Shown: positions 1 to 50,546 of the stretch, in pieces
How the letters are laid out: every line of letters starts with the position of its first letter
Position numbering within the stretch: the stretch's first letter is position 1
Program-made: the position numbers and the translations under genes
Origin: Bacilli bacterium
GTDB taxonomy: Bacteria > Bacillota_I > Bacilli_A > ML615J-28 > CAG-698
Length of the DNA stretch: 50,546 nt
NCBI GenBank assembly: GCA_017450215.1
Contig: JAFSVH010000056.1
Span: 1-50,546, forward strand
Direction of reading: 5' to 3'
Notes under the pieces: model-generated
The model's database searches: none
What the model saw: only the letters and a program-made list of their open reading frames with translations
Told to the model about the DNA's origin: nothing

Positions 1-2240
1 TCAACAAGAATAAACCTGCTGGTACAACTCAAACTGTAAGTGGTACTATGGCTGATCAAGGCTTCACATATGATGAAGCTAGTAAAGCATTAACAACTAA
101 TGCTTATACATTAACAGGTTATACATTCAAGGGTTGGAGTACAACAGAAAATGCAACAATTGATGCTAATACTGATTATGATAATGAAGAAGAAGTTAAT
201 AATCTAACAAGTGCTGTAAATGGTACAGTTAATTTATATGCTGTATGGCAACTTGATACATACACAATTAGTTATGATTTAGCAGGTGGAAGTGCAACTA
301 ATCCTGAAACATATAATGTAAATACTGCTACATTTACATTATCAAATCCAACAAGAACTGGTTATACATTCGCTGGATGGACAGGAACTGATTCTGGAAT
401 GACTGTTACAATTAGTCAAGGTTCAACTGGTAATAGAAGCTATACAGCTACATGGACAGCTCATACTTATACAGTAGAATTTGATGCTAATAGACCAGCT
501 AATGCTACTGATACAATTAGTGAAACAATGGCTAACCAAGGCTTCACATATGGTACTAGTCAAGCATTAAGTACTAACTTATTCACTTTAGATGGTTGGA
601 CATTTAAAGGATGGGCTGAAAGTGCTAGTGGTCCTAAAGTTTATAATGATGGTCAATCACTTACAACATTAACTCCTGATGACCAAGCAACAGTAACATT
701 GTTTGCTGTTTGGGAAGCTAATACTTATACTATTACTTTAGACAGGAATAATGGTAGCGATGGATCTGCATCTGTAACTGCAACATATGATAGTCCACTT
801 CCTGATATTAATGTTCCAACAAGAACTGGATATGTATTTGGTGGATATTATTACAATGCTACTAAATATATTAATGATGATGGAACAAGTGCTATTAGTA
901 AATATGGATTAACTAATGCTATTACATTAGTTGCATCATGGACACCAATTACTTATTATGTAAGATTCAATGCTAATAATGGTACTGGTGTAGCAATGGC
1001 AAATCAACAATTTACTTATGATGTATTTGATACATTAAATGCTTGTACATATACAAGAAGTGGTTATGAATTCAGTTTATGGAATTCACAAGCTGATGGT
1101 CAAGGTACTGATTATGTTGCTTTAGCAGCAATCAATGCTAATTTATCTTCTACAAATGGTGATATTGTTAATCTATATGCAATTTGGAATCCTATTAATT
1201 ATTCAATTAGTTATGATTTAGCAGGTGGCAGTGTAAGCCCAGCTAATCCTACATCATATAATATTGAAAGTAATAATATTACATTAACTAATCCAACAAG
1301 AGAAGGATATACATTCGCTGGATGGACAGGAACTGATTTAGCTAATGCAACAACTACTATTACAATTAGTACAGGTTCTATTGGTAATAGAAGTTATACA
1401 GCTACATGGACAGCAAATACTTATTATGTAAGATTTAATTCTAATATTCCAAGTAATGCAACTAATCGTATTACTGGTAGTATGTCAAATCAATCATTTA
1501 CTTATGATGCTAGTGCAACTGCCCTTTCAACAAATCAATTTGATTTAGATGGCTGGACATTTACTGGATGGGCAACTTCAGCTGGTGGCATTAAAGTATA
1601 TGATGATGAAGATTTAGTACAGAATTTATCAAGCACTAATAATGATATTGTTGATTTATATGCTGTATGGGAAGCAACTATTGTTGATTATGTAATCACT
1701 GTTGAGTTTGAAACAGTTACTACTTATTATGAATATGGTGAAACTGCTCAACAAATCGATCTAGATACTAATCTAGGAGCAAATTTTGTAAATTATATTA
1801 GTGTTTATGCAAGTAGTTCTGATACTAATTTAGTTAACAATGCTAATGTTGTTGCATGCTTCGCAACTACTGGTAGTGGTTATTCATATGAATTCACATA
1901 CAAAGTTCATTATGATGATTATGTATTAATCGTATATGATAATATGTTAAAGGGTAAACTTCAAAATAGTGCTATAACTGATATTTATTACATTGTAGAT
2001 GATGATATTGTTGATAGAGGAACAGATTATAACTACTCAAGTATAACTTATTCATTAGTTACATTTAACTTGTTATACTTTGTTGGAAATGATTTTGTTG
2101 GTCTTGAAACAGTAATTAAAGGCCAAGATGGTTCAATTGGTGCTGCAACTGCACTTAGCGATGGATGGGTTTGGTTAACTGCATCAGACAATAAATCTTA
2201 TACTCAAGTTACTGAAGATAGAGATTTATATAAACAATAA
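1..2240 (+). CDS. InlB-type repeat surface protein, 5'-truncated by the window edge
   Basis: The reading frame is open from base 3, upstream of the first ATG at 48, and the upstream codons match the repeat pattern (NKNKPAG...), so the start lies outside the window. The visible part is about 745 residues with seven units of roughly 70-85 residues. Each unit has a beta-strand opening such as YTISYDLAGG or YTVEFDAN, a central GYTFAGW or GWTFKGW, and a closing YAVW or YTATW. This is the Listeria-Bacteroides (InlB B-repeat, Flg_new) family, found in secreted or surface adhesins. After unit 7 comes a unique C-terminal domain of about 190 residues. I see no LPXTG motif or C-terminal membrane anchor. 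Binding partner and anchoring are unknown. A regulator-like gene follows 32 bp downstream. Confidence 0.85.
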   Translation, partial: NKNKPAGTTQTVSGTMADQGFTYDEASKALTTNAYTLTGYTFKGWSTTENATIDANTDYDNEEEVNNLTSAVNGTVNLYAVWQLDTYTISYDLAGGSATNPETYNVNTATFTLSNPTRTGYTFAGWTGTDSGMTVTISQGSTGNRSYTATWTAHTYTVEFDANRPANATDTISETMANQGFTYGTSQALSTNLFTLDGWTFKGWAESASGPKVYNDGQSLTTLTPDDQATVTLFAVWEANTYTITLDRNNGSDGSASVTATYDSPLPDINVPTRTGYVFGGYYYNATKYINDDGTSAISKYGLTNAITLVASWTPITYYVRFNANNGTGVAMANQQFTYDVFDTLNACTYTRSGYEFSLWNSQADGQGTDYVALAAINANLSSTNGDIVNLYAIWNPINYSISYDLAGGSVSPANPTSYNIESNNITLTNPTREGYTFAGWTGTDLANATTTITISTGSIGNRSYTATWTANTYYVRFNSNIPSNATNRITGSMSNQSFTYDASATALSTNQFDLDGWTFTGWATSAGGIKVYDDEDLVQNLSSTNNDIVDLYAVWEATIVDYVITVEFETVTTYYEYGETAQQIDLDTNLGANFVNYISVYASSSDTNLVNNANVVACFATTGSGYSYEFTYKVHYDDYVLIVYDNMLKGKLQNSAITDIYYIVDDDIVDRGTDYNYSSITYSLVTFNLLYFVGNDFVGLETVIKGQDGSIGAATALSDGWVWLTASDNKSYTQVTEDRDLYKQ
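265..1338 (+). repeat. Near-identical DNA blocks within the InlB-repeat gene
   Basis: Identical stretches recur about 940-945 bp apart. A 25-base match lies at 265-289 and 1204-1228, and a 31-base match at 363-393 and 1308-1338. Both encode the same unit type (SYDLAGGS ... GYTFAGWTGTD). The unit order suggests that a multi-unit block was duplicated. Exact identity at DNA level would allow copy-number change by recombination. Confidence 0.75.
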
Positions 2241-2272
2241 TAATTATTTAAATATTAAATGAAGGTGAATAT

Positions 2273-3220
2273 ATGATTTATGATAAAATATTAAAAATTA
2301 TATACATCGGTAAAACTAATGAATCAATTAAATATTTTAAAAGCCTTGTTGAAGAGAACGAAACTTATAAATTAGTTGATTGTTATTTGTTTACAGATAA
2401 TTATAAACAAGCAATAATCGACAATGATGTTGATTGTGTAGTCATCGATTTAAATATCGATGACTGCCAAGACATCAAATTTATGAGATATATCAAGACT
2501 TTAGATATGTATGTAATTGCTTTTGGCGTTAGTGATGTTTATTATTACATTAAGAACAAAATCAATATTGATTTACCTTATATTGATTTCCTATATAACA
2601 ATAGTAATAGTGTTAAAATCAATTCATTCTTCAGTATTATGGCCAATAATAAAGTTGAATTTAACGTTAGTGAATTCTTTGATTGCTATGTTAACGATAG
2701 TCCAGTTGTATTTGATGATGAGGACTTAGAAAGATTTATTTCTTTTCTAACTTGCCGAAGAAAAAGAATTGTTAATTATGAAGAGATTGTTGAGACATTG
2801 TATCCAAAGCTTAAAAGTGATGTAAAACGTTGGATTTTGTATCATTCTATATGTTGTAAATTCTATGATTTCCTTAAAGAAATTAATATGAGTTATTTAT
2901 TTGATTATAATCAAGAAAGATGCTTATTTAATTATCATTTAGTATCTAGCGATTTCTATTATGAAATTGAAACAGGAACTAAAGAATTTAACTTTAATTA
3001 TATCAATACAATTGATCCTGACTTTACATTATTGCTTGAACAAGATCTTGAAAATAGAAAATTACAAGCTGCTCTTGACTTTGATGAGCTTCATTTCGAA
3101 GAAGAAATTTATATTCCTCTACTTGATGAAGATAAAGATGATGACTTCAACATTGTTGAAGAGAAGAAGATTTCAACATTCGAAGAATCATTCTTGGATA
3201 AGGCTATGAAAAAGAAGTAA
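2273..3220 (+). CDS. Degenerate response-regulator-like protein with predicted winged helix
   Basis: A 315-residue protein with a clear ribosome site (gaaggtgaat) before its ATG. Residues 5-125 look like a receiver domain: the beta3 segment VDCVVIDL ends at Asp59, where the phosphoacceptor Asp sits. I cannot find the usual acidic pair near the N-terminus or a confident Lys, so phosphorylation is doubtful. Residues about 135-240 (FISFLTCRRKRIVNYEEIVETL ... ending near FNYHLVSSDFYYE, paraphrased here) resemble an OmpR/SARP-type winged helix. The tail is very acidic and ends KKK. It follows the repeat-protein gene by 32 bp and is closed by a strong terminator. A regulatory role is inferred; another possibility is an uncharacterised protein with only chance fold similarity. 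Confidence 0.55.
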   Translation: MIYDKILKIIYIGKTNESIKYFKSLVEENETYKLVDCYLFTDNYKQAIIDNDVDCVVIDLNIDDCQDIKFMRYIKTLDMYVIAFGVSDVYYYIKNKINIDLPYIDFLYNNSNSVKINSFFSIMANNKVEFNVSEFFDCYVNDSPVVFDDEDLERFISFLTCRRKRIVNYEEIVETLYPKLKSDVKRWILYHSICCKFYDFLKEINMSYLFDYNQERCLFNYHLVSSDFYYEIETGTKEFNFNYINTIDPDFTLLLEQDLENRKLQAALDFDELHFEEEIYIPLLDEDKDDDFNIVEEKKISTFEESFLDKAMKKK

Positions 3221-3281
3221 AAAAAATTAGAAAAAATTTAAAAAAATTAAAATAATTTTAAAAATTATTTAATTTTGTTAA

Positions 3282-3316
3282 GAAGCATGGCTTAATGCCA
3301 TGCTTCCTTTTTATTT
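3282..3316 (+). terminator. Rho-independent terminator after the regulator-like gene
   Basis: A perfect 10-bp stem (gaagcatggc / gccatgcttc) with a 5-base loop is followed by a T-rich run. It closes the first transcription unit. Confidence 0.9.
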
Positions 3317-3360
3317 TGGGTCTATTAATTATGTATGAAGAGTTTATTGCTTTCATTTAA

Positions 3361-3389
3361 TTGAAAATTAAGATTAAAAGTGTTAAAAT
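3361..3389 (+). promoter_or_regulatory. Sigma-70-type promoter for the envelope cluster
   Basis: TTGAAA, 17-bp spacer and TAAAAT preceded by TG one base upstream (extended -10). It lies 59 bp before the ATG at 3448. Confidence 0.65.
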
Positions 3390-3447
3390 GGATATATAAA
3401 AATGCATTTTCATTATTTTTGAATATGTATAGAAAGGGGCTATTTTT

Positions 3448-4185
3448 ATGATTAGAAAAATACAAAAATATTTAATAACTATTGCAATTGTTTTAGTTGC
3501 TGCATGTGTATTACTTGCAATACTTGCTTTATTCATTGATGAATTCTTTGAAATCGCTAATAATTTGTTCTTACAAATTTTATTATCTTTTGCAGTTATT
3601 TGTGTTGGCTGTTTCTTCACTAATTCTGCTTTAGATGTAATGGATAAAACAAAGATACTTGCAATTACTTCTGTATCTTTATTATGTTTATCTGTTGTTA
3701 TTGCCTTGCTTTTATTCTGGATTTTTCCAGGATTCAATAATGTGCCTGAATGGTTTGGTAAAATGACTGGTATTGTTGCATTGTTCTCTGTTTATTTTAC
3801 TATCGTTATTAGTACTAATGCAAAATTTGCAGGTCATTATAAAGCTTTAAAGATTGTTTATTTTGCTTTGTTTGGTGTTGTAATTGCTATTATATTGCTT
3901 GAAATCTTTGGTGTAAGAATCGTTCAACATATTACTTATCCATTCATTATTCTTTGTTTGGTTGTGTTTGCTTTAATGTGTATTTGCCCAATCTTAGGTA
4001 AGAGAGTAAGATATGCAATTGAAGAAAATATTATCAAAATTGATAAAGCCGAATTTGATAAGATAAAAGAAAGAGTCAGTGAATTAGAAGAAGAAAACAA
4101 GAAATTAAAAGCTGAACTTTCAAAATATGAAAAATTGAATAAAGTAGATGAAGATTTAAACAAATTAGATGGTGAAATAGCTTAA
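3448..4185 (+). CDS. Six-TM membrane protein with C-terminal coiled coil
   Basis: A 245-residue protein with ribosome site gaaaggggc. Hydrophobic segments lie at about 8-30, 38-58, 70-95, 105-124, 134-156 and 161-183. Residues 195-240 form a charged heptad-like coiled coil (KIKERVSELEEENKKLKAEL), probably cytoplasmic. I do not recognise the family. It starts a three-gene unit with a phosphatase lipoprotein 17 bp downstream and a beta-lactamase-fold hydrolase after that, all envelope-related. A role in membrane organisation or as a scaffold is only a guess. Confidence 0.8.
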   Translation: MIRKIQKYLITIAIVLVAACVLLAILALFIDEFFEIANNLFLQILLSFAVICVGCFFTNSALDVMDKTKILAITSVSLLCLSVVIALLLFWIFPGFNNVPEWFGKMTGIVALFSVYFTIVISTNAKFAGHYKALKIVYFALFGVVIAIILLEIFGVRIVQHITYPFIILCLVVFALMCICPILGKRVRYAIEENIIKIDKAEFDKIKERVSELEEENKKLKAELSKYEKLNKVDEDLNKLDGEIA

Positions 4186-4202
4186 TAATATTAGGAGTAA
4201 TT

Positions 4203-5357
4203 GTGAATAAGATTAAACATACATATAATATAAAAAAAAGAATTATGAATAAAACAAATAAAGTTTGGAATAAAACTTCGTTTGTTTTATTTCTTTTATT
4301 GCTTTGTACATTAATTTTTGTTTTAACTGGATGTAATAAAGAATACAAAATCAAAAATGTTAATGGAATTGATGTAAAAAGCTATATTGTGCATACAAAT
4401 GATCAATATAATTACTTAAATGGCTCGTATGAGGGGATTAATTTATACGCTAAGGGAATTGATGATTTAAGCGCTCCTAATTACGTGAAAATAGGCATAA
4501 AAAGCAAAATAGAAGGAAATTTGGGGCTTATTGTTGAAGAATTAGATGATAATAATGAAAAAACAGGTGAAATATTTAAATATGAAACTATTAAAGATAG
4601 TGATTTGATTGATGGTTATTTTCCTGTTTATAATTTGAAATTACATACAGTTTACCAATATAGTTTTAGCAATGGCGAAAGTGATTATGTTTATATTGAT
4701 GAAGAAATAGTAAGAAATCTTTATATTGATGGTGTTACTAATTGTAGAGATATTGGTGGATATAAAGGTAAAGATGGTAAATATACCAATCAAGGCTTAA
4801 TTTATAGAACATCTAAGTTAAATGTTGATGAAGGTAGTGACAAGGTTATCACTGATAAAGGAATTGATATGATGTTAAATCAATTGAAAGTAAAAACTGA
4901 AATTGATTTAAGATTAAATAATAATAATGAAAATGGTAATATTATTGATAGTCCATTAGGTAATAATGTTAATTATATTAATTTACCAATGGAATCTAGT
5001 GGTAATATTATATTGCTTAATAAAAATAAATTTAAAGATTTATTTAATATCTTAGAAAATAAAGATAATTATCCTTTGTTCTTCCATTGTAGTATAGGAA
5101 CTGATAGAACTGGTTGTGTTGCTTTTATTTTGAATGTTTTATTAGAAGTAAGCTATGATGATCTTTATAAAGATTATTTATTCTCAAATTTTGGTAATAT
5201 TGGTTCTTTAAGAACAACTAATACTTTAGAGAAATATTATACAGTATTAGATGGGTATAGTGGTGATAATTATAAAGAGAAGATGATTAGCTATTTAGTT
5301 AGTAATGGCGTTAATGAAGATGATATTAATAATTTTATAAATATAATGACTAATTGA
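4203..5357 (+). CDS. Lipoprotein tyrosine/serine phosphatase
   Basis: A 384-residue protein with a GTG start just after AGGAG. A basic N-terminus and a hydrophobic stretch lead to lipobox LTGC, with Cys44 as the lipidation site, so it should be anchored outside the membrane. Residues 172-205 (NCRDIGGYKGKDG, then IYRTSKL) and the P-loop HCSIGTDRTG, with catalytic Cys296 and Arg302 (CX5R), match the Y_phosphatase3 family of bacterial protein tyrosine/serine or phosphoinositide phosphatases. The Asp after Gly-Thr is typical of that family. Residues about 50-165 form an extra N-terminal domain. An internal ATG at 4245 would also keep the signal peptide. The substrate is unknown; a secreted host-directed or nutritional phosphatase is possible. 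Confidence 0.85.
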   Translation: MNKIKHTYNIKKRIMNKTNKVWNKTSFVLFLLLLCTLIFVLTGCNKEYKIKNVNGIDVKSYIVHTNDQYNYLNGSYEGINLYAKGIDDLSAPNYVKIGIKSKIEGNLGLIVEELDDNNEKTGEIFKYETIKDSDLIDGYFPVYNLKLHTVYQYSFSNGESDYVYIDEEIVRNLYIDGVTNCRDIGGYKGKDGKYTNQGLIYRTSKLNVDEGSDKVITDKGIDMMLNQLKVKTEIDLRLNNNNENGNIIDSPLGNNVNYINLPMESSGNIILLNKNKFKDLFNILENKDNYPLFFHCSIGTDRTGCVAFILNVLLEVSYDDLYKDYLFSNFGNIGSLRTTNTLEKYYTVLDGYSGDNYKEKMISYLVSNGVNEDDINNFINIMTN

Positions 5358-5379
5358 TTAATTAGAGAAAGTAGGAATT

Positions 5380-6414
5380 ATGAATTATTTTGATATTTTA
5401 AAGAAGAATGTTGTGAAAAGAGATGACCAAGGTTATGCTTTATATTTTAGATTTAATAATGAAGAAATAGAAAAAGTTAATGGATTTAGAGATATTAATT
5501 TAAGGAACAAAAAAATTGATTTTGATACTCATTTTAGATTAGCTTCAGTATCTAAGCAATTCATTGCTTGTGGGATTGTGAAATTAGTGAGTGAGGGATT
5601 GTTATCATTTGATACATGTATTCTTGATATTTTTGATTGTTTACCTGATTATTTTAAAAATATAAAAGTTATTAATTTGCTTAATCATACAAGTGGTATT
5701 TATGATTATGAAGATTGGGAGCATGAAGAAGATGCACCACAAGTATTAGATTATCAAATCATTGATTTTTTAAAGACTACAGATAAAACATATTTTGAAG
5801 TAGGCTCTAAATATCAATATAGTAATACTGCTTATGTTTTACTTGGGCTTATTATTGAAAAAATAAGTAAAAAGACATTAGGTGAATATATTGAAAATAA
5901 TGTATTCAAACCTGCTGGTATGTTATCTTCATATGTTAATTATCAAGGTATAACTAATATTCCAGATAGAGCTTATGGTCATATTGTTGATAAAGATGGT
6001 AATCTTTATATGAAAGATCAATATTGGTGCAGTGCTACTATTGGAGATGGTGGTTTATATTCATCTATTAATGATTTAAAGAAGTGGGTCAATTTTTATA
6101 AATCTGAAAAGAGTGCTTATCTTTGGCCTAATATCTTCTCTAAACAAAGAAGATGTGACAATCTAAAAGAAGGAGAACATAATAAATATAATGAAATATA
6201 TTATTATGGAATGGGAATGAGAACGATAGTATTAGAAAATGGCAAAGAGATTTATTATCATTGTGGAGAAACTATTGGTACAAATACTCTATTATTATTC
6301 TCTAAAGATTATGATTTAGTATGTTTATTCTTATCTAATTTTAGTGAAGTTTCTGGTTCAACATTAAAAGATAATGTGCTTGAATTAATTCATACTGTTT
6401 TAAATAATAAATAA
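5380..6414 (+). CDS. Beta-lactamase-fold serine hydrolase (class C / DD-peptidase-like family)
   Basis: A 344-residue protein with ribosome site agaaagtagg. It carries the three motifs of the family: SVSK (Ser56 nucleophile, Lys59), YSN (Tyr147) and HCG (His294-Gly296) in the KTG position. No signal peptide is visible, so it may act in the cytoplasm, unlike its lipoprotein neighbour 22 bp upstream. Members include esterases, peptidases and D-aminopeptidases; true penicillin resistance should not be assumed. It is the last gene of the 3448-6414 unit and is followed at once by a terminator. Confidence 0.85.
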   Translation: MNYFDILKKNVVKRDDQGYALYFRFNNEEIEKVNGFRDINLRNKKIDFDTHFRLASVSKQFIACGIVKLVSEGLLSFDTCILDIFDCLPDYFKNIKVINLLNHTSGIYDYEDWEHEEDAPQVLDYQIIDFLKTTDKTYFEVGSKYQYSNTAYVLLGLIIEKISKKTLGEYIENNVFKPAGMLSSYVNYQGITNIPDRAYGHIVDKDGNLYMKDQYWCSATIGDGGLYSSINDLKKWVNFYKSEKSAYLWPNIFSKQRRCDNLKEGEHNKYNEIYYYGMGMRTIVLENGKEIYYHCGETIGTNTLLLFSKDYDLVCLFLSNFSEVSGSTLKDNVLELIHTVLNNK

Positions 6415-6431
6415 TATCTATTTTTTATATT

Positions 6432-6465
6432 GCTAATTATCAGTTTTGATAATTAGCTTTTTTTT
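6432..6465 (+). terminator. Rho-independent terminator after the serine hydrolase gene
   Basis: An 11-bp perfect stem (gctaattatca / tgataattagc), a GTTT loop and a run of eight T. Confidence 0.9.
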
Positions 6466-6496
6466 AAAATAGACTGTAAATAAATATTTTTAAGCA

Positions 6497-6583
6497 ATGG
6501 CTCTGTTATTTAATGTATATGTTCCTGCGATTAATAAGCATATTAAAAATATATTATTGGAAAATGAATTGGAAGAGCGTTAA
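6497..6583 (+). pseudogene. RhuM-family fragment
   Basis: A 28-codon frame beginning MALLFNVYVPAINKHIKNI and ending ELEER resembles the DNA-binding-like N-terminal segment of RhuM/virulence-associated proteins (pattern MAxLFxVxVPAINxHIKNIxxxxEL). The frame is closed by TAA just upstream (6491) and ends at 6583, where a full protein would continue for some 200 or more residues. No continuation is visible downstream. I read it as a remnant left by deletion next to a decayed toxin-antitoxin locus. The call comes from remembered family patterns, not an alignment. Confidence 0.5.
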
Positions 6584-6672
6584 ACTATTAATCAAAATTT
6601 GATTAAGAACTCCTTTATAATTGAAATCTTAATTATTAAAATAATAATAAACACAATTTATATTATTTTGTG

Positions 6673-6701
6673 TTGACAATGTATTATAAATAATGTGAAA
6701 T
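6673..6701 (+). promoter_or_regulatory. Candidate promoter of the orphan relB
   Basis: A perfect TTGACA is followed 17 bp later by TGAAAT. The paralogous locus at 22548 has TTGACA, 17 bp and TACAAT in the same place, so the -10 here looks weakened. Confidence 0.4.
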
Positions 6702-6719
6702 GTAATTGGAGGTGATAAT

Positions 6720-7010
6720 ATGACTATTTTACAAGTAAGGGTAGATGAGGAGCTAAAAAATCAAGCATGGGCTGTATATAATGAATTAGGAATGGATCTT
6801 TCCACAGCTATTAGAATGTTTTTGAAAAGGTCTGTATTAGTAGGTGGAATTCCTTTTGATACAAAAATTGATGAGTCAACATTAAAGGCCATATTAGCTA
6901 TAGATAATATGCGTACTATATCTGAAAAAAATGGTAACTCAGAAATGACTTTGGAAGAAATAAATGAAGAAATACGCCTTGCAAGACAAGAAAGGAAAAA
7001 TAAAAAATGA
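6720..7010 (+). CDS. RelB/DinJ-family antitoxin without an intact toxin
   Basis: A 96-residue protein with strong ribosome site ggaggtgat. The N-terminus (LQVRVDEELKNQAWAVYNELGMDLSTAIRMF) is the ribbon-helix-helix of RelB/DinJ antitoxins, here described in shortened form: LQVRVDEELK, then LGMDLSTAIRMFLKR. The C-terminal tail (EMTLEEINEEIRLAR) is shared with the antitoxin at 22604, and the two are clear paralogues. In that locus a PIN toxin overlaps the antitoxin stop; here the overlapping frame is only about 20 codons long, so the toxin is gone or vestigial. The protein probably still binds its own promoter and might interact with the second toxin. Confidence 0.88.
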   Translation: MTILQVRVDEELKNQAWAVYNELGMDLSTAIRMFLKRSVLVGGIPFDTKIDESTLKAILAIDNMRTISEKNGNSEMTLEEINEEIRLARQERKNKK

Positions 7011-7069
7011 TGTTTATTGTCACAATTCTAGTGGGAATATTATTAATAATTAATATAAATAAAACCTAA
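7007..7069 (+). pseudogene. Possible remnant of a PIN-type toxin start
   Basis: A frame beginning at an ATG overlapping the relB TGA encodes about 20 residues (MMFIVTILVGILLI...). It resembles the first PIN strand (V-IDTN-ILVGILL) with the ID and N codons deleted, and it sits exactly where the toxin of the paralogous locus begins. The evidence is short and could be chance. Confidence 0.25.
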
Positions 7070-7098
7070 CTAATTTCATATTGAAATTAGTTAGGTTT
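7062..7098. terminator. Bidirectional terminator between relB and arcC
   Basis: A perfect 17-bp stem (aaacctaactaatttca and its complement) with a TAT loop has T-rich sequence downstream on both strands. It separates the plus-strand relB from the minus-strand arc operon. Confidence 0.9.
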
Positions 7099-7121
7099 AT
7101 TTTATTAAAACAAGTTTATCA

Positions 7122-8045
7122 TTATTTTTCTATTATTGTACCTTTTTCTAAATTAATTGCTTCAGATAGATTTTTCATATCAGTTATCACAGCAATTCTC
7201 TTTTTTTGTTTTTGATTATTAATGAAATTAATACAAGCTTCCACTTTTGGTTTCATTGAACCTGCTTTAAATTCATCATTTTGTAAATATTCATTTATTT
7301 TAGATACTTTAATATTGTATAGATTTTGTTCATTTGTCTTTCCAAAATTTATTTTTGCATTTTCTACTTGGGTAAGTATTATGAGCATATCTGCATCAAT
7401 ATTATTAGCTAAAGTAGAAGAAGCGTAATCTTTGTCAATTACTGCATCAATGCCTTTTAAGCCTTGAGGTGTTTCAATAACAGGTATACCACCGCCACCA
7501 CAACAGATGACAGTATAATCATTATTGATTAGTGTTTCAATTTGATCTTCTTCAATTATTTTAATTGGTTTTGGACTAGCAATTACTCGTCTATAACCAC
7601 GTCCACTATCTTCCTTAGTTGGATATGGGAATTTAAGAGCTTCATCTTTAGATAAGAATGGTCCAATTGGTTTAGTTGGGTTTTGGAATGCTTTATCATC
7701 TTTATCTACTAGGACATTTGTTAATATATTAATTAATTTCTTATTTGAATTAATTTTTTTAAGTTCATTATTTATTGCTTCAGTTAGATGATAGCCAATA
7801 TATGCTTGGCTCATAGCACCACATTCACTAAATTCCATTTCATAAACATTGCTATCTATTTTATGACCTGTACTAAATGCAAGATTGATTAAACCTACTT
7901 GTGGACCATTACCATGAGTAATGATTATTTTATTATTTGTGTTTATTATTTGTGCTAAATATTTAGCACAAATAGATACATTCTTTATTTGTTCTTTAGG
8001 GTCAATGCCCAATGCATTTCCACCAAGTGCAATAACTATTATCAT
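7122..8045 (-). CDS. arcC: Carbamate kinase
   Basis: A 307-residue cytoplasmic enzyme of normal length for the family. It converts carbamoyl phosphate and ADP to ATP, CO2 and ammonia, the energy-yielding last step of the arginine deiminase pathway. Seen in the sequence: ALGGNALG at the N-terminus, THGNGPQVG near residue 60, CCGGGGIPV near 185 and DADMLIILTQVE near 225, all typical amino-acid-kinase-fold motifs of carbamate kinases. Its ATG overlaps the arcB stop by one base (TAATG), indicating translational coupling. It is the last gene of the arcA-arcB-arcC order. No arginine/ornithine antiporter lies beside it. Confidence 0.95.
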   Translation of the reverse strand: MIIVIALGGNALGIDPKEQIKNVSICAKYLAQIINTNNKIIITHGNGPQVGLINLAFSTGHKIDSNVYEMEFSECGAMSQAYIGYHLTEAINNELKKINSNKKLINILTNVLVDKDDKAFQNPTKPIGPFLSKDEALKFPYPTKEDSGRGYRRVIASPKPIKIIEEDQIETLINNDYTVICCGGGGIPVIETPQGLKGIDAVIDKDYASSTLANNIDADMLIILTQVENAKINFGKTNEQNLYNIKVSKINEYLQNDEFKAGSMKPKVEACINFINNQKQKKRIAVITDMKNLSEAINLEKGTIIEK

Positions 8046-9034
8046 TATTTCACCATTGTAGCATAGATTACTGCTTTAATTGTATGTAATCTATTTTCTG
8101 CTTCATCAAATACAACTGATTGAGGGCCTTCAAAGACATCTTCAGTAACTTCCAAGCCATTCATTCCGAATTTATTATATACTTCAAGTCCGATTTTTGT
8201 CTCAATATTGTGAAAGGAAGGAAGACAATGAATGAAGATGGCATCTTTCTTTGCTAGTGCCATTAATTCTTTATTTACTTGATATTTTTTTAATTTGCTT
8301 ATTCTTTCTTCCCAAACTTTATCTTCTTCACCCATTGATACCCATACATCTGTAGCTACTACATCACTACCTTTAACTGTATTTATATCTTCACTGAATG
8401 TTAACTTTGCTCCTGTTTCTTTTGCTATTTTTTTGCATTCATCGATTAATTCTTGACTTGGCCATAATTCTTTTGGCGCAATCATTCTAAAATCTAAACC
8501 CATTTTAGCTGAACCTACCATATAGCTATTTCCCATATTGTATCTTCCATCACCTAAATAAGATAAAGCTATACCTTTTAAATATCCTTTATGTTCTTTA
8601 ATTGTAAGAAAATCTGCTAAGATTTGAGTAGGATGGAATTCGTTTGTTAGACCATTCCATACAGGAACTTTTGAATTCATAGCAATCTCTTTTACAATAT
8701 CTTGAGCATAGCCACGATATTCAATACCATCAAACATTCTAGTTAATACTCTAGCAGTATCTTTAATTGATTCTTTTTTGCCCATTTGACTACCTGTTGG
8801 ACCGATGTATGTAACATTCATACCTAAGTCATGACCTGCAGTTTCAAAAGCACAACGAGTACGTGTAGAATCTTTTTCAAATAGAAGAACAATGTTCTTT
8901 CCTTTTAATACTTCATGAGGAATTCCTTTTTTCTTTTCTTCCTTTAATTTAGCGGCTAAATCAAGAAGATAAGATATCTCTTCAGGACTATAATCTAATA
9001 ATGTCAATAAATCTTTATGATTAAATTTATTCAT
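8045..9034 (-). CDS. arcB: Ornithine carbamoyltransferase (catabolic)
   Basis: A 329-residue cytoplasmic enzyme. In this context it runs from citrulline and phosphate to ornithine and carbamoyl phosphate. Visible motifs are the carbamoyl-phosphate loop STRTR (56-60), HPTQ (134-137), and HCLPSFHN (269-276) with the ornithine-binding Cys270. The operon position between arcA and arcC argues for the catabolic form; sequence alone cannot fully exclude the anabolic ArgF. The ribosome site (AAGGA, minus strand) is good. The 71-bp gap to arcA holds an unusual series of 12-bp tandem repeats. Confidence 0.95.
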   Translation of the reverse strand: MNKFNHKDLLTLLDYSPEEISYLLDLAAKLKEEKKKGIPHEVLKGKNIVLLFEKDSTRTRCAFETAGHDLGMNVTYIGPTGSQMGKKESIKDTARVLTRMFDGIEYRGYAQDIVKEIAMNSKVPVWNGLTNEFHPTQILADFLTIKEHKGYLKGIALSYLGDGRYNMGNSYMVGSAKMGLDFRMIAPKELWPSQELIDECKKIAKETGAKLTFSEDINTVKGSDVVATDVWVSMGEEDKVWEERISKLKKYQVNKELMALAKKDAIFIHCLPSFHNIETKIGLEVYNKFGMNGLEVTEDVFEGPQSVVFDEAENRLHTIKAVIYATMVK

Positions 9035-9071
9035 AATTTTCCTTTCTCATTAATTAAATTTTTATTTGCTT

Positions 9072-9119
9072 AAATTAATTTTTAAATTAATTTTTAAATT
9101 TGTTCTCAAATTTGTTCTC
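9072..9119. repeat. Two tandem pairs of 12-bp repeats spanning the arcA stop
   Basis: On the plus strand the segment reads as unit A twice (aaattaattttt) followed by unit B twice (aaatttgttctc). Read on the minus strand, unit B is four codons: Glu-Gln-Ile-stop. The duplication therefore copied the end of arcA together with its stop codon, giving EQI-TGA followed by EQI-TAA. Confidence 0.85.
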
Positions 9120-10371
9120 TATATAGTGGCATTGACATACATCTTGGTCCACCTCTGCCACGAGATAATTCACTTGATGGGATTGATATTACTTTGATTC
9201 CATGCTTTGTTAGTAATTTATTAGTAATATCATTTCTTTCATAAGCAATTACAACACCAGGAGCAATACAGAAGCAATTAGAACCATCACTCCATTGTTC
9301 TCTATCACTATTTATTGAATCTTTTCCTCCACAAGGAATTAAAGTGATTTTTTTATGTAATTGATCTTCTAATATTAATTCTAATTTTTTATTTAGTTTT
9401 TTAGTAATTATTTTATTAGAAATATTATCTTTCTTTAATTCATATACTTCCATTTTGTCGTAACAAGACTTATGTATTGTAAATTTATCATAATCTACTT
9501 GTGAGAAAATTGTATCTAAATGCATAAATGTTCTTGCCTTAGGGATATGAAAAGCGAGGATTGTGTCATAGCTTGTGAAAAAATCGAAGAAGAGGCGATG
9601 TGCTAATTTTTCGATTGCGTAAGCAGATGTTCTTTCACTTACTCCAACAATTAAACATTTATCACTTAATACACAAATATCTCCACCTTCAATATTATAT
9701 TTATCATCACGATTATAATATATATCAGTATTTTTATAATCCTTATGATATTTAAAGATGTATTTTGCAAATATAGTTTCTCTTTTTCTTGTTTTTGAAT
9801 ACATTGAATTGATAGATACACCATTATTTATAATAGTGAATGGATCTCTTGTGAAATAAAGATTAGGCATTGGATCAGTTACAAAGATTGATGTGTTTAC
9901 ATAATCATCAAGTTTCATTTCTTTTTTATCTTTGTAAAGTTCATTTTTCTTTATTCCACTCATACATTTTTTCACAAGCTTTTTAGAATCTTTAATACTC
10001 ATTAAATAATCATAAATTTCTTTTTCTTGATGTGTTGGAATATTTCCTAAATCATTGATGAAATCTTTAATAAATTCCTCTTTCACAATTTCATCTTTTA
10101 ATACTTCACTTATTAAATCTACTAAATAAACAACTTCAATACCATTATCTTTAAATGCTTTTGCAAAAACTTGATGTTCAGCCTTCGCTAGTGGTAACCA
10201 AGGTATATCATCAAATAATAATTCTTCTAAATATTTTGGAGTTAAATTATTTATTTCTTCACCAGGTTCATGAAGTAATACTCTTTTTAATCTTCCTATT
10301 TCTGAATTAATAAATAATAAATTATTATTAATTAATAATTTATTACTATTTAATTTTGATTTTTCTTTCAT
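9106..10371 (-). CDS. arcA: Arginine deiminase
   Basis: A 421-residue cytoplasmic enzyme hydrolysing arginine to citrulline and ammonia, first step of the ADI pathway; it supplies ATP through ArcC and alkalinises the cytoplasm. Seen: LLHEPGEEINNLTP near residue 35, FTRDPF near 175, EGGDICVLS near 230, HLDTIFSQVD near 282 (His-Asp pair) and the C-terminal GPRCMSMPL with the expected nucleophile Cys411. Length fits the family (about 400-420). The N-terminus is Asn/Lys-rich and slightly extended. A minus-strand promoter lies upstream at 10410-10437. The C-terminal codons and stop are tandemly duplicated. Confidence 0.95.
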   Translation of the reverse strand: MKEKSKLNSNKLLINNNLLFINSEIGRLKRVLLHEPGEEINNLTPKYLEELLFDDIPWLPLAKAEHQVFAKAFKDNGIEVVYLVDLISEVLKDEIVKEEFIKDFINDLGNIPTHQEKEIYDYLMSIKDSKKLVKKCMSGIKKNELYKDKKEMKLDDYVNTSIFVTDPMPNLYFTRDPFTIINNGVSINSMYSKTRKRETIFAKYIFKYHKDYKNTDIYYNRDDKYNIEGGDICVLSDKCLIVGVSERTSAYAIEKLAHRLFFDFFTSYDTILAFHIPKARTFMHLDTIFSQVDYDKFTIHKSCYDKMEVYELKKDNISNKIITKKLNKKLELILEDQLHKKITLIPCGGKDSINSDREQWSDGSNCFCIAPGVVIAYERNDITNKLLTKHGIKVISIPSSELSRGRGGPRCMSMPLYREQI

Positions 10372-10409
10372 TATTTCTTTATTTTCCCCTTTAATTTTTC
10401 TATATTTTT

Positions 10410-10437
10410 ATTATAGCATCTTTTCTTATATTGACAA
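10410..10437 (-). promoter_or_regulatory. Promoter of the arcABC operon
   Basis: On the minus strand: TTGTCA, 16-bp spacer, TATAAT, about 38 bp before the arcA ATG. A purine-rich AAAGGGG lies between. No clear ArgR box was identified. Confidence 0.65.
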
Positions 10438-10589
10438 TAAATATAAATAAATATGAATATATATAAATTCTACTGTGAGTAGAGTTATATTTTTGACTCT
10501 ACTTTTGAGGTTTTAAATTGTATAGATTAATTATTTTGTTTTTGCTTGTTCTTGAAATGTTGCTGTTTTATAATTATTTGGTAAAAAAA

Positions 10590-10641
10590 CGTATTGTTTG
10601 CTTTTATTCTTTATTAGTAGGTAATAAAGACAAATAAACGT
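10590..10641 (+). promoter_or_regulatory. Long imperfect inverted repeat in the degV leader
   Basis: The core tctttatta / taataaaga (10608-10616 and 10622-10630) is perfect with a GTAGG loop. Outer arms cgtattgtttg and caaataaacg pair imperfectly. It has no T-run, so it looks more like an operator or leader hairpin than a terminator. Confidence 0.45.
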
Positions 10642-10682
10642 AATATTCAATTTAATTTGTAATTTATTTATGAGGGTGAATT

Positions 10683-11540
10683 ATGGAAAGAAAAATAGTT
10701 ATAAGTGCTGAAAGCACAATTGATTTACCAAGAAGTATGTTAGAAGAATTTAACATTCATACAGTTCCTTTTACTGTAATGTTAGGTGATAAGGCAAGAT
10801 TAGATGGTGAATTTGATACTAAAGAAATTTTTGATTTTGTTTTTGAAACAAAGAAATTACCTAAGACTAGTGCTGTTAATGAATATCAATATCAAAAGCA
10901 CTTCACAAAATTATTAAAAGAATATGATTATGTTATTCATTTTACTTTATCTAGTGAAATGTCTTCTGCATATTCTAATGCTTGTAAAGTTAGTGATGAA
11001 TTAAATGGTAGAGTATTTGTAGTTGATTCAAGAAGCTTATCAACTGGTATTGCTTTACTTGCTATTTATGCAGCTAAATTAAGTAAGGAATGTGATGATC
11101 CTGAAATTATTGTAGAGAAGGTGAAGAAGAGAATACCTTATAATCAAGCATCATTTGTTTTAAGTAAATTGGATTATTTATATAAAGGTGGAAGATGCAA
11201 TAGCCTACAATTACTTGCTTCATCTTTACTTAGAATTAGACCTCAGATTGTAGTTGCTGATGGTAAAATGAGAGATAGAAAGAAATTCCTAGGTAATTAT
11301 GATAGTTGTGTAGATAAATATGTAAATGTTACTTTAGAACAATTTCCTAATCCAGATTTAGAAGAAGTATTCATTACCTATACTACTGCTAAAGATAGTA
11401 CTGTTCTTAAAGTAAAAGAAAAGTTAATAAAAAGAGGCTTTAAGAATGTCAGAATCACTCATGCAGGTGCTACTATTACAAGTCACTGTGGTGAACATTG
11501 CTTAGGTATTCTTTATATTAATGATGGTGGTAATAATTAA
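10683..11540 (+). CDS. DegV-family fatty-acid-binding protein (FakB-like)
   Basis: A 285-residue cytoplasmic protein of the usual DegV length, with ribosome site gagggtgaat. Typical features: an N-terminal SAESTIDLP strand-loop, PFTV with the D-G-E motif after it, FTLSSEMSSAYSNA near residue 93 (head-group loop), VDSRSLSTG near 118, and YLYKGGRCNS near 170. DegV/FakB proteins hold a fatty acid that FakA phosphorylates for membrane lipid synthesis. No FakA gene is seen in this window. It appears monocistronic, with its own promoter region upstream. Confidence 0.9.
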   Translation: MERKIVISAESTIDLPRSMLEEFNIHTVPFTVMLGDKARLDGEFDTKEIFDFVFETKKLPKTSAVNEYQYQKHFTKLLKEYDYVIHFTLSSEMSSAYSNACKVSDELNGRVFVVDSRSLSTGIALLAIYAAKLSKECDDPEIIVEKVKKRIPYNQASFVLSKLDYLYKGGRCNSLQLLASSLLRIRPQIVVADGKMRDRKKFLGNYDSCVDKYVNVTLEQFPNPDLEEVFITYTTAKDSTVLKVKEKLIKRGFKNVRITHAGATITSHCGEHCLGILYINDGGNN

Positions 11541-11609
11541 GATAATAAATAATGTATATTATAAATAATATATATTATATAGATATATATAATATTGATA
11601 ATTTTTTAA

Positions 11610-11638
11610 TTGAAGTAATATTTTGAGCGTGTTATAAT
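11610..11638 (+). promoter_or_regulatory. Promoter of the orphan lipoprotein gene
   Basis: TTGAAG, 17 bp and TATAAT inside the recurrent string GTGTTATAATCT. The -10 overlaps the left arm (aatctcttatg, 11636-11646) of an 11-bp inverted repeat whose right arm (cataagagatt) is at 11685-11695 and is followed by T's, so this region may also hold an operator or attenuator. Confidence 0.65.
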
Positions 11639-11722
11639 CTCTTATGTTAATAAATGTTTATAAATTATTTTTATATACATTTCGCATAAGAGATTTTTTA
11701 TATAGGAGATTAACTATTTAAT

Positions 11723-13960
11723 ATGAAAAAGAAAGTTATCATTTTTTTATTTCTGTTTTTATTTATTTTTGTTTTAAGTTCATGTAAACATGAAGAGGAA
11801 GAAGCACAAGATATTGTTATTAATGCTGAATCGACTTTAATTGAAACTGATAAAACTGTTTCTGATTTTGGTGAAGATTATAAGAGTATATTATATGCTT
11901 ATCTTAATAATTATTATAATAAATTAGAATCAGTTAAAATTGAAAATGAAGGTACATTAAAAGCTAAAATTTTATTTATTAATTATAATGTTACTTTTGG
12001 TTCAACTACAATAAGACTAAAGAACAGTTCATTTAGAACTGCTTATTCTCATTCATCTCTTTTGAATTATGATTCAGAATTATATGAAACTAGAGAAAAC
12101 GTTGTGGAAAGCTTAGATTTAGAGACATATAAAACATATAGTGTGGAAGAATATAAAAAGATTGGCTTTTCAACATTCGCACCATTATTATTTGGTTTTA
12201 TTTGTAATGATAGTTCTGTCTTGAGTGCTACCTTAGATAAAATTGAAGGTGATAATTATACATTTAAATATATCTTTGATGTAAATGAAGCAACTAAATA
12301 TCAACAAATATCTAATAAGCATGATGGTGATTTAACTGAATATCCTGAATATATTTCAGTTGTAGTTTATGTTACAATGAAAAATGATTATACTCCAGTT
12401 GGAATGGTTATAGATGCATCTTATTATGCAAAGAAGCCATTCATTGGTCAAGGATTAGTTGAACAGCATTCAGTTGTTAATTATACTCATGTTAATGAAG
12501 ATTTGAAAATTGAAGATGAAGATAAATATATTAAACTTGCTGGATCTACTCCATCACAAGTTCAGGAAGAAAAAGAAAATGTCTTAGTTGAAGTAGTTGA
12601 TTCGGTTAAAAAATTACCATTTAATGATGGAGCAAGAATTACTGCTAATATTAAATCTGATATATTGAAATCATCTGATATGGATCTTGAATTAAAAGGT
12701 GATTTACAATTAATTTTCGATTTAGATCGAGTAATTGATGATAATGTATATAATGTTGGTAATCTATATTTAGGTGTTCAAGCTGATGAAAATATGAGTT
12801 CATTATTATCTCTGGTTTCCATGATTGCAGGAGATGCTTTAGATGATTATAAAGATTTATTATCTACATTATATACAATGGATTTATTCTATTTAGGTGA
12901 TGGAAAGAATTATATTGAATGTAAGAATAGTGATGATGTTGTTTATTATGTAAAAGAATTAAAGCTTGTTGAAGTGGTGGATTTATTATTAAAGAAGCTT
13001 AAATTCAATGAATTAAAGAATGTCATCCAAGGTGATTTAGAAAACCAATATTTAACAGTTACAAAAGAAGTGATAAGTGACAAAGAATATAAAGCAATTG
13101 CTTCATTAAGTGATGATTATATTCAAAAAATCAAAGACTTGATTTCTGATTTATTAGAAAAACAACCAATGTTAGGTTTAGTATTATCATATAAAGATTT
13201 TGGTAATATTAATATTTATTTCAATGTAAAGAATGAAACAATTGATAGTGCCTTTGCTTCAGTTAGTTATATTAATACAGATGATCAAGAAATTACTCTA
13301 TTATCAATTGAATTAAATGTTGATGAATTCAATCATAAATTTGAAGATGATAATTATATTTATGAAGATTATGATAAATATTTAATTTCATCAAATATTG
13401 CTTCATCATTAAGTCGATTATATAGTGATTTCTATCTAGATTATGGTTATAAAGCAAATGCTTTAAAAGTAATTGAAGAATATGATGCATTAGATGATTT
13501 TAGTAAAGATATTGTTTCAAATAAATTTTCATCAATTGATTTCTTTAAAGAAAAATTAGCTAAGATTGATGATAATATTAATTATTATGCATCACTTAGA
13601 TATTTATTAACTAATATTGATTCATTAGATAATGAAGGAATATTAAATGTGTTTGAAATACATAAAAAAATAACTTTGAGTGCTGAAGTAAATAAAGCAT
13701 TAGGTGATGAATTAACTAATAAATATAATAATATAAGTGATTATGTTGATTATTTGAATCTTGGAGAAGTATTTAAAGATATTGATGTTAATCAAGATGT
13801 AGATAATTGGGGATTAAAAGCTGAACAAATAATTGAATTTAAAACCTTATTTAATTTATGTAATCTTGATTCAAATATCATGACTAAAGTTATACTTGAA
13901 TTAGGAGATATGGGATTTATATTGTATTTCACAATATCTAGTAAGATTTTAAATTATTAA
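11723..13960 (+). CDS. Large lipoprotein of unknown function
   Basis: A 745-residue protein with a classic lipoprotein signal: KKK, a run of Leu/Phe/Ile, then LSSC with Cys21, so it should be anchored on the outer face of the membrane. The mature part is rich in Asp, Glu, Asn and Tyr, without repeats or metal motifs that I can recognise. Residues about 55-260 and 290-540 look like two beta-rich domains (many alternating hydrophobic strands such as LKGDLQLIFDLD), and the last 190 residues look helical. Ribosome site TAGGAG. It stands alone between degV and nadK. Function unknown; a substrate-binding or envelope structural role would be a guess. Confidence 0.8.
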   Translation: MKKKVIIFLFLFLFIFVLSSCKHEEEEAQDIVINAESTLIETDKTVSDFGEDYKSILYAYLNNYYNKLESVKIENEGTLKAKILFINYNVTFGSTTIRLKNSSFRTAYSHSSLLNYDSELYETRENVVESLDLETYKTYSVEEYKKIGFSTFAPLLFGFICNDSSVLSATLDKIEGDNYTFKYIFDVNEATKYQQISNKHDGDLTEYPEYISVVVYVTMKNDYTPVGMVIDASYYAKKPFIGQGLVEQHSVVNYTHVNEDLKIEDEDKYIKLAGSTPSQVQEEKENVLVEVVDSVKKLPFNDGARITANIKSDILKSSDMDLELKGDLQLIFDLDRVIDDNVYNVGNLYLGVQADENMSSLLSLVSMIAGDALDDYKDLLSTLYTMDLFYLGDGKNYIECKNSDDVVYYVKELKLVEVVDLLLKKLKFNELKNVIQGDLENQYLTVTKEVISDKEYKAIASLSDDYIQKIKDLISDLLEKQPMLGLVLSYKDFGNINIYFNVKNETIDSAFASVSYINTDDQEITLLSIELNVDEFNHKFEDDNYIYEDYDKYLISSNIASSLSRLYSDFYLDYGYKANALKVIEEYDALDDFSKDIVSNKFSSIDFFKEKLAKIDDNINYYASLRYLLTNIDSLDNEGILNVFEIHKKITLSAEVNKALGDELTNKYNNISDYVDYLNLGEVFKDIDVNQDVDNWGLKAEQIIEFKTLFNLCNLDSNIMTKVILELGDMGFILYFTISSKILNY

Positions 13961-13982
13961 TTATTATGAATAGTGGAATTTC

Positions 13983-14092
13983 GAGATAAGTTGCAAAAAC
14001 TCGGGCAATTAGTCGACTTTTTGCGGTTTATCTATCGATTTTCTTGAGATAAGTTGCAAAAACTCACATAAAAGGTTGACTTTTTGCAACTT
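13983..14092 (+). repeat. Two-copy hairpin element upstream of nadK
   Basis: The 20-mer gagataagttgcaaaaactc occurs at 13983-14002 and 14046-14065, a 63-bp period. Each copy begins a stem-loop with an 18-base loop: 13985-13999 with 14018-14032 (15 pairs as RNA, three of them G-U), and 14051-14062 with 14081-14092 (12 perfect pairs). The second arm runs into a T-rich tail (ttttgttttg). It resembles a REP-like element or tandem terminators. Confidence 0.75.
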
Positions 14093-14174
14093 TTGTTTTG
14101 AATCACTTATTATAATCACATTTATAAACTACTTTAAAAATTTTTCATTGCTAAATGAATTCGTTTTAAATGTC

Positions 14175-14203
14175 TTTATTGTTTACAAATTTTATGATAT
14201 AAT
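14175..14203 (+). promoter_or_regulatory. Promoter of the nadK-mtnN operon
   Basis: An extended -10 (TGATATAAT, TATAAT at 14198-14203) with a weak TTTATT 17 bp upstream. It implies a transcript start near 14210. Confidence 0.55.
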
Positions 14204-14224
14204 CGATTAAGGAAAATTTGCAAA

Positions 14225-15049
14225 ATGGTGAATAATATGAAAAAAAGTTTGAATGTGAAATATGCAATATATGTAAAAGAATATGAAAGATCTTATAAAA
14301 TTAAAGATTATATTATTCAAAGATTAGGTAAAGATAATATTGATTATGATAATCCTAAATATGTATTTTCTATTGGTGGTGATGGAACATATTTGAAAGC
14401 TTTGCATAATTATATTTATTCAGATAATATTCAAGATATTGTTTTTATTAATATTAATACTGGTAATCTTGGTTTTTATTCTAATCTTGATGAAGAGGAT
14501 ATTGATAATTTAATGGATAATATTATTGATCATCAAGAATATGTATATCATGATTTGATTGAATTTAGGATTAATGATGAAGATAAAGCTAGATATTGTA
14601 TGAATGAAATTTGTTTATATAGTTTTCCTGAAGCTGTAAAACTTGATTGCTACGTTGATGGTAATTTGTTTGAAAGTTTCTGTGGCAGTGGCTTAGTTGT
14701 TTCATCTCCAACTGGTTCAACGGGACTTAATAAAAGCTTAAATGGTGCTATTATTGATGAAAGATTAAAGACTTTACAAATTACTGAAGTTGCAGGAATT
14801 AAGAATAAATTCTATAAGACACTTGGTGTTAGCACAGTCCTTGATTCTAAAAGAGTTATTGATTTAATTATTAGTCCTGAATCTTCAGTTAAAATATCTT
14901 ATGATAATATTGATTTTCATAGTGGTAGTGAAGAGAATTTTGAAATTAAAAAGATTAATGTAAGATATAGTGATATTAAGATTAAGAATTTGAAATATAA
15001 GCATAAAGATTTCTTTGAAAGGGTAAAGAAAAGTTTCTTAGAAAAATAA
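14225..15049 (+). CDS. nadK: NAD kinase
   Basis: A 274-residue cytoplasmic enzyme that phosphorylates NAD to NADP. Seen: IGGDGT (residues 50-55), the NAD kinase signature, NTGNLGFYSN near 85, and the conserved SSPTGSTGLNKSL near 160. Two starts are possible. ATG 14225 has AAGGA 11 bp upstream; ATG 14237 has GGTGA just upstream and fits better with a transcript start near 14210. It heads a tightly packed operon, with nfnA starting one base after its stop, so NADP production is coupled with an NADP-reducing enzyme. Confidence 0.93.
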   Translation: MVNNMKKSLNVKYAIYVKEYERSYKIKDYIIQRLGKDNIDYDNPKYVFSIGGDGTYLKALHNYIYSDNIQDIVFININTGNLGFYSNLDEEDIDNLMDNIIDHQEYVYHDLIEFRINDEDKARYCMNEICLYSFPEAVKLDCYVDGNLFESFCGSGLVVSSPTGSTGLNKSLNGAIIDERLKTLQITEVAGIKNKFYKTLGVSTVLDSKRVIDLIISPESSVKISYDNIDFHSGSEENFEIKKINVRYSDIKIKNLKYKHKDFFERVKKSFLEK

Positions 15050-15050
15050 T

Positions 15051-15878
15051 ATGTATAAAATATTAGAAAAGAAAATATTAAATAAAGATGTAACTAAAAT
15101 GATAATTGATGCTCCACTTGTTGCAAAGAGATGTGAAGCAGGTCAGTTTATTATTTTACGTGCTAAGGATGATAGCGAAAGAATCCCACTTACGATTAAT
15201 GATTATGATCGTAAGAAGGGCACAATTTCTATTGTTTTTCAGGTTGTTGGGGAAGCAACAATTGAACTTAATAAATTATGCGAAGGCGATGAAATTGAGA
15301 CTTTTGTCGGTCCATTAGGCAAGAAAACTGATTTAGATGGCCTCAAGAAAGCTATTGTAATTGGTGGTGGTCTTGGTAGTGCCATTGCTTATCCTCTTGC
15401 AAAAGCAATGAAGGAGAAGGGAATTGATGTTACATCAATATGTGGTTTTAGAAATAAGGATTTAATTATTTTAGAAGATGAATTTAAAAAAGTAAGTAAT
15501 AAATTAATAATTACAACTGATGATGGAAGTAATGGAATTAAGGGTTTTGTTACGGATAGATTAGAAGAATTGTTAAAGGTTGGTAGTGATTATGATGCTG
15601 TTTATGTTATTGGACCTTTAATCATGATGAAATTTGTATCACTTCTTACTTTAAAATATAATTTGAAAACCATTGTGAGTATGAATCCATTAATGGTTGA
15701 TGGAACTGGTATGTGTGGTGGTTGTAGACTTACTTATGATGGTAAAATCAAATTTGCTTGTGTTGATGGTCCTGATTTTGATGGCCATAAGGTTGATTTC
15801 GATGAAGCTATTTATAGAAATAATATTTACAAAGATTTTGAAAGAAAGAGAAAAGAAGATTGTAATCTTTTAAAATGA
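15051..15878 (+). CDS. nfnA: NADH-dependent ferredoxin:NADP+ oxidoreductase, small subunit (NfnA)
   Basis: A 275-residue FAD/NAD-binding protein of the dihydroorotate dehydrogenase electron-transfer/sulfide dehydrogenase family. RIPLTI (residues 44-49) is in the flavin-binding region, VIGGGLGSAIAYPLAKA (103-119) binds the nucleotide, and DGTGMCGGCR (218 onward) with Cys222, Cys225 and Cys237 followed by VDGPDFDGH forms the [2Fe-2S] site. The last motif separates NfnA from PyrK. With NfnB it couples reduced ferredoxin and NADH to NADP+ reduction by flavin bifurcation. It has no good Shine-Dalgarno and probably relies on coupling from nadK. Confidence 0.9.
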   Translation: MYKILEKKILNKDVTKMIIDAPLVAKRCEAGQFIILRAKDDSERIPLTINDYDRKKGTISIVFQVVGEATIELNKLCEGDEIETFVGPLGKKTDLDGLKKAIVIGGGLGSAIAYPLAKAMKEKGIDVTSICGFRNKDLIILEDEFKKVSNKLIITTDDGSNGIKGFVTDRLEELLKVGSDYDAVYVIGPLIMMKFVSLLTLKYNLKTIVSMNPLMVDGTGMCGGCRLTYDGKIKFACVDGPDFDGHKVDFDEAIYRNNIYKDFERKRKEDCNLLK

Positions 15879-15885
15879 GGAGTAA

Positions 15886-17268
15886 ATGAATATGAATAGT
15901 GAAAAGAAAGTCGAAATGAGAGTTTTAGATCCTGAATATAGAAGACATTCAATTGATGAAGTCAGTTTAGGATATAGTAAAGATGAAGCTTTGATTGAAG
16001 CAAGTAGATGTTTAAATTGTAAGAATAAACCATGTGTACAAGGTTGTCCTGTTAATATTGATATTCCTGCTTTTATTAAGAAAATCAAAGAAGAGAAATT
16101 TGATGAAGCATTAACCATTATTGAAAAAGAATCATCTTTATCAAGAATCTGTGGAAGAGTATGTCCACAAGAAAGTCAATGCGAAAAATATTGTGTTAGA
16201 GGCATTAAAGGAGAAAGTCTCGCCATTGGTAGACTTGAAAGATTTGTTAGTGATAATGTTATAAAGAATAACAATAATATTGATATTGTTAAGAATGGTA
16301 AAAAGGTTGCTATTATTGGCTCTGGTCCTAGTGGATTATCATGTAGCTATGATTTAATTAAATTAGGCTATGATGTTACCATTTATGAAGCATTACATTT
16401 AAATGGTGGTGTATTAATTTATGGTATTCCTGAATTTAGATTACCTAAAAAAATTGTTAGTGATGAAATTGATAAATTAAAAAATTTAGGTGTTAAATTC
16501 ATCAATAATTGTGTCATTGGTAAAACCTTATTATTAAGTGATTTGATTAATGATTACGATGCAATCTTTATCGGTAGTGGTGCAGGTTTACCTAGATTTA
16601 TGAATATTCCAGGAGAGAATTTGAATGGCGTATTAAGTGCAAATGAATTTCTTACGAGATTCAATTTGATGAAGGCTTATCTTGAGAATGCGAAAACACC
16701 TATTTTTAAAGCAAAGAAATATGCTGTAGTTGGTGGTGGTAATGTAGCAATGGATGCTGCAAGATGTGCACTTAGACTTGGTGCAAGTGAAGTTCATATC
16801 ATTTATCGAAGAAGCATGAATGAAATTCCAGCAAGGTTAGAAGAGGTAATACATGCAAAAGAGGAAGGTATTATTTTTGATACTTTAGTATTACCAGTAG
16901 AAATAATTGGTGATGAAAACCATTATGTTTCAAAAATAAATTGTGTAAGAATGGAATTGGGTGAACATGATGAAAGTGGTAGACGTAGTCCAGTTGAAAT
17001 TCCTGATTCTCTATTTTCTATTGATTGTGATGCAGTAATTATGGCAATTGGTACTAGCCCTAATCCATTATTAAAGGAGACTAGTGAAGGTTTAATTACA
17101 AATAAACGTGGATGTTTAGTAGTAAATGAAGATACACTTGAAACATCAATAGAAAATGTATATGCTGGTGGGGATGCTGTAACTGGTGCAGCAACTGTTA
17201 TCTTGGCTTGTGGAAGCGGGAAGAAAGCAGCTGAACATATTAATGAAAAATTATCAAAAAGAGGTTAA
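15886..17268 (+). CDS. nfnB: NfnB large subunit (homotetrameric GltA-type NADPH oxidoreductase)
   Basis: A 460-residue flavoprotein related to the glutamate synthase small subunit. Residues 40-100 carry two cysteine sets (CLNCKNKPCVQGCPVNIDIP and CGRVCPQESQCEKYC) for 4Fe-4S clusters. VAIIGSGPSGLSC near 140 binds FAD, YAVVGGGNVAMDAARCALRLG near 280 binds NADPH (shortened: VVGGGNVAMDAAR), and YAGGDAVTGAATV near 425 closes the FAD site. Ribosome site gaggag. The nfnA neighbour and absence of a glutamate synthase large subunit argue for Nfn rather than glutamate synthesis. It is a cytoplasmic bifurcating enzyme linking ferredoxin, NADH and NADPH. Confidence 0.92.
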   Translation: MNMNSEKKVEMRVLDPEYRRHSIDEVSLGYSKDEALIEASRCLNCKNKPCVQGCPVNIDIPAFIKKIKEEKFDEALTIIEKESSLSRICGRVCPQESQCEKYCVRGIKGESLAIGRLERFVSDNVIKNNNNIDIVKNGKKVAIIGSGPSGLSCSYDLIKLGYDVTIYEALHLNGGVLIYGIPEFRLPKKIVSDEIDKLKNLGVKFINNCVIGKTLLLSDLINDYDAIFIGSGAGLPRFMNIPGENLNGVLSANEFLTRFNLMKAYLENAKTPIFKAKKYAVVGGGNVAMDAARCALRLGASEVHIIYRRSMNEIPARLEEVIHAKEEGIIFDTLVLPVEIIGDENHYVSKINCVRMELGEHDESGRRSPVEIPDSLFSIDCDAVIMAIGTSPNPLLKETSEGLITNKRGCLVVNEDTLETSIENVYAGGDAVTGAATVILACGSGKKAAEHINEKLSKRG

Positions 17269-17270
17269 AG

Positions 17271-18395
17271 ATGAGATACAAAAATATTGAAGGTTTAAAA
17301 TTTAATCCATCATTACTTGGTATGGGTTGTATGAGATTCCCTACTTTAAGTGATGGTAGTATTGATAAAGCACAAGTAAAAGAAATGTTTAAATATGCTT
17401 TATCACATGGTGTTAATTACATTGATACAGCTTGGCCTTATCATGGTGGTAAAAGTGAATTAGTAGTTGGTGAAATGATTAAGGGTTATGATCGTGAAAG
17501 TTTCTATTTAGCTACAAAATTACCAACATTTAGTTATGATTTGTTGAAGAATGCAAAAGAAATCTTTAATAAGCAATTAGAAAAATTAGGAGTTGATTAT
17601 ATTGATTTCTATTTAGTTCATGCTCTCAATAAGACGCGTTTTGAACAAGTTAAAGAATTAAATATTCTTCCTATGTTAGAAGAACTTAAGAAAGAAGGAA
17701 AGATTCGCCATATTGGTTTTTCTTTCCATGATAATTATGAAACTTTTGAAGAAATTATCAATTATTATGATTGGGAATTCTGCCAACTTCAAATAAATTA
17801 CATGGATGATGATAAACAAGCGAGAATCAAAGGTATTGAACTTGCAACTGAAAAAGGATTGTTTATCATTGTTATGGAACCATTAAAAGGTGGTGCGCTC
17901 GTTAATTTAAGTGATGAAGTTAAAGATGTATTTAGAAAGAGCGAAGAATCAAGTGAAGATTCATTAATTAAATGGGCATTCAGATATGCTGCTAGTTATG
18001 ATGCTGTAAAAATTATCTTATCTGGTATGAGTAGCTTAGATCAAGTTAAAGATAATATTAAAATATTTGAAGATTTAAAAGATTTAAGCGAAAAAGATAG
18101 AGAAATAGTAAAAGAAGCTAAGGCTAAAATATTGTCACTTACAAATAATAATTGTACAAGCTGTAAATATTGTATGCCTTGTCCTGCTGGTGTTAATATT
18201 CCAGCTGCCTTTTCAGCATGGAATAGATATAAGATGTATGGTAATAATCAAACTATTAAGCGCGATTATTTTGAAGAACACTCTAAAGATTTACCATCTT
18301 TATGTGTTAAATGCGGAAAATGTGAAACATTATGTCCACAGCATATTGAAATTAGAAAAGATTTAGAAAAAGTATTATTAGATTTCGGAGATTAA
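17271..18395 (+). CDS. Aldo/keto reductase with C-terminal 4Fe-4S ferredoxin domain
   Basis: A 374-residue protein. Residues 1-275 form the aldo/keto reductase barrel: LGMGCMRFPTL near 17, NYIDTAWPYHGG (catalytic Asp/Tyr) near 50, and DYIDFYLVHAL near 112. Residues 285-365 hold two cysteine groups (CTSCKYCMPCPAGVNIP and CVKCGKCETLCPQHIEI). This fused class is common in anaerobes and is thought to draw electrons from ferredoxin or pass them on. The substrate is unknown. It starts two bases after the nfnB stop, so it very likely shares the redox role of NfnAB. Confidence 0.9.
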   Translation: MRYKNIEGLKFNPSLLGMGCMRFPTLSDGSIDKAQVKEMFKYALSHGVNYIDTAWPYHGGKSELVVGEMIKGYDRESFYLATKLPTFSYDLLKNAKEIFNKQLEKLGVDYIDFYLVHALNKTRFEQVKELNILPMLEELKKEGKIRHIGFSFHDNYETFEEIINYYDWEFCQLQINYMDDDKQARIKGIELATEKGLFIIVMEPLKGGALVNLSDEVKDVFRKSEESSEDSLIKWAFRYAASYDAVKIILSGMSSLDQVKDNIKIFEDLKDLSEKDREIVKEAKAKILSLTNNNCTSCKYCMPCPAGVNIPAAFSAWNRYKMYGNNQTIKRDYFEEHSKDLPSLCVKCGKCETLCPQHIEIRKDLEKVLLDFGD

Positions 18396-18396
18396 T

Positions 18397-18963
18397 ATGA
18401 GTAAAAAGAATAAGAAAAACGTTGTTTTATTTGATAAATTATCATTTTATATTATGTCTTGCTTTACAATTTTAGCTGGAATAATTGCTTTAGGATTTAT
18501 ATTTTTAGAAGGTGTAGATATTAGATATACAGATCCTGATACTAATCTTGCTGTAGAAGGTTATAAAATGTATACATGTATCTTTGGATATAAAAAAGAA
18601 GTAGCTTTTAATGTTTATTTATTAGCTACATATATCTTGATTCTTGTTACTTTATTCCTTTCAATTGGTACATTTGTATTTTATAAATTCAGCGAAAAGA
18701 AGAATAACGCACAAAAGAAGGAACCTTTTAAATATTTAAGAGTATTATATCTTATTATTTTTGGTTTTTATTTAGTTTGTATTGCAGGTTTATCTTTATC
18801 TAGACAAATGTTTTTATGGGTTAACAAAACTGATTTGATTGTTGCTGCTAAGAATTATATTTATCTTGGCTCTTCAGCATTCATCGGTATTGTTGCACTT
18901 GTTTTTGGTGCTTTTGCTGCACTTAAGAATTGGTCAATTATTAATAATGAATTAAAAAAATAG
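18397..18963 (+). CDS. Four-TM membrane protein of unknown function
   Basis: A 188-residue protein with hydrophobic segments near 12-34, 70-94, 112-134 and 152-172, and a short outside loop after TM1. It starts one base after the aldo/keto reductase stop and lies 21 bp before the HAD::TruB gene. No motif is recognised. Its location in a redox operon is the only hint; a membrane partner for the neighbouring oxidoreductases is possible but unsupported. Confidence 0.8.
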   Translation: MSKKNKKNVVLFDKLSFYIMSCFTILAGIIALGFIFLEGVDIRYTDPDTNLAVEGYKMYTCIFGYKKEVAFNVYLLATYILILVTLFLSIGTFVFYKFSEKKNNAQKKEPFKYLRVLYLIIFGFYLVCIAGLSLSRQMFLWVNKTDLIVAAKNYIYLGSSAFIGIVALVFGAFAALKNWSIINNELKK

Positions 18964-18984
18964 AATAAATGAGGCAAATTAATA

Positions 18985-20601
18985 ATGAAAAAATTAGTTA
19001 TTTTTGATTTGGATGGTACATTACTTAATACAATAGATGATATTACTAATTCACTTAATAGATCACTTATTAAAGTTGGTCTTTATTTAATTAGTAAAGA
19101 TCAAGCTAAGTATTTTGTAGGTAGTGGAGTTGATATTTTAATTGAAAGAGTATTAAGATATGAACTTAAAGACAATTACGATTCAAATAAAGATAACTAT
19201 TTTTTTGCTTTAAAAGATGCTTATGTAAAAGATTATAGTCTTAATTGTAGGATTGATACTAAACCATATGATGGCATTAAAGAATTAATTATAGAATTAA
19301 AGAAAAAAGGGATTAATGTTGCTGTGTTATCAAATAAACCACATGAAGATACTATTAATGTAATTAATTATTATTTTGGTGAAGATTTCTTTGATATTGT
19401 ATATGGCAAAAAGCCACATAATAAGATTAAACCATCTCCTGATGGTGCTTTTGAACTTATTAAAGAATTAGAAAATAGATATTCTAATAGATATAAAAAA
19501 AGCGATATTATGTATGTAGGTGATACATCTGTAGATATGGAAACAGCTAAAAATATTGGATGTGAATCAATTGGCTGTCTTTGGGGTTTTAGAAGTATTG
19601 ATGAACTTACACTTGCTACATATATAGCAAATAATCCACTTGATATTTATGATTTAGTTAATAAGAATTATGATGGAATTATAATATTAAATAAGCATGA
19701 AAATATTAGCAGTAATAATATTATCAATGATTTAAAGCATGAATTAAATAAAGATAAATTCCCAATTTCTAAAATTGGTCACTGTGGAACTTTAGATCCT
19801 ATTGCTACTGGTGTGATGGTTGTTTTAATTGATGGTGCAACTAAATTAAGTAATTATTTAATGAGCGATGAAAAAGAATATGATTGCTTAATGGAACTGG
19901 GAAAGTCTTATGATACTTTAGATATTACAGGTAAAATCATCGATGAAAGAGATTTAAATCAAAACGATTTAAATTATGTAATTAATTATATCGATTCAGT
20001 ATTTAACTCCTTAAGTGGTGAAAGATTACAAACTCCACCAATGTATTCTAGTATAAAGAAAGAAGGAATTAAATTATATGAATATGCAAGGTGCAATGAA
20101 AAAATAGAAGTTAATGATAGATTAATTAATATTAAAAATATTAAATTAATTGATGATATTAAATTAATTGATAATCAAATATATATATCATTCCATAGTG
20201 TTGTATCTAAAGGAACATATATTCGTTCATTATGTAAAGAGATTGGTGATAAATTTAATATGCCTGCTAGCTTAGTTAAATTAAATAGAACAAGAAGTGG
20301 TAAATTTGATTTATCAATAGCAAAAAGAATTGAAGAAATCATTAATGATAATAAGAATAATAAATTAGAATTCATTAACATGATTGATTGCATGAAATTA
20401 ATTGGAATTAAAACAATTGAGATTAATGATTATTTATTTAATCGTGTTAAGAATGGTAATTTAATTAGACTTGCTTTAAATGATAAAGAGGTAGGATTAA
20501 TTTATAATAATCAGCTTATTGCTTTATATGAATTAAATGATAAAGATAATAATAATTATAATAATAAAAACTCCTACAAAGTTAAAATATTATGGAGATA
20601 A
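18985..20601 (+). CDS. truB: Fusion: HAD phosphatase domain + tRNA pseudouridine-55 synthase (TruB)
   Basis: A single 538-residue frame with two complete-looking enzymes. Residues 1-225 form a HAD phosphatase of the phosphoglycolate phosphatase type: FDLDGTLLNT (Asp8, Asp10), SNKP near 116, and GDTSVDMETAKN near 179. Residues about 228-538 form TruB: YDGIIILNK, then IGHCGTLDPIATG (265 onward, catalytic Asp271), YDTLDITG near 306, TPPMYSSIKKEG near 345, and SKGTYIRSL near 410. TruB normally starts with Met at this point; here the residue is Tyr and no in-frame start is nearby, so both domains come from one polypeptide. Next downstream is ribF, the usual truB neighbour. Confidence 0.9.
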   Translation: MKKLVIFDLDGTLLNTIDDITNSLNRSLIKVGLYLISKDQAKYFVGSGVDILIERVLRYELKDNYDSNKDNYFFALKDAYVKDYSLNCRIDTKPYDGIKELIIELKKKGINVAVLSNKPHEDTINVINYYFGEDFFDIVYGKKPHNKIKPSPDGAFELIKELENRYSNRYKKSDIMYVGDTSVDMETAKNIGCESIGCLWGFRSIDELTLATYIANNPLDIYDLVNKNYDGIIILNKHENISSNNIINDLKHELNKDKFPISKIGHCGTLDPIATGVMVVLIDGATKLSNYLMSDEKEYDCLMELGKSYDTLDITGKIIDERDLNQNDLNYVINYIDSVFNSLSGERLQTPPMYSSIKKEGIKLYEYARCNEKIEVNDRLINIKNIKLIDDIKLIDNQIYISFHSVVSKGTYIRSLCKEIGDKFNMPASLVKLNRTRSGKFDLSIAKRIEEIINDNKNNKLEFINMIDCMKLIGIKTIEINDYLFNRVKNGNLIRLALNDKEVGLIYNNQLIALYELNDKDNNNYNNKNSYKVKILWR

Positions 20602-20641
20602 TTTATTACGGAGATAATTTATTATGGAGATAATTTATTAT
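20594..20641 (+). repeat. Three tandem 16-bp copies of a Shine-Dalgarno-containing unit
   Basis: The unit ggagataatttatta plus one base occurs at 20594-20609, 20610-20625 and 20626-20641. Copy 1 contains the stop of the HAD::TruB gene and copy 3 contains the ribosome site and start of ribF. The other two copies carry extra GGAG sites; copy 2/3 also makes an out-of-frame ATG at 20624. Confidence 0.9.
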
Positions 20642-21599
20642 GAAAATAATTAGAATTGATGATTTAAATAATCTTAATAGTATTAATAATAATATTAATA
20701 ATAATATTATCAATAATACTATTATTACTATTGGTGTTTTTGATGGTATTCATTTAGCACATAAAGCTTTAATTGATACAATGATTAAATATAAACAAAA
20801 TCATAATATTTATATTGGTGTTATGACTTTTGATCCTCATCCTGATTTTGTTTTAAGTAAGCGAGATAATGATGGTTATATTACACCTATAAATCAAAAG
20901 ATCCAGATGTTTGGAGATTTAGGTATTGATTATTTATTTTTAATTAATTTTAATAAGAATATTGCTTCACTTGATTATGAATCATTTTATGATAAATTCT
21001 TAAAAGATTTTAAATTTTTTGTAGTTGGTTCTGATTTTAGATTTGGTTATAGAGCATTAGGAGATGCTAAATACTTAAAAGAAAAAAAGAATGAATCAAT
21101 AATTTTAGATGAAATTAAAAAAGATGATGAAAAAATATCATCATCATTAATTAGAGAATTATTGAATAAAGGTGAAATTAAAAAAGTAAATAATATATTA
21201 GGTCATCCTTATGAATTGTTTGGTAAAGTTGTAAAAGGTGCTCATATTGGTACTAGTTTAGGTTTTCCAACTGCTAATATTGATTTAAGTGATGATTATA
21301 TGAATATTAGAAGTGGTGTTTATTTATCAAAAGTATGCATTAAAGATGACAAACATGAATATTTTGGTATTTGCAATATTGGTAATAATCCTACATTAAA
21401 TTATGTTAATCGTAAAAGATTAGAAGTTCATATAATTGATTATAATTATCAATTATATGATAAAGAAATATCGGTTGAATTGATTGATTATTTAAGAGAA
21501 GAAAAGAAATTTGATAATAAAGAAGAATTAATTAATCAAATAAAGAAAGATCGCGATAATGCAATTGAGATATTGAATGTAAATAGAGGTGAAGAATGA
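20640..21599 (+). CDS. ribF: Bifunctional riboflavin kinase / FAD synthetase
   Basis: A 319-residue cytoplasmic enzyme that makes FMN and then FAD. The N-terminal FAD synthetase part shows TIGVFDGIHLAHKAL near 32, MTFDPHPDF near 62, VVGSDFRFG near 129, and SSSLIRELL near 163. The C-terminal riboflavin kinase part shows GTSLGFPTANIDL near 205, SGVYLSKV near 225, and NIGNNPT near 245. The N-terminus has a low-complexity Asn/Ile stretch encoded by repeated aataat. It supplies flavin for the Nfn, Rnf and related enzymes in the window. It overlaps mtnN by four bases. Confidence 0.94.
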   Translation: MKIIRIDDLNNLNSINNNINNNIINNTIITIGVFDGIHLAHKALIDTMIKYKQNHNIYIGVMTFDPHPDFVLSKRDNDGYITPINQKIQMFGDLGIDYLFLINFNKNIASLDYESFYDKFLKDFKFFVVGSDFRFGYRALGDAKYLKEKKNESIILDEIKKDDEKISSSLIRELLNKGEIKKVNNILGHPYELFGKVVKGAHIGTSLGFPTANIDLSDDYMNIRSGVYLSKVCIKDDKHEYFGICNIGNNPTLNYVNRKRLEVHIIDYNYQLYDKEISVELIDYLREEKKFDNKEELINQIKKDRDNAIEILNVNRGEE

Positions 21600-22297
21600 A
21601 AATATTGATTGTAGCTGCAATGGATAATGAGATTGCTATTGTTTTGGATAAATTAAAAGAGAATAAAATTGATGTAAAAGAAATTGAAGGATTTAAATTC
21701 TATTTAGGTAGTTTATATAATAAAGAAATCATTTTAGTTCAAAGTGGTGTTGGTAGAATTAATTCTGGAATTTTAATTACTATTGCAAAGCTTAATTTTG
21801 ACTTTGATTTAATAATTAATATTGGAATTGCTGGTGGTCTTAAAGAATTATCAATTTATGATATTGTAGTTGGTGAAAAGACTATTTATGGTGATGTAGA
21901 TGTTACATCATATCTTAATAAATATACTTATGGACAAATGTCAGGTTGCCCTAGATATTTTGAAGGAAGTAAAAGAGTACTTGATTTGATTAAGGGTGAT
22001 AAAGATGTACATTTTGGGACAATTTGTTCATGTGATAAATTCACAACTAGTGATGAAGAAGTAAGAAAATTAATTAATAATTATTTTTCTGATCTCAATG
22101 TTTTAGCATTCGATATGGAGAGTGCTTGCTTTGCTCAAGCATGCTATCGCTTGAGTATTGATTTTATTGCTATTAGATTCATAAGTGATATTATCGGTAG
22201 TGCCTTCCAAAGTGATGTTTATGCGAAGAATGAAGAAGATGTACAAAAATTTGAAAAATGTAATAATTATATTTTAAGGATTCTTGAAAAGATATAA
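21596..22297 (+). CDS. mtnN: 5'-methylthioadenosine/S-adenosylhomocysteine nucleosidase
   Basis: A 233-residue cytoplasmic enzyme of normal family length. It cleaves adenine from methylthioadenosine and S-adenosylhomocysteine. Seen: ILIVAAMDNEIAIV at the N-terminus (catalytic Glu12), QSGVGRINSG near 55, NIGIAGGL near 77, and FDMESACFAQACY near 174 (substrate-binding Met-Glu). The ATG overlaps the ribF stop (ATGA), and a terminator follows, so it ends the long nadK operon. Confidence 0.92.
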   Translation: MKILIVAAMDNEIAIVLDKLKENKIDVKEIEGFKFYLGSLYNKEIILVQSGVGRINSGILITIAKLNFDFDLIINIGIAGGLKELSIYDIVVGEKTIYGDVDVTSYLNKYTYGQMSGCPRYFEGSKRVLDLIKGDKDVHFGTICSCDKFTTSDEEVRKLINNYFSDLNVLAFDMESACFAQACYRLSIDFIAIRFISDIIGSAFQSDVYAKNEEDVQKFEKCNNYILRILEKI

Positions 22298-22310
22298 AAG
22301 ATGTAGCTAG

Positions 22311-22350
22311 AATAGAAATATCGATAATGATATTTCTATTTTTGTTTTAT
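22311..22350 (+). terminator. Terminator of the nadK-mtnN operon
   Basis: A perfect 12-bp stem (aatagaaatatc / gatatttctatt), 6-base loop and T-rich tail. Confidence 0.85.
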
Positions 22351-22547
22351 AAAAAAGAACAGTATAATGAACCAGTAAGTTGAAACTATTGTAGTCAATG
22401 AGGATGTAAGTAGTGAGTTTCGGGTTGGCTGTCGTCTTGCTCATACACAGTGGTTTTTAAATGTTCCATTAGTGCAGTTCACTAAGGAGTTTTTATTCCT
22501 TCATAAACTTTTTTAATAGAAAAAGTTTTATTAATAACAAAAACTAC

Positions 22548-22576
22548 TTGACACTTGTATAAAAATGTATTACAAT
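22548..22576 (+). promoter_or_regulatory. Promoter of the relB/PIN operon
   Basis: TTGACA, 17-bp spacer, TACAAT, near-consensus. Just downstream an 11-base near-direct repeat (attacaattga, attacaaatgt) at 22569-22591 could be where the antitoxin binds. Confidence 0.75.
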
Positions 22577-22603
22577 TGAATTACAAATGTGGAGGTGAAT
22601 TAA

Positions 22604-22903
22604 ATGGCAATTGTTCAATTTAGAGTAGATGATGATTTGAAAATGCAAGCTACTTCTGTATATGAAAAATTAGGAATTGATTTGTCAACTGCTTTAAGGA
22701 TGTTTATGAAAAGAAGCGTATTAGAAAATGGGATTCCTTTTACTATGGTTTTAAGTAATGAACCATATGATGCTTCAAAAGCAATTGATGCAATGCGTAG
22801 TATGCAAAGAAAATCAGAAGAAAACGGTAATTCGGAAATGACTTTAGATGAAATTAATGAAGAAATACGCCTTGCGAGACTCGAAAGGAAAAAGAGAAAG
22901 TGA
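22604..22903 (+). CDS. RelB/DinJ-family antitoxin
   Basis: A 99-residue protein with strong ribosome site ggaggtgaat. It has the ribbon-helix-helix N-terminus (FRVDDDLKMQATSVYEKLGI, then DLSTALRMFMKR) and the conserved tail EMTLDEINEEIRLAR. It is a paralogue of the antitoxin at 6720. Its last codons overlap the GTG start of a PIN-domain toxin, the standard arrangement for co-translation and autoregulation. Family RelB/DinJ is more often paired with RelE/YafQ toxins; pairing with a PIN toxin is less common. Confidence 0.9.
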   Translation: MAIVQFRVDDDLKMQATSVYEKLGIDLSTALRMFMKRSVLENGIPFTMVLSNEPYDASKAIDAMRSMQRKSEENGNSEMTLDEINEEIRLARLERKKRK

Positions 22904-23316
22904 AATATTATGCAGTAATTGATACTAATGTAATAGTTTCTTCATTTTTAAAAGAAGGATCTATTCCTGATCGAATTGTGTCTTTAGCCTTGAATGGTCC
23001 TATAATTCCATTAGTTAATGATGAAATTATTAGTGAATATACTGAAGTACTTACTAGAAACAAATTTGGTCTTAGTGAATCGGAAGTAAAGGTTTTTCTT
23101 AATGAATTTATTAAAAGAGCATTATTCTTAGATAAAACTAAAACAAATGAAGATTTTGATGATCCTGATGATATTGTGTTTTATGAAATTATTTTAACAG
23201 CAAGATCTGCCTCAAATGCTTATTTAATTACTGGTAATAAGAAACATTATCCCATAAAATCATTTGTTGTTACACCAAGAGAAATGATTGAAATAATAGA
23301 AAAAGATAATAAATAA
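22900..23316 (+). CDS. PIN-domain toxin (putative ribonuclease)
   Basis: A 138-residue protein of the 'putative toxin component, PIN family'. The GTG start overlaps the antitoxin stop (GTGA). Seen: YAVIDTNVIVSSFLK with Asp7 as first metal ligand, VNDEIISEYTEVLTR near 40 (Glu), DPDDIVFYEI near 91 (acidic ligands), and AYLITGNKKHYP near 107, the usual C-terminal acidic/polar site with Asn in place of the common Asp. PIN toxins cut RNA; the target is unknown. A terminator follows. Confidence 0.88.
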   Translation: MKYYAVIDTNVIVSSFLKEGSIPDRIVSLALNGPIIPLVNDEIISEYTEVLTRNKFGLSESEVKVFLNEFIKRALFLDKTKTNEDFDDPDDIVFYEIILTARSASNAYLITGNKKHYPIKSFVVTPREMIEIIEKDNK

Positions 23317-23333
23317 TAATATTCTTACAGAAT

Positions 23334-23380
23334 AAAAACGGCCCAGCTCGTTATTGAGTTGAGTCGCTTTTATTTTTTTT
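23334..23380 (+). terminator. Terminator of the toxin-antitoxin operon
   Basis: An imperfect GC-rich stem (cggcccagctc paired with gagttgagtcgc, with two G-U pairs and one mismatch) extended by AAAA/TTTT and followed by a T-run. Confidence 0.8.
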
Positions 23381-23449
23381 AACTTTAATCCCTAATAAAA
23401 CGCTTCTTTTAGTGTTTTAATTAATGCTATTCCTTGTAGCGAATTACTT

Positions 23450-23713
23450 ATGAATTATTTTCCTTATCATGAGATGGATATAATGCATATTGTATCTTTG
23501 TTTCAAGATAGAATTAATAAGAATAATGCTTTAAAGCAAATAAGAAAGCAAAGAAATTTGACTCAATATGAATTATCAATTCTTTCTGGTGTTCCAGAAA
23601 GGACTATTGAGTCTTATGAATAAAATAAAGTGGATATTACAAAAGCACAGGTTGATACTATCTATTATCTTTCTAAAGCATTAGGATGTAAGATGGAAGA
23701 TTTGATTGTTTGA
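23450..23713 (+). pseudogene. Xre-family helix-turn-helix regulator with an in-frame TAA
   Basis: Read in one frame from ATG 23450, the segment gives 57 codons, a TAA at 23621, then 29 more codons to TGA at 23711. Before the stop lies LKQIRKQRNLTQYELSILSG and VPERTIESYE, a clear Xre/Cro HTH. After it comes NKVDITKAQVDTIYYLSKAL, then GCKMEDLIV, the usual end of this family. The expected codon at the stop is CAA (Gln), one C-to-T change from TAA. No good ribosome site precedes the ATG, and the frame is open back to 23399, so the original gene may have been longer. Part of an accessory patch with the toxin-antitoxin pair. Confidence 0.8.
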
Positions 23714-23795
23714 GGTTTTTTGTTAAGCTTTTATTTAAAATTGTTAGTTTTAATATTGTAGTATCCGCATCAATAAAATAAAAATAAATATTTGA

Positions 23796-23824
23796 TTGCA
23801 AAAGAATAATAGTAATGATATAAT
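23796..23824 (+). promoter_or_regulatory. Promoter of the cmk::rpsA-der-hup operon
   Basis: TTGCAA, 17-bp spacer and TATAAT with an upstream TG (extended -10), 28 bp before the ATG at 23852. Confidence 0.7.
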
Positions 23825-23851
23825 CTAATGGTATGTTGAAAGGAATTAATC

Positions 23852-26101
23852 ATGGCTTGGAAAATTGCTATTGATGGACCTGCTGGTGCAGGTAAAAGTA
23901 CAGTTGCAAAAATAATTGCAAATCAACTAAATGGTGAATATTTGGATACTGGAGCAATGTATCGTGCTATAGCTTTGAAAAGTATTCGTGTTGGTGTTGA
24001 TTTTAGCGACTTAAGTGCTATAACTGATGATGATTTTGAATTTGTCAATTCAACAGATGTTGTTTTTAGTGGTGGTGACATCTATTTGGATGGTGAATGC
24101 GTATCTGATTTAATTAGAACACCTGATATGTCAAGCAAGGCATCATTCGTTTCTAAATTTGGAGTTGTTAGAACTAGATTAGTTTATTTGCAACAATTGA
24201 TGGCTAAGAGTATTAATGTAGTCATGGATGGTAGGGACATCGGTACTGTTGTTCTTCCTGATGCTGATCTAAAGATATTCTTAATTGCATCCCCTGTTGT
24301 AAGAGCTGAAAGAAGACAAAAACAATTAATAGAAAAGAGTGGTAGTGCACCTGATTTAGATACAATTATTCAAGAGATTAATGCTAGAGACTTACAAGAT
24401 TCAACTCGTGCTATCAGCCCATTAAAAAAGGCTGATGATGCTGTAGAGATAGACTCATCATATCTATCAATTGATGAGGTAGTACAAAAAATTTTATGTT
24501 TATTTAAAGAGAGAGGTTTAATTATGGAAGACGTTAAAACACTTAACGAAGAAACAAAGGATGCTGAAGTTAAAGAAGAAGCTGTAGAACAAGAAGAGAA
24601 AGTGGAATCTGTTGAAGAAAGCTCTCAAGAGACTGAAGCAAAATCAGAAGAAAAAGCTGAAGCAAAATCAGAAGAAAAAGCTGAAGCAAAAGCAGATGCA
24701 AAAGAAATGCAAACAGTTGAAGGTGTTGTTGTTGAGGTTCAACAAAGCGAACCTGAAAAGACAAACAAGAATGGTGAAGTTGTAAAGAAGGCTAGAGAAG
24801 CTAGAGTTTTAGTTAAACTAGATAATGACCGAGAAGGTTTCTTATATATGAAAGAAATCGCTGATTGTGAATCTGAAGAAGATTTATTCTTCAATTATGT
24901 TCCTGGTGATAGAGTAAAACTAGTTGTAAAGAAAGTTTATGAAGATGGTGGTAAATTATTATTATCTCAAATCTTACTTGCAAAGAAAGAAAGCTTAAAA
25001 GATTTCCAAAAAGTTATCGATGATCACGGAACTTTCACAGCTAAAGTTGTAAAACTTATTAAAGTTGGTTTAATTTTAGAATATAATGGTTATTCATGCT
25101 TATTACCAACATCTCAAGTTAACGCTAAAGAAGAGGAACTTGAAGGTTTAGTTGGAACTGAAATGGAAGTAGCTCCTATTAGAGTTGATTTAAACAGAAT
25201 CAGATTAATTGTTTCACAAAATGTTGCTAATGCTATTAAGGCTAGAGAAGAAAAGAGTGTTTATATCGCTTCCTTAAAAGTTGGAGACGTTGTAAAAGGT
25301 ACTGTTAAGAAATTAGAAGAATATGGTGCTTTTGTTGAACTTGAACATGGTGTTGAAGGTTTATTACACGTTTCTGAAATAGAACACAATAGAGTCGTTA
25401 AGATTGAAAAAGTATTAAATGTTGGCGATGCTGTTGAATGCAAGATCATCAAATTAGATGAAAAGCATATTGGCTTATCAAGAAAAGCATTACTTCCTAA
25501 TTACTGGAAAGATTTCATTGATAGTGCTAAAGTCGGTGATGAAGTTGAAGGTGAAATTGCTGAAATTAATAAATTCGGTGTAGTTATTAATTTAGCAACA
25601 GAAATTCAAGGCTTCTTACCAAAGAGCGAATTTGCTTATGAAAGAGATGTTCAAGTTGAAGATTTCTATAAAGTTGGCGATTCAATCAAGACTATGATTA
25701 TTCAATTAGATTCTAGTAAGAAGAGAGTAATTCTTTCTAAGAAGCAATTACCAGATAATCCATGGAATACAGTTCAACTTAATACTGGTGATGTTGTTAA
25801 GTGCGTTACACTTAAACAATTACCTACAGGAGTTAAGTTTACTACATTAGGTATTACAGGATTCTTAAATGCTGTTAATTATGGCGATAAGACTGAATTT
25901 GCACCTGGTGATGAATTCGAAGCTAAAGTTAGATTATATGACCCTAAACAATATAGATTGACAGTTACTGTTAAGGAACCACGTCCAAGAGAAGAAAGAA
26001 TTAGAAGATCAAATGATGTATCTGAAATGAGCAAATATCTAAGAAATCAAGAAAAGATGAATGCTACATTTGCTGATTTTCTAGAAAAGGACGAGAAATA
26101 A
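23852..26101 (+). CDS. cmk: Fusion: cytidylate kinase + S1-domain protein (RpsA-like)
   Basis: A 749-residue frame. Residues 1-224 are a full cytidylate kinase: GPAGAGKST P-loop at 9-17, DTGAMYRA near 32, MDGRDIGTVV near 125, and RDLQDSTRA near 173. Met225 opens a Glu/Ala/Lys-rich linker (225-290), then five S1-like domains follow to about residue 700; the third (VGDVVKGTVKKLEEYGAFVE) is the most canonical. S1 proteins bind mRNA on the ribosome. cmk and rpsA are adjacent genes in many bacteria; here no stop lies between them. A good ribosome site (GAGAGG, about 24509-24515) precedes ATG 24524, so a separate S1 protein could also be made. Confidence 0.92.
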   Translation: MAWKIAIDGPAGAGKSTVAKIIANQLNGEYLDTGAMYRAIALKSIRVGVDFSDLSAITDDDFEFVNSTDVVFSGGDIYLDGECVSDLIRTPDMSSKASFVSKFGVVRTRLVYLQQLMAKSINVVMDGRDIGTVVLPDADLKIFLIASPVVRAERRQKQLIEKSGSAPDLDTIIQEINARDLQDSTRAISPLKKADDAVEIDSSYLSIDEVVQKILCLFKERGLIMEDVKTLNEETKDAEVKEEAVEQEEKVESVEESSQETEAKSEEKAEAKSEEKAEAKADAKEMQTVEGVVVEVQQSEPEKTNKNGEVVKKAREARVLVKLDNDREGFLYMKEIADCESEEDLFFNYVPGDRVKLVVKKVYEDGGKLLLSQILLAKKESLKDFQKVIDDHGTFTAKVVKLIKVGLILEYNGYSCLLPTSQVNAKEEELEGLVGTEMEVAPIRVDLNRIRLIVSQNVANAIKAREEKSVYIASLKVGDVVKGTVKKLEEYGAFVELEHGVEGLLHVSEIEHNRVVKIEKVLNVGDAVECKIIKLDEKHIGLSRKALLPNYWKDFIDSAKVGDEVEGEIAEINKFGVVINLATEIQGFLPKSEFAYERDVQVEDFYKVGDSIKTMIIQLDSSKKRVILSKKQLPDNPWNTVQLNTGDVVKCVTLKQLPTGVKFTTLGITGFLNAVNYGDKTEFAPGDEFEAKVRLYDPKQYRLTVTVKEPRPREERIRRSNDVSEMSKYLRNQEKMNATFADFLEKDEK
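24524..26101 (+). CDS. Possible independently translated S1 protein nested in the cmk fusion
   Basis: ATG 24524 is in frame with the fusion and preceded by agagagaggtttaatt, as good a ribosome site as any in the window. The product would be 525 residues, starting MEDVKTLNEE, with the linker and five S1 domains. The joint falls exactly at the normal end of cytidylate kinase (about 224 residues). Whether both forms are made is inference. Confidence 0.5.
   Translation: MEDVKTLNEETKDAEVKEEAVEQEEKVESVEESSQETEAKSEEKAEAKSEEKAEAKADAKEMQTVEGVVVEVQQSEPEKTNKNGEVVKKAREARVLVKLDNDREGFLYMKEIADCESEEDLFFNYVPGDRVKLVVKKVYEDGGKLLLSQILLAKKESLKDFQKVIDDHGTFTAKVVKLIKVGLILEYNGYSCLLPTSQVNAKEEELEGLVGTEMEVAPIRVDLNRIRLIVSQNVANAIKAREEKSVYIASLKVGDVVKGTVKKLEEYGAFVELEHGVEGLLHVSEIEHNRVVKIEKVLNVGDAVECKIIKLDEKHIGLSRKALLPNYWKDFIDSAKVGDEVEGEIAEINKFGVVINLATEIQGFLPKSEFAYERDVQVEDFYKVGDSIKTMIIQLDSSKKRVILSKKQLPDNPWNTVQLNTGDVVKCVTLKQLPTGVKFTTLGITGFLNAVNYGDKTEFAPGDEFEAKVRLYDPKQYRLTVTVKEPRPREERIRRSNDVSEMSKYLRNQEKMNATFADFLEKDEK
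24635..24682 (+). repeat. 24-bp tandem duplication in the Cmk-S1 linker
   Basis: Two identical 24-base copies (24635-24658 and 24659-24682) encode EAKSEEKA twice; a partial third follows. Confidence 0.85.
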
Positions 26102-26107
26102 TTAATT

Positions 26108-27424
26108 ATGCGTGGAGTTGTTGCCATAGTTGGAAGACCTAATGTAGGTAAATCAAGCTTGTTTAATCGAATTATCGGTGAAAGAATGTCAATTACAGAT
26201 GATGCTAGTGGTATAACAAGAGATAGAATTTATGGTAGAACTTCATGGTTAAATCAAGAATTCAGAGTTATTGATACAGGAGGGATCATCTTAAAAGATG
26301 AGCCCTTTTCTAAAGAAATAAGGGCACAAGCAACACTTGCAATTGACGAAGCTGATGTTATTGTTTTAGTAGTAGATGCTAGATGTGGAATTACAGAAGA
26401 AGATAAAGATGTTGTAAATATCTTGAATCATAGTAAGAAAAAATATATTGTAGCTGCTAACAAGATGGACGATGTTAGTTTACAAGAAAACATCTATGAA
26501 TTTTATTCTTTTGGATGTGAAACAGTAATTGGAATTAGTTCTCTTCATGGTATTGGTATTGGTGATTTATTAGATGAAATTATTAAGAATTTACCTGAAA
26601 AGAAACAAAAAGAATATGAAGAAGGAACAATTAAATTCTGCTTAATTGGTCAACCTAATGTAGGAAAAAGCTCTCTAACTAATGCAATCATTGGTGAAGA
26701 GAGAGTAATTGTTAGTGATATTCCTGGAACTACTAGAGATGCCATTGATACTACTTTCACCAGAGATGGAAGAAAGTTTGTTGTCATTGATACAGCTGGA
26801 ATTAGAAAGCAAGGAAAAATCTACGAGAATGCTGAAAAATATAGTTATCTAAGAGCTATGAGTGCAATAGAAAGATGTGATATTGCAGTTATTGTCTTAG
26901 ATGGAACTAATGAAATATCAGAACAAGATAAAAGAATTGCTGGCTATGCTAGAGAATATAATAGAGCACTTATCATTGTTGTTAATAAATGGGATATTGT
27001 ACATAAAGATGATAAAACAATGCAAAAATATATTGAAAAAGTACATACTCAATTTCAATTTATGGATTTTGCACCTGTTGTATTTACAAGTGCATTAAAG
27101 AATGAAAGAGTTCATACCTTACTTGATAAAATTGAAACTGTATATGAAAACTTTAATCGACATGTTCAAACTAGTATTTTAAATGATGTTTTATTAGATG
27201 CAGTATTGATTAATCAACCTCCAGTATTTAATGGTAATAGATTATCTATTAGCTATGCTACTCAAAGTGATGTTATGCCACCTACTTTCGTTTTATTTGT
27301 TAACTCTGAAAAACATATGCATTTTTCTTATTTGAGATATCTTGAAAATTCAATAAGAAATGCCTTTGATTTTGAAGGTTCTCCAATTAAATTTGTATTA
27401 AGAAAAAAAGATGGTGAATTCTAA
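26108..27424 (+). CDS. der: Ribosome assembly GTPase Der (EngA)
   Basis: A 438-residue protein with two GTPase domains and a KH-like C-terminal domain, the arrangement unique to Der. G1 motifs are GRPNVGKSS at 8-16 and GQPNVGKSS near 180; the DTGG and DTAG switch motifs and NKMD and NKWD specificity motifs are present. It acts in 50S ribosomal subunit maturation. It starts 6 bp after the S1 fusion and overlaps the HU-like gene by one base, so ribosome-related genes are co-transcribed. Confidence 0.96.
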   Translation: MRGVVAIVGRPNVGKSSLFNRIIGERMSITDDASGITRDRIYGRTSWLNQEFRVIDTGGIILKDEPFSKEIRAQATLAIDEADVIVLVVDARCGITEEDKDVVNILNHSKKKYIVAANKMDDVSLQENIYEFYSFGCETVIGISSLHGIGIGDLLDEIIKNLPEKKQKEYEEGTIKFCLIGQPNVGKSSLTNAIIGEERVIVSDIPGTTRDAIDTTFTRDGRKFVVIDTAGIRKQGKIYENAEKYSYLRAMSAIERCDIAVIVLDGTNEISEQDKRIAGYAREYNRALIIVVNKWDIVHKDDKTMQKYIEKVHTQFQFMDFAPVVFTSALKNERVHTLLDKIETVYENFNRHVQTSILNDVLLDAVLINQPPVFNGNRLSISYATQSDVMPPTFVLFVNSEKHMHFSYLRYLENSIRNAFDFEGSPIKFVLRKKDGEF

Positions 27425-27705
27425 TGATAAAAAAAGATTATATTGATAGAATTGTTTCTAATAATGAAGATATTAAAAGAAAAGATGTTGTTTTAATAAT
27501 TAATCAATTATTTGAATTAATGTCTCAAGATTTAATTGATGGTGAAACTATCACAATATCTAATTTTGGTACATTTGAACCATCAATAACTAAACCTATT
27601 AATGTTTATAGTCCTTATGATGGCAAACTTATTAAAGTTGATAATCAATTAAGAATTCATTTTAAAACTAGTAATTATATTAAGAATAGTTTTAAAGATA
27701 AATAA
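27424..27705 (+). CDS. HU/IHF-family DNA-binding protein
   Basis: A 93-residue protein, typical HU length. An N-terminal helical pair (KKDYIDRIVSNNEDIKRKDV) precedes ITISNFGTFEPS, the conserved strand with GTF, and the C-terminal basic strand. The canonical arm sequence is diverged (ITKPINVYSPYDGKLIKVDN, with few Arg/Lys), so DNA bending may differ from ordinary HU. Start codon overlaps the der stop. The der-hup order is common in Firmicutes. A terminator follows. Confidence 0.88.
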   Translation: MIKKDYIDRIVSNNEDIKRKDVVLIINQLFELMSQDLIDGETITISNFGTFEPSITKPINVYSPYDGKLIKVDNQLRIHFKTSNYIKNSFKDK

Positions 27706-27734
27706 TTATTATAAATAATAAACATTAAGTATTT

Positions 27735-27787
27735 AAACTTTTTATCTATGTTATATCCATTACATATTATAGATAAGAAGTTTTTTT
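27735..27787 (+). terminator. Terminator of the cmk-der-hup operon
   Basis: A 15-bp stem (aaactttttatctat / atagataagaagttt, one G-U pair), 19-base loop and seven T's overlapping the 3' arm. Confidence 0.8.
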
Positions 27788-27876
27788 ATGACTGAATTTA
27801 TGATTATGATATTATATATTAAAAAATATTTAATATTTAAAAAAAAATATATTTTTAGTACCTTATAATGATTTAC

Positions 27877-27888
27877 GTGTTATAATCT
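27877..27888 (+). promoter_or_regulatory. Extended -10 promoter before rdgB
   Basis: GTGTTATAATCT contains TG, one base, then TATAAT. No recognisable -35 lies at 16-18 bp. The same 12-mer occurs before the lipoprotein gene (11629) and phoH (35159). Confidence 0.6.
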
Positions 27889-27921
27889 TATAGATTGTGA
27901 AAGAAATATAATAAAGAAATT

Positions 27922-28512
27922 ATGAAAATATTACTAGCTACACATAATAACAACAAAAAGAAAGAAATATTAGATATATTTAAAGATAATGGCGTTAGAG
28001 ATATTGAAATTGTCACTTTAGAGGATTTAGGTGATTATGAAGATATTGATGAGACAGGTCTAACATTTAAAGAGAATGCTTTTATTAAAGCACATTATGG
28101 CTTTAATAAATTTCATCTACCTACAATTGGAGAAGATAGTGGCCTTGAAATAGATTATCTTGATGGAAGACCAGGTATTTATAGTTCAAGGTATTCAGGA
28201 CTAGGTAATGAAGCTAATATTGATAAAGTATTAAATGAACTAAAAAATGTAAAAAAAGAAGATAGAAAATGTAATTTCATTTGTACTATTTGCTTTATTG
28301 AAGATAAAGTAACTAATTATTATATCGGTAAATGCTATGGTTATATTGGCTATGAAAGAAAAGGAAATAATGGCTTTGGTTATGATCCTATTTTTATGAT
28401 TGATGACAATTCCTCTCTTGCAATGCTATCTGAAGATGAGAAGAATAAGATTAGTCATAGATATAATGCATTCATAAAATTAATTGATTATTTAAAAGAT
28501 TATTCAAAATAA
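27922..28512 (+). CDS. rdgB: dITP/XTP pyrophosphatase (RdgB/HAM1)
   Basis: A 196-residue house-cleaning enzyme that hydrolyses non-canonical purine triphosphates. Seen: LLATHNNNKKKE at the N-terminus, ENAFIKAHYGF near 52, GEDSGLEIDYLDGRPGIYS near 74 (shortened: GEDSGLEIDYLDG), and GNNGFGYDPIF near 147. Length is normal. The ribosome site is weak (aaagaaatt). It is the first gene of a short run of cytoplasmic hydrolase genes. Confidence 0.93.
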   Translation: MKILLATHNNNKKKEILDIFKDNGVRDIEIVTLEDLGDYEDIDETGLTFKENAFIKAHYGFNKFHLPTIGEDSGLEIDYLDGRPGIYSSRYSGLGNEANIDKVLNELKNVKKEDRKCNFICTICFIEDKVTNYYIGKCYGYIGYERKGNNGFGYDPIFMIDDNSSLAMLSEDEKNKISHRYNAFIKLIDYLKDYSK

Positions 28513-28520
28513 ATATATAA

Positions 28521-28571
28521 ATAAATATATACAGTATATAAATATATACACTATATAAATATATACAATAT
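28521..28571 (+). repeat. Three tandem 17-bp repeats upstream of the dipeptidase gene
   Basis: Unit ataaatatatacaNtat occurs at 28521-28537, 28538-28554 and 28555-28571, differing at one or two bases. AT-rich minisatellite; could affect transcription of the downstream gene if copy number varies. Confidence 0.85.
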
Positions 28572-28602
28572 ATTTTATATTAATAATTGTTGAGGTGAAA
28601 CT

Positions 28603-29604
28603 ATGAGAATTATTGATATGCATTGTGACACTATTAATGAATTAATGAAAGATGATAAATTAATTTTACGTCAAAATGATTTAATGATTGATTTAGTCAA
28701 ATTACGTAAAAATGATTATTTATTACAATGCTTTGCAATGTTTGTTCGTTATATTAGAGATGATATTCCTAATTATAATCCTTTTGAATATTGTAATAAG
28801 ATGATTGATAAATATTATATTGAAATTGAAAAGAATAAAGATCTTATAAGACCTGTATTTTGTTATAATGATATTTTAGATAATATTAAAAATAATAGAT
28901 TATCTAGTTTACTTACAATAGAAGAAGGTGGAGTTTGTTTAGGTAATATTGAATTCTTACGTAATTTCTATCGTTTAGGTGTTCGTATGATCACTTTAAC
29001 ATGGAATTATAAAAATGAATTAGCTTCTCCAAATATTGATTATACTAATTTAGATACTCATACTAGAGATGGCCTTATATTTTATCCTAATTTAGTGGAT
29101 GGATTAACTGAAAAAGGAATTGAATTTGTTCATGAAATGAATAAATTAGGTATTGTTATAGATTGCTCACATTTAGGTGATAAAGGCTTTTATGATGTAA
29201 TTAAATATAGTAATAAACCAATTGTATGTTCTCATTCATGTTCACGCCATGTTTGTAATCATGTTAGAAACATGACTGATGATATGTTGTTTAAACTTAA
29301 AGATAATGGTGGAGTTGTTGGTATTAATTTCTGTCATGATTTTTGTGTTGATGATGATAGATTCTGTACAATTGATGATTGTATTAAGCATATTGTTCAT
29401 ATTAGAGATTTAATCGGAATAGACTATATTGGCTTAGGATCTGATTTTGATGGTATTGGTAATTCAAAAATCGAATTAAAAGATGCTACTGTTATGCCTA
29501 GATTAATTGAAAAATTAAGAGAATATGGCTTTAGTGAAGAAGATATTGACAAGATATGTTATAAAAATGTTTTAAGAGTGTTTAAAGCAAATTTTGATTA
29601 TTAG
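28603..29604 (+). CDS. Membrane dipeptidase-like metallopeptidase (M19)
   Basis: A 333-residue protein of the renal dipeptidase family. Zinc ligands are visible: MHCDT (His7, Asp9), TIEEGG near residue 106 (Glu), VIDCSHLG near 190 and CSHSCSRHVCNHVRN near 206, and GLGSDFDG near 278 for substrate/metal contact. Ribosome site gaggtgaaac. There is no signal peptide, so it should act in the cytoplasm on dipeptides, possibly D-amino-acid-containing ones. It fits a peptide-using lifestyle. Other M19 members cleave different amide substrates. Confidence 0.9.
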   Translation: MRIIDMHCDTINELMKDDKLILRQNDLMIDLVKLRKNDYLLQCFAMFVRYIRDDIPNYNPFEYCNKMIDKYYIEIEKNKDLIRPVFCYNDILDNIKNNRLSSLLTIEEGGVCLGNIEFLRNFYRLGVRMITLTWNYKNELASPNIDYTNLDTHTRDGLIFYPNLVDGLTEKGIEFVHEMNKLGIVIDCSHLGDKGFYDVIKYSNKPIVCSHSCSRHVCNHVRNMTDDMLFKLKDNGGVVGINFCHDFCVDDDRFCTIDDCIKHIVHIRDLIGIDYIGLGSDFDGIGNSKIELKDATVMPRLIEKLREYGFSEEDIDKICYKNVLRVFKANFDY

Positions 29605-29645
29605 TTTTTAAATTATTAGTTATTTAGAAAGGAATTTATTTTAAA

Positions 29646-30449
29646 ATGGGCTTTATTAATGAAAATCGTATAAGAATAAAATTGAATTTAAAAAGACAAT
29701 ATAAATTAATGCAAATTAGTGATTGTCATGTAGTAAAATCTCATGATGATTTATCTGTTAAAAGTGAGCTTAACTGGCTGGGAATGAAGCAATATTTCGC
29801 TAATGTTCATAGAGAAAAATATGATAGTACAGTTCACTCAATTTCTTCAATTTCTTGTCTTAACAAATTAATAGATTATTGTAATCAAGAATCTCATGAC
29901 TTAGTTATGTTAAGTGGTGATATTATTGATTATTATAGTTTAGAGAATTATCAAACTTTATGTGAATCTTTAGCTAAATTTAAAGATAAATATTTATTCG
30001 TTTGTGGGAATCATGAAAATCCTAGTAATAAATATAAAGATATTTCTATTTTAAAGAATCCTAGTGTTCAATTAGTTGATTTAGGTGAAATATTTGTAGT
30101 TGGTGTTGATAATTCAGAAAGATGCTTTAAACAAGATCAATTGGATTTCTTAATGAAATTAAGTGATGTAAAAAAGCCAATTATTTTGTGTATGCATTAT
30201 CCTATTATTACTGAATATAATCAAAAATTCTTTAAAGAGAATTATAATGATTATTATTATATTGATTATAAAGATTGTGATGAAACAACTGAAAAATTCA
30301 TTAAATTTATTTGTGATAATGATGATGTTAAAACTATATTCTGTGGTCATTGTCATGGAATGAGTGGAACATATTTCACTAATGAAAAAAGACTATATGT
30401 TTGCTCAAGTGGTTTGATTGGTGCTATCAATGAAATAATCATTGAATAA
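29646..30449 (+). CDS. Calcineurin-like metallophosphoesterase
   Basis: A 267-residue protein carrying the full metallophosphoesterase motif set: QISDCHV (Asp-x-His), LSGDIID, CGNHE, MHYP and FCGHCHG. No signal peptide or membrane segment is seen. It has ribosome site gaaagga. It follows the M19 gene by 41 bp and ends at a terminator. Substrate (nucleotide, phospholipid or protein) cannot be told. Confidence 0.88.
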   Translation: MGFINENRIRIKLNLKRQYKLMQISDCHVVKSHDDLSVKSELNWLGMKQYFANVHREKYDSTVHSISSISCLNKLIDYCNQESHDLVMLSGDIIDYYSLENYQTLCESLAKFKDKYLFVCGNHENPSNKYKDISILKNPSVQLVDLGEIFVVGVDNSERCFKQDQLDFLMKLSDVKKPIILCMHYPIITEYNQKFFKENYNDYYYIDYKDCDETTEKFIKFICDNDDVKTIFCGHCHGMSGTYFTNEKRLYVCSSGLIGAINEIIIE

Positions 30450-30470
30450 AAATGTATTTATTATATTTTT

Positions 30471-30500
30471 AAAAAGAGAATTTTCATATTCTCTTTTTTT
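30471..30500 (+). terminator. Terminator after the phosphoesterase gene
   Basis: An 11-bp stem (aaaaagagaat / attctcttttt), 6-base loop and T tail. Confidence 0.85.
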
Positions 30501-30526
30501 ATTTTGGTTTGTTCAAAATGAAAATG

Positions 30527-30555
30527 TTTACTTTTTGAAATGGTCGTATTATAAT
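30527..30555 (+). promoter_or_regulatory. Promoter of the amidase lipoprotein gene
   Basis: TTTACT, 17-bp spacer, TATAAT, 42 bp before the ATG. The rpsU promoter has the same -35, spacing and -10. Confidence 0.75.
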
Positions 30556-30597
30556 GTATGTAAAAAAAGTAAATAGAAAGGAAAATATAAAAATATC

Positions 30598-33500
30598 ATG
30601 AAAAAGAATTTGTTTTTAGTTATTTTGTTTTTTGCTTTTGCGTTAGTAGCATGTGGTGAAAAAGTTGATCCTACAATTTCTGTTGATAAAGATGATGTTT
30701 CTATTGAAGTTGGTAAAACTGAATCTATTAACATCAAAGCTTTAAACACAGAAGAAACTATCACTGTCACATCTGCTGATGACTCAATTGCGACAATTCA
30801 AGATGGTGTTATTTCTGCTGTTGGTGTTGGTGAAACTACTTTAACTATCAATTGTGGCTCTTTAACAAAGACTATTAAAGTTACAGTTACACCTGAACCT
30901 GCTGAAACATTCACAGTTAAATTCCTTAACAGTGATTATTCATTAATTGAAACTCAAACTGTTGAAAAAGGAAAAGACGCAACTCCTCCAACTGTAGATT
31001 CTACAGAAGAGAAGAAGTTCATTGGTTGGAGTAAGCCTTATACTAACATTACTGCTAATGTTACATGTGTAGCTATGTATCAAGATAAATACACTGTTAC
31101 GTATAATGTAGCTGGTGGTGTTATGGAAGGTGAAGGAACTACTTCATATTTTGCAGGAGATACATTTGATTTACCTTTAGCTCATAAATCTGGTTGTAAA
31201 TTTATGGGTTGGGAAGATTCTGAAAATCCTGGTGATTTAATTGATAAATTACCAAGTGATGCTACTGGTAATAAATTATTTACTGCTAAATATGCTGAAG
31301 TTAGTAAATTCAATGTTGAATATGATTTTGTAAATGGTATTTCATCAGAATTATATTTGGCTAGTAAGGAAGTTGCTGTTGCTACTTGGTATATTGACAA
31401 CTATAATGCTGTTAAAGGTTCTTATTGGGGTGGAGCTTATGCTAATTATTCATTCATCACTAATAAATCTAATGACCCAGGAGCTACTTTCTCAGATCGT
31501 TTCTACATTGCTGTAGATAGTGAAACTGGCTTATATAAGGTTGTTTCAATCTTATTATCTGGTGCTTCTAGTTGGCCAAATGGGGCTCAATATGTAATTA
31601 CATTCTCATCTTCATATAAAAACCATAATGCTTTCCACAATGAAGCAGTTAAGGTTGAAGTTGGTGATTATGTAGTATTTGATGGTGACTTCACACAAAT
31701 TAAGAAGACTGGTTCTCCTGAATCAGTTAATGTTTACTTCTTTAGAGAAGACCCAACTGTATCAGTTGTTAATAAAGTTGTTAATAGTGAAACTGATCAA
31801 TTAATTGCTCCAGTTCGTTTAGGATATAAGTTCTTATATTGGGCTGATGATTATGGACTAAAAGTTACTTCAATTAATCAATTATATAACAATGCAAAAT
31901 TAAAAGCTGTTTGGGAAGAAAGAACTCCTGTTACAGACATTTCTACAAACGATGTTCCAGCAGAACTTAGAACTGGTGAAACATTCAAGATTAATGCAAA
32001 AGTTGTACCAAGCGATGCATATTTCCAAACTGTATCATTCTCTACATCTAATCGTGATATCATTGATGTTGATCAAAATGGTAATTTAACAGCTAAGAGT
32101 GCTGGTACTTGTCAAATTACTATGGTTGATTATATGAAGAGAGTTACTAATGAAAAGACAATTACTGTTTATTCAATCGACTCTATTGACCTAAATACTG
32201 GTAGTTTCACTGGTGTTATGGCTGTTAATGATACATTCAAATTAGAACCTATTGCTGTTGGTAAGAATATTGATAATGTTACATTTACATTTACATCATT
32301 AACACCTAACATCGTTAGTGTTGATGCTAATGGTAATATTAAAGCTTTAGCAGTTGGTAGTGGTAATATTCAAATTAAGGATAGTGCTAATCATACACTA
32401 GAATTTGGTGTTACTGTTGCTTCATTTGATGAAAATAGCAAAGTTGACCAATTATTAAAACTACTTGCTGAAAACAATATGGCTACTGTTCAAGCTGGTA
32501 ACGTATCACTTTATGATGATGGTACTGAAAAATATTATAAAGCTACTTATGGTAGTGTTAACTATTTCTATTTTGCAAAATTTGAAATTAATAGAAGTAA
32601 TGCAAATGGTGTAGCTAACCCTGATGGTAGCCCAATGACAAGAAGATTTGATGCTACTCATGATGATTCAATTCAATATGTTACAGTTCATGACACAGCA
32701 ACTTTAACTGGTAATGCAAATAGTACTGCTGCATCAATGAATAATAGTGGAACTAATAGTTCAGCTACTATCCATTATGTTGTAGGTTCTGGTGGTATTT
32801 ATCAAGCTGTTACTGAAGACTTCATCGCATACCATGCTGGTGATGGAACTGGTAATAAGATTGAATATTATAACACTGGAGTAAAAGCTCCTACAACTGG
32901 TTCTCAATATCCAGCATATGGAATTAAGAAGACAGATAATGGTTATATTTATACTATTAATGGTCAAGATACAACTATTTCAGTTCCTAATACTGGTGGA
33001 ACACCTAAACTTACTCATTTAGGACCAATTTGGAAGATAGTTGACGGCTATTATTACATTGGTAAGACATGGCATTCATCTGGATATGGCTATGTTGGCT
33101 CATATGGTGGAAATAATAACTCAATTGGTATTGAAATGTGCGTTAATATTGGTGGAGATATCTATGATACATGGCAAAGAAATGCACAATTAGTTGCAGA
33201 TATTTGTATTAGAAATAATTTAGATATTACTAGAGTTAAGATGCACAATACTTGGACAGGTAAGAATTGTCCACAATGCTTAATTGCTGGTCATTATTGG
33301 TGGAACTTCATTAAGATGGTTCAAGCTAATATGACTATTATGACTGAATATAAAGATGCAACTATTTCTGTTACATCTAATAATCCAAATATTGTTAATA
33401 ATGATGGTAGAATTGTTAATGCTCCAGCTACAACTACTAAAGTATCTTATACTGTAACAGTTAGTATTGGAACAGAAACTAAATCAATGACATTCTATAA

Positions 33501-33618
33501 CATTGTTCCTGGAACAACTACATGGGAACAATGGAATGGTTCTTATGCATCTAGCAAGATTTGGAACAATGGTCGTTTCTCAAGTAATGACATTGTTGAT
33601 TTACCATATATTGACTAA
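30598..33618 (+). CDS. Lipoprotein with BIG2, InlB-type and N-acetylmuramoyl-L-alanine amidase domains
   Basis: A 1006-residue exported protein. Lipobox LVAC with Cys19. Domain order: BIG2-like (about 25-98), InlB-type repeats (about 105-220, with FIGW and FMGW), a beta-rich domain (about 225-375) not recognised, another InlB-like segment (to about 440), two BIG2 domains (about 442-525 and 530-610), then an Amidase_2/PGRP domain (about 690-920): YVTVHDTA (zinc His), IHYVVGSGGIYQ, GIEMCVN (Glu), and KMHNTWTGKNCPQ (second His, Cys). It cleaves the muramoyl-alanine bond of peptidoglycan, so it acts in wall remodelling or on other bacteria. It indicates a walled organism. Confidence 0.9.
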   Translation: MKKNLFLVILFFAFALVACGEKVDPTISVDKDDVSIEVGKTESINIKALNTEETITVTSADDSIATIQDGVISAVGVGETTLTINCGSLTKTIKVTVTPEPAETFTVKFLNSDYSLIETQTVEKGKDATPPTVDSTEEKKFIGWSKPYTNITANVTCVAMYQDKYTVTYNVAGGVMEGEGTTSYFAGDTFDLPLAHKSGCKFMGWEDSENPGDLIDKLPSDATGNKLFTAKYAEVSKFNVEYDFVNGISSELYLASKEVAVATWYIDNYNAVKGSYWGGAYANYSFITNKSNDPGATFSDRFYIAVDSETGLYKVVSILLSGASSWPNGAQYVITFSSSYKNHNAFHNEAVKVEVGDYVVFDGDFTQIKKTGSPESVNVYFFREDPTVSVVNKVVNSETDQLIAPVRLGYKFLYWADDYGLKVTSINQLYNNAKLKAVWEERTPVTDISTNDVPAELRTGETFKINAKVVPSDAYFQTVSFSTSNRDIIDVDQNGNLTAKSAGTCQITMVDYMKRVTNEKTITVYSIDSIDLNTGSFTGVMAVNDTFKLEPIAVGKNIDNVTFTFTSLTPNIVSVDANGNIKALAVGSGNIQIKDSANHTLEFGVTVASFDENSKVDQLLKLLAENNMATVQAGNVSLYDDGTEKYYKATYGSVNYFYFAKFEINRSNANGVANPDGSPMTRRFDATHDDSIQYVTVHDTATLTGNANSTAASMNNSGTNSSATIHYVVGSGGIYQAVTEDFIAYHAGDGTGNKIEYYNTGVKAPTTGSQYPAYGIKKTDNGYIYTINGQDTTISVPNTGGTPKLTHLGPIWKIVDGYYYIGKTWHSSGYGYVGSYGGNNNSIGIEMCVNIGGDIYDTWQRNAQLVADICIRNNLDITRVKMHNTWTGKNCPQCLIAGHYWWNFIKMVQANMTIMTEYKDATISVTSNNPNIVNNDGRIVNAPATTTKVSYTVTVSIGTETKSMTFYNIVPGTTTWEQWNGSYASSKIWNNGRFSSNDIVDLPYID

Positions 33619-33640
33619 TTAATTATTATTAAGATATAAT
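33611..33640 (+). promoter_or_regulatory. Candidate promoter of the EEP-family gene
   Basis: TTGACT overlapping the amidase stop codon, 18-bp spacer, TATAAT. Plausible but in very AT-rich sequence. Confidence 0.4.
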
Positions 33641-33658
33641 AATGTTATAAAATAAAAG

Positions 33659-33698
33659 ATAGAGGATGATAGATAGATATTTTTATCATCCTCTATTT
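33659..33698 (+). terminator. Hairpin between the amidase and EEP genes
   Basis: A 13-bp perfect stem (atagaggatgata / tatcatcctctat) with a 12-base loop, followed only by TTTA before the next ribosome site. It could be a terminator for the amidase gene or a leader hairpin for the next gene. Confidence 0.6.
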
Positions 33699-33711
33699 AA
33701 AGAGGTGAATT

Positions 33712-34776
33712 ATGTTAAAAAAAATATTAAAAATCTTAGGTATTATTCTAGGTGGTTTGGTATCTTTAGTTATTCTATTATTCTTAGTTTTAACTATTTT
33801 TGAATATCGTCCAGATGATATAGAAGAATTAGCTATTAACAATAACCAAAGCAGTGTTGTAGAAAAGGGAACAGAGTATCGAATTGTTACTTGGAATGTA
33901 GGATATGGAGCATTAGGAGATAATGCCGATTTCTTCATGGATGGTGGTACTCATGTTTATACTTCAAATAAGAAAAGAATAAAAGACAATATTGATTGTA
34001 TTCAAAGTGAACTAAATTCGTTGAATGCTGATTTTATTTTCTTACAAGAAGTAGATGTTGCTTCAAGTAGATCTCACATGGTTGATGAAGTTGAATACTT
34101 TGCTGATGCACTTCCTAATTATGGTTATACTTATGCATTGAATTATAGATGCTTATTCGTTCCAATTCCTTTCCCACCAATGGCTAAGGTTAAAAGTGGT
34201 ATAATGTCATTTTCTAAATTTGAAATCAGTGAAGCAAATAGACAAGCTTTACCTTGTCCATTTAGTTGGCCAGTTAGTCTTGCTAACTTAAAACGTGGAT
34301 TAAGTATTCAAGTATTTGATATTAAAGATACTAATAAAAAGCTTTATATGATCAATTTCCATTTAGAAGCTTATGATGATGGTGAAGGTAAGATTGCACA
34401 AACAAAAGTATTAGTTGATTTATTAGAATCAATTTATGCAAATGGTGATTATGCTATTGCTGGTGGTGATTTCAACCAAACTTTGTCAACAATTTCAGAA
34501 GATAAATATCCGATCACAGAAGAAGGTGGTTGGGCTCCAGGCATTATTGATGTAAGTGGATTTACTAATTTTACAGCTGTTATGGATGATGCTACTCCTA
34601 CATGTAGATCATTAAAGGTTCCATATGTTGATGCTAATAAAGCAACATTCCAATATTATTTAATTGATGGTTTTCTTGTTTCTAATAACATTGATATTAT
34701 TAGCTATAATACAATAGGTTTAGATTTTGTGTGGTCTGATCATAATCCAGTCAAAATGAATTTTAAAGTAAATTAG
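33712..34776 (+). CDS. Membrane-anchored endonuclease/exonuclease/phosphatase-family protein
   Basis: A 354-residue protein. One N-terminal membrane segment (about 8-30) anchors the domain outside the cell. The EEP fold is marked by RIVTWNVGYG (Asn), FIFLQEVD (catalytic Glu), INFHLEAYDDG (His), GGDFNQT (Asp-x-Asn) and the final WSDHNPV (Asp-His). Members cut nucleic acids, sphingomyelin or phosphoinositides. Ribosome site gaggtgaatt. The substrate is not predictable. The gene stands between a wall-amidase gene and rpsU, and with the other lipoproteins adds to a set of exported hydrolases. Confidence 0.87.
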   Translation: MLKKILKILGIILGGLVSLVILLFLVLTIFEYRPDDIEELAINNNQSSVVEKGTEYRIVTWNVGYGALGDNADFFMDGGTHVYTSNKKRIKDNIDCIQSELNSLNADFIFLQEVDVASSRSHMVDEVEYFADALPNYGYTYALNYRCLFVPIPFPPMAKVKSGIMSFSKFEISEANRQALPCPFSWPVSLANLKRGLSIQVFDIKDTNKKLYMINFHLEAYDDGEGKIAQTKVLVDLLESIYANGDYAIAGGDFNQTLSTISEDKYPITEEGGWAPGIIDVSGFTNFTAVMDDATPTCRSLKVPYVDANKATFQYYLIDGFLVSNNIDIISYNTIGLDFVWSDHNPVKMNFKVN

Positions 34777-34819
34777 TTAATAAGAATAGTTACTATTTGT
34801 AAAATAGTTATAATTTTTC

Positions 34820-34848
34820 TTTACTTTATATAACGAATATATTATAAT
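34820..34848 (+). promoter_or_regulatory. Promoter of rpsU
   Basis: TTTACT, 17 bp, TATAAT, 31 bp before the ATG at 34880, with ribosome site gaggtga. Confidence 0.8.
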
Positions 34849-34879
34849 GGATATGCTATAAAAAGTGAGGTGAGACGGA

Positions 34880-35056
34880 ATGCCAAAAACAGTTGTTCGT
34901 GAGAACGAAAGTTTAGAAGATGCTTTAAAGCGTTTTAAACGTGATGTAGCTAGAGCAGGTACTCTTGCTGAACTACGTAAACGTGAATATTATCTTAAAC
35001 CAAGTGATATTCGTAAAATGAAAAAAAGAGCAATGAAAAAGAATCGTTATAAATAA
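34880..35056 (+). CDS. rpsU: 30S ribosomal protein bS21
   Basis: A 58-residue basic protein, starting [19 protein letters not shown] and ending [11 protein letters not shown], a textbook bS21 in length and sequence. It belongs to the small ribosomal subunit and helps initiation. It has its own strong promoter and ribosome site, and a terminator 44 bp after the stop. rpsU followed by phoH-ybeY-cdd-era-recO is a common Firmicutes order. Confidence 0.97.
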
Positions 35057-35099
35057 TTAAATTTATAATTATAAAGTTATTATTTATATCAATACCTCC

Positions 35100-35140
35100 A
35101 AAAAGATATCATTTAAATTTGATATCTTTTTCTTTTTTTT
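35100..35140 (+). terminator. Terminator of rpsU
   Basis: A 12-bp stem (aaaaagatatca / tgatatcttttt), 8-base loop, then a long T-rich tail. Confidence 0.9.
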
Positions 35141-35170
35141 ACATTTTTTAATGTTCTTGTGTTATAATCT
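35138..35170 (+). promoter_or_regulatory. Promoter of the phoH-recO operon
   Basis: The 12-mer GTGTTATAATCT (35159-35170) is an extended -10; TTTACA lies 19 bp upstream of TATAAT. It overlaps the upstream in-frame ATG at 35151, ruling that out as the start of phoH. Confidence 0.6.
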
Positions 35171-35201
35171 AGTTAATAAAAATAATATAAATGGAGATTT
35201 A

Positions 35202-36194
35202 ATGGAAAACATAGTAGAAGTAAGTACTTTAACAAAAATTTATGAACTTAAAGATAAATCAATTGAAGCAAAGCTTTTAGGCCCTAATAATATCATTTTA
35301 AAAACAATTGAAGATGAATTAAAACTAAATATTATTATTACTAAATCATGTGTATATGTTAATAATGATAATCTAGAAGATATTAATAAGAAGATAATTA
35401 TTATTATTAATTCTATTGAAGATTTAATTAAGATTAATTATCCTTTTACTAATATTGATATTATCAATATCATTAAAGCTATTGATAATAAACAAATAGA
35501 TGATTTAATGAAAATATTGGTAAACAAAGAAGTTTTAACTGTATTAAATAGCGGTAAAGCAATTTATCCTAAAACAGTTAATCAAGCTAGATATATTAAT
35601 GCTTTTAAAAATAATGATATTATTTTTGGTATTGGTCCTGCTGGAACGGGCAAAACATATTTAGCTGTTCTTTTTGCTAGTCAAGCGCTCAAGAAAAATG
35701 ATATTAAAAAGATTATTTTAGTAAGACCTGTTGTTGAAGCAGGGGAAAGATTGGGCTTTTTACCTGGTGATTTAAAAGAGAAAATTGATCCTTATTTAGT
35801 TCCTTTATATGATGCTTTAAATGATTGTTTTGGTAAAGAAACAGTTGATAAATTGATTTTGAAAGGTAATATTGAAGTATGCCCTTTAGCTTATATGAGA
35901 GGTAGAACTTTGGATAATGCGATTATTATTTTAGATGAAGCACAAAATGCTACTCTTCAACAGATGAAGATGTTTCTAACTAGACTTGGCTATCAATCTA
36001 AAATGATTATCACTGGTGATATTACACAAATAGATTTAAATAGCACTTATCAATCTGGTTTGATTCAAGCTAATAAAATCTTACAAGATATTAAAGGAAT
36101 TGAATTTGTTCATTTTGAGAGAAATGATGTAATGAGAAATCCTATTGTTTATAAAATTATTGAAAGATATGAAAAATATAATATTGAAAGTTAA
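35202..36194 (+). CDS. phoH: PhoH-family ATPase
   Basis: A 330-residue cytoplasmic protein. The start chosen is ATG 35202, preceded by GGAGATTTA; the in-frame ATG at 35151 lies inside the promoter. It has an N-terminal KH-like region, Walker A GPAGTGKT near residue 140, LVRPVVEAGERLGFLPGD near 165 (shortened: RPVVEAGERLGFLPGD), and Walker B IIILDEAQNA near 225. PhoH/PhoL proteins are linked with YbeY in RNA processing, and ybeY is directly downstream. Confidence 0.94.
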   Translation: MENIVEVSTLTKIYELKDKSIEAKLLGPNNIILKTIEDELKLNIIITKSCVYVNNDNLEDINKKIIIIINSIEDLIKINYPFTNIDIINIIKAIDNKQIDDLMKILVNKEVLTVLNSGKAIYPKTVNQARYINAFKNNDIIFGIGPAGTGKTYLAVLFASQALKKNDIKKIILVRPVVEAGERLGFLPGDLKEKIDPYLVPLYDALNDCFGKETVDKLILKGNIEVCPLAYMRGRTLDNAIIILDEAQNATLQQMKMFLTRLGYQSKMIITGDITQIDLNSTYQSGLIQANKILQDIKGIEFVHFERNDVMRNPIVYKIIERYEKYNIES

Positions 36195-36201
36195 ATAATA
36201 T

Positions 36202-36639
36202 ATGAAGATTAATACTTATTTACATATTGATAAAAAATCAATTAATTTTGATTATAAAACTATTATTAAAACCTTAGCAAAGGCTATCGAAGATAGATTT
36301 AAAGATAAAAAAGAATGTTCATTAGTTATTACTAATAATGAAGAGATCCATTATTTAAATAAAATTTATCGTAATATTGATAGACCAACTGATGTATTAT
36401 CATTTGAAGAAGAACGAGAAAATGAAGATGATAAATATTTAGGTGATATTATTATTTCAATTGATAAAGTTTATGAACAAGCTTTAGAATATGGTCATTC
36501 CAATGAACGTGAATTTGCGTTTTTATTATGTCATGGCTTACTTCATATTAGGGGATATGACCATATGGAAAAAGAAGATGAAGAAATCATGTTCAAATTA
36601 CAAGATGAAATATTAGATCAAACTATTTATAAAAGATAA
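36202..36639 (+). CDS. ybeY: Endoribonuclease YbeY (rRNA maturation)
   Basis: A 145-residue metal-dependent RNase that works on 16S rRNA 3' ends and ribosome quality control. The zinc motif HGLLHIRGYDH is present near residue 115, and RNIDRPTDVLSF near 58 is typical. No obvious ribosome site precedes the ATG, which lies 7 bp after phoH, so translation is probably coupled. Confidence 0.95.
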   Translation: MKINTYLHIDKKSINFDYKTIIKTLAKAIEDRFKDKKECSLVITNNEEIHYLNKIYRNIDRPTDVLSFEEERENEDDKYLGDIIISIDKVYEQALEYGHSNEREFAFLLCHGLLHIRGYDHMEKEDEEIMFKLQDEILDQTIYKR

Positions 36640-36661
36640 GACGCGAAAACGGAGATAAAAT

Positions 36662-37096
36662 ATGAAATATAACAAAATAGAAAAAGATAATTTAGTTTAT
36701 TCAGAAATGTTTAGATTAGCTAAAGATGTTAGAGAAAATGCCTATACTCCATATTCACAATATAAAGTTGGTGCTTGCGTTCTAATGAAAAATGGCAAGA
36801 TGTTTACTGGCTGCAATGTTGAGAATTCATCTTATGGATTAACTGTTTGTGCTGAAAGAAATGCTATTTTTAAAGCAGTTTCTAATGGCTATAAGCCAGG
36901 TGATTTTAAGGATATATTAATTGTTACTGATTCTAAAGATAGTATTGCTACAGCATGTGGTGCTTGTAGACAGGTCATTGTTGAATTCTTTGATAGTGAT
37001 TCAAGAATCATCAATGCTAATCTTGAAGGTGATTATTTTGAATTATCTTTGGAAGAATTATTGCCTTTTGCTTTTACTAAAGAGGACTTAGATTAA
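36662..37096 (+). CDS. cdd: Cytidine deaminase
   Basis: A 144-residue zinc enzyme converting cytidine to uridine. YTPYSQYKVGAC near residue 28, the CAERNAIF motif near 67 (Cys, catalytic Glu) and CGACRQV near 99 (two zinc Cys) are all present. Length is normal for the homotetrameric class. Ribosome site cggagat. It overlaps era by one base. Confidence 0.96.
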   Translation: MKYNKIEKDNLVYSEMFRLAKDVRENAYTPYSQYKVGACVLMKNGKMFTGCNVENSSYGLTVCAERNAIFKAVSNGYKPGDFKDILIVTDSKDSIATACGACRQVIVEFFDSDSRIINANLEGDYFELSLEELLPFAFTKEDLD

Positions 37097-38007
37097 TGTT
37101 TAAGTCAGGTTTTGTGTCTATTATTGGTAGACCTAATGTTGGTAAATCAACATTCTTGAATTCTTGTTTAGGTCAAAAAATATCAATTATATCTCCTAAA
37201 GCTCAAACAACAAGAAATGCTATCAAAGGTATTTATACAGATGAAGAAGCTCAAATTGTATTTATTGATACTCCTGGTATTCATAAACCTAAAAATGAGC
37301 TTGGTGAATTTATGAATAAACAAGCATTATCATCACTAAATGATAGTGATTTAGTATTGTGGATCGTTGATAGTACAGAAGAATATGGTAGTGGAGATAT
37401 GTACATTAAACATATTTTAGAAGATGTGAAAGTTCCTTTAATTATCGCTTTTAATAAAATTGATAAAAGCATTATTGCTAAAAACATTAATGTTAAAAGC
37501 ATTAATGCTTTGTTTAATGAAAATAAAAATAAATTCTTAGATAATTTGAATTATTCATCTTCTATTGACATTAGTTCATTAAATGGAACAAATGTTGATA
37601 AATTAATTGATGTGATTAAACAAAATCTTGATGAAGGACCAATGTATTATCCTAAAGATGCTATCACTGATGAACCAGTTAGATTTATTGCTTCTGAAAT
37701 AATCAGAGAAAAAATCTTTTTATTAACTAAGGAAGAAATTCCTCATTCAGTTGCTGTTATTATTGATGATATGAGAGCAGATGAAGAGGGTTTAATGAAT
37801 ATCTTTGCTACAATTTATGTTGAAAGGAAGAGTCAAAAAAAGATTATCATTGGTGAAGCAGGATCAATGATTAAAAAGATTGGAACGCTAGCAAGAAAAG
37901 AAATTAATCTTTTAATTGGAGAGAAAACATATCTTGAATTATGGGTTAAAGTAGAAGAAGGATGGAGAACAAAAAGAAGAACTCTATCTATGTTAGGTTA
38001 TAAATAA
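37096..38007 (+). CDS. era: GTPase Era
   Basis: A 303-residue protein. G1 GRPNVGKST at 10-18, switch DTPGIH near 57, NKID near 118, and a C-terminal KH domain with GEAGSMIKKIGTLAR near 254. It binds the 3' end of 16S rRNA in 30S assembly. Translation is coupled with cdd (TAATG). recO follows two bases after the stop region. Confidence 0.97.
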   Translation: MFKSGFVSIIGRPNVGKSTFLNSCLGQKISIISPKAQTTRNAIKGIYTDEEAQIVFIDTPGIHKPKNELGEFMNKQALSSLNDSDLVLWIVDSTEEYGSGDMYIKHILEDVKVPLIIAFNKIDKSIIAKNINVKSINALFNENKNKFLDNLNYSSSIDISSLNGTNVDKLIDVIKQNLDEGPMYYPKDAITDEPVRFIASEIIREKIFLLTKEEIPHSVAVIIDDMRADEEGLMNIFATIYVERKSQKKIIIGEAGSMIKKIGTLARKEINLLIGEKTYLELWVKVEEGWRTKRRTLSMLGYK

Positions 38008-38008
38008 T

Positions 38009-38758
38009 ATGACTAATAATGAAGATAAGAATATTGGTATTATTGTGAAAAACATGGATTATAAAGATGATTCTAAAATCATCTTTATAATAACAAATGA
38101 AGGCTTGATTAGTTTAATTGCTAGAGGAGCAAATAAATTAAAAAGTAAGAATAACGCTTATACAAAGATATTAACTAAAATTGAATATAATTCTAAAGGT
38201 AAATTTATTACAACAGCCAAGATTATCCATAATTATAATAATATTAAGGTTAATATTGATATATATACTAAAATTCTAATTATTTTAGAGATGTCTTATG
38301 TATTAGCGCCTCATATTACTGATTATGAATTATTCTTTAGATTTCTATCTGATATTTTAGATTTAATAAATAATTATAAATATAGTGATTTGATTAATTT
38401 ATATGTTCTAACATTTAGAATTAAATTATTATATTTATTAGGTGTTGCTCCTATTTTATCTAAGTGTGTTTCTTGTGGAAGAAAAGAAAATCTAATTGGT
38501 TTTAGTTTAGATAATGGAGGTATGCTATGTTTGAATTGTGCTTCAGACCTTAACAAAATCAACCATTCAAATTATATTCAGCTTTTTAGAATTTTATATC
38601 TTACTAAATTAGATAAATTGAATGATGAATATTTAATTGAATTAAATAAATCATATAATGAAGAAGATATTGAAAATATAGATAAATTAATTAATTCATA
38701 TTATGAATCTTATTTAGGATTTAAAAGTAAAAGTAAAGAAATATTAAATAAAATTTAA
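38009..38758 (+). CDS. recO: DNA repair protein RecO
   Basis: A 249-residue protein of usual length. The N-terminal OB fold contains IIVKNMDYKDDSKIIFIIT (a typical RecO opening), and the C-terminal half has a zinc ribbon-like CVSCGR ... GGMLCLNC near residues 152-175. RecO helps load RecA on single-stranded DNA. It is the last gene of the phoH operon, with no clear ribosome site, and is followed at once by a terminator. Confidence 0.93.
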   Translation: MTNNEDKNIGIIVKNMDYKDDSKIIFIITNEGLISLIARGANKLKSKNNAYTKILTKIEYNSKGKFITTAKIIHNYNNIKVNIDIYTKILIILEMSYVLAPHITDYELFFRFLSDILDLINNYKYSDLINLYVLTFRIKLLYLLGVAPILSKCVSCGRKENLIGFSLDNGGMLCLNCASDLNKINHSNYIQLFRILYLTKLDKLNDEYLIELNKSYNEEDIENIDKLINSYYESYLGFKSKSKEILNKI

Positions 38759-38799
38759 TGCATAAACTTTGTGAAAGAATATAAAGTTTATGCATTTTT
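38758..38799 (+). terminator. Terminator of the phoH-recO operon
   Basis: A 12-13-bp stem (tgcataaacttt / aaagtttatgca), 12-base loop, T-run. Confidence 0.9.
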
Positions 38800-38950
38800 G
38801 CATTTATTTTGAAAAACGTATGAACATTATATTGTTGTTTAAAATCATATTTTTTGCATTTATATATATTCAAACCTCTTTTATTGAGGTGATTAAAAGA
38901 AGATAAATGATAAAAAATGTAATATTGATTATAATTAACAAATCGATAGA

Positions 38951-38986
38951 ATAATATTATATTTATAACAATATTATCTTTTTTTT
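38951..38986 (+). terminator. Weak terminator-like hairpin before the rnf promoter
   Basis: Eight A-T pairs (ataatatt / aatattat), 11-base loop, then C and eight T's. Too AT-rich to be sure. Confidence 0.35.
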
Positions 38987-38995
38987 ATATTCTAA

Positions 38996-39024
38996 TTGCG
39001 AATAATCTTTTATTATGATAAAAT
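38996..39024 (+). promoter_or_regulatory. Promoter of the rnf operon
   Basis: TTGCGA, 17-bp spacer, TAAAAT with upstream TG (extended -10). It gives a leader of about 100 nt before rnfC. Confidence 0.65.
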
Positions 39025-39055
39025 GGTATGATAATAGATATATAATAGGATTACT

Positions 39056-39088
39056 ATGCAATTAGGTCGTTTTTATAATCTATTTTAA
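39056..39088 (+). CDS. Possible 10-residue leader peptide upstream of rnfC
   Basis: MQLGRFYNLF followed by TAA, preceded by taggattact, a good ribosome site. It lies wholly in the rnf leader. Could be a chance short frame; no attenuator-type terminator follows it. Confidence 0.25.
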   Translation: MQLGRFYNLF

Positions 39089-39132
39089 TAATTTATATAA
39101 ATTAAATAAAATCAAATTAAAAGGGGTAGGAT

Positions 39133-40428
39133 ATGTTTCGTAAAACAAAAGGTGTTCATATTAGTGAGTTTCCTGAACATAAACATATTAGTGATTCTAA
39201 GCCAATCATTAATTATTTAGATCCTGAATTTGTTTACATTCCTTTAGTAGAGCAAGGTGCTTTATGTGAAGTTAAAGTGAATGAAGGCGCTATGGTTACA
39301 GTTGGTCAAGTTGTTGCTATGAAGACTGGTAGATTTGGTTTGCCAATTCATTCATCAGTTTCTGGTAAGGTTGTATCATGTAACAAGAAGATGTGGCACA
39401 GTAGTGGAAAGCTTGTTGATTGCATTCAAATTAAGAATGATTTTCTATATACAATGAGCGAATCAATTAAACCACTTGAAGACATTACACCTGAAAACAT
39501 TGCTTTAAAAGCAAAAGATTGTGGAATAGTGGGTCTTGGTGGTAGTGGTTTTCCTACTTATGTAAAATATCAGGTAAAGACAGCAATGGATTATGTTATC
39601 ATCAATGCTGCTGAATGTGAACCATTCATTACTTGTGATTACCGTTTAATCTTAGAAGAAACTGCATCATTATTTAGTGGTATTAAATATATTATGACTG
39701 CAGTTGGTGCTAAGAAGGGTGTTATTGCTATTAAGGAAAACAAATATGAAGCAATTAAAAAAATAAGTGAATATATCGTAACTAATAAAATTATGGACGT
39801 TGATTTATTCTTCCTTAAGGATGAATATCCAGCTGGATGGGAAAAATACATCGTACAAAGAGTGACAAAGAAGAATTATAATGGTTTACCTAGTGAAGCT
39901 GGTGCAGTTGTTAATAATGTTGCTACAGCTATTGCTTTGGCTCATGCAATTGAAGAAGGTATGCCACTTGTAACTAAGGTTGTTACTTTCACTGGTTATG
40001 GTTTGAAGAATCCACAAAATGTTAGACTTAGAATTGGTACTAACGTTAGTGAAGTAATCAAATCTTTAGGTGGTTATACTGATGATAAATGTGATTATTT
40101 GATGATTGCTGGTGGGCCAATGACTGGTCAAACAGTGGCATTTGAATCATTAGTTGTCAATCGTTCACTTGGAAGTGTCTTAATTAATGAAAGATTTAAA
40201 GTAGAAGAACTTCCATGCTTGGGCTGTGGTAAATGTGCTAGTGTATGCCCTGCACATTTAACTCCAACTCAAATTAAGCGTGTATTAGAAGCAAAAGATA
40301 CTAAATTATTGGAAACATTAAAACCAACTAGATGTGTTCAATGTGGCTTATGTTCATATATTTGTCCATCTAGAATCAGTTTAACAGAAGCTGTAGGCAA
40401 AGCAAAAGCTTTTGTTATGAAGAAATAG
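39133..40428 (+). CDS. rnfC: Rnf electron-transport complex subunit C
   Basis: A 431-residue peripheral subunit that exchanges electrons with NAD(H). Seen: GGSGFPTYVK near residue 137 (NADH site), NAAECEPFITCDYR near 155, and GGPMTGQTV near 328. Two 4Fe-4S motifs lie at the C-terminus (CLGCGKCASVCPAHLTP and CVQCGLCSYICPSRIS). The ribosome site is aggggtagg. It heads the canonical order C-D-G-E-A-B. Rnf couples ferredoxin oxidation by NAD+ to Na+ or H+ export. Confidence 0.96.
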   Translation: MFRKTKGVHISEFPEHKHISDSKPIINYLDPEFVYIPLVEQGALCEVKVNEGAMVTVGQVVAMKTGRFGLPIHSSVSGKVVSCNKKMWHSSGKLVDCIQIKNDFLYTMSESIKPLEDITPENIALKAKDCGIVGLGGSGFPTYVKYQVKTAMDYVIINAAECEPFITCDYRLILEETASLFSGIKYIMTAVGAKKGVIAIKENKYEAIKKISEYIVTNKIMDVDLFFLKDEYPAGWEKYIVQRVTKKNYNGLPSEAGAVVNNVATAIALAHAIEEGMPLVTKVVTFTGYGLKNPQNVRLRIGTNVSEVIKSLGGYTDDKCDYLMIAGGPMTGQTVAFESLVVNRSLGSVLINERFKVEELPCLGCGKCASVCPAHLTPTQIKRVLEAKDTKLLETLKPTRCVQCGLCSYICPSRISLTEAVGKAKAFVMKK

Positions 40429-40437
40429 AGGTATTAT

Positions 40438-41631
40438 ATGGCTGATAAAAGATTTGCTTTAAGTAAAGCTCCTCATTTAAGAAAGAGTGACTTTCCAAAG
40501 GTTTATGGTACTAGTGTTATAATGCGTGATTTATGCATTGCTTTAGTTCCATTAATCTTATTCGGTTGGTTAAAGAATGGATTATATCCATTCATTCAAA
40601 TAGATGCTACTAGCTTTTATGATTGCATAAGACCACTAATGATGGTTATCATTGGTGCTTTATCCTCATTTTTAAGTGAATTTGTTTTCTTTTTAGTCGC
40701 AAAAAAAGATAAAGAATTTGAAGGGCTTACTAATTATAAAGAAAAATTTAAATATTTATTACGTAAAGCATTTAAATCATATTCCATTATTCCTGGATTA
40801 ATGATTGCTATGATTTTACCTTTATATACACCAATTTGGGTATTAATCATTGGTTGTGTATTTGGTTCTATTGTTGGTAAGATGTTATTTGGTGGTTTTG
40901 GTTATAACATCTTTAATCCTGCTTTGATTGGTTATGTATTTGTTATTACTGCATTCTATGGTGTAATAACAAAGAATGGTGGTTATTTAAATCCTAGTGA
41001 GGCTATCAGCGTTACAACTGGAGCAACTCCGCTTAATGACTTTAAGTTAGTTATTAGTGGTGCTAAGACATTAAATGAGATATTCAATGTTCATGGTAGT
41101 TTACTTAATTTCTTGATTGGTAATACAGGTGGAAGCCTTGCTGAAACTAGTGCGATTTTATGTTTTATTTCATATTTGTTCTTAGTATTAAATGGTGTTA
41201 TTGATTGGAAATCACCACTTGTTTATATTGGAACAATTTTTGTATTTAGCTATATCTTAGGTGCATTCTTGGGTTATGCTGGTACACTTAATTTTGCTTT
41301 ATTTAATGTATTATCTGGTGGTGTTTTGTTTGGTGCTGTATTCATGGTGACTGAACCAGTTACTTCACCTAGAGATCCACTTGCAAAAATATTCTATGCT
41401 ATGTTTATGGCTTTGATTACTATAATGTTAAGATTCTTAACAGACTTCAATGAAGGTGTTGCAACATCAATTCTATTCATGAATATGTTTACTCCTGTTC
41501 TTGATATTAAATGTGCACAGCTTCGTGTTCAAGATATTATGAAGAAGAAAGTATTAGGATATGCAGCATTTTCATTAATTGCTGTTGCTATTGTCTTATT
41601 TACTGTACTAAGTTTAGTAGGAGGTAAATAA
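40438..41631 (+). CDS. rnfD: Rnf complex subunit D
   Basis: A 397-residue integral membrane protein with many TM helices. SVTTGATPL near residue 197 is the covalent FMN attachment site (phosphoester to Thr). GGFGYNIFNPALIGYVF near 150 (shortened: GYNIFNPALIG) and VTEPVTSPRDPLAK near 303 are typical of RnfD/NqrB. Part of the ion-translocating core with RnfG. Ribosome site agaggtatt. Confidence 0.95.
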   Translation: MADKRFALSKAPHLRKSDFPKVYGTSVIMRDLCIALVPLILFGWLKNGLYPFIQIDATSFYDCIRPLMMVIIGALSSFLSEFVFFLVAKKDKEFEGLTNYKEKFKYLLRKAFKSYSIIPGLMIAMILPLYTPIWVLIIGCVFGSIVGKMLFGGFGYNIFNPALIGYVFVITAFYGVITKNGGYLNPSEAISVTTGATPLNDFKLVISGAKTLNEIFNVHGSLLNFLIGNTGGSLAETSAILCFISYLFLVLNGVIDWKSPLVYIGTIFVFSYILGAFLGYAGTLNFALFNVLSGGVLFGAVFMVTEPVTSPRDPLAKIFYAMFMALITIMLRFLTDFNEGVATSILFMNMFTPVLDIKCAQLRVQDIMKKKVLGYAAFSLIAVAIVLFTVLSLVGGK

Positions 41632-41633
41632 TA

Positions 41634-42203
41634 ATGGTTAAACAAAAAGCAATTAAATATGGTATTTTCCTATGTGTATTAGGAATTATCGTGGGTGTAT
41701 TACTTTCAGTTGTTAATGCGATAACAAAACCTGTTATCGATAATTATGAAAAAGAAAAAGTAAATAATTTATTACTTGATTATAATGATACTTATGATTG
41801 GAATGATTCCGACATTACTGATAGTATTGAAAATCTTCATCCACAAATTTTGAATGTTTATGCTGGTAAACTTAATGGTGAAGAAGTAGTTAGAGTTTAT
41901 AAAGTGCAAACAACTGGTTATTCAAGTGGTGCTATTGTTTCAATGATTTATATTGAAAACAATAAAATCATGAAAGTTTCCATTGTTTCTACAACTTCTC
42001 AAACTAAAGGTGTGGGATCTAAAGTTGAAGATTTATCATATTTAAAAATTTATGAAGGTAAATCATGCTCAGAATATAATAATGATGTTGCCCAAAATCA
42101 TAACAACAAGAGTGTTGATGTTATTAGTGGTGCTACAGTTAGCTCACGTGGTGTGATTTCAGCTGTTATTATTGCTTGTACTGAACATTTGAGTGGGGAG
42201 TAA
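41634..42203 (+). CDS. rnfG: Rnf complex subunit G
   Basis: A 189-residue protein with one N-terminal TM helix (about 9-30) and an outer flavoprotein domain. DVISGATVSSRGV near residue 162 holds the SGAT covalent-FMN motif. It passes electrons within the Rnf core. It starts two bases after the rnfD stop, and its last codons contain the ribosome site of rnfE. Confidence 0.94.
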   Translation: MVKQKAIKYGIFLCVLGIIVGVLLSVVNAITKPVIDNYEKEKVNNLLLDYNDTYDWNDSDITDSIENLHPQILNVYAGKLNGEEVVRVYKVQTTGYSSGAIVSMIYIENNKIMKVSIVSTTSQTKGVGSKVEDLSYLKIYEGKSCSEYNNDVAQNHNNKSVDVISGATVSSRGVISAVIIACTEHLSGE

Positions 42204-42207
42204 GATT

Positions 42208-42951
42208 ATGGCAAATAAGACTTCACTTAAAACAGAATTTACAAAAGGATTATTTAAAGAAAATCCTATTTTAGTTACAATGTTAGGATTATGTCCTACT
42301 CTTGCAATTACAGTTAGTTTAGAAAATGCACTAGGAATGGGTATCGCTTTTGCGTTTGTATTATTAATGAGTAATATCGTTGTTTCTTTAATAAGAAAAA
42401 TTGTTCCTAGTGAGATTAGAATTCCTGTATATATTGTTATTATTGCAACCTTTGTTAGCATTGTGGAAATGCTAATGGCTGCATATTTACCATCACTATC
42501 TGATAGTTTGGGTGTATTTATTCCATTAATCGTTGTTAACTGTATTGTATTAGGTAGAGCAGAAGCTTTTGCATCTAAGAATGGTGTTTTGCCAAGTATT
42601 ATGGATGCATTAGGTATGGCTGTCGGTTATACAATGATACTTGCACTTATTGCTTCTATTAGAGAAATATTAGGTTCTGGTACTTTAACAATCTGGGGGT
42701 CACTCGTTCTTGATATTAATAAATTATTTGGAAGTAATGAAACCCTTCCAATCTTCTCATCATTCTTTATTAGTCCAGCTGGTGCTTATTTAGTATTAGG
42801 TATTATCTTTGGTGTAGTTGCTACAATCAGGATTAGCAAAGAAAGAAAGCAAAAAATGCTAGAAAAGAAAGCTGAAGAAGAGAAAAAAGCTAAATTATTA
42901 CAAGAAAAGAATAATCAACAATTAAATTTGAACAAAGGAGCAGGTGAATAA
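42208..42951 (+). CDS. rnfE: Rnf complex subunit E
   Basis: A 247-residue membrane protein. The start is placed at ATG 42208, which has GGGGAG upstream, not at the in-frame GTG 42193 that lies inside rnfG. It shows FTKGLFKENPILVTMLGLCP (typical RnfE opening), then the mirror motifs with Cys48-type NCIVLGRAEAFASKNG. RnfA and RnfE form the membrane pair that carries an in-membrane Fe-S cluster. A lysine/glutamine-rich cytoplasmic tail (about 210-247) is longer than usual. Confidence 0.94.
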   Translation: MANKTSLKTEFTKGLFKENPILVTMLGLCPTLAITVSLENALGMGIAFAFVLLMSNIVVSLIRKIVPSEIRIPVYIVIIATFVSIVEMLMAAYLPSLSDSLGVFIPLIVVNCIVLGRAEAFASKNGVLPSIMDALGMAVGYTMILALIASIREILGSGTLTIWGSLVLDINKLFGSNETLPIFSSFFISPAGAYLVLGIIFGVVATIRISKERKQKMLEKKAEEEKKAKLLQEKNNQQLNLNKGAGE

Positions 42952-42952
42952 T

Positions 42953-43525
42953 ATGCAAGTATTATCATGGTTAATCGGTGCTATTTTAATTCAAAATGTT
43001 ATATTGTCACGTTTCTTTGGTACTTGTCCTTTCTTAGGAGTTTCAAAATCTAAAGATTCAGCTGTTGGTATGGGCTTAGCTGTTACCTTTGTTATGACAA
43101 TGGCGGCTACTGTTTCATGGTTATTATATAAATATGTTCTTGTTGCTTTTGATTTAGTTTATATGAAGACTATTGTCTTTATATTAGTAATTGCATCTTT
43201 AGTTCAAATTATTGAGATGTTTATCAAAAAGTTTTCACCAAGTTTGTATCGTGCTTTAGGTATTTATTTACCATTAATCACAACAAATTGCGCGGTTTTA
43301 GGACTTTCCACAATAGTAACTGATGGAACATATACATTCTTAAAAGCTATTATTTATTCATTTGGTTCAGGAATTGGTTTCTTGTTCATCATTTACATCT
43401 TTTCAATTTTACGTCAAAAGATGGAAACTTCTCCAATTCCAGAAGGCTTTAAAGGAATTCCAATTGCTTTAATTACAGCTTGCTTAATGGCTATGATTAT
43501 TGCTCGTTTTGCGGGGGTTGCATAA
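42953..43525 (+). CDS. rnfA: Rnf complex subunit A
   Basis: A 190-residue membrane protein with about six TM helices. The start at ATG 42953 gives the usual RnfA beginning (MQVLSWLIGAILIQNVILS); GTG 42944 is also open but lies in the rnfE end. FFGTCPFLGVSKS near residue 24 and TTNCAVLGL near 108 hold the two conserved Cys that, with those of RnfE, bind the in-membrane [2Fe-2S] cluster. Confidence 0.95.
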   Translation: MQVLSWLIGAILIQNVILSRFFGTCPFLGVSKSKDSAVGMGLAVTFVMTMAATVSWLLYKYVLVAFDLVYMKTIVFILVIASLVQIIEMFIKKFSPSLYRALGIYLPLITTNCAVLGLSTIVTDGTYTFLKAIIYSFGSGIGFLFIIYIFSILRQKMETSPIPEGFKGIPIALITACLMAMIIARFAGVA

Positions 43526-43526
43526 T

Positions 43527-43838
43527 ATGCTAGCAATTTCTTTTAAAGTTATATTACCAGCTTTGATTGTAATGGCAGTACTTGGCTTGGTTTTTGGTGT
43601 ATTAATTGCCATTCTTTCTAAAGTATTGCATGTTGAAGAAGACCATAGAATTGAAGAAATTGAACACATGCTACCTGGATATAATTGTGGTGCTTGTGGA
43701 AAAAGTGGTTGTCATGCTGTTGCTACAGCAATCGTTGAAGAAGGTTTTTCTCCAGATTACTGCAAGCCAATAAAGAAAGATCAACTTGAGAAATTAAAAG
43801 AATACTTAAAAGAAGCATTAAAAGAGGAATCAAAATAA
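43527..43838 (+). CDS. rnfB: Rnf complex subunit B, unusually short
   Basis: A 103-residue protein starting at ATG 43527, preceded by GGGGG; the in-frame TTG 43500 lies inside rnfA. It has one N-terminal TM helix (about 8-30) and one 4Fe-4S motif ([14 protein letters not shown], then a fourth Cys in YCKP). Normal RnfB proteins are about 180-330 residues and have additional ferredoxin-like clusters after this domain. Here the frame ends in a charged helix ([17 protein letters not shown]), and nothing encoding those domains follows; the next gene is glyS. Either a separate ferredoxin replaces them or electrons enter directly at this cluster. Confidence 0.9.
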
Positions 43839-43908
43839 TAATTTATATAATATTTTATTATTAAGTTTTATTATCTTCCCTCTTGCTTTTAAAAAAAGGA
43901 TATTGATT

Positions 43909-45300
43909 ATGGAAAAAAATAAATTAACAAAATTAACAATGGAAGAATTAGTAACTTATCTTAGACATCAAGGTTTTGTTTATCAAGGCAGTGAAATCTA
44001 TGGTGGTCTTGCTAATGCTTGGGATTATGGTCCATTAGGCGTTGAATTATTGAATAACATTAAAAAAGCTTGGTGGAAGAAGTTTGTTCAAGAAAGTCCA
44101 ACTAATGTTGGTATTGATGCTGCAATTTTGATGAATTCTAAAGTATGGGTTGCATCTGGTCACGTTGGTGGATTCTCTGACCCTTTAATTGATTGTAAGA
44201 GTTGTGGCGTTAGATTCAGAGCAGATAAATTAATCGAAGATGCAACAAATGGTGAAGTAACTGGTGATGGTTGGAGCAATGAAGCATTAATGGCTTACAT
44301 TAAAGAGCATGAAATTAAATGCCCTGAATGCGGTAAAAGTAATTTTACCGATATTAGAAAATTCAATTTAATGTTTAAGACTAACCAAGGTGTTATTGAT
44401 GATGATAAAAATATCGTTTATTTAAGACCAGAAACTGCTCAAGGTATCTTTGTTAATTTTAAAAATGTACAAAGAACAACAAGAAAGAAAGTTCCTTTTG
44501 GTATTTGCCAAATTGGTAAGAGCTTTAGAAATGAAATTACTCCTGGTAATTTTATCTTCCGTACTCGTGAATTTGAACAAATGGAAATGGAATTTTTCTG
44601 TAAACCAAATACTGATTTAGAGTGGTTTAAATATTGGAAGCAATATTGTTTATATTTCCTTGCTAGTATTGGTCTTGATGAAGCAAGATTACGTTATCGT
44701 GATCATGCAAAAGAAGAATTAGCATTCTATAGTAAAGCTACAACAGACATTGAATTCAATTATTGCTTTGGTTGGGGTGAACTTTGGGGTATTGCTGATA
44801 GAACAGATTATGATTTAAGTGTTCATCAAAATCATTCTGGCGAATCTCTTGAATATTTTGATCCTGAAACAAACGAAAAATATTTACCTTATGTAATTGA
44901 ACCTAGTGTTGGTGTTGCTCGTTTATTACTTGCTGTAGTAGATAGTGCTTACGATGTTGAAAAACTAGAAGATGGTGATGAAAGAGAAGTATTAAGACTT
45001 CATCCATTCTTAGCACCTATTAAAGTTGCTGTTTTACCACTTACAAATAAATTAAATGAACAAGCTACTGCTTTATATCAAGATCTTGCAAAAGAATTTA
45101 ATTGTGATTATGATTCTGCAGGTAAGATTGGTAAAAGATATCGTAGACAAGATGCAATCGGAACTCCATTCTGCGTTACATTTGATTTTGATTCATTAGA
45201 AGATCATGCAGTAACAGTAAGAGATCGAGATACAATGGCTCAAGAAAGAGTAAAAATAGAAGACCTTAAGTCTTATATTGAAAATAAAATTAAATTTTAA
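43909..45300 (+). CDS. glyS: Glycyl-tRNA synthetase (single-chain class II)
   Basis: A 463-residue enzyme. ATG 43909 with AAAGGA upstream is chosen over the in-frame TTG 43903. It is the alpha2-type Gly[25 protein letters not shown] (shortened: [14 protein letters not shown]) near residue 30, zinc-like CKSC and CPECGK pairs near 98 and 145, RPETAQGIF near 170, and [14 protein letters not shown] near 220. The anticodon-binding domain is at the C-terminus. No T-box leader is visible in the 70-bp gap to rnfB. Confidence 0.96.
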
Positions 45301-45436
45301 GAATTAATTATTATGTTTTACCTGTAAATATTTAATAACACAAGAGATTCTTTCTTTTGATATTCTTAATATTTGTGATAAAAAATAATAAAGATAATTA
45401 ATTTAATTATAATTTTTTAGTAAAGGAGGTATTATC

Positions 45437-47467
45437 ATGAATAGCAATGTTAACAAGAATGGACCAAGTCTAAGACAACAGATTATTGAAAAAGTTGATA
45501 TTGTTAATGTTATTGGTGAATATGTACCTCTAACTAAAAAGGGTGCTAATTATGTTGGATTATGTCCATTTCATGATGATCAAAACCCATCAATGTTTGT
45601 ATCTCCTACAAAAAAAGTCTTTAAGTGCTTTAGCTGTAATGCAGGTGGTGATGTTGTAAAATTTGTAAGTAGATTTAAAAATATCACAGACATGCAAGCA
45701 ATGAGAGAACTTGGAGAAAGTGTTGGAATTACCTTCAAATTAACAAAAAAAGAAATAGAAAGAAAGAAAAATGAAAAATATTATAATGTTTTGAAAGAAG
45801 CAGCAGACTTCTATTCTTTCTATTTAGAAAATGTTGTTGAAGCTGAAGAAGCAAAGAATTACATTCATGGTCGTGGTCTTGATGATGAAACAATCAAAAG
45901 ATTTAAGATTGGTGCAAGTGGAGAAAATGATGAATTATATAATGTCTTACTCCAAAAAGGTTATTTACCAATCGAAATGATTGATGTTAATTTAGTTAAT
46001 AGCTATAAAGATAAATATCATGATGTATTCAAAAATCGTATTATCTTCCCACTTGAAAACTTAGATGGTGAAATTATCGGTTTTTCAGGTAGAAGATATA
46101 AAATTAATGATAATGATGCTAAATATTTAAACACAAAAGATACTGTTGTCTTTAAGAAAGGTGATATTTTATATAATTATCATGATGCTTATCGAAAAAT
46201 CAAAGACAATGATTGTGTTTATTTATTTGAAGGTTACATGGATGTAATTGCTGCAGTTCGATGTGGTGTTGAAAATAGCGTTGCTAGTATGGGGACTGCT
46301 TTAACCCAAAATCAAATTAATGCTATTAAGAGATTAACAAATAATATTATTATTGGTTATGATTCTGATGGTCCAGGTGTTATGGCAACAATTAAAGCAA
46401 TTGATAATTTAATTTACAATAAAATGAATATTAAAGTTATTAGAATCCCTGATGGTAAAGATGCTGATGAATTCATTTTAAAGAACGGAAGAGAACAATT
46501 GTTTAATTGCCTTAACAATAATGTAATTAATGCGATAGATTTCATTTATGATTTCTATTTAAAATATTTAATAAAAGATGATATTTCATCTATTGATAAA
46601 TTCAAAGTTAATATTTATAAAGCTATTGCGAAATTCGATTCACTTACTATTACAGAGAATTATTTAAAGAAACTATCAAATGAAATTAATATTTCAATAG
46701 AAAGTTTAAAGATTGATTATGAAAAATTCTTTAATAGTTATAAATATGAAATAGAAAAAGCAAAAGCTGAATTTGAGAATAAGAATAACTACTATAATAA
46801 TTATGACAATAGTTATAATAATTTTAATAACAATAACTTTAATTATTATTCTAATGAAAACAAATTTAATAACAATAATCAATATGCTAATAATGTAGCA
46901 AATGAATTTGATTATAATGATATTCCTCCAATTATTGAAGATTATGGTGGAGTATTACAATATCAAGATGATTATCCTAATAATCAACAAAACCAATATG
47001 GATATAGTAGTTATCAACAAAAGAAACAACTTAATAATAATACCAAGAAATTATCTGAGAAATCTGAAGAATTCTTAATCCTAGTATCTTATAATAGTAA
47101 AAAGAAATGTTTAGAAATTAAATCGAGAATAGAAGAATCTTATGTTGATCAAATTAATCATGATATTTTAGAAGAAATATGTAACTTATATCATGATTAT
47201 GAAAGAATCGATGAAAAGATGATATTTAGTAAATTAGATAATGAAGAAGAAAAGAGATTAAGAAAAATATTAGATAGTAGTATTGGTAATATTAATGATA
47301 TAATCAATGATGAAAAACAAATAAAGAAATGTATTGAAAATGTAAAGAAGTATGCTTATATTGCAGTTAAAGAGGATTATTTCAATAATCCTGATAAAGA
47401 TCTAGAAACTTTGAAGAAGATTGAACAACTTGCAAAGCAAACTACTACTATACGTTTTAAAAAATAG
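45437..47467 (+). CDS. dnaG: DNA primase
   Basis: A 676-residue protein, longer than the usual 580-620. Order: CHC2 zinc finger ([12 protein letters not shown] and [11 protein letters not shown]) at about 40-66, catalytic core with FSGRRYK near 215, TOPRIM with [10 protein letters not shown] near 265 and YDSDGPG near 312, then an Asn/Tyr-rich low-complexity stretch at about 452-530, and a short C-terminal helicase-binding-type domain. A perfect ribosome site (aaaggaggt) precedes the ATG. It is followed by rpoD, the conserved primase-sigma order. The 136-bp gap upstream has no certain promoter. Confidence 0.95.
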
Positions 47468-47483
47468 GAGGAGGGCTATTATT

Positions 47484-48776
47484 ATGGCGTTATCTGATAA
47501 ACAATTACAAAGAGTTGATGAATTAGTTGAAAGCTATCGTTCTAAAGGGAAAATCCCTTCAGATTTGATTGCTCAAATTGCTTCGCCTGAATCAGATGAT
47601 TATGATGCAATTATCAGAATGTTTGAAGATGAAAACATCACAGTATTAGAGATGTTAGATGATGATGAAGTTGGTGTATTTGATGATGACGATTTAGATG
47701 CTGATGATATTGACTTTTCAGCATTCGAGGAAAATGATGATTCTTTTGAAGAAGCAATCAAAGATGATAAAGAATTCAATGATTTAAATCAGGAAATTGA
47801 AAATGACTTAAAGAATAAAGATATTGATGAAATTGTTTCATCTATCGTATCTCCTGCTTTGGCTGATGATCCAATAAAGATGTATTTAAGAGAGATTGGA
47901 CAAATAGAATTGCTTAAGACAACTGAAGAATTAGATTTAGCTAGAAAAGTCCAAGATGGTTTACTTGCTAATGAAAAAATCAGAGCTTATTCAAAGAGAG
48001 GCTTAAAATTAAGTGATGCTGAACTTGCTGCACTAGAAGAAAAAATCGATATGGGTTATGATGCAAGAGATGTTTTGATTGAATCTAACTTGAGATTAGT
48101 TGTTAGTATTGCAAAGAGATATTTAGGTCGTGGAATGCCATTCCAAGATTTGATTCAAGAAGGTAATATGGGTCTTATGAAAGCCGTAAATAAATTTGAC
48201 CCTACAAAAGGATTTAAGTTTTCTACATATGCTACTTGGTGGATAAAACAAGCTATTACAAGAGCAATTGCTGACCAAGCAAGAACTATCAGAATTCCTG
48301 TTCATATGGTTGAAACAATCAATAGATTAACAAGAACTCAAAGAAAACTAACGCAAGAATTACATCGTGATCCTACAAGTGAAGAACTTGCTGCTGAACT
48401 TCATATGAGCGTTGAAAAAGTTCAATCTATTCAAAAAATAGCACAAGAACCAGTTTCTCTAGAAACACCAGTTGGTGAAGAAGACGATTCAACATTAGGC
48501 GATTTTGTTCATGATGAAGCTAATCCAAATCCTCTTGAATATACAATTAATGAAGCTTATAGAGAAGAAATTGATACTGTATTAAAGACTTTAACTCAAC
48601 GTGAAGAGAAAGTATTGAGATTAAGATTTGGCCTTAACGATGGTAAACCTCACACATTAGAAGATGTAGGTAAAGAGTTTGGTGTAACTCGTGAAAGAAT
48701 TCGTCAAATCGAAGCTAAGGCAATTCGTAGATTGAGACATCCAACGAGACAAAACAGATTAGCTCAATATAAATAA
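47484..48776 (+). CDS. rpoD: RNA polymerase primary sigma factor
   Basis: A 430-residue protein. ATG 47484 with ribosome site aggaggagg is chosen; the open frame back to 47421 lies inside dnaG. Residues 1-140 are an acidic region-1-type segment. Region 1.2/2 has [11 protein letters not shown] near 135, then [23 protein letters not shown] and [13 protein letters not shown]. Region 4 has [11 protein letters not shown] and [14 protein letters not shown]. It recognises TTGACA/TATAAT promoters such as those found here. Confidence 0.97.
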
Positions 48777-48805
48777 ATTTTTTATATTGAGTTATGCTTT
48801 TATAA

Positions 48806-48835
48806 AATAGCCAAGTTATAACTTGGCTATTTCTT
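48806..48835 (+). terminator. Hairpin between rpoD and trmK
   Basis: An 11-bp stem (aatagccaagt / acttggctatt) with a TATA loop. The following T-run is short (TCTT), so it may stop transcription only partly. Confidence 0.7.
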
Positions 48836-48851
48836 GAAAAAGGTGCTTTTT

Positions 48852-49550
48852 ATGAAACAAAATAACAGAAATCAAAATTTAAAAAGACTTAAAAGAATCA
48901 AAGATTATATTTATCCTTCAAAAATCATTATGGATATTGGTTGTGATCATGGCTATTTAATTAAACTTGCTTTCGATGATGAGAAAACTAAAATTATTAA
49001 AGCTTATGCAGTCGATAATAAAAATGGTCCACTTAATCAAGCAAAAGATAATCTAAAGGAATATGATAATGTTATATATTTATTGCAGGATGGCTTATCT
49101 ACCTTTTATGATGATGTTGATTGTGTCGTTATTGCTGGTATGGGTGGAGAATTGATTATAAGAATCTTAAATGATTTCTTTAATAAAACAACAATTAATC
49201 ATAATTTAAAATTCATTCTTGAAGCTAATAAACATAGTGAGAAAGTCAGAGAATTCATGTTTAATAATGGATTTGTTATTGATAACGAAAGTATTATATA
49301 TGAAGATAATAAATATTATGAGATAGATTCTTTTGTGAAAGGGAATATTAAATATTATGATTATGATATTATGTTTGGTCCAATCAATTTAAAAGAAAGA
49401 AATAAAGAATTTATTGATAAATGGAATAATTTATTAACTAAATATAAAAATATTGTACAAAAGATTGATGATAATAATGATAAATCATCTGATAAATCAA
49501 TTATTGAAAAGAAATTATTAATTCAAAAAATAGAAGAAGTATTAAAATAA
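48852..49550 (+). CDS. trmK: tRNA (adenine-22-N1)-methyltransferase TrmK
   Basis: A 232-residue SAM-dependent methyltransferase that modifies A22 of tRNA. ATG 48852 with aaaggtg upstream is used, rather than TTG 48834. MDIGCDHGYLIKLA near residue 27 is the SAM loop, VDCVVIAGMGGELI near 90 is the catalytic-site strand, and LEANKHSEKVREF near 127 fits TrmK (the usual form is LQP/LxPN). Neighbour nif3 is downstream by 12 bp, the standard rpoD-trmK-nif3 order of Firmicutes. Confidence 0.92.
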   Translation: MKQNNRNQNLKRLKRIKDYIYPSKIIMDIGCDHGYLIKLAFDDEKTKIIKAYAVDNKNGPLNQAKDNLKEYDNVIYLLQDGLSTFYDDVDCVVIAGMGGELIIRILNDFFNKTTINHNLKFILEANKHSEKVREFMFNNGFVIDNESIIYEDNKYYEIDSFVKGNIKYYDYDIMFGPINLKERNKEFIDKWNNLLTKYKNIVQKIDDNNDKSSDKSIIEKKLLIQKIEEVLK

Positions 49551-49562
49551 GAGAGGTATGAA

Positions 49563-50339
49563 ATGGCTAAAAAAATATTAGATTTAACTAATTATTTAGA
49601 TGATAGATTTCCAATCATTAATGCTAGTGATTTTGACCAAAAATGCACAGGATTCATTATTGGATCTAAGAATAATGAAATAAAGAAAGTGTTGCTTGCT
49701 CTCGATTTGACATTAGAAGTAGCAAAACAAGCTAAAGAAGTTGGTGCTAATTTTATTATCACTCATCATCCTTTCTTGTTTAATGGTTTATTTAAAATTA
49801 ATTTTGATAATGAAGTGGGTCAAACAATTAAATTCATGTGTGAGAATAATATGAATTTGTATTGTGTTCATACTGCCTTAGATGTTGCAAGGGGTGGAGT
49901 TAATGATGCTTTAGCAAACAAATTAAATCTTTGTGATATTGAAGGAATTGAAGAAAAAGATAACTTTTTAAGAACTGGTTATGTACCTAAAACTACCCTT
50001 TTAGATTATGCTAATTTTGTGAAAGAAAGATTAGAATTGGGTGGAGTAAGATTAATTGGTGATAAAGATACGATAATTCATAAAATAGGAATTGTTGGTG
50101 GAAGTGGTAGCAATGATATTTATGAAGCAAAAAGAAGAGGTTGTGATTGTTTGATTACTGGTGAAGTAAGATTAAATAGAGCAATTGAAGCTAAACAAAT
50201 TGGACTTGCTATGATTGAAGTGAATCATGGAGTTGAAAGATTTGTGTTTGATGATTTGAAAAAAGAATTAGATGATAAATTCGTTGATATTGATTTTATT
50301 GTTAGTGATATTAATACTGATCCATTATATTTTGTATAA
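49563..50339 (+). CDS. Nif3-like dinuclear metal centre protein (YqfO family)
   Basis: A 258-residue protein. Metal ligands appear as FIITHHPFLF near residue 62, CVHTALDVARGGVND near 97, and EVNHGVERF near 220. It matches the compact Nif3 form without the insert found in Bacillus YqfO. Function is not firmly known (GTP cyclohydrolase type 1b-related hexamer). Ribosome site gagaggt. A terminator follows, beyond which an intron begins. Confidence 0.92.
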   Translation: MAKKILDLTNYLDDRFPIINASDFDQKCTGFIIGSKNNEIKKVLLALDLTLEVAKQAKEVGANFIITHHPFLFNGLFKINFDNEVGQTIKFMCENNMNLYCVHTALDVARGGVNDALANKLNLCDIEGIEEKDNFLRTGYVPKTTLLDYANFVKERLELGGVRLIGDKDTIIHKIGIVGGSGSNDIYEAKRRGCDCLITGEVRLNRAIEAKQIGLAMIEVNHGVERFVFDDLKKELDDKFVDIDFIVSDINTDPLYFV

Positions 50340-50371
50340 TTATAAAAAATATATTTCTTGGAAATAATATT

Positions 50372-50404
50372 AAAAAGAAGGCTGTAAAAATCAGCCTTCT
50401 TTTT
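50372..50404 (+). terminator. Terminator of trmK-nif3
   Basis: A 13-bp stem (aaaaagaaggctg / cagccttcttttt) with a 7-base loop; T-run is part of the 3' arm. A group II intron begins six bases beyond. Confidence 0.9.
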
Positions 50405-50409
50405 ATAAT

Positions 50410-50546
50410 GTGTGCCGGGCATGGCACTAATCTTACTGGTGAAAGTCCAGTCACGGGTATTTACCGCCAAGTGTAGCGAACCTCAAGCTGTTAGGAGTAA
50501 TCCTATGGGTGAAGGAAGAGGTGTAGCAAAATCCTTGAGCCTACGA
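50410..50546 (+). mobile_element. Group II intron, 5' end only (truncated by the window edge)
   Basis: The sequence changes abruptly from about 25% to near 50% GC. It begins GTGTGCC, fitting the bacterial group II 5' consensus GUGYG, and continues with domain-I-like segments: gccgggcatggc, ctggtgaaagtccag and agtcacgggtatttaccg, all known to me from bacterial group II introns. Insertion directly after a terminator hairpin is typical of class C introns, but I cannot confirm the class. The reverse-transcriptase ORF would lie outside the window. Confidence 0.8.

Follow-up and report, generated by a model that had tools for sequence, protein, structure and literature searches.

The open frame at 18985-20601 on the plus strand of the window, the whole stretch of 50,546 nucleotides analysed here, encodes a HAD phosphatase joined to the tRNA pseudouridine synthase TruB, and has very probably arisen by an end-to-end joining, specific to this lineage, of two adjacent housekeeping genes that are translationally coupled within the HAD-truB-ribF-mtnN cluster. 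The fused gene and its surroundings comprise the following features:

18971..18974, plus strand: GAGG, Shine-Dalgarno-like in sequence, 10 nt upstream of the ATG of the fused gene.
18985..20601, plus strand: HAD::TruB fused gene, 538 amino acids (open frame, Pfam, NCBIfam).
18985..19659, plus strand: HAD phosphatase half, residues 1-225, Gph/phosphoglycolate-phosphatase-like, with motifs I-IV (HAD_2; PDB and fold match 2hi0).
19660..19671, plus strand: joint N226-K227-N228-Y229, where the HAD stop codon and the TruB start codon sit in relatives.
19672..20598, plus strand: TruB half, residues 230-538, tRNA pseudouridine(55) synthase (TIGR00431 above cut-off; PDB 1k8w/1r3f).
20592..20639, plus strand: three tandem copies of a 16-bp repeat unit, ATGGAGATAATTTATT, that cover the truB stop and the ribF start region.
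20640..21599, plus strand: ribF (FAD synthetase/riboflavin kinase), next in the conserved cluster (Pfam, neighbourhoods).
21596..22297, plus strand: mtnN/pfs-type nucleosidase, next in the conserved cluster, with a 4-nt overlap with ribF (Pfam PNP_UDP_1, neighbourhoods).

The frame starts with ATG and runs without interruption through both domains. Pfam places HAD_2 at residues 5-197 (E 2e-34) and TruB_N at residues 256-413 (E 1e-41), and the alignments recover all four HAD motifs, I (DxDGT, D8/D10), II (S/T, S116), III (K149) and IV (GDxxxD, D180/D184), the residues of which are conserved in relatives. Within the TruB half the active-site residues G265-H266, the catalytic-type D271, Y299 and R414 are present, the last three aligning with E. 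coli TruB. On this point the frame, the Pfam and NCBIfam matches and the alignments bear out the initial annotation, which had described one uninterrupted frame with the key motifs of both enzymes. The TruB half passes the TruB equivalog TIGR00431 (182.3 bits against a cut-off of 151.45) and matches the PDB sequences 1r3f/1k8w with an E of about 2e-29. For residues 1-225 the best PDB sequence match is the putative phosphoglycolate phosphatase 2hi0 (E 5e-28). This half stays below both phosphoglycolate phosphatase equivalog cut-offs of NCBIfam (116.6 of 225 and 96.2 of 180 bits) and is therefore named only Gph-like here. In the genome itself (2.05 Mb, 141 contigs, 94% complete) no second match to either half was found at E <= 0.001.

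The protein is homologous over the full length of TruB (TIGR00431; E. coli 1k8w, T. maritima 1r3e) and has the same fold, the GHxGTLDP motif with the catalytic-type Asp and the KEY and GTYIRS motifs. In contrast to TruB, it carries a HAD domain at its N-terminus and an insertion of 5 residues ahead of the GH motif, which the alignment also shows in the only other genome of the genus (G001) and in the genus g14. With Gph-like HAD hydrolases (2hi0, 2yy6, 2nyv), among which the best sequence and fold matches are found, it has motifs I-IV and the helical cap in common, whereas its C-terminus runs on into TruB.

At the joint, the protein reads ..DIYDLVNKN-Y229-DGIIILNK..; the assembly has AATAAGAATTATGATGG in the region 19600-19720. 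Tyr229 (19669-19671) occupies the site at which relatives have the TruB Met, so that the replacement of this Met by Tyr, as proposed earlier, holds. The nearest in-frame starts upstream of the TruB part are ATGs 46 and 55 codons away, both inside the HAD core, and the next Met downstream of the joint lies past the catalytic D271. A separate TruB product initiated within the frame, already considered unlikely in the initial annotation, was rejected on these grounds. Since there is neither a stop codon nor an own start for the second domain, the sequence describes a single-polypeptide fusion, and HAD::TruB would be made as one chain.

An AlphaFold2 model built with 29 relatives displays two well-formed domains with a mean pLDDT of 93. 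The linker is very short in the model (about residues 226-230), with hardly any residues between the last HAD helix (218-225) and the first TruB strand (231-237). The pTM of 0.70 for the fused protein would fit a mutual orientation of the two domains that is not strongly fixed. Foldseek returned E. coli TruB 1k8w (E 9e-27) and the phosphoglycolate-phosphatase-like 2hi0 (E 2e-19).

To place the fusion among its relatives, 28 genomes of the family, namely the present genome and 27 relatives, were searched for both genes and their joints were read. The genes keep the order HAD-truB-ribF-mtnN in the family, and in most cases the stop codon of one overlaps the start codon of the next; nearly all family genomes have ribF and mtnN after truB, with short overlaps. 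HAD and truB are adjacent but separate on one strand in 12 of the 27 relatives, where mostly the HAD stop codon overlaps or touches the truB start codon; in G001 the overlap amounts to 8 nt, ATGAATGA. This supports the suggestion that adjacent genes were fused by chance. In most of the remaining family genomes the nearest HAD relative lies elsewhere (e.g., about 12 kb away in G012, and likewise apart in G010 and G015). A single HAD::TruB frame was found in three family genomes, the present one and two of genus g14 (G014 and G023, with 509 and 513 amino acids), the latter two without a second copy of either half. At the order level TruB_N is matched in 37 genomes, of which 3 have the long frame. 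When 392 genomes of the wider group, a draw that left out G023, were searched with a profile of the fused protein, both halves were matched without a stop in the present genome and G014 alone. A pattern scan for close relatives in named genomes matched only a contig of G025 (uncultured Bacilli bacterium) and, in a Spirochaetaceae MAG, a distant HAD; viral contigs gave no match, and no plasmid record reached 80% coverage of the query. As a side observation, truB of G018 (L002 / L091) contains an in-frame TAG which splits the catalytic domain and may reflect a decayed gene, an assembly error or an unusual reading.

The two fused genes of g14 differ in 30% of their residues, and the fused frame is kept, with gaps only at the N-terminus and none at the linker. 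Over the whole gene dN is 0.20 and dS 0.78, with similar values in both halves, which shows that selection acts on both domains. Since the frame is conserved in this way between two species, the fused architecture is real in g14.

How often the genes were joined was addressed with a four-gene tree (HAD, TruB, RibF and MtnN, 1036 columns). In this tree the present genome groups with G001 (88/84), and both stand beside g14 (88/90), so that the fused genomes do not form one clade. Forcing a fused-only clade costs 9.1 log units (AU p 0.039), which weakly favours two separate joinings, and two events also agree slightly better with the joints, as neither the length nor the sequence is the same in the present gene and in g14. 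A tentative alternative, which we consider possible though not probable, is that the common ancestor of the present genus (g1) and g14 already had the fusion and that it was split again in G001. It would be in line with the single clade formed by the present genome, G001 and g14 and with the TruB insertion common to all three; the tree topology test speaks weakly against it, as do the unlike joints, yet two changes are needed on the tree whether the genes were joined twice or were joined once and parted again in G001.

A sequencing or assembly error was considered as well, in which two overlapping genes are really present and one lost base joins them in a MAG-like assembly. The species is represented by one genome assembly, the genome of the same genus has separate overlapping genes, and one inserted base at the joint can yield such genes. 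This last property appeared convincing at first. However, of 2000 joints of equal composition generated by codon shuffling, 1813 (about 91%) also have at least one such one-base solution, and both g14 joints have 4-6 of them, which makes the property uninformative and led us to discard it as a sign of error. Furthermore, the joint is not a homopolymer, and among the ORFs of the window scanned with Pfam no recognised domain is split by a frame break. According to the initial annotation, two genes with an intervening stop in relatives, together with a sequencing error in the present reading, would refute the fusion. Separate genes were indeed found in the 12 relatives mentioned, but the fusion recurs as an open frame in two species of another genus, and the architecture as such is therefore not an artefact. 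For the present species, judged from one assembly, the fusion is likely and an error unlikely.

A functional reason for the fusion was considered too. Here, the HAD domain would assist TruB or the metabolism of pseudouridine, for instance through removal of a phosphorylated product, and a role in dephosphorylating a nucleotide by-product had been suggested for it. Adjacency is kept in several clades of the family and the fused state occurs in two lineages, which would agree with such a role. TruB, however, isomerises uridine 55 in place within the tRNA, and to our knowledge it releases no nucleotide, which leaves no substrate for a clean-up role of the HAD domain. By structure as well as by family, the nearest matches of the HAD half are phosphoglycolate-phosphatase-like, and its gene is only loosely linked to truB, being found apart from it in several family members. 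In G006 the HAD gene is joined to glycerate kinase instead. The by-product role was rejected on the chemistry of TruB and the loose linkage, and a functional fusion of this kind is highly improbable. A selected bifunctional enzyme, in which HAD regulates or is co-localised with tRNA pseudouridylation, is likewise highly improbable.

The preferred reading, the end-to-end joining of coupled neighbours, is accompanied by other joinings of the same genes. The fusion in G006 is a glycerate kinase::HAD protein of 575 amino acids (L082:3078-4805, plus strand) that contains the same phosphatase, and in G019 and G025 glycerate kinase and HAD are adjacent but separate. Glycerate kinase as a neighbour of HAD in genus g6 would fit a role in small-acid phosphate metabolism. 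Family f11, which belongs to the same class, has in three genomes a VanY::TruB protein of 470-475 amino acids, confirmed by Pfam, in which a VanY-type D-Ala-D-Ala carboxypeptidase precedes TruB and is joined to its N-terminus:

L081:2804-4219, minus strand: VanY::TruB.
L078:917-2329, minus strand: VanY::TruB.
L079:1000-2427, plus strand: VanY::TruB.

The change of fusion partner from lineage to lineage speaks for gene order and overlap, rather than a biochemical tie to TruB, as the factors that determine what gets joined, and it points to an occasional end-to-end joining of translationally coupled genes.

Mechanistically, the HAD stop codon of the ancestor would have overlapped or abutted the TruB start codon, as it still does in relatives. 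An indel at the overlap may then have brought both genes into one frame, with loss of the HAD stop and of the TruB Met. The product would most likely be one polypeptide with two independent active sites, of which, as predicted from sequence, the TruB domain would make pseudouridine 55 in tRNA and the HAD domain would hydrolyse a small phosphate ester in a phosphoglycolate-phosphatase-like manner. The joining itself was probably near neutral or would at most give equal dosage of both enzymes.

The tandem 16-bp copies at the truB-ribF joint, together with an Asn-rich (AAT-repeat) stretch near the N-terminus of RibF, suggest that the DNA around the cluster is slippage-prone. Further downstream, a RelB-like antitoxin and PIN-domain toxin pair (22604-23316) lies between mtnN and cmk, whereas in several relatives mtnN is followed by rpsO and pnp. 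The window also contains a second fusion-like gene (23852-26101, plus strand, 749 amino acids), in which cytidylate kinase is followed by S1 RNA-binding domains; it scores above the cut-off for cmk and above that of no single bifunctional NCBIfam model.

The fusion of overlapping operon neighbours is a well-known kind of event. Fused and overlapping adjacent genes as well as translational coupling are discussed in a systematic study of prokaryotic frame transitions (PMC3711429). The NCBIfam family "bifunctional cytidylate kinase/GTPase Der" is comparable to HAD::TruB in that both combine, in a single frame, two complete enzymes whose genes are neighbours. No name for a HAD and TruB pair occurs among the NCBIfam matches of the fused protein, and among the papers searched none deals with this architecture, in agreement with the earlier remark that no common HAD::TruB fusion is known; it is apparently undescribed so far.

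In itself the HAD::TruB fusion reveals no new function. Rather than a new enzyme system, it most likely represents a minor joining of genes that has happened repeatedly, although the fact that two neighbouring lineages have it could also point to a slight advantage under selection. Such a protein may be labelled by one half only in annotation pipelines, and HAD or TruB could then be called missing in these genomes. For the family, the genes form a small natural series from separate and distant through overlapping to fused, which can serve to study how operon neighbours become one protein.
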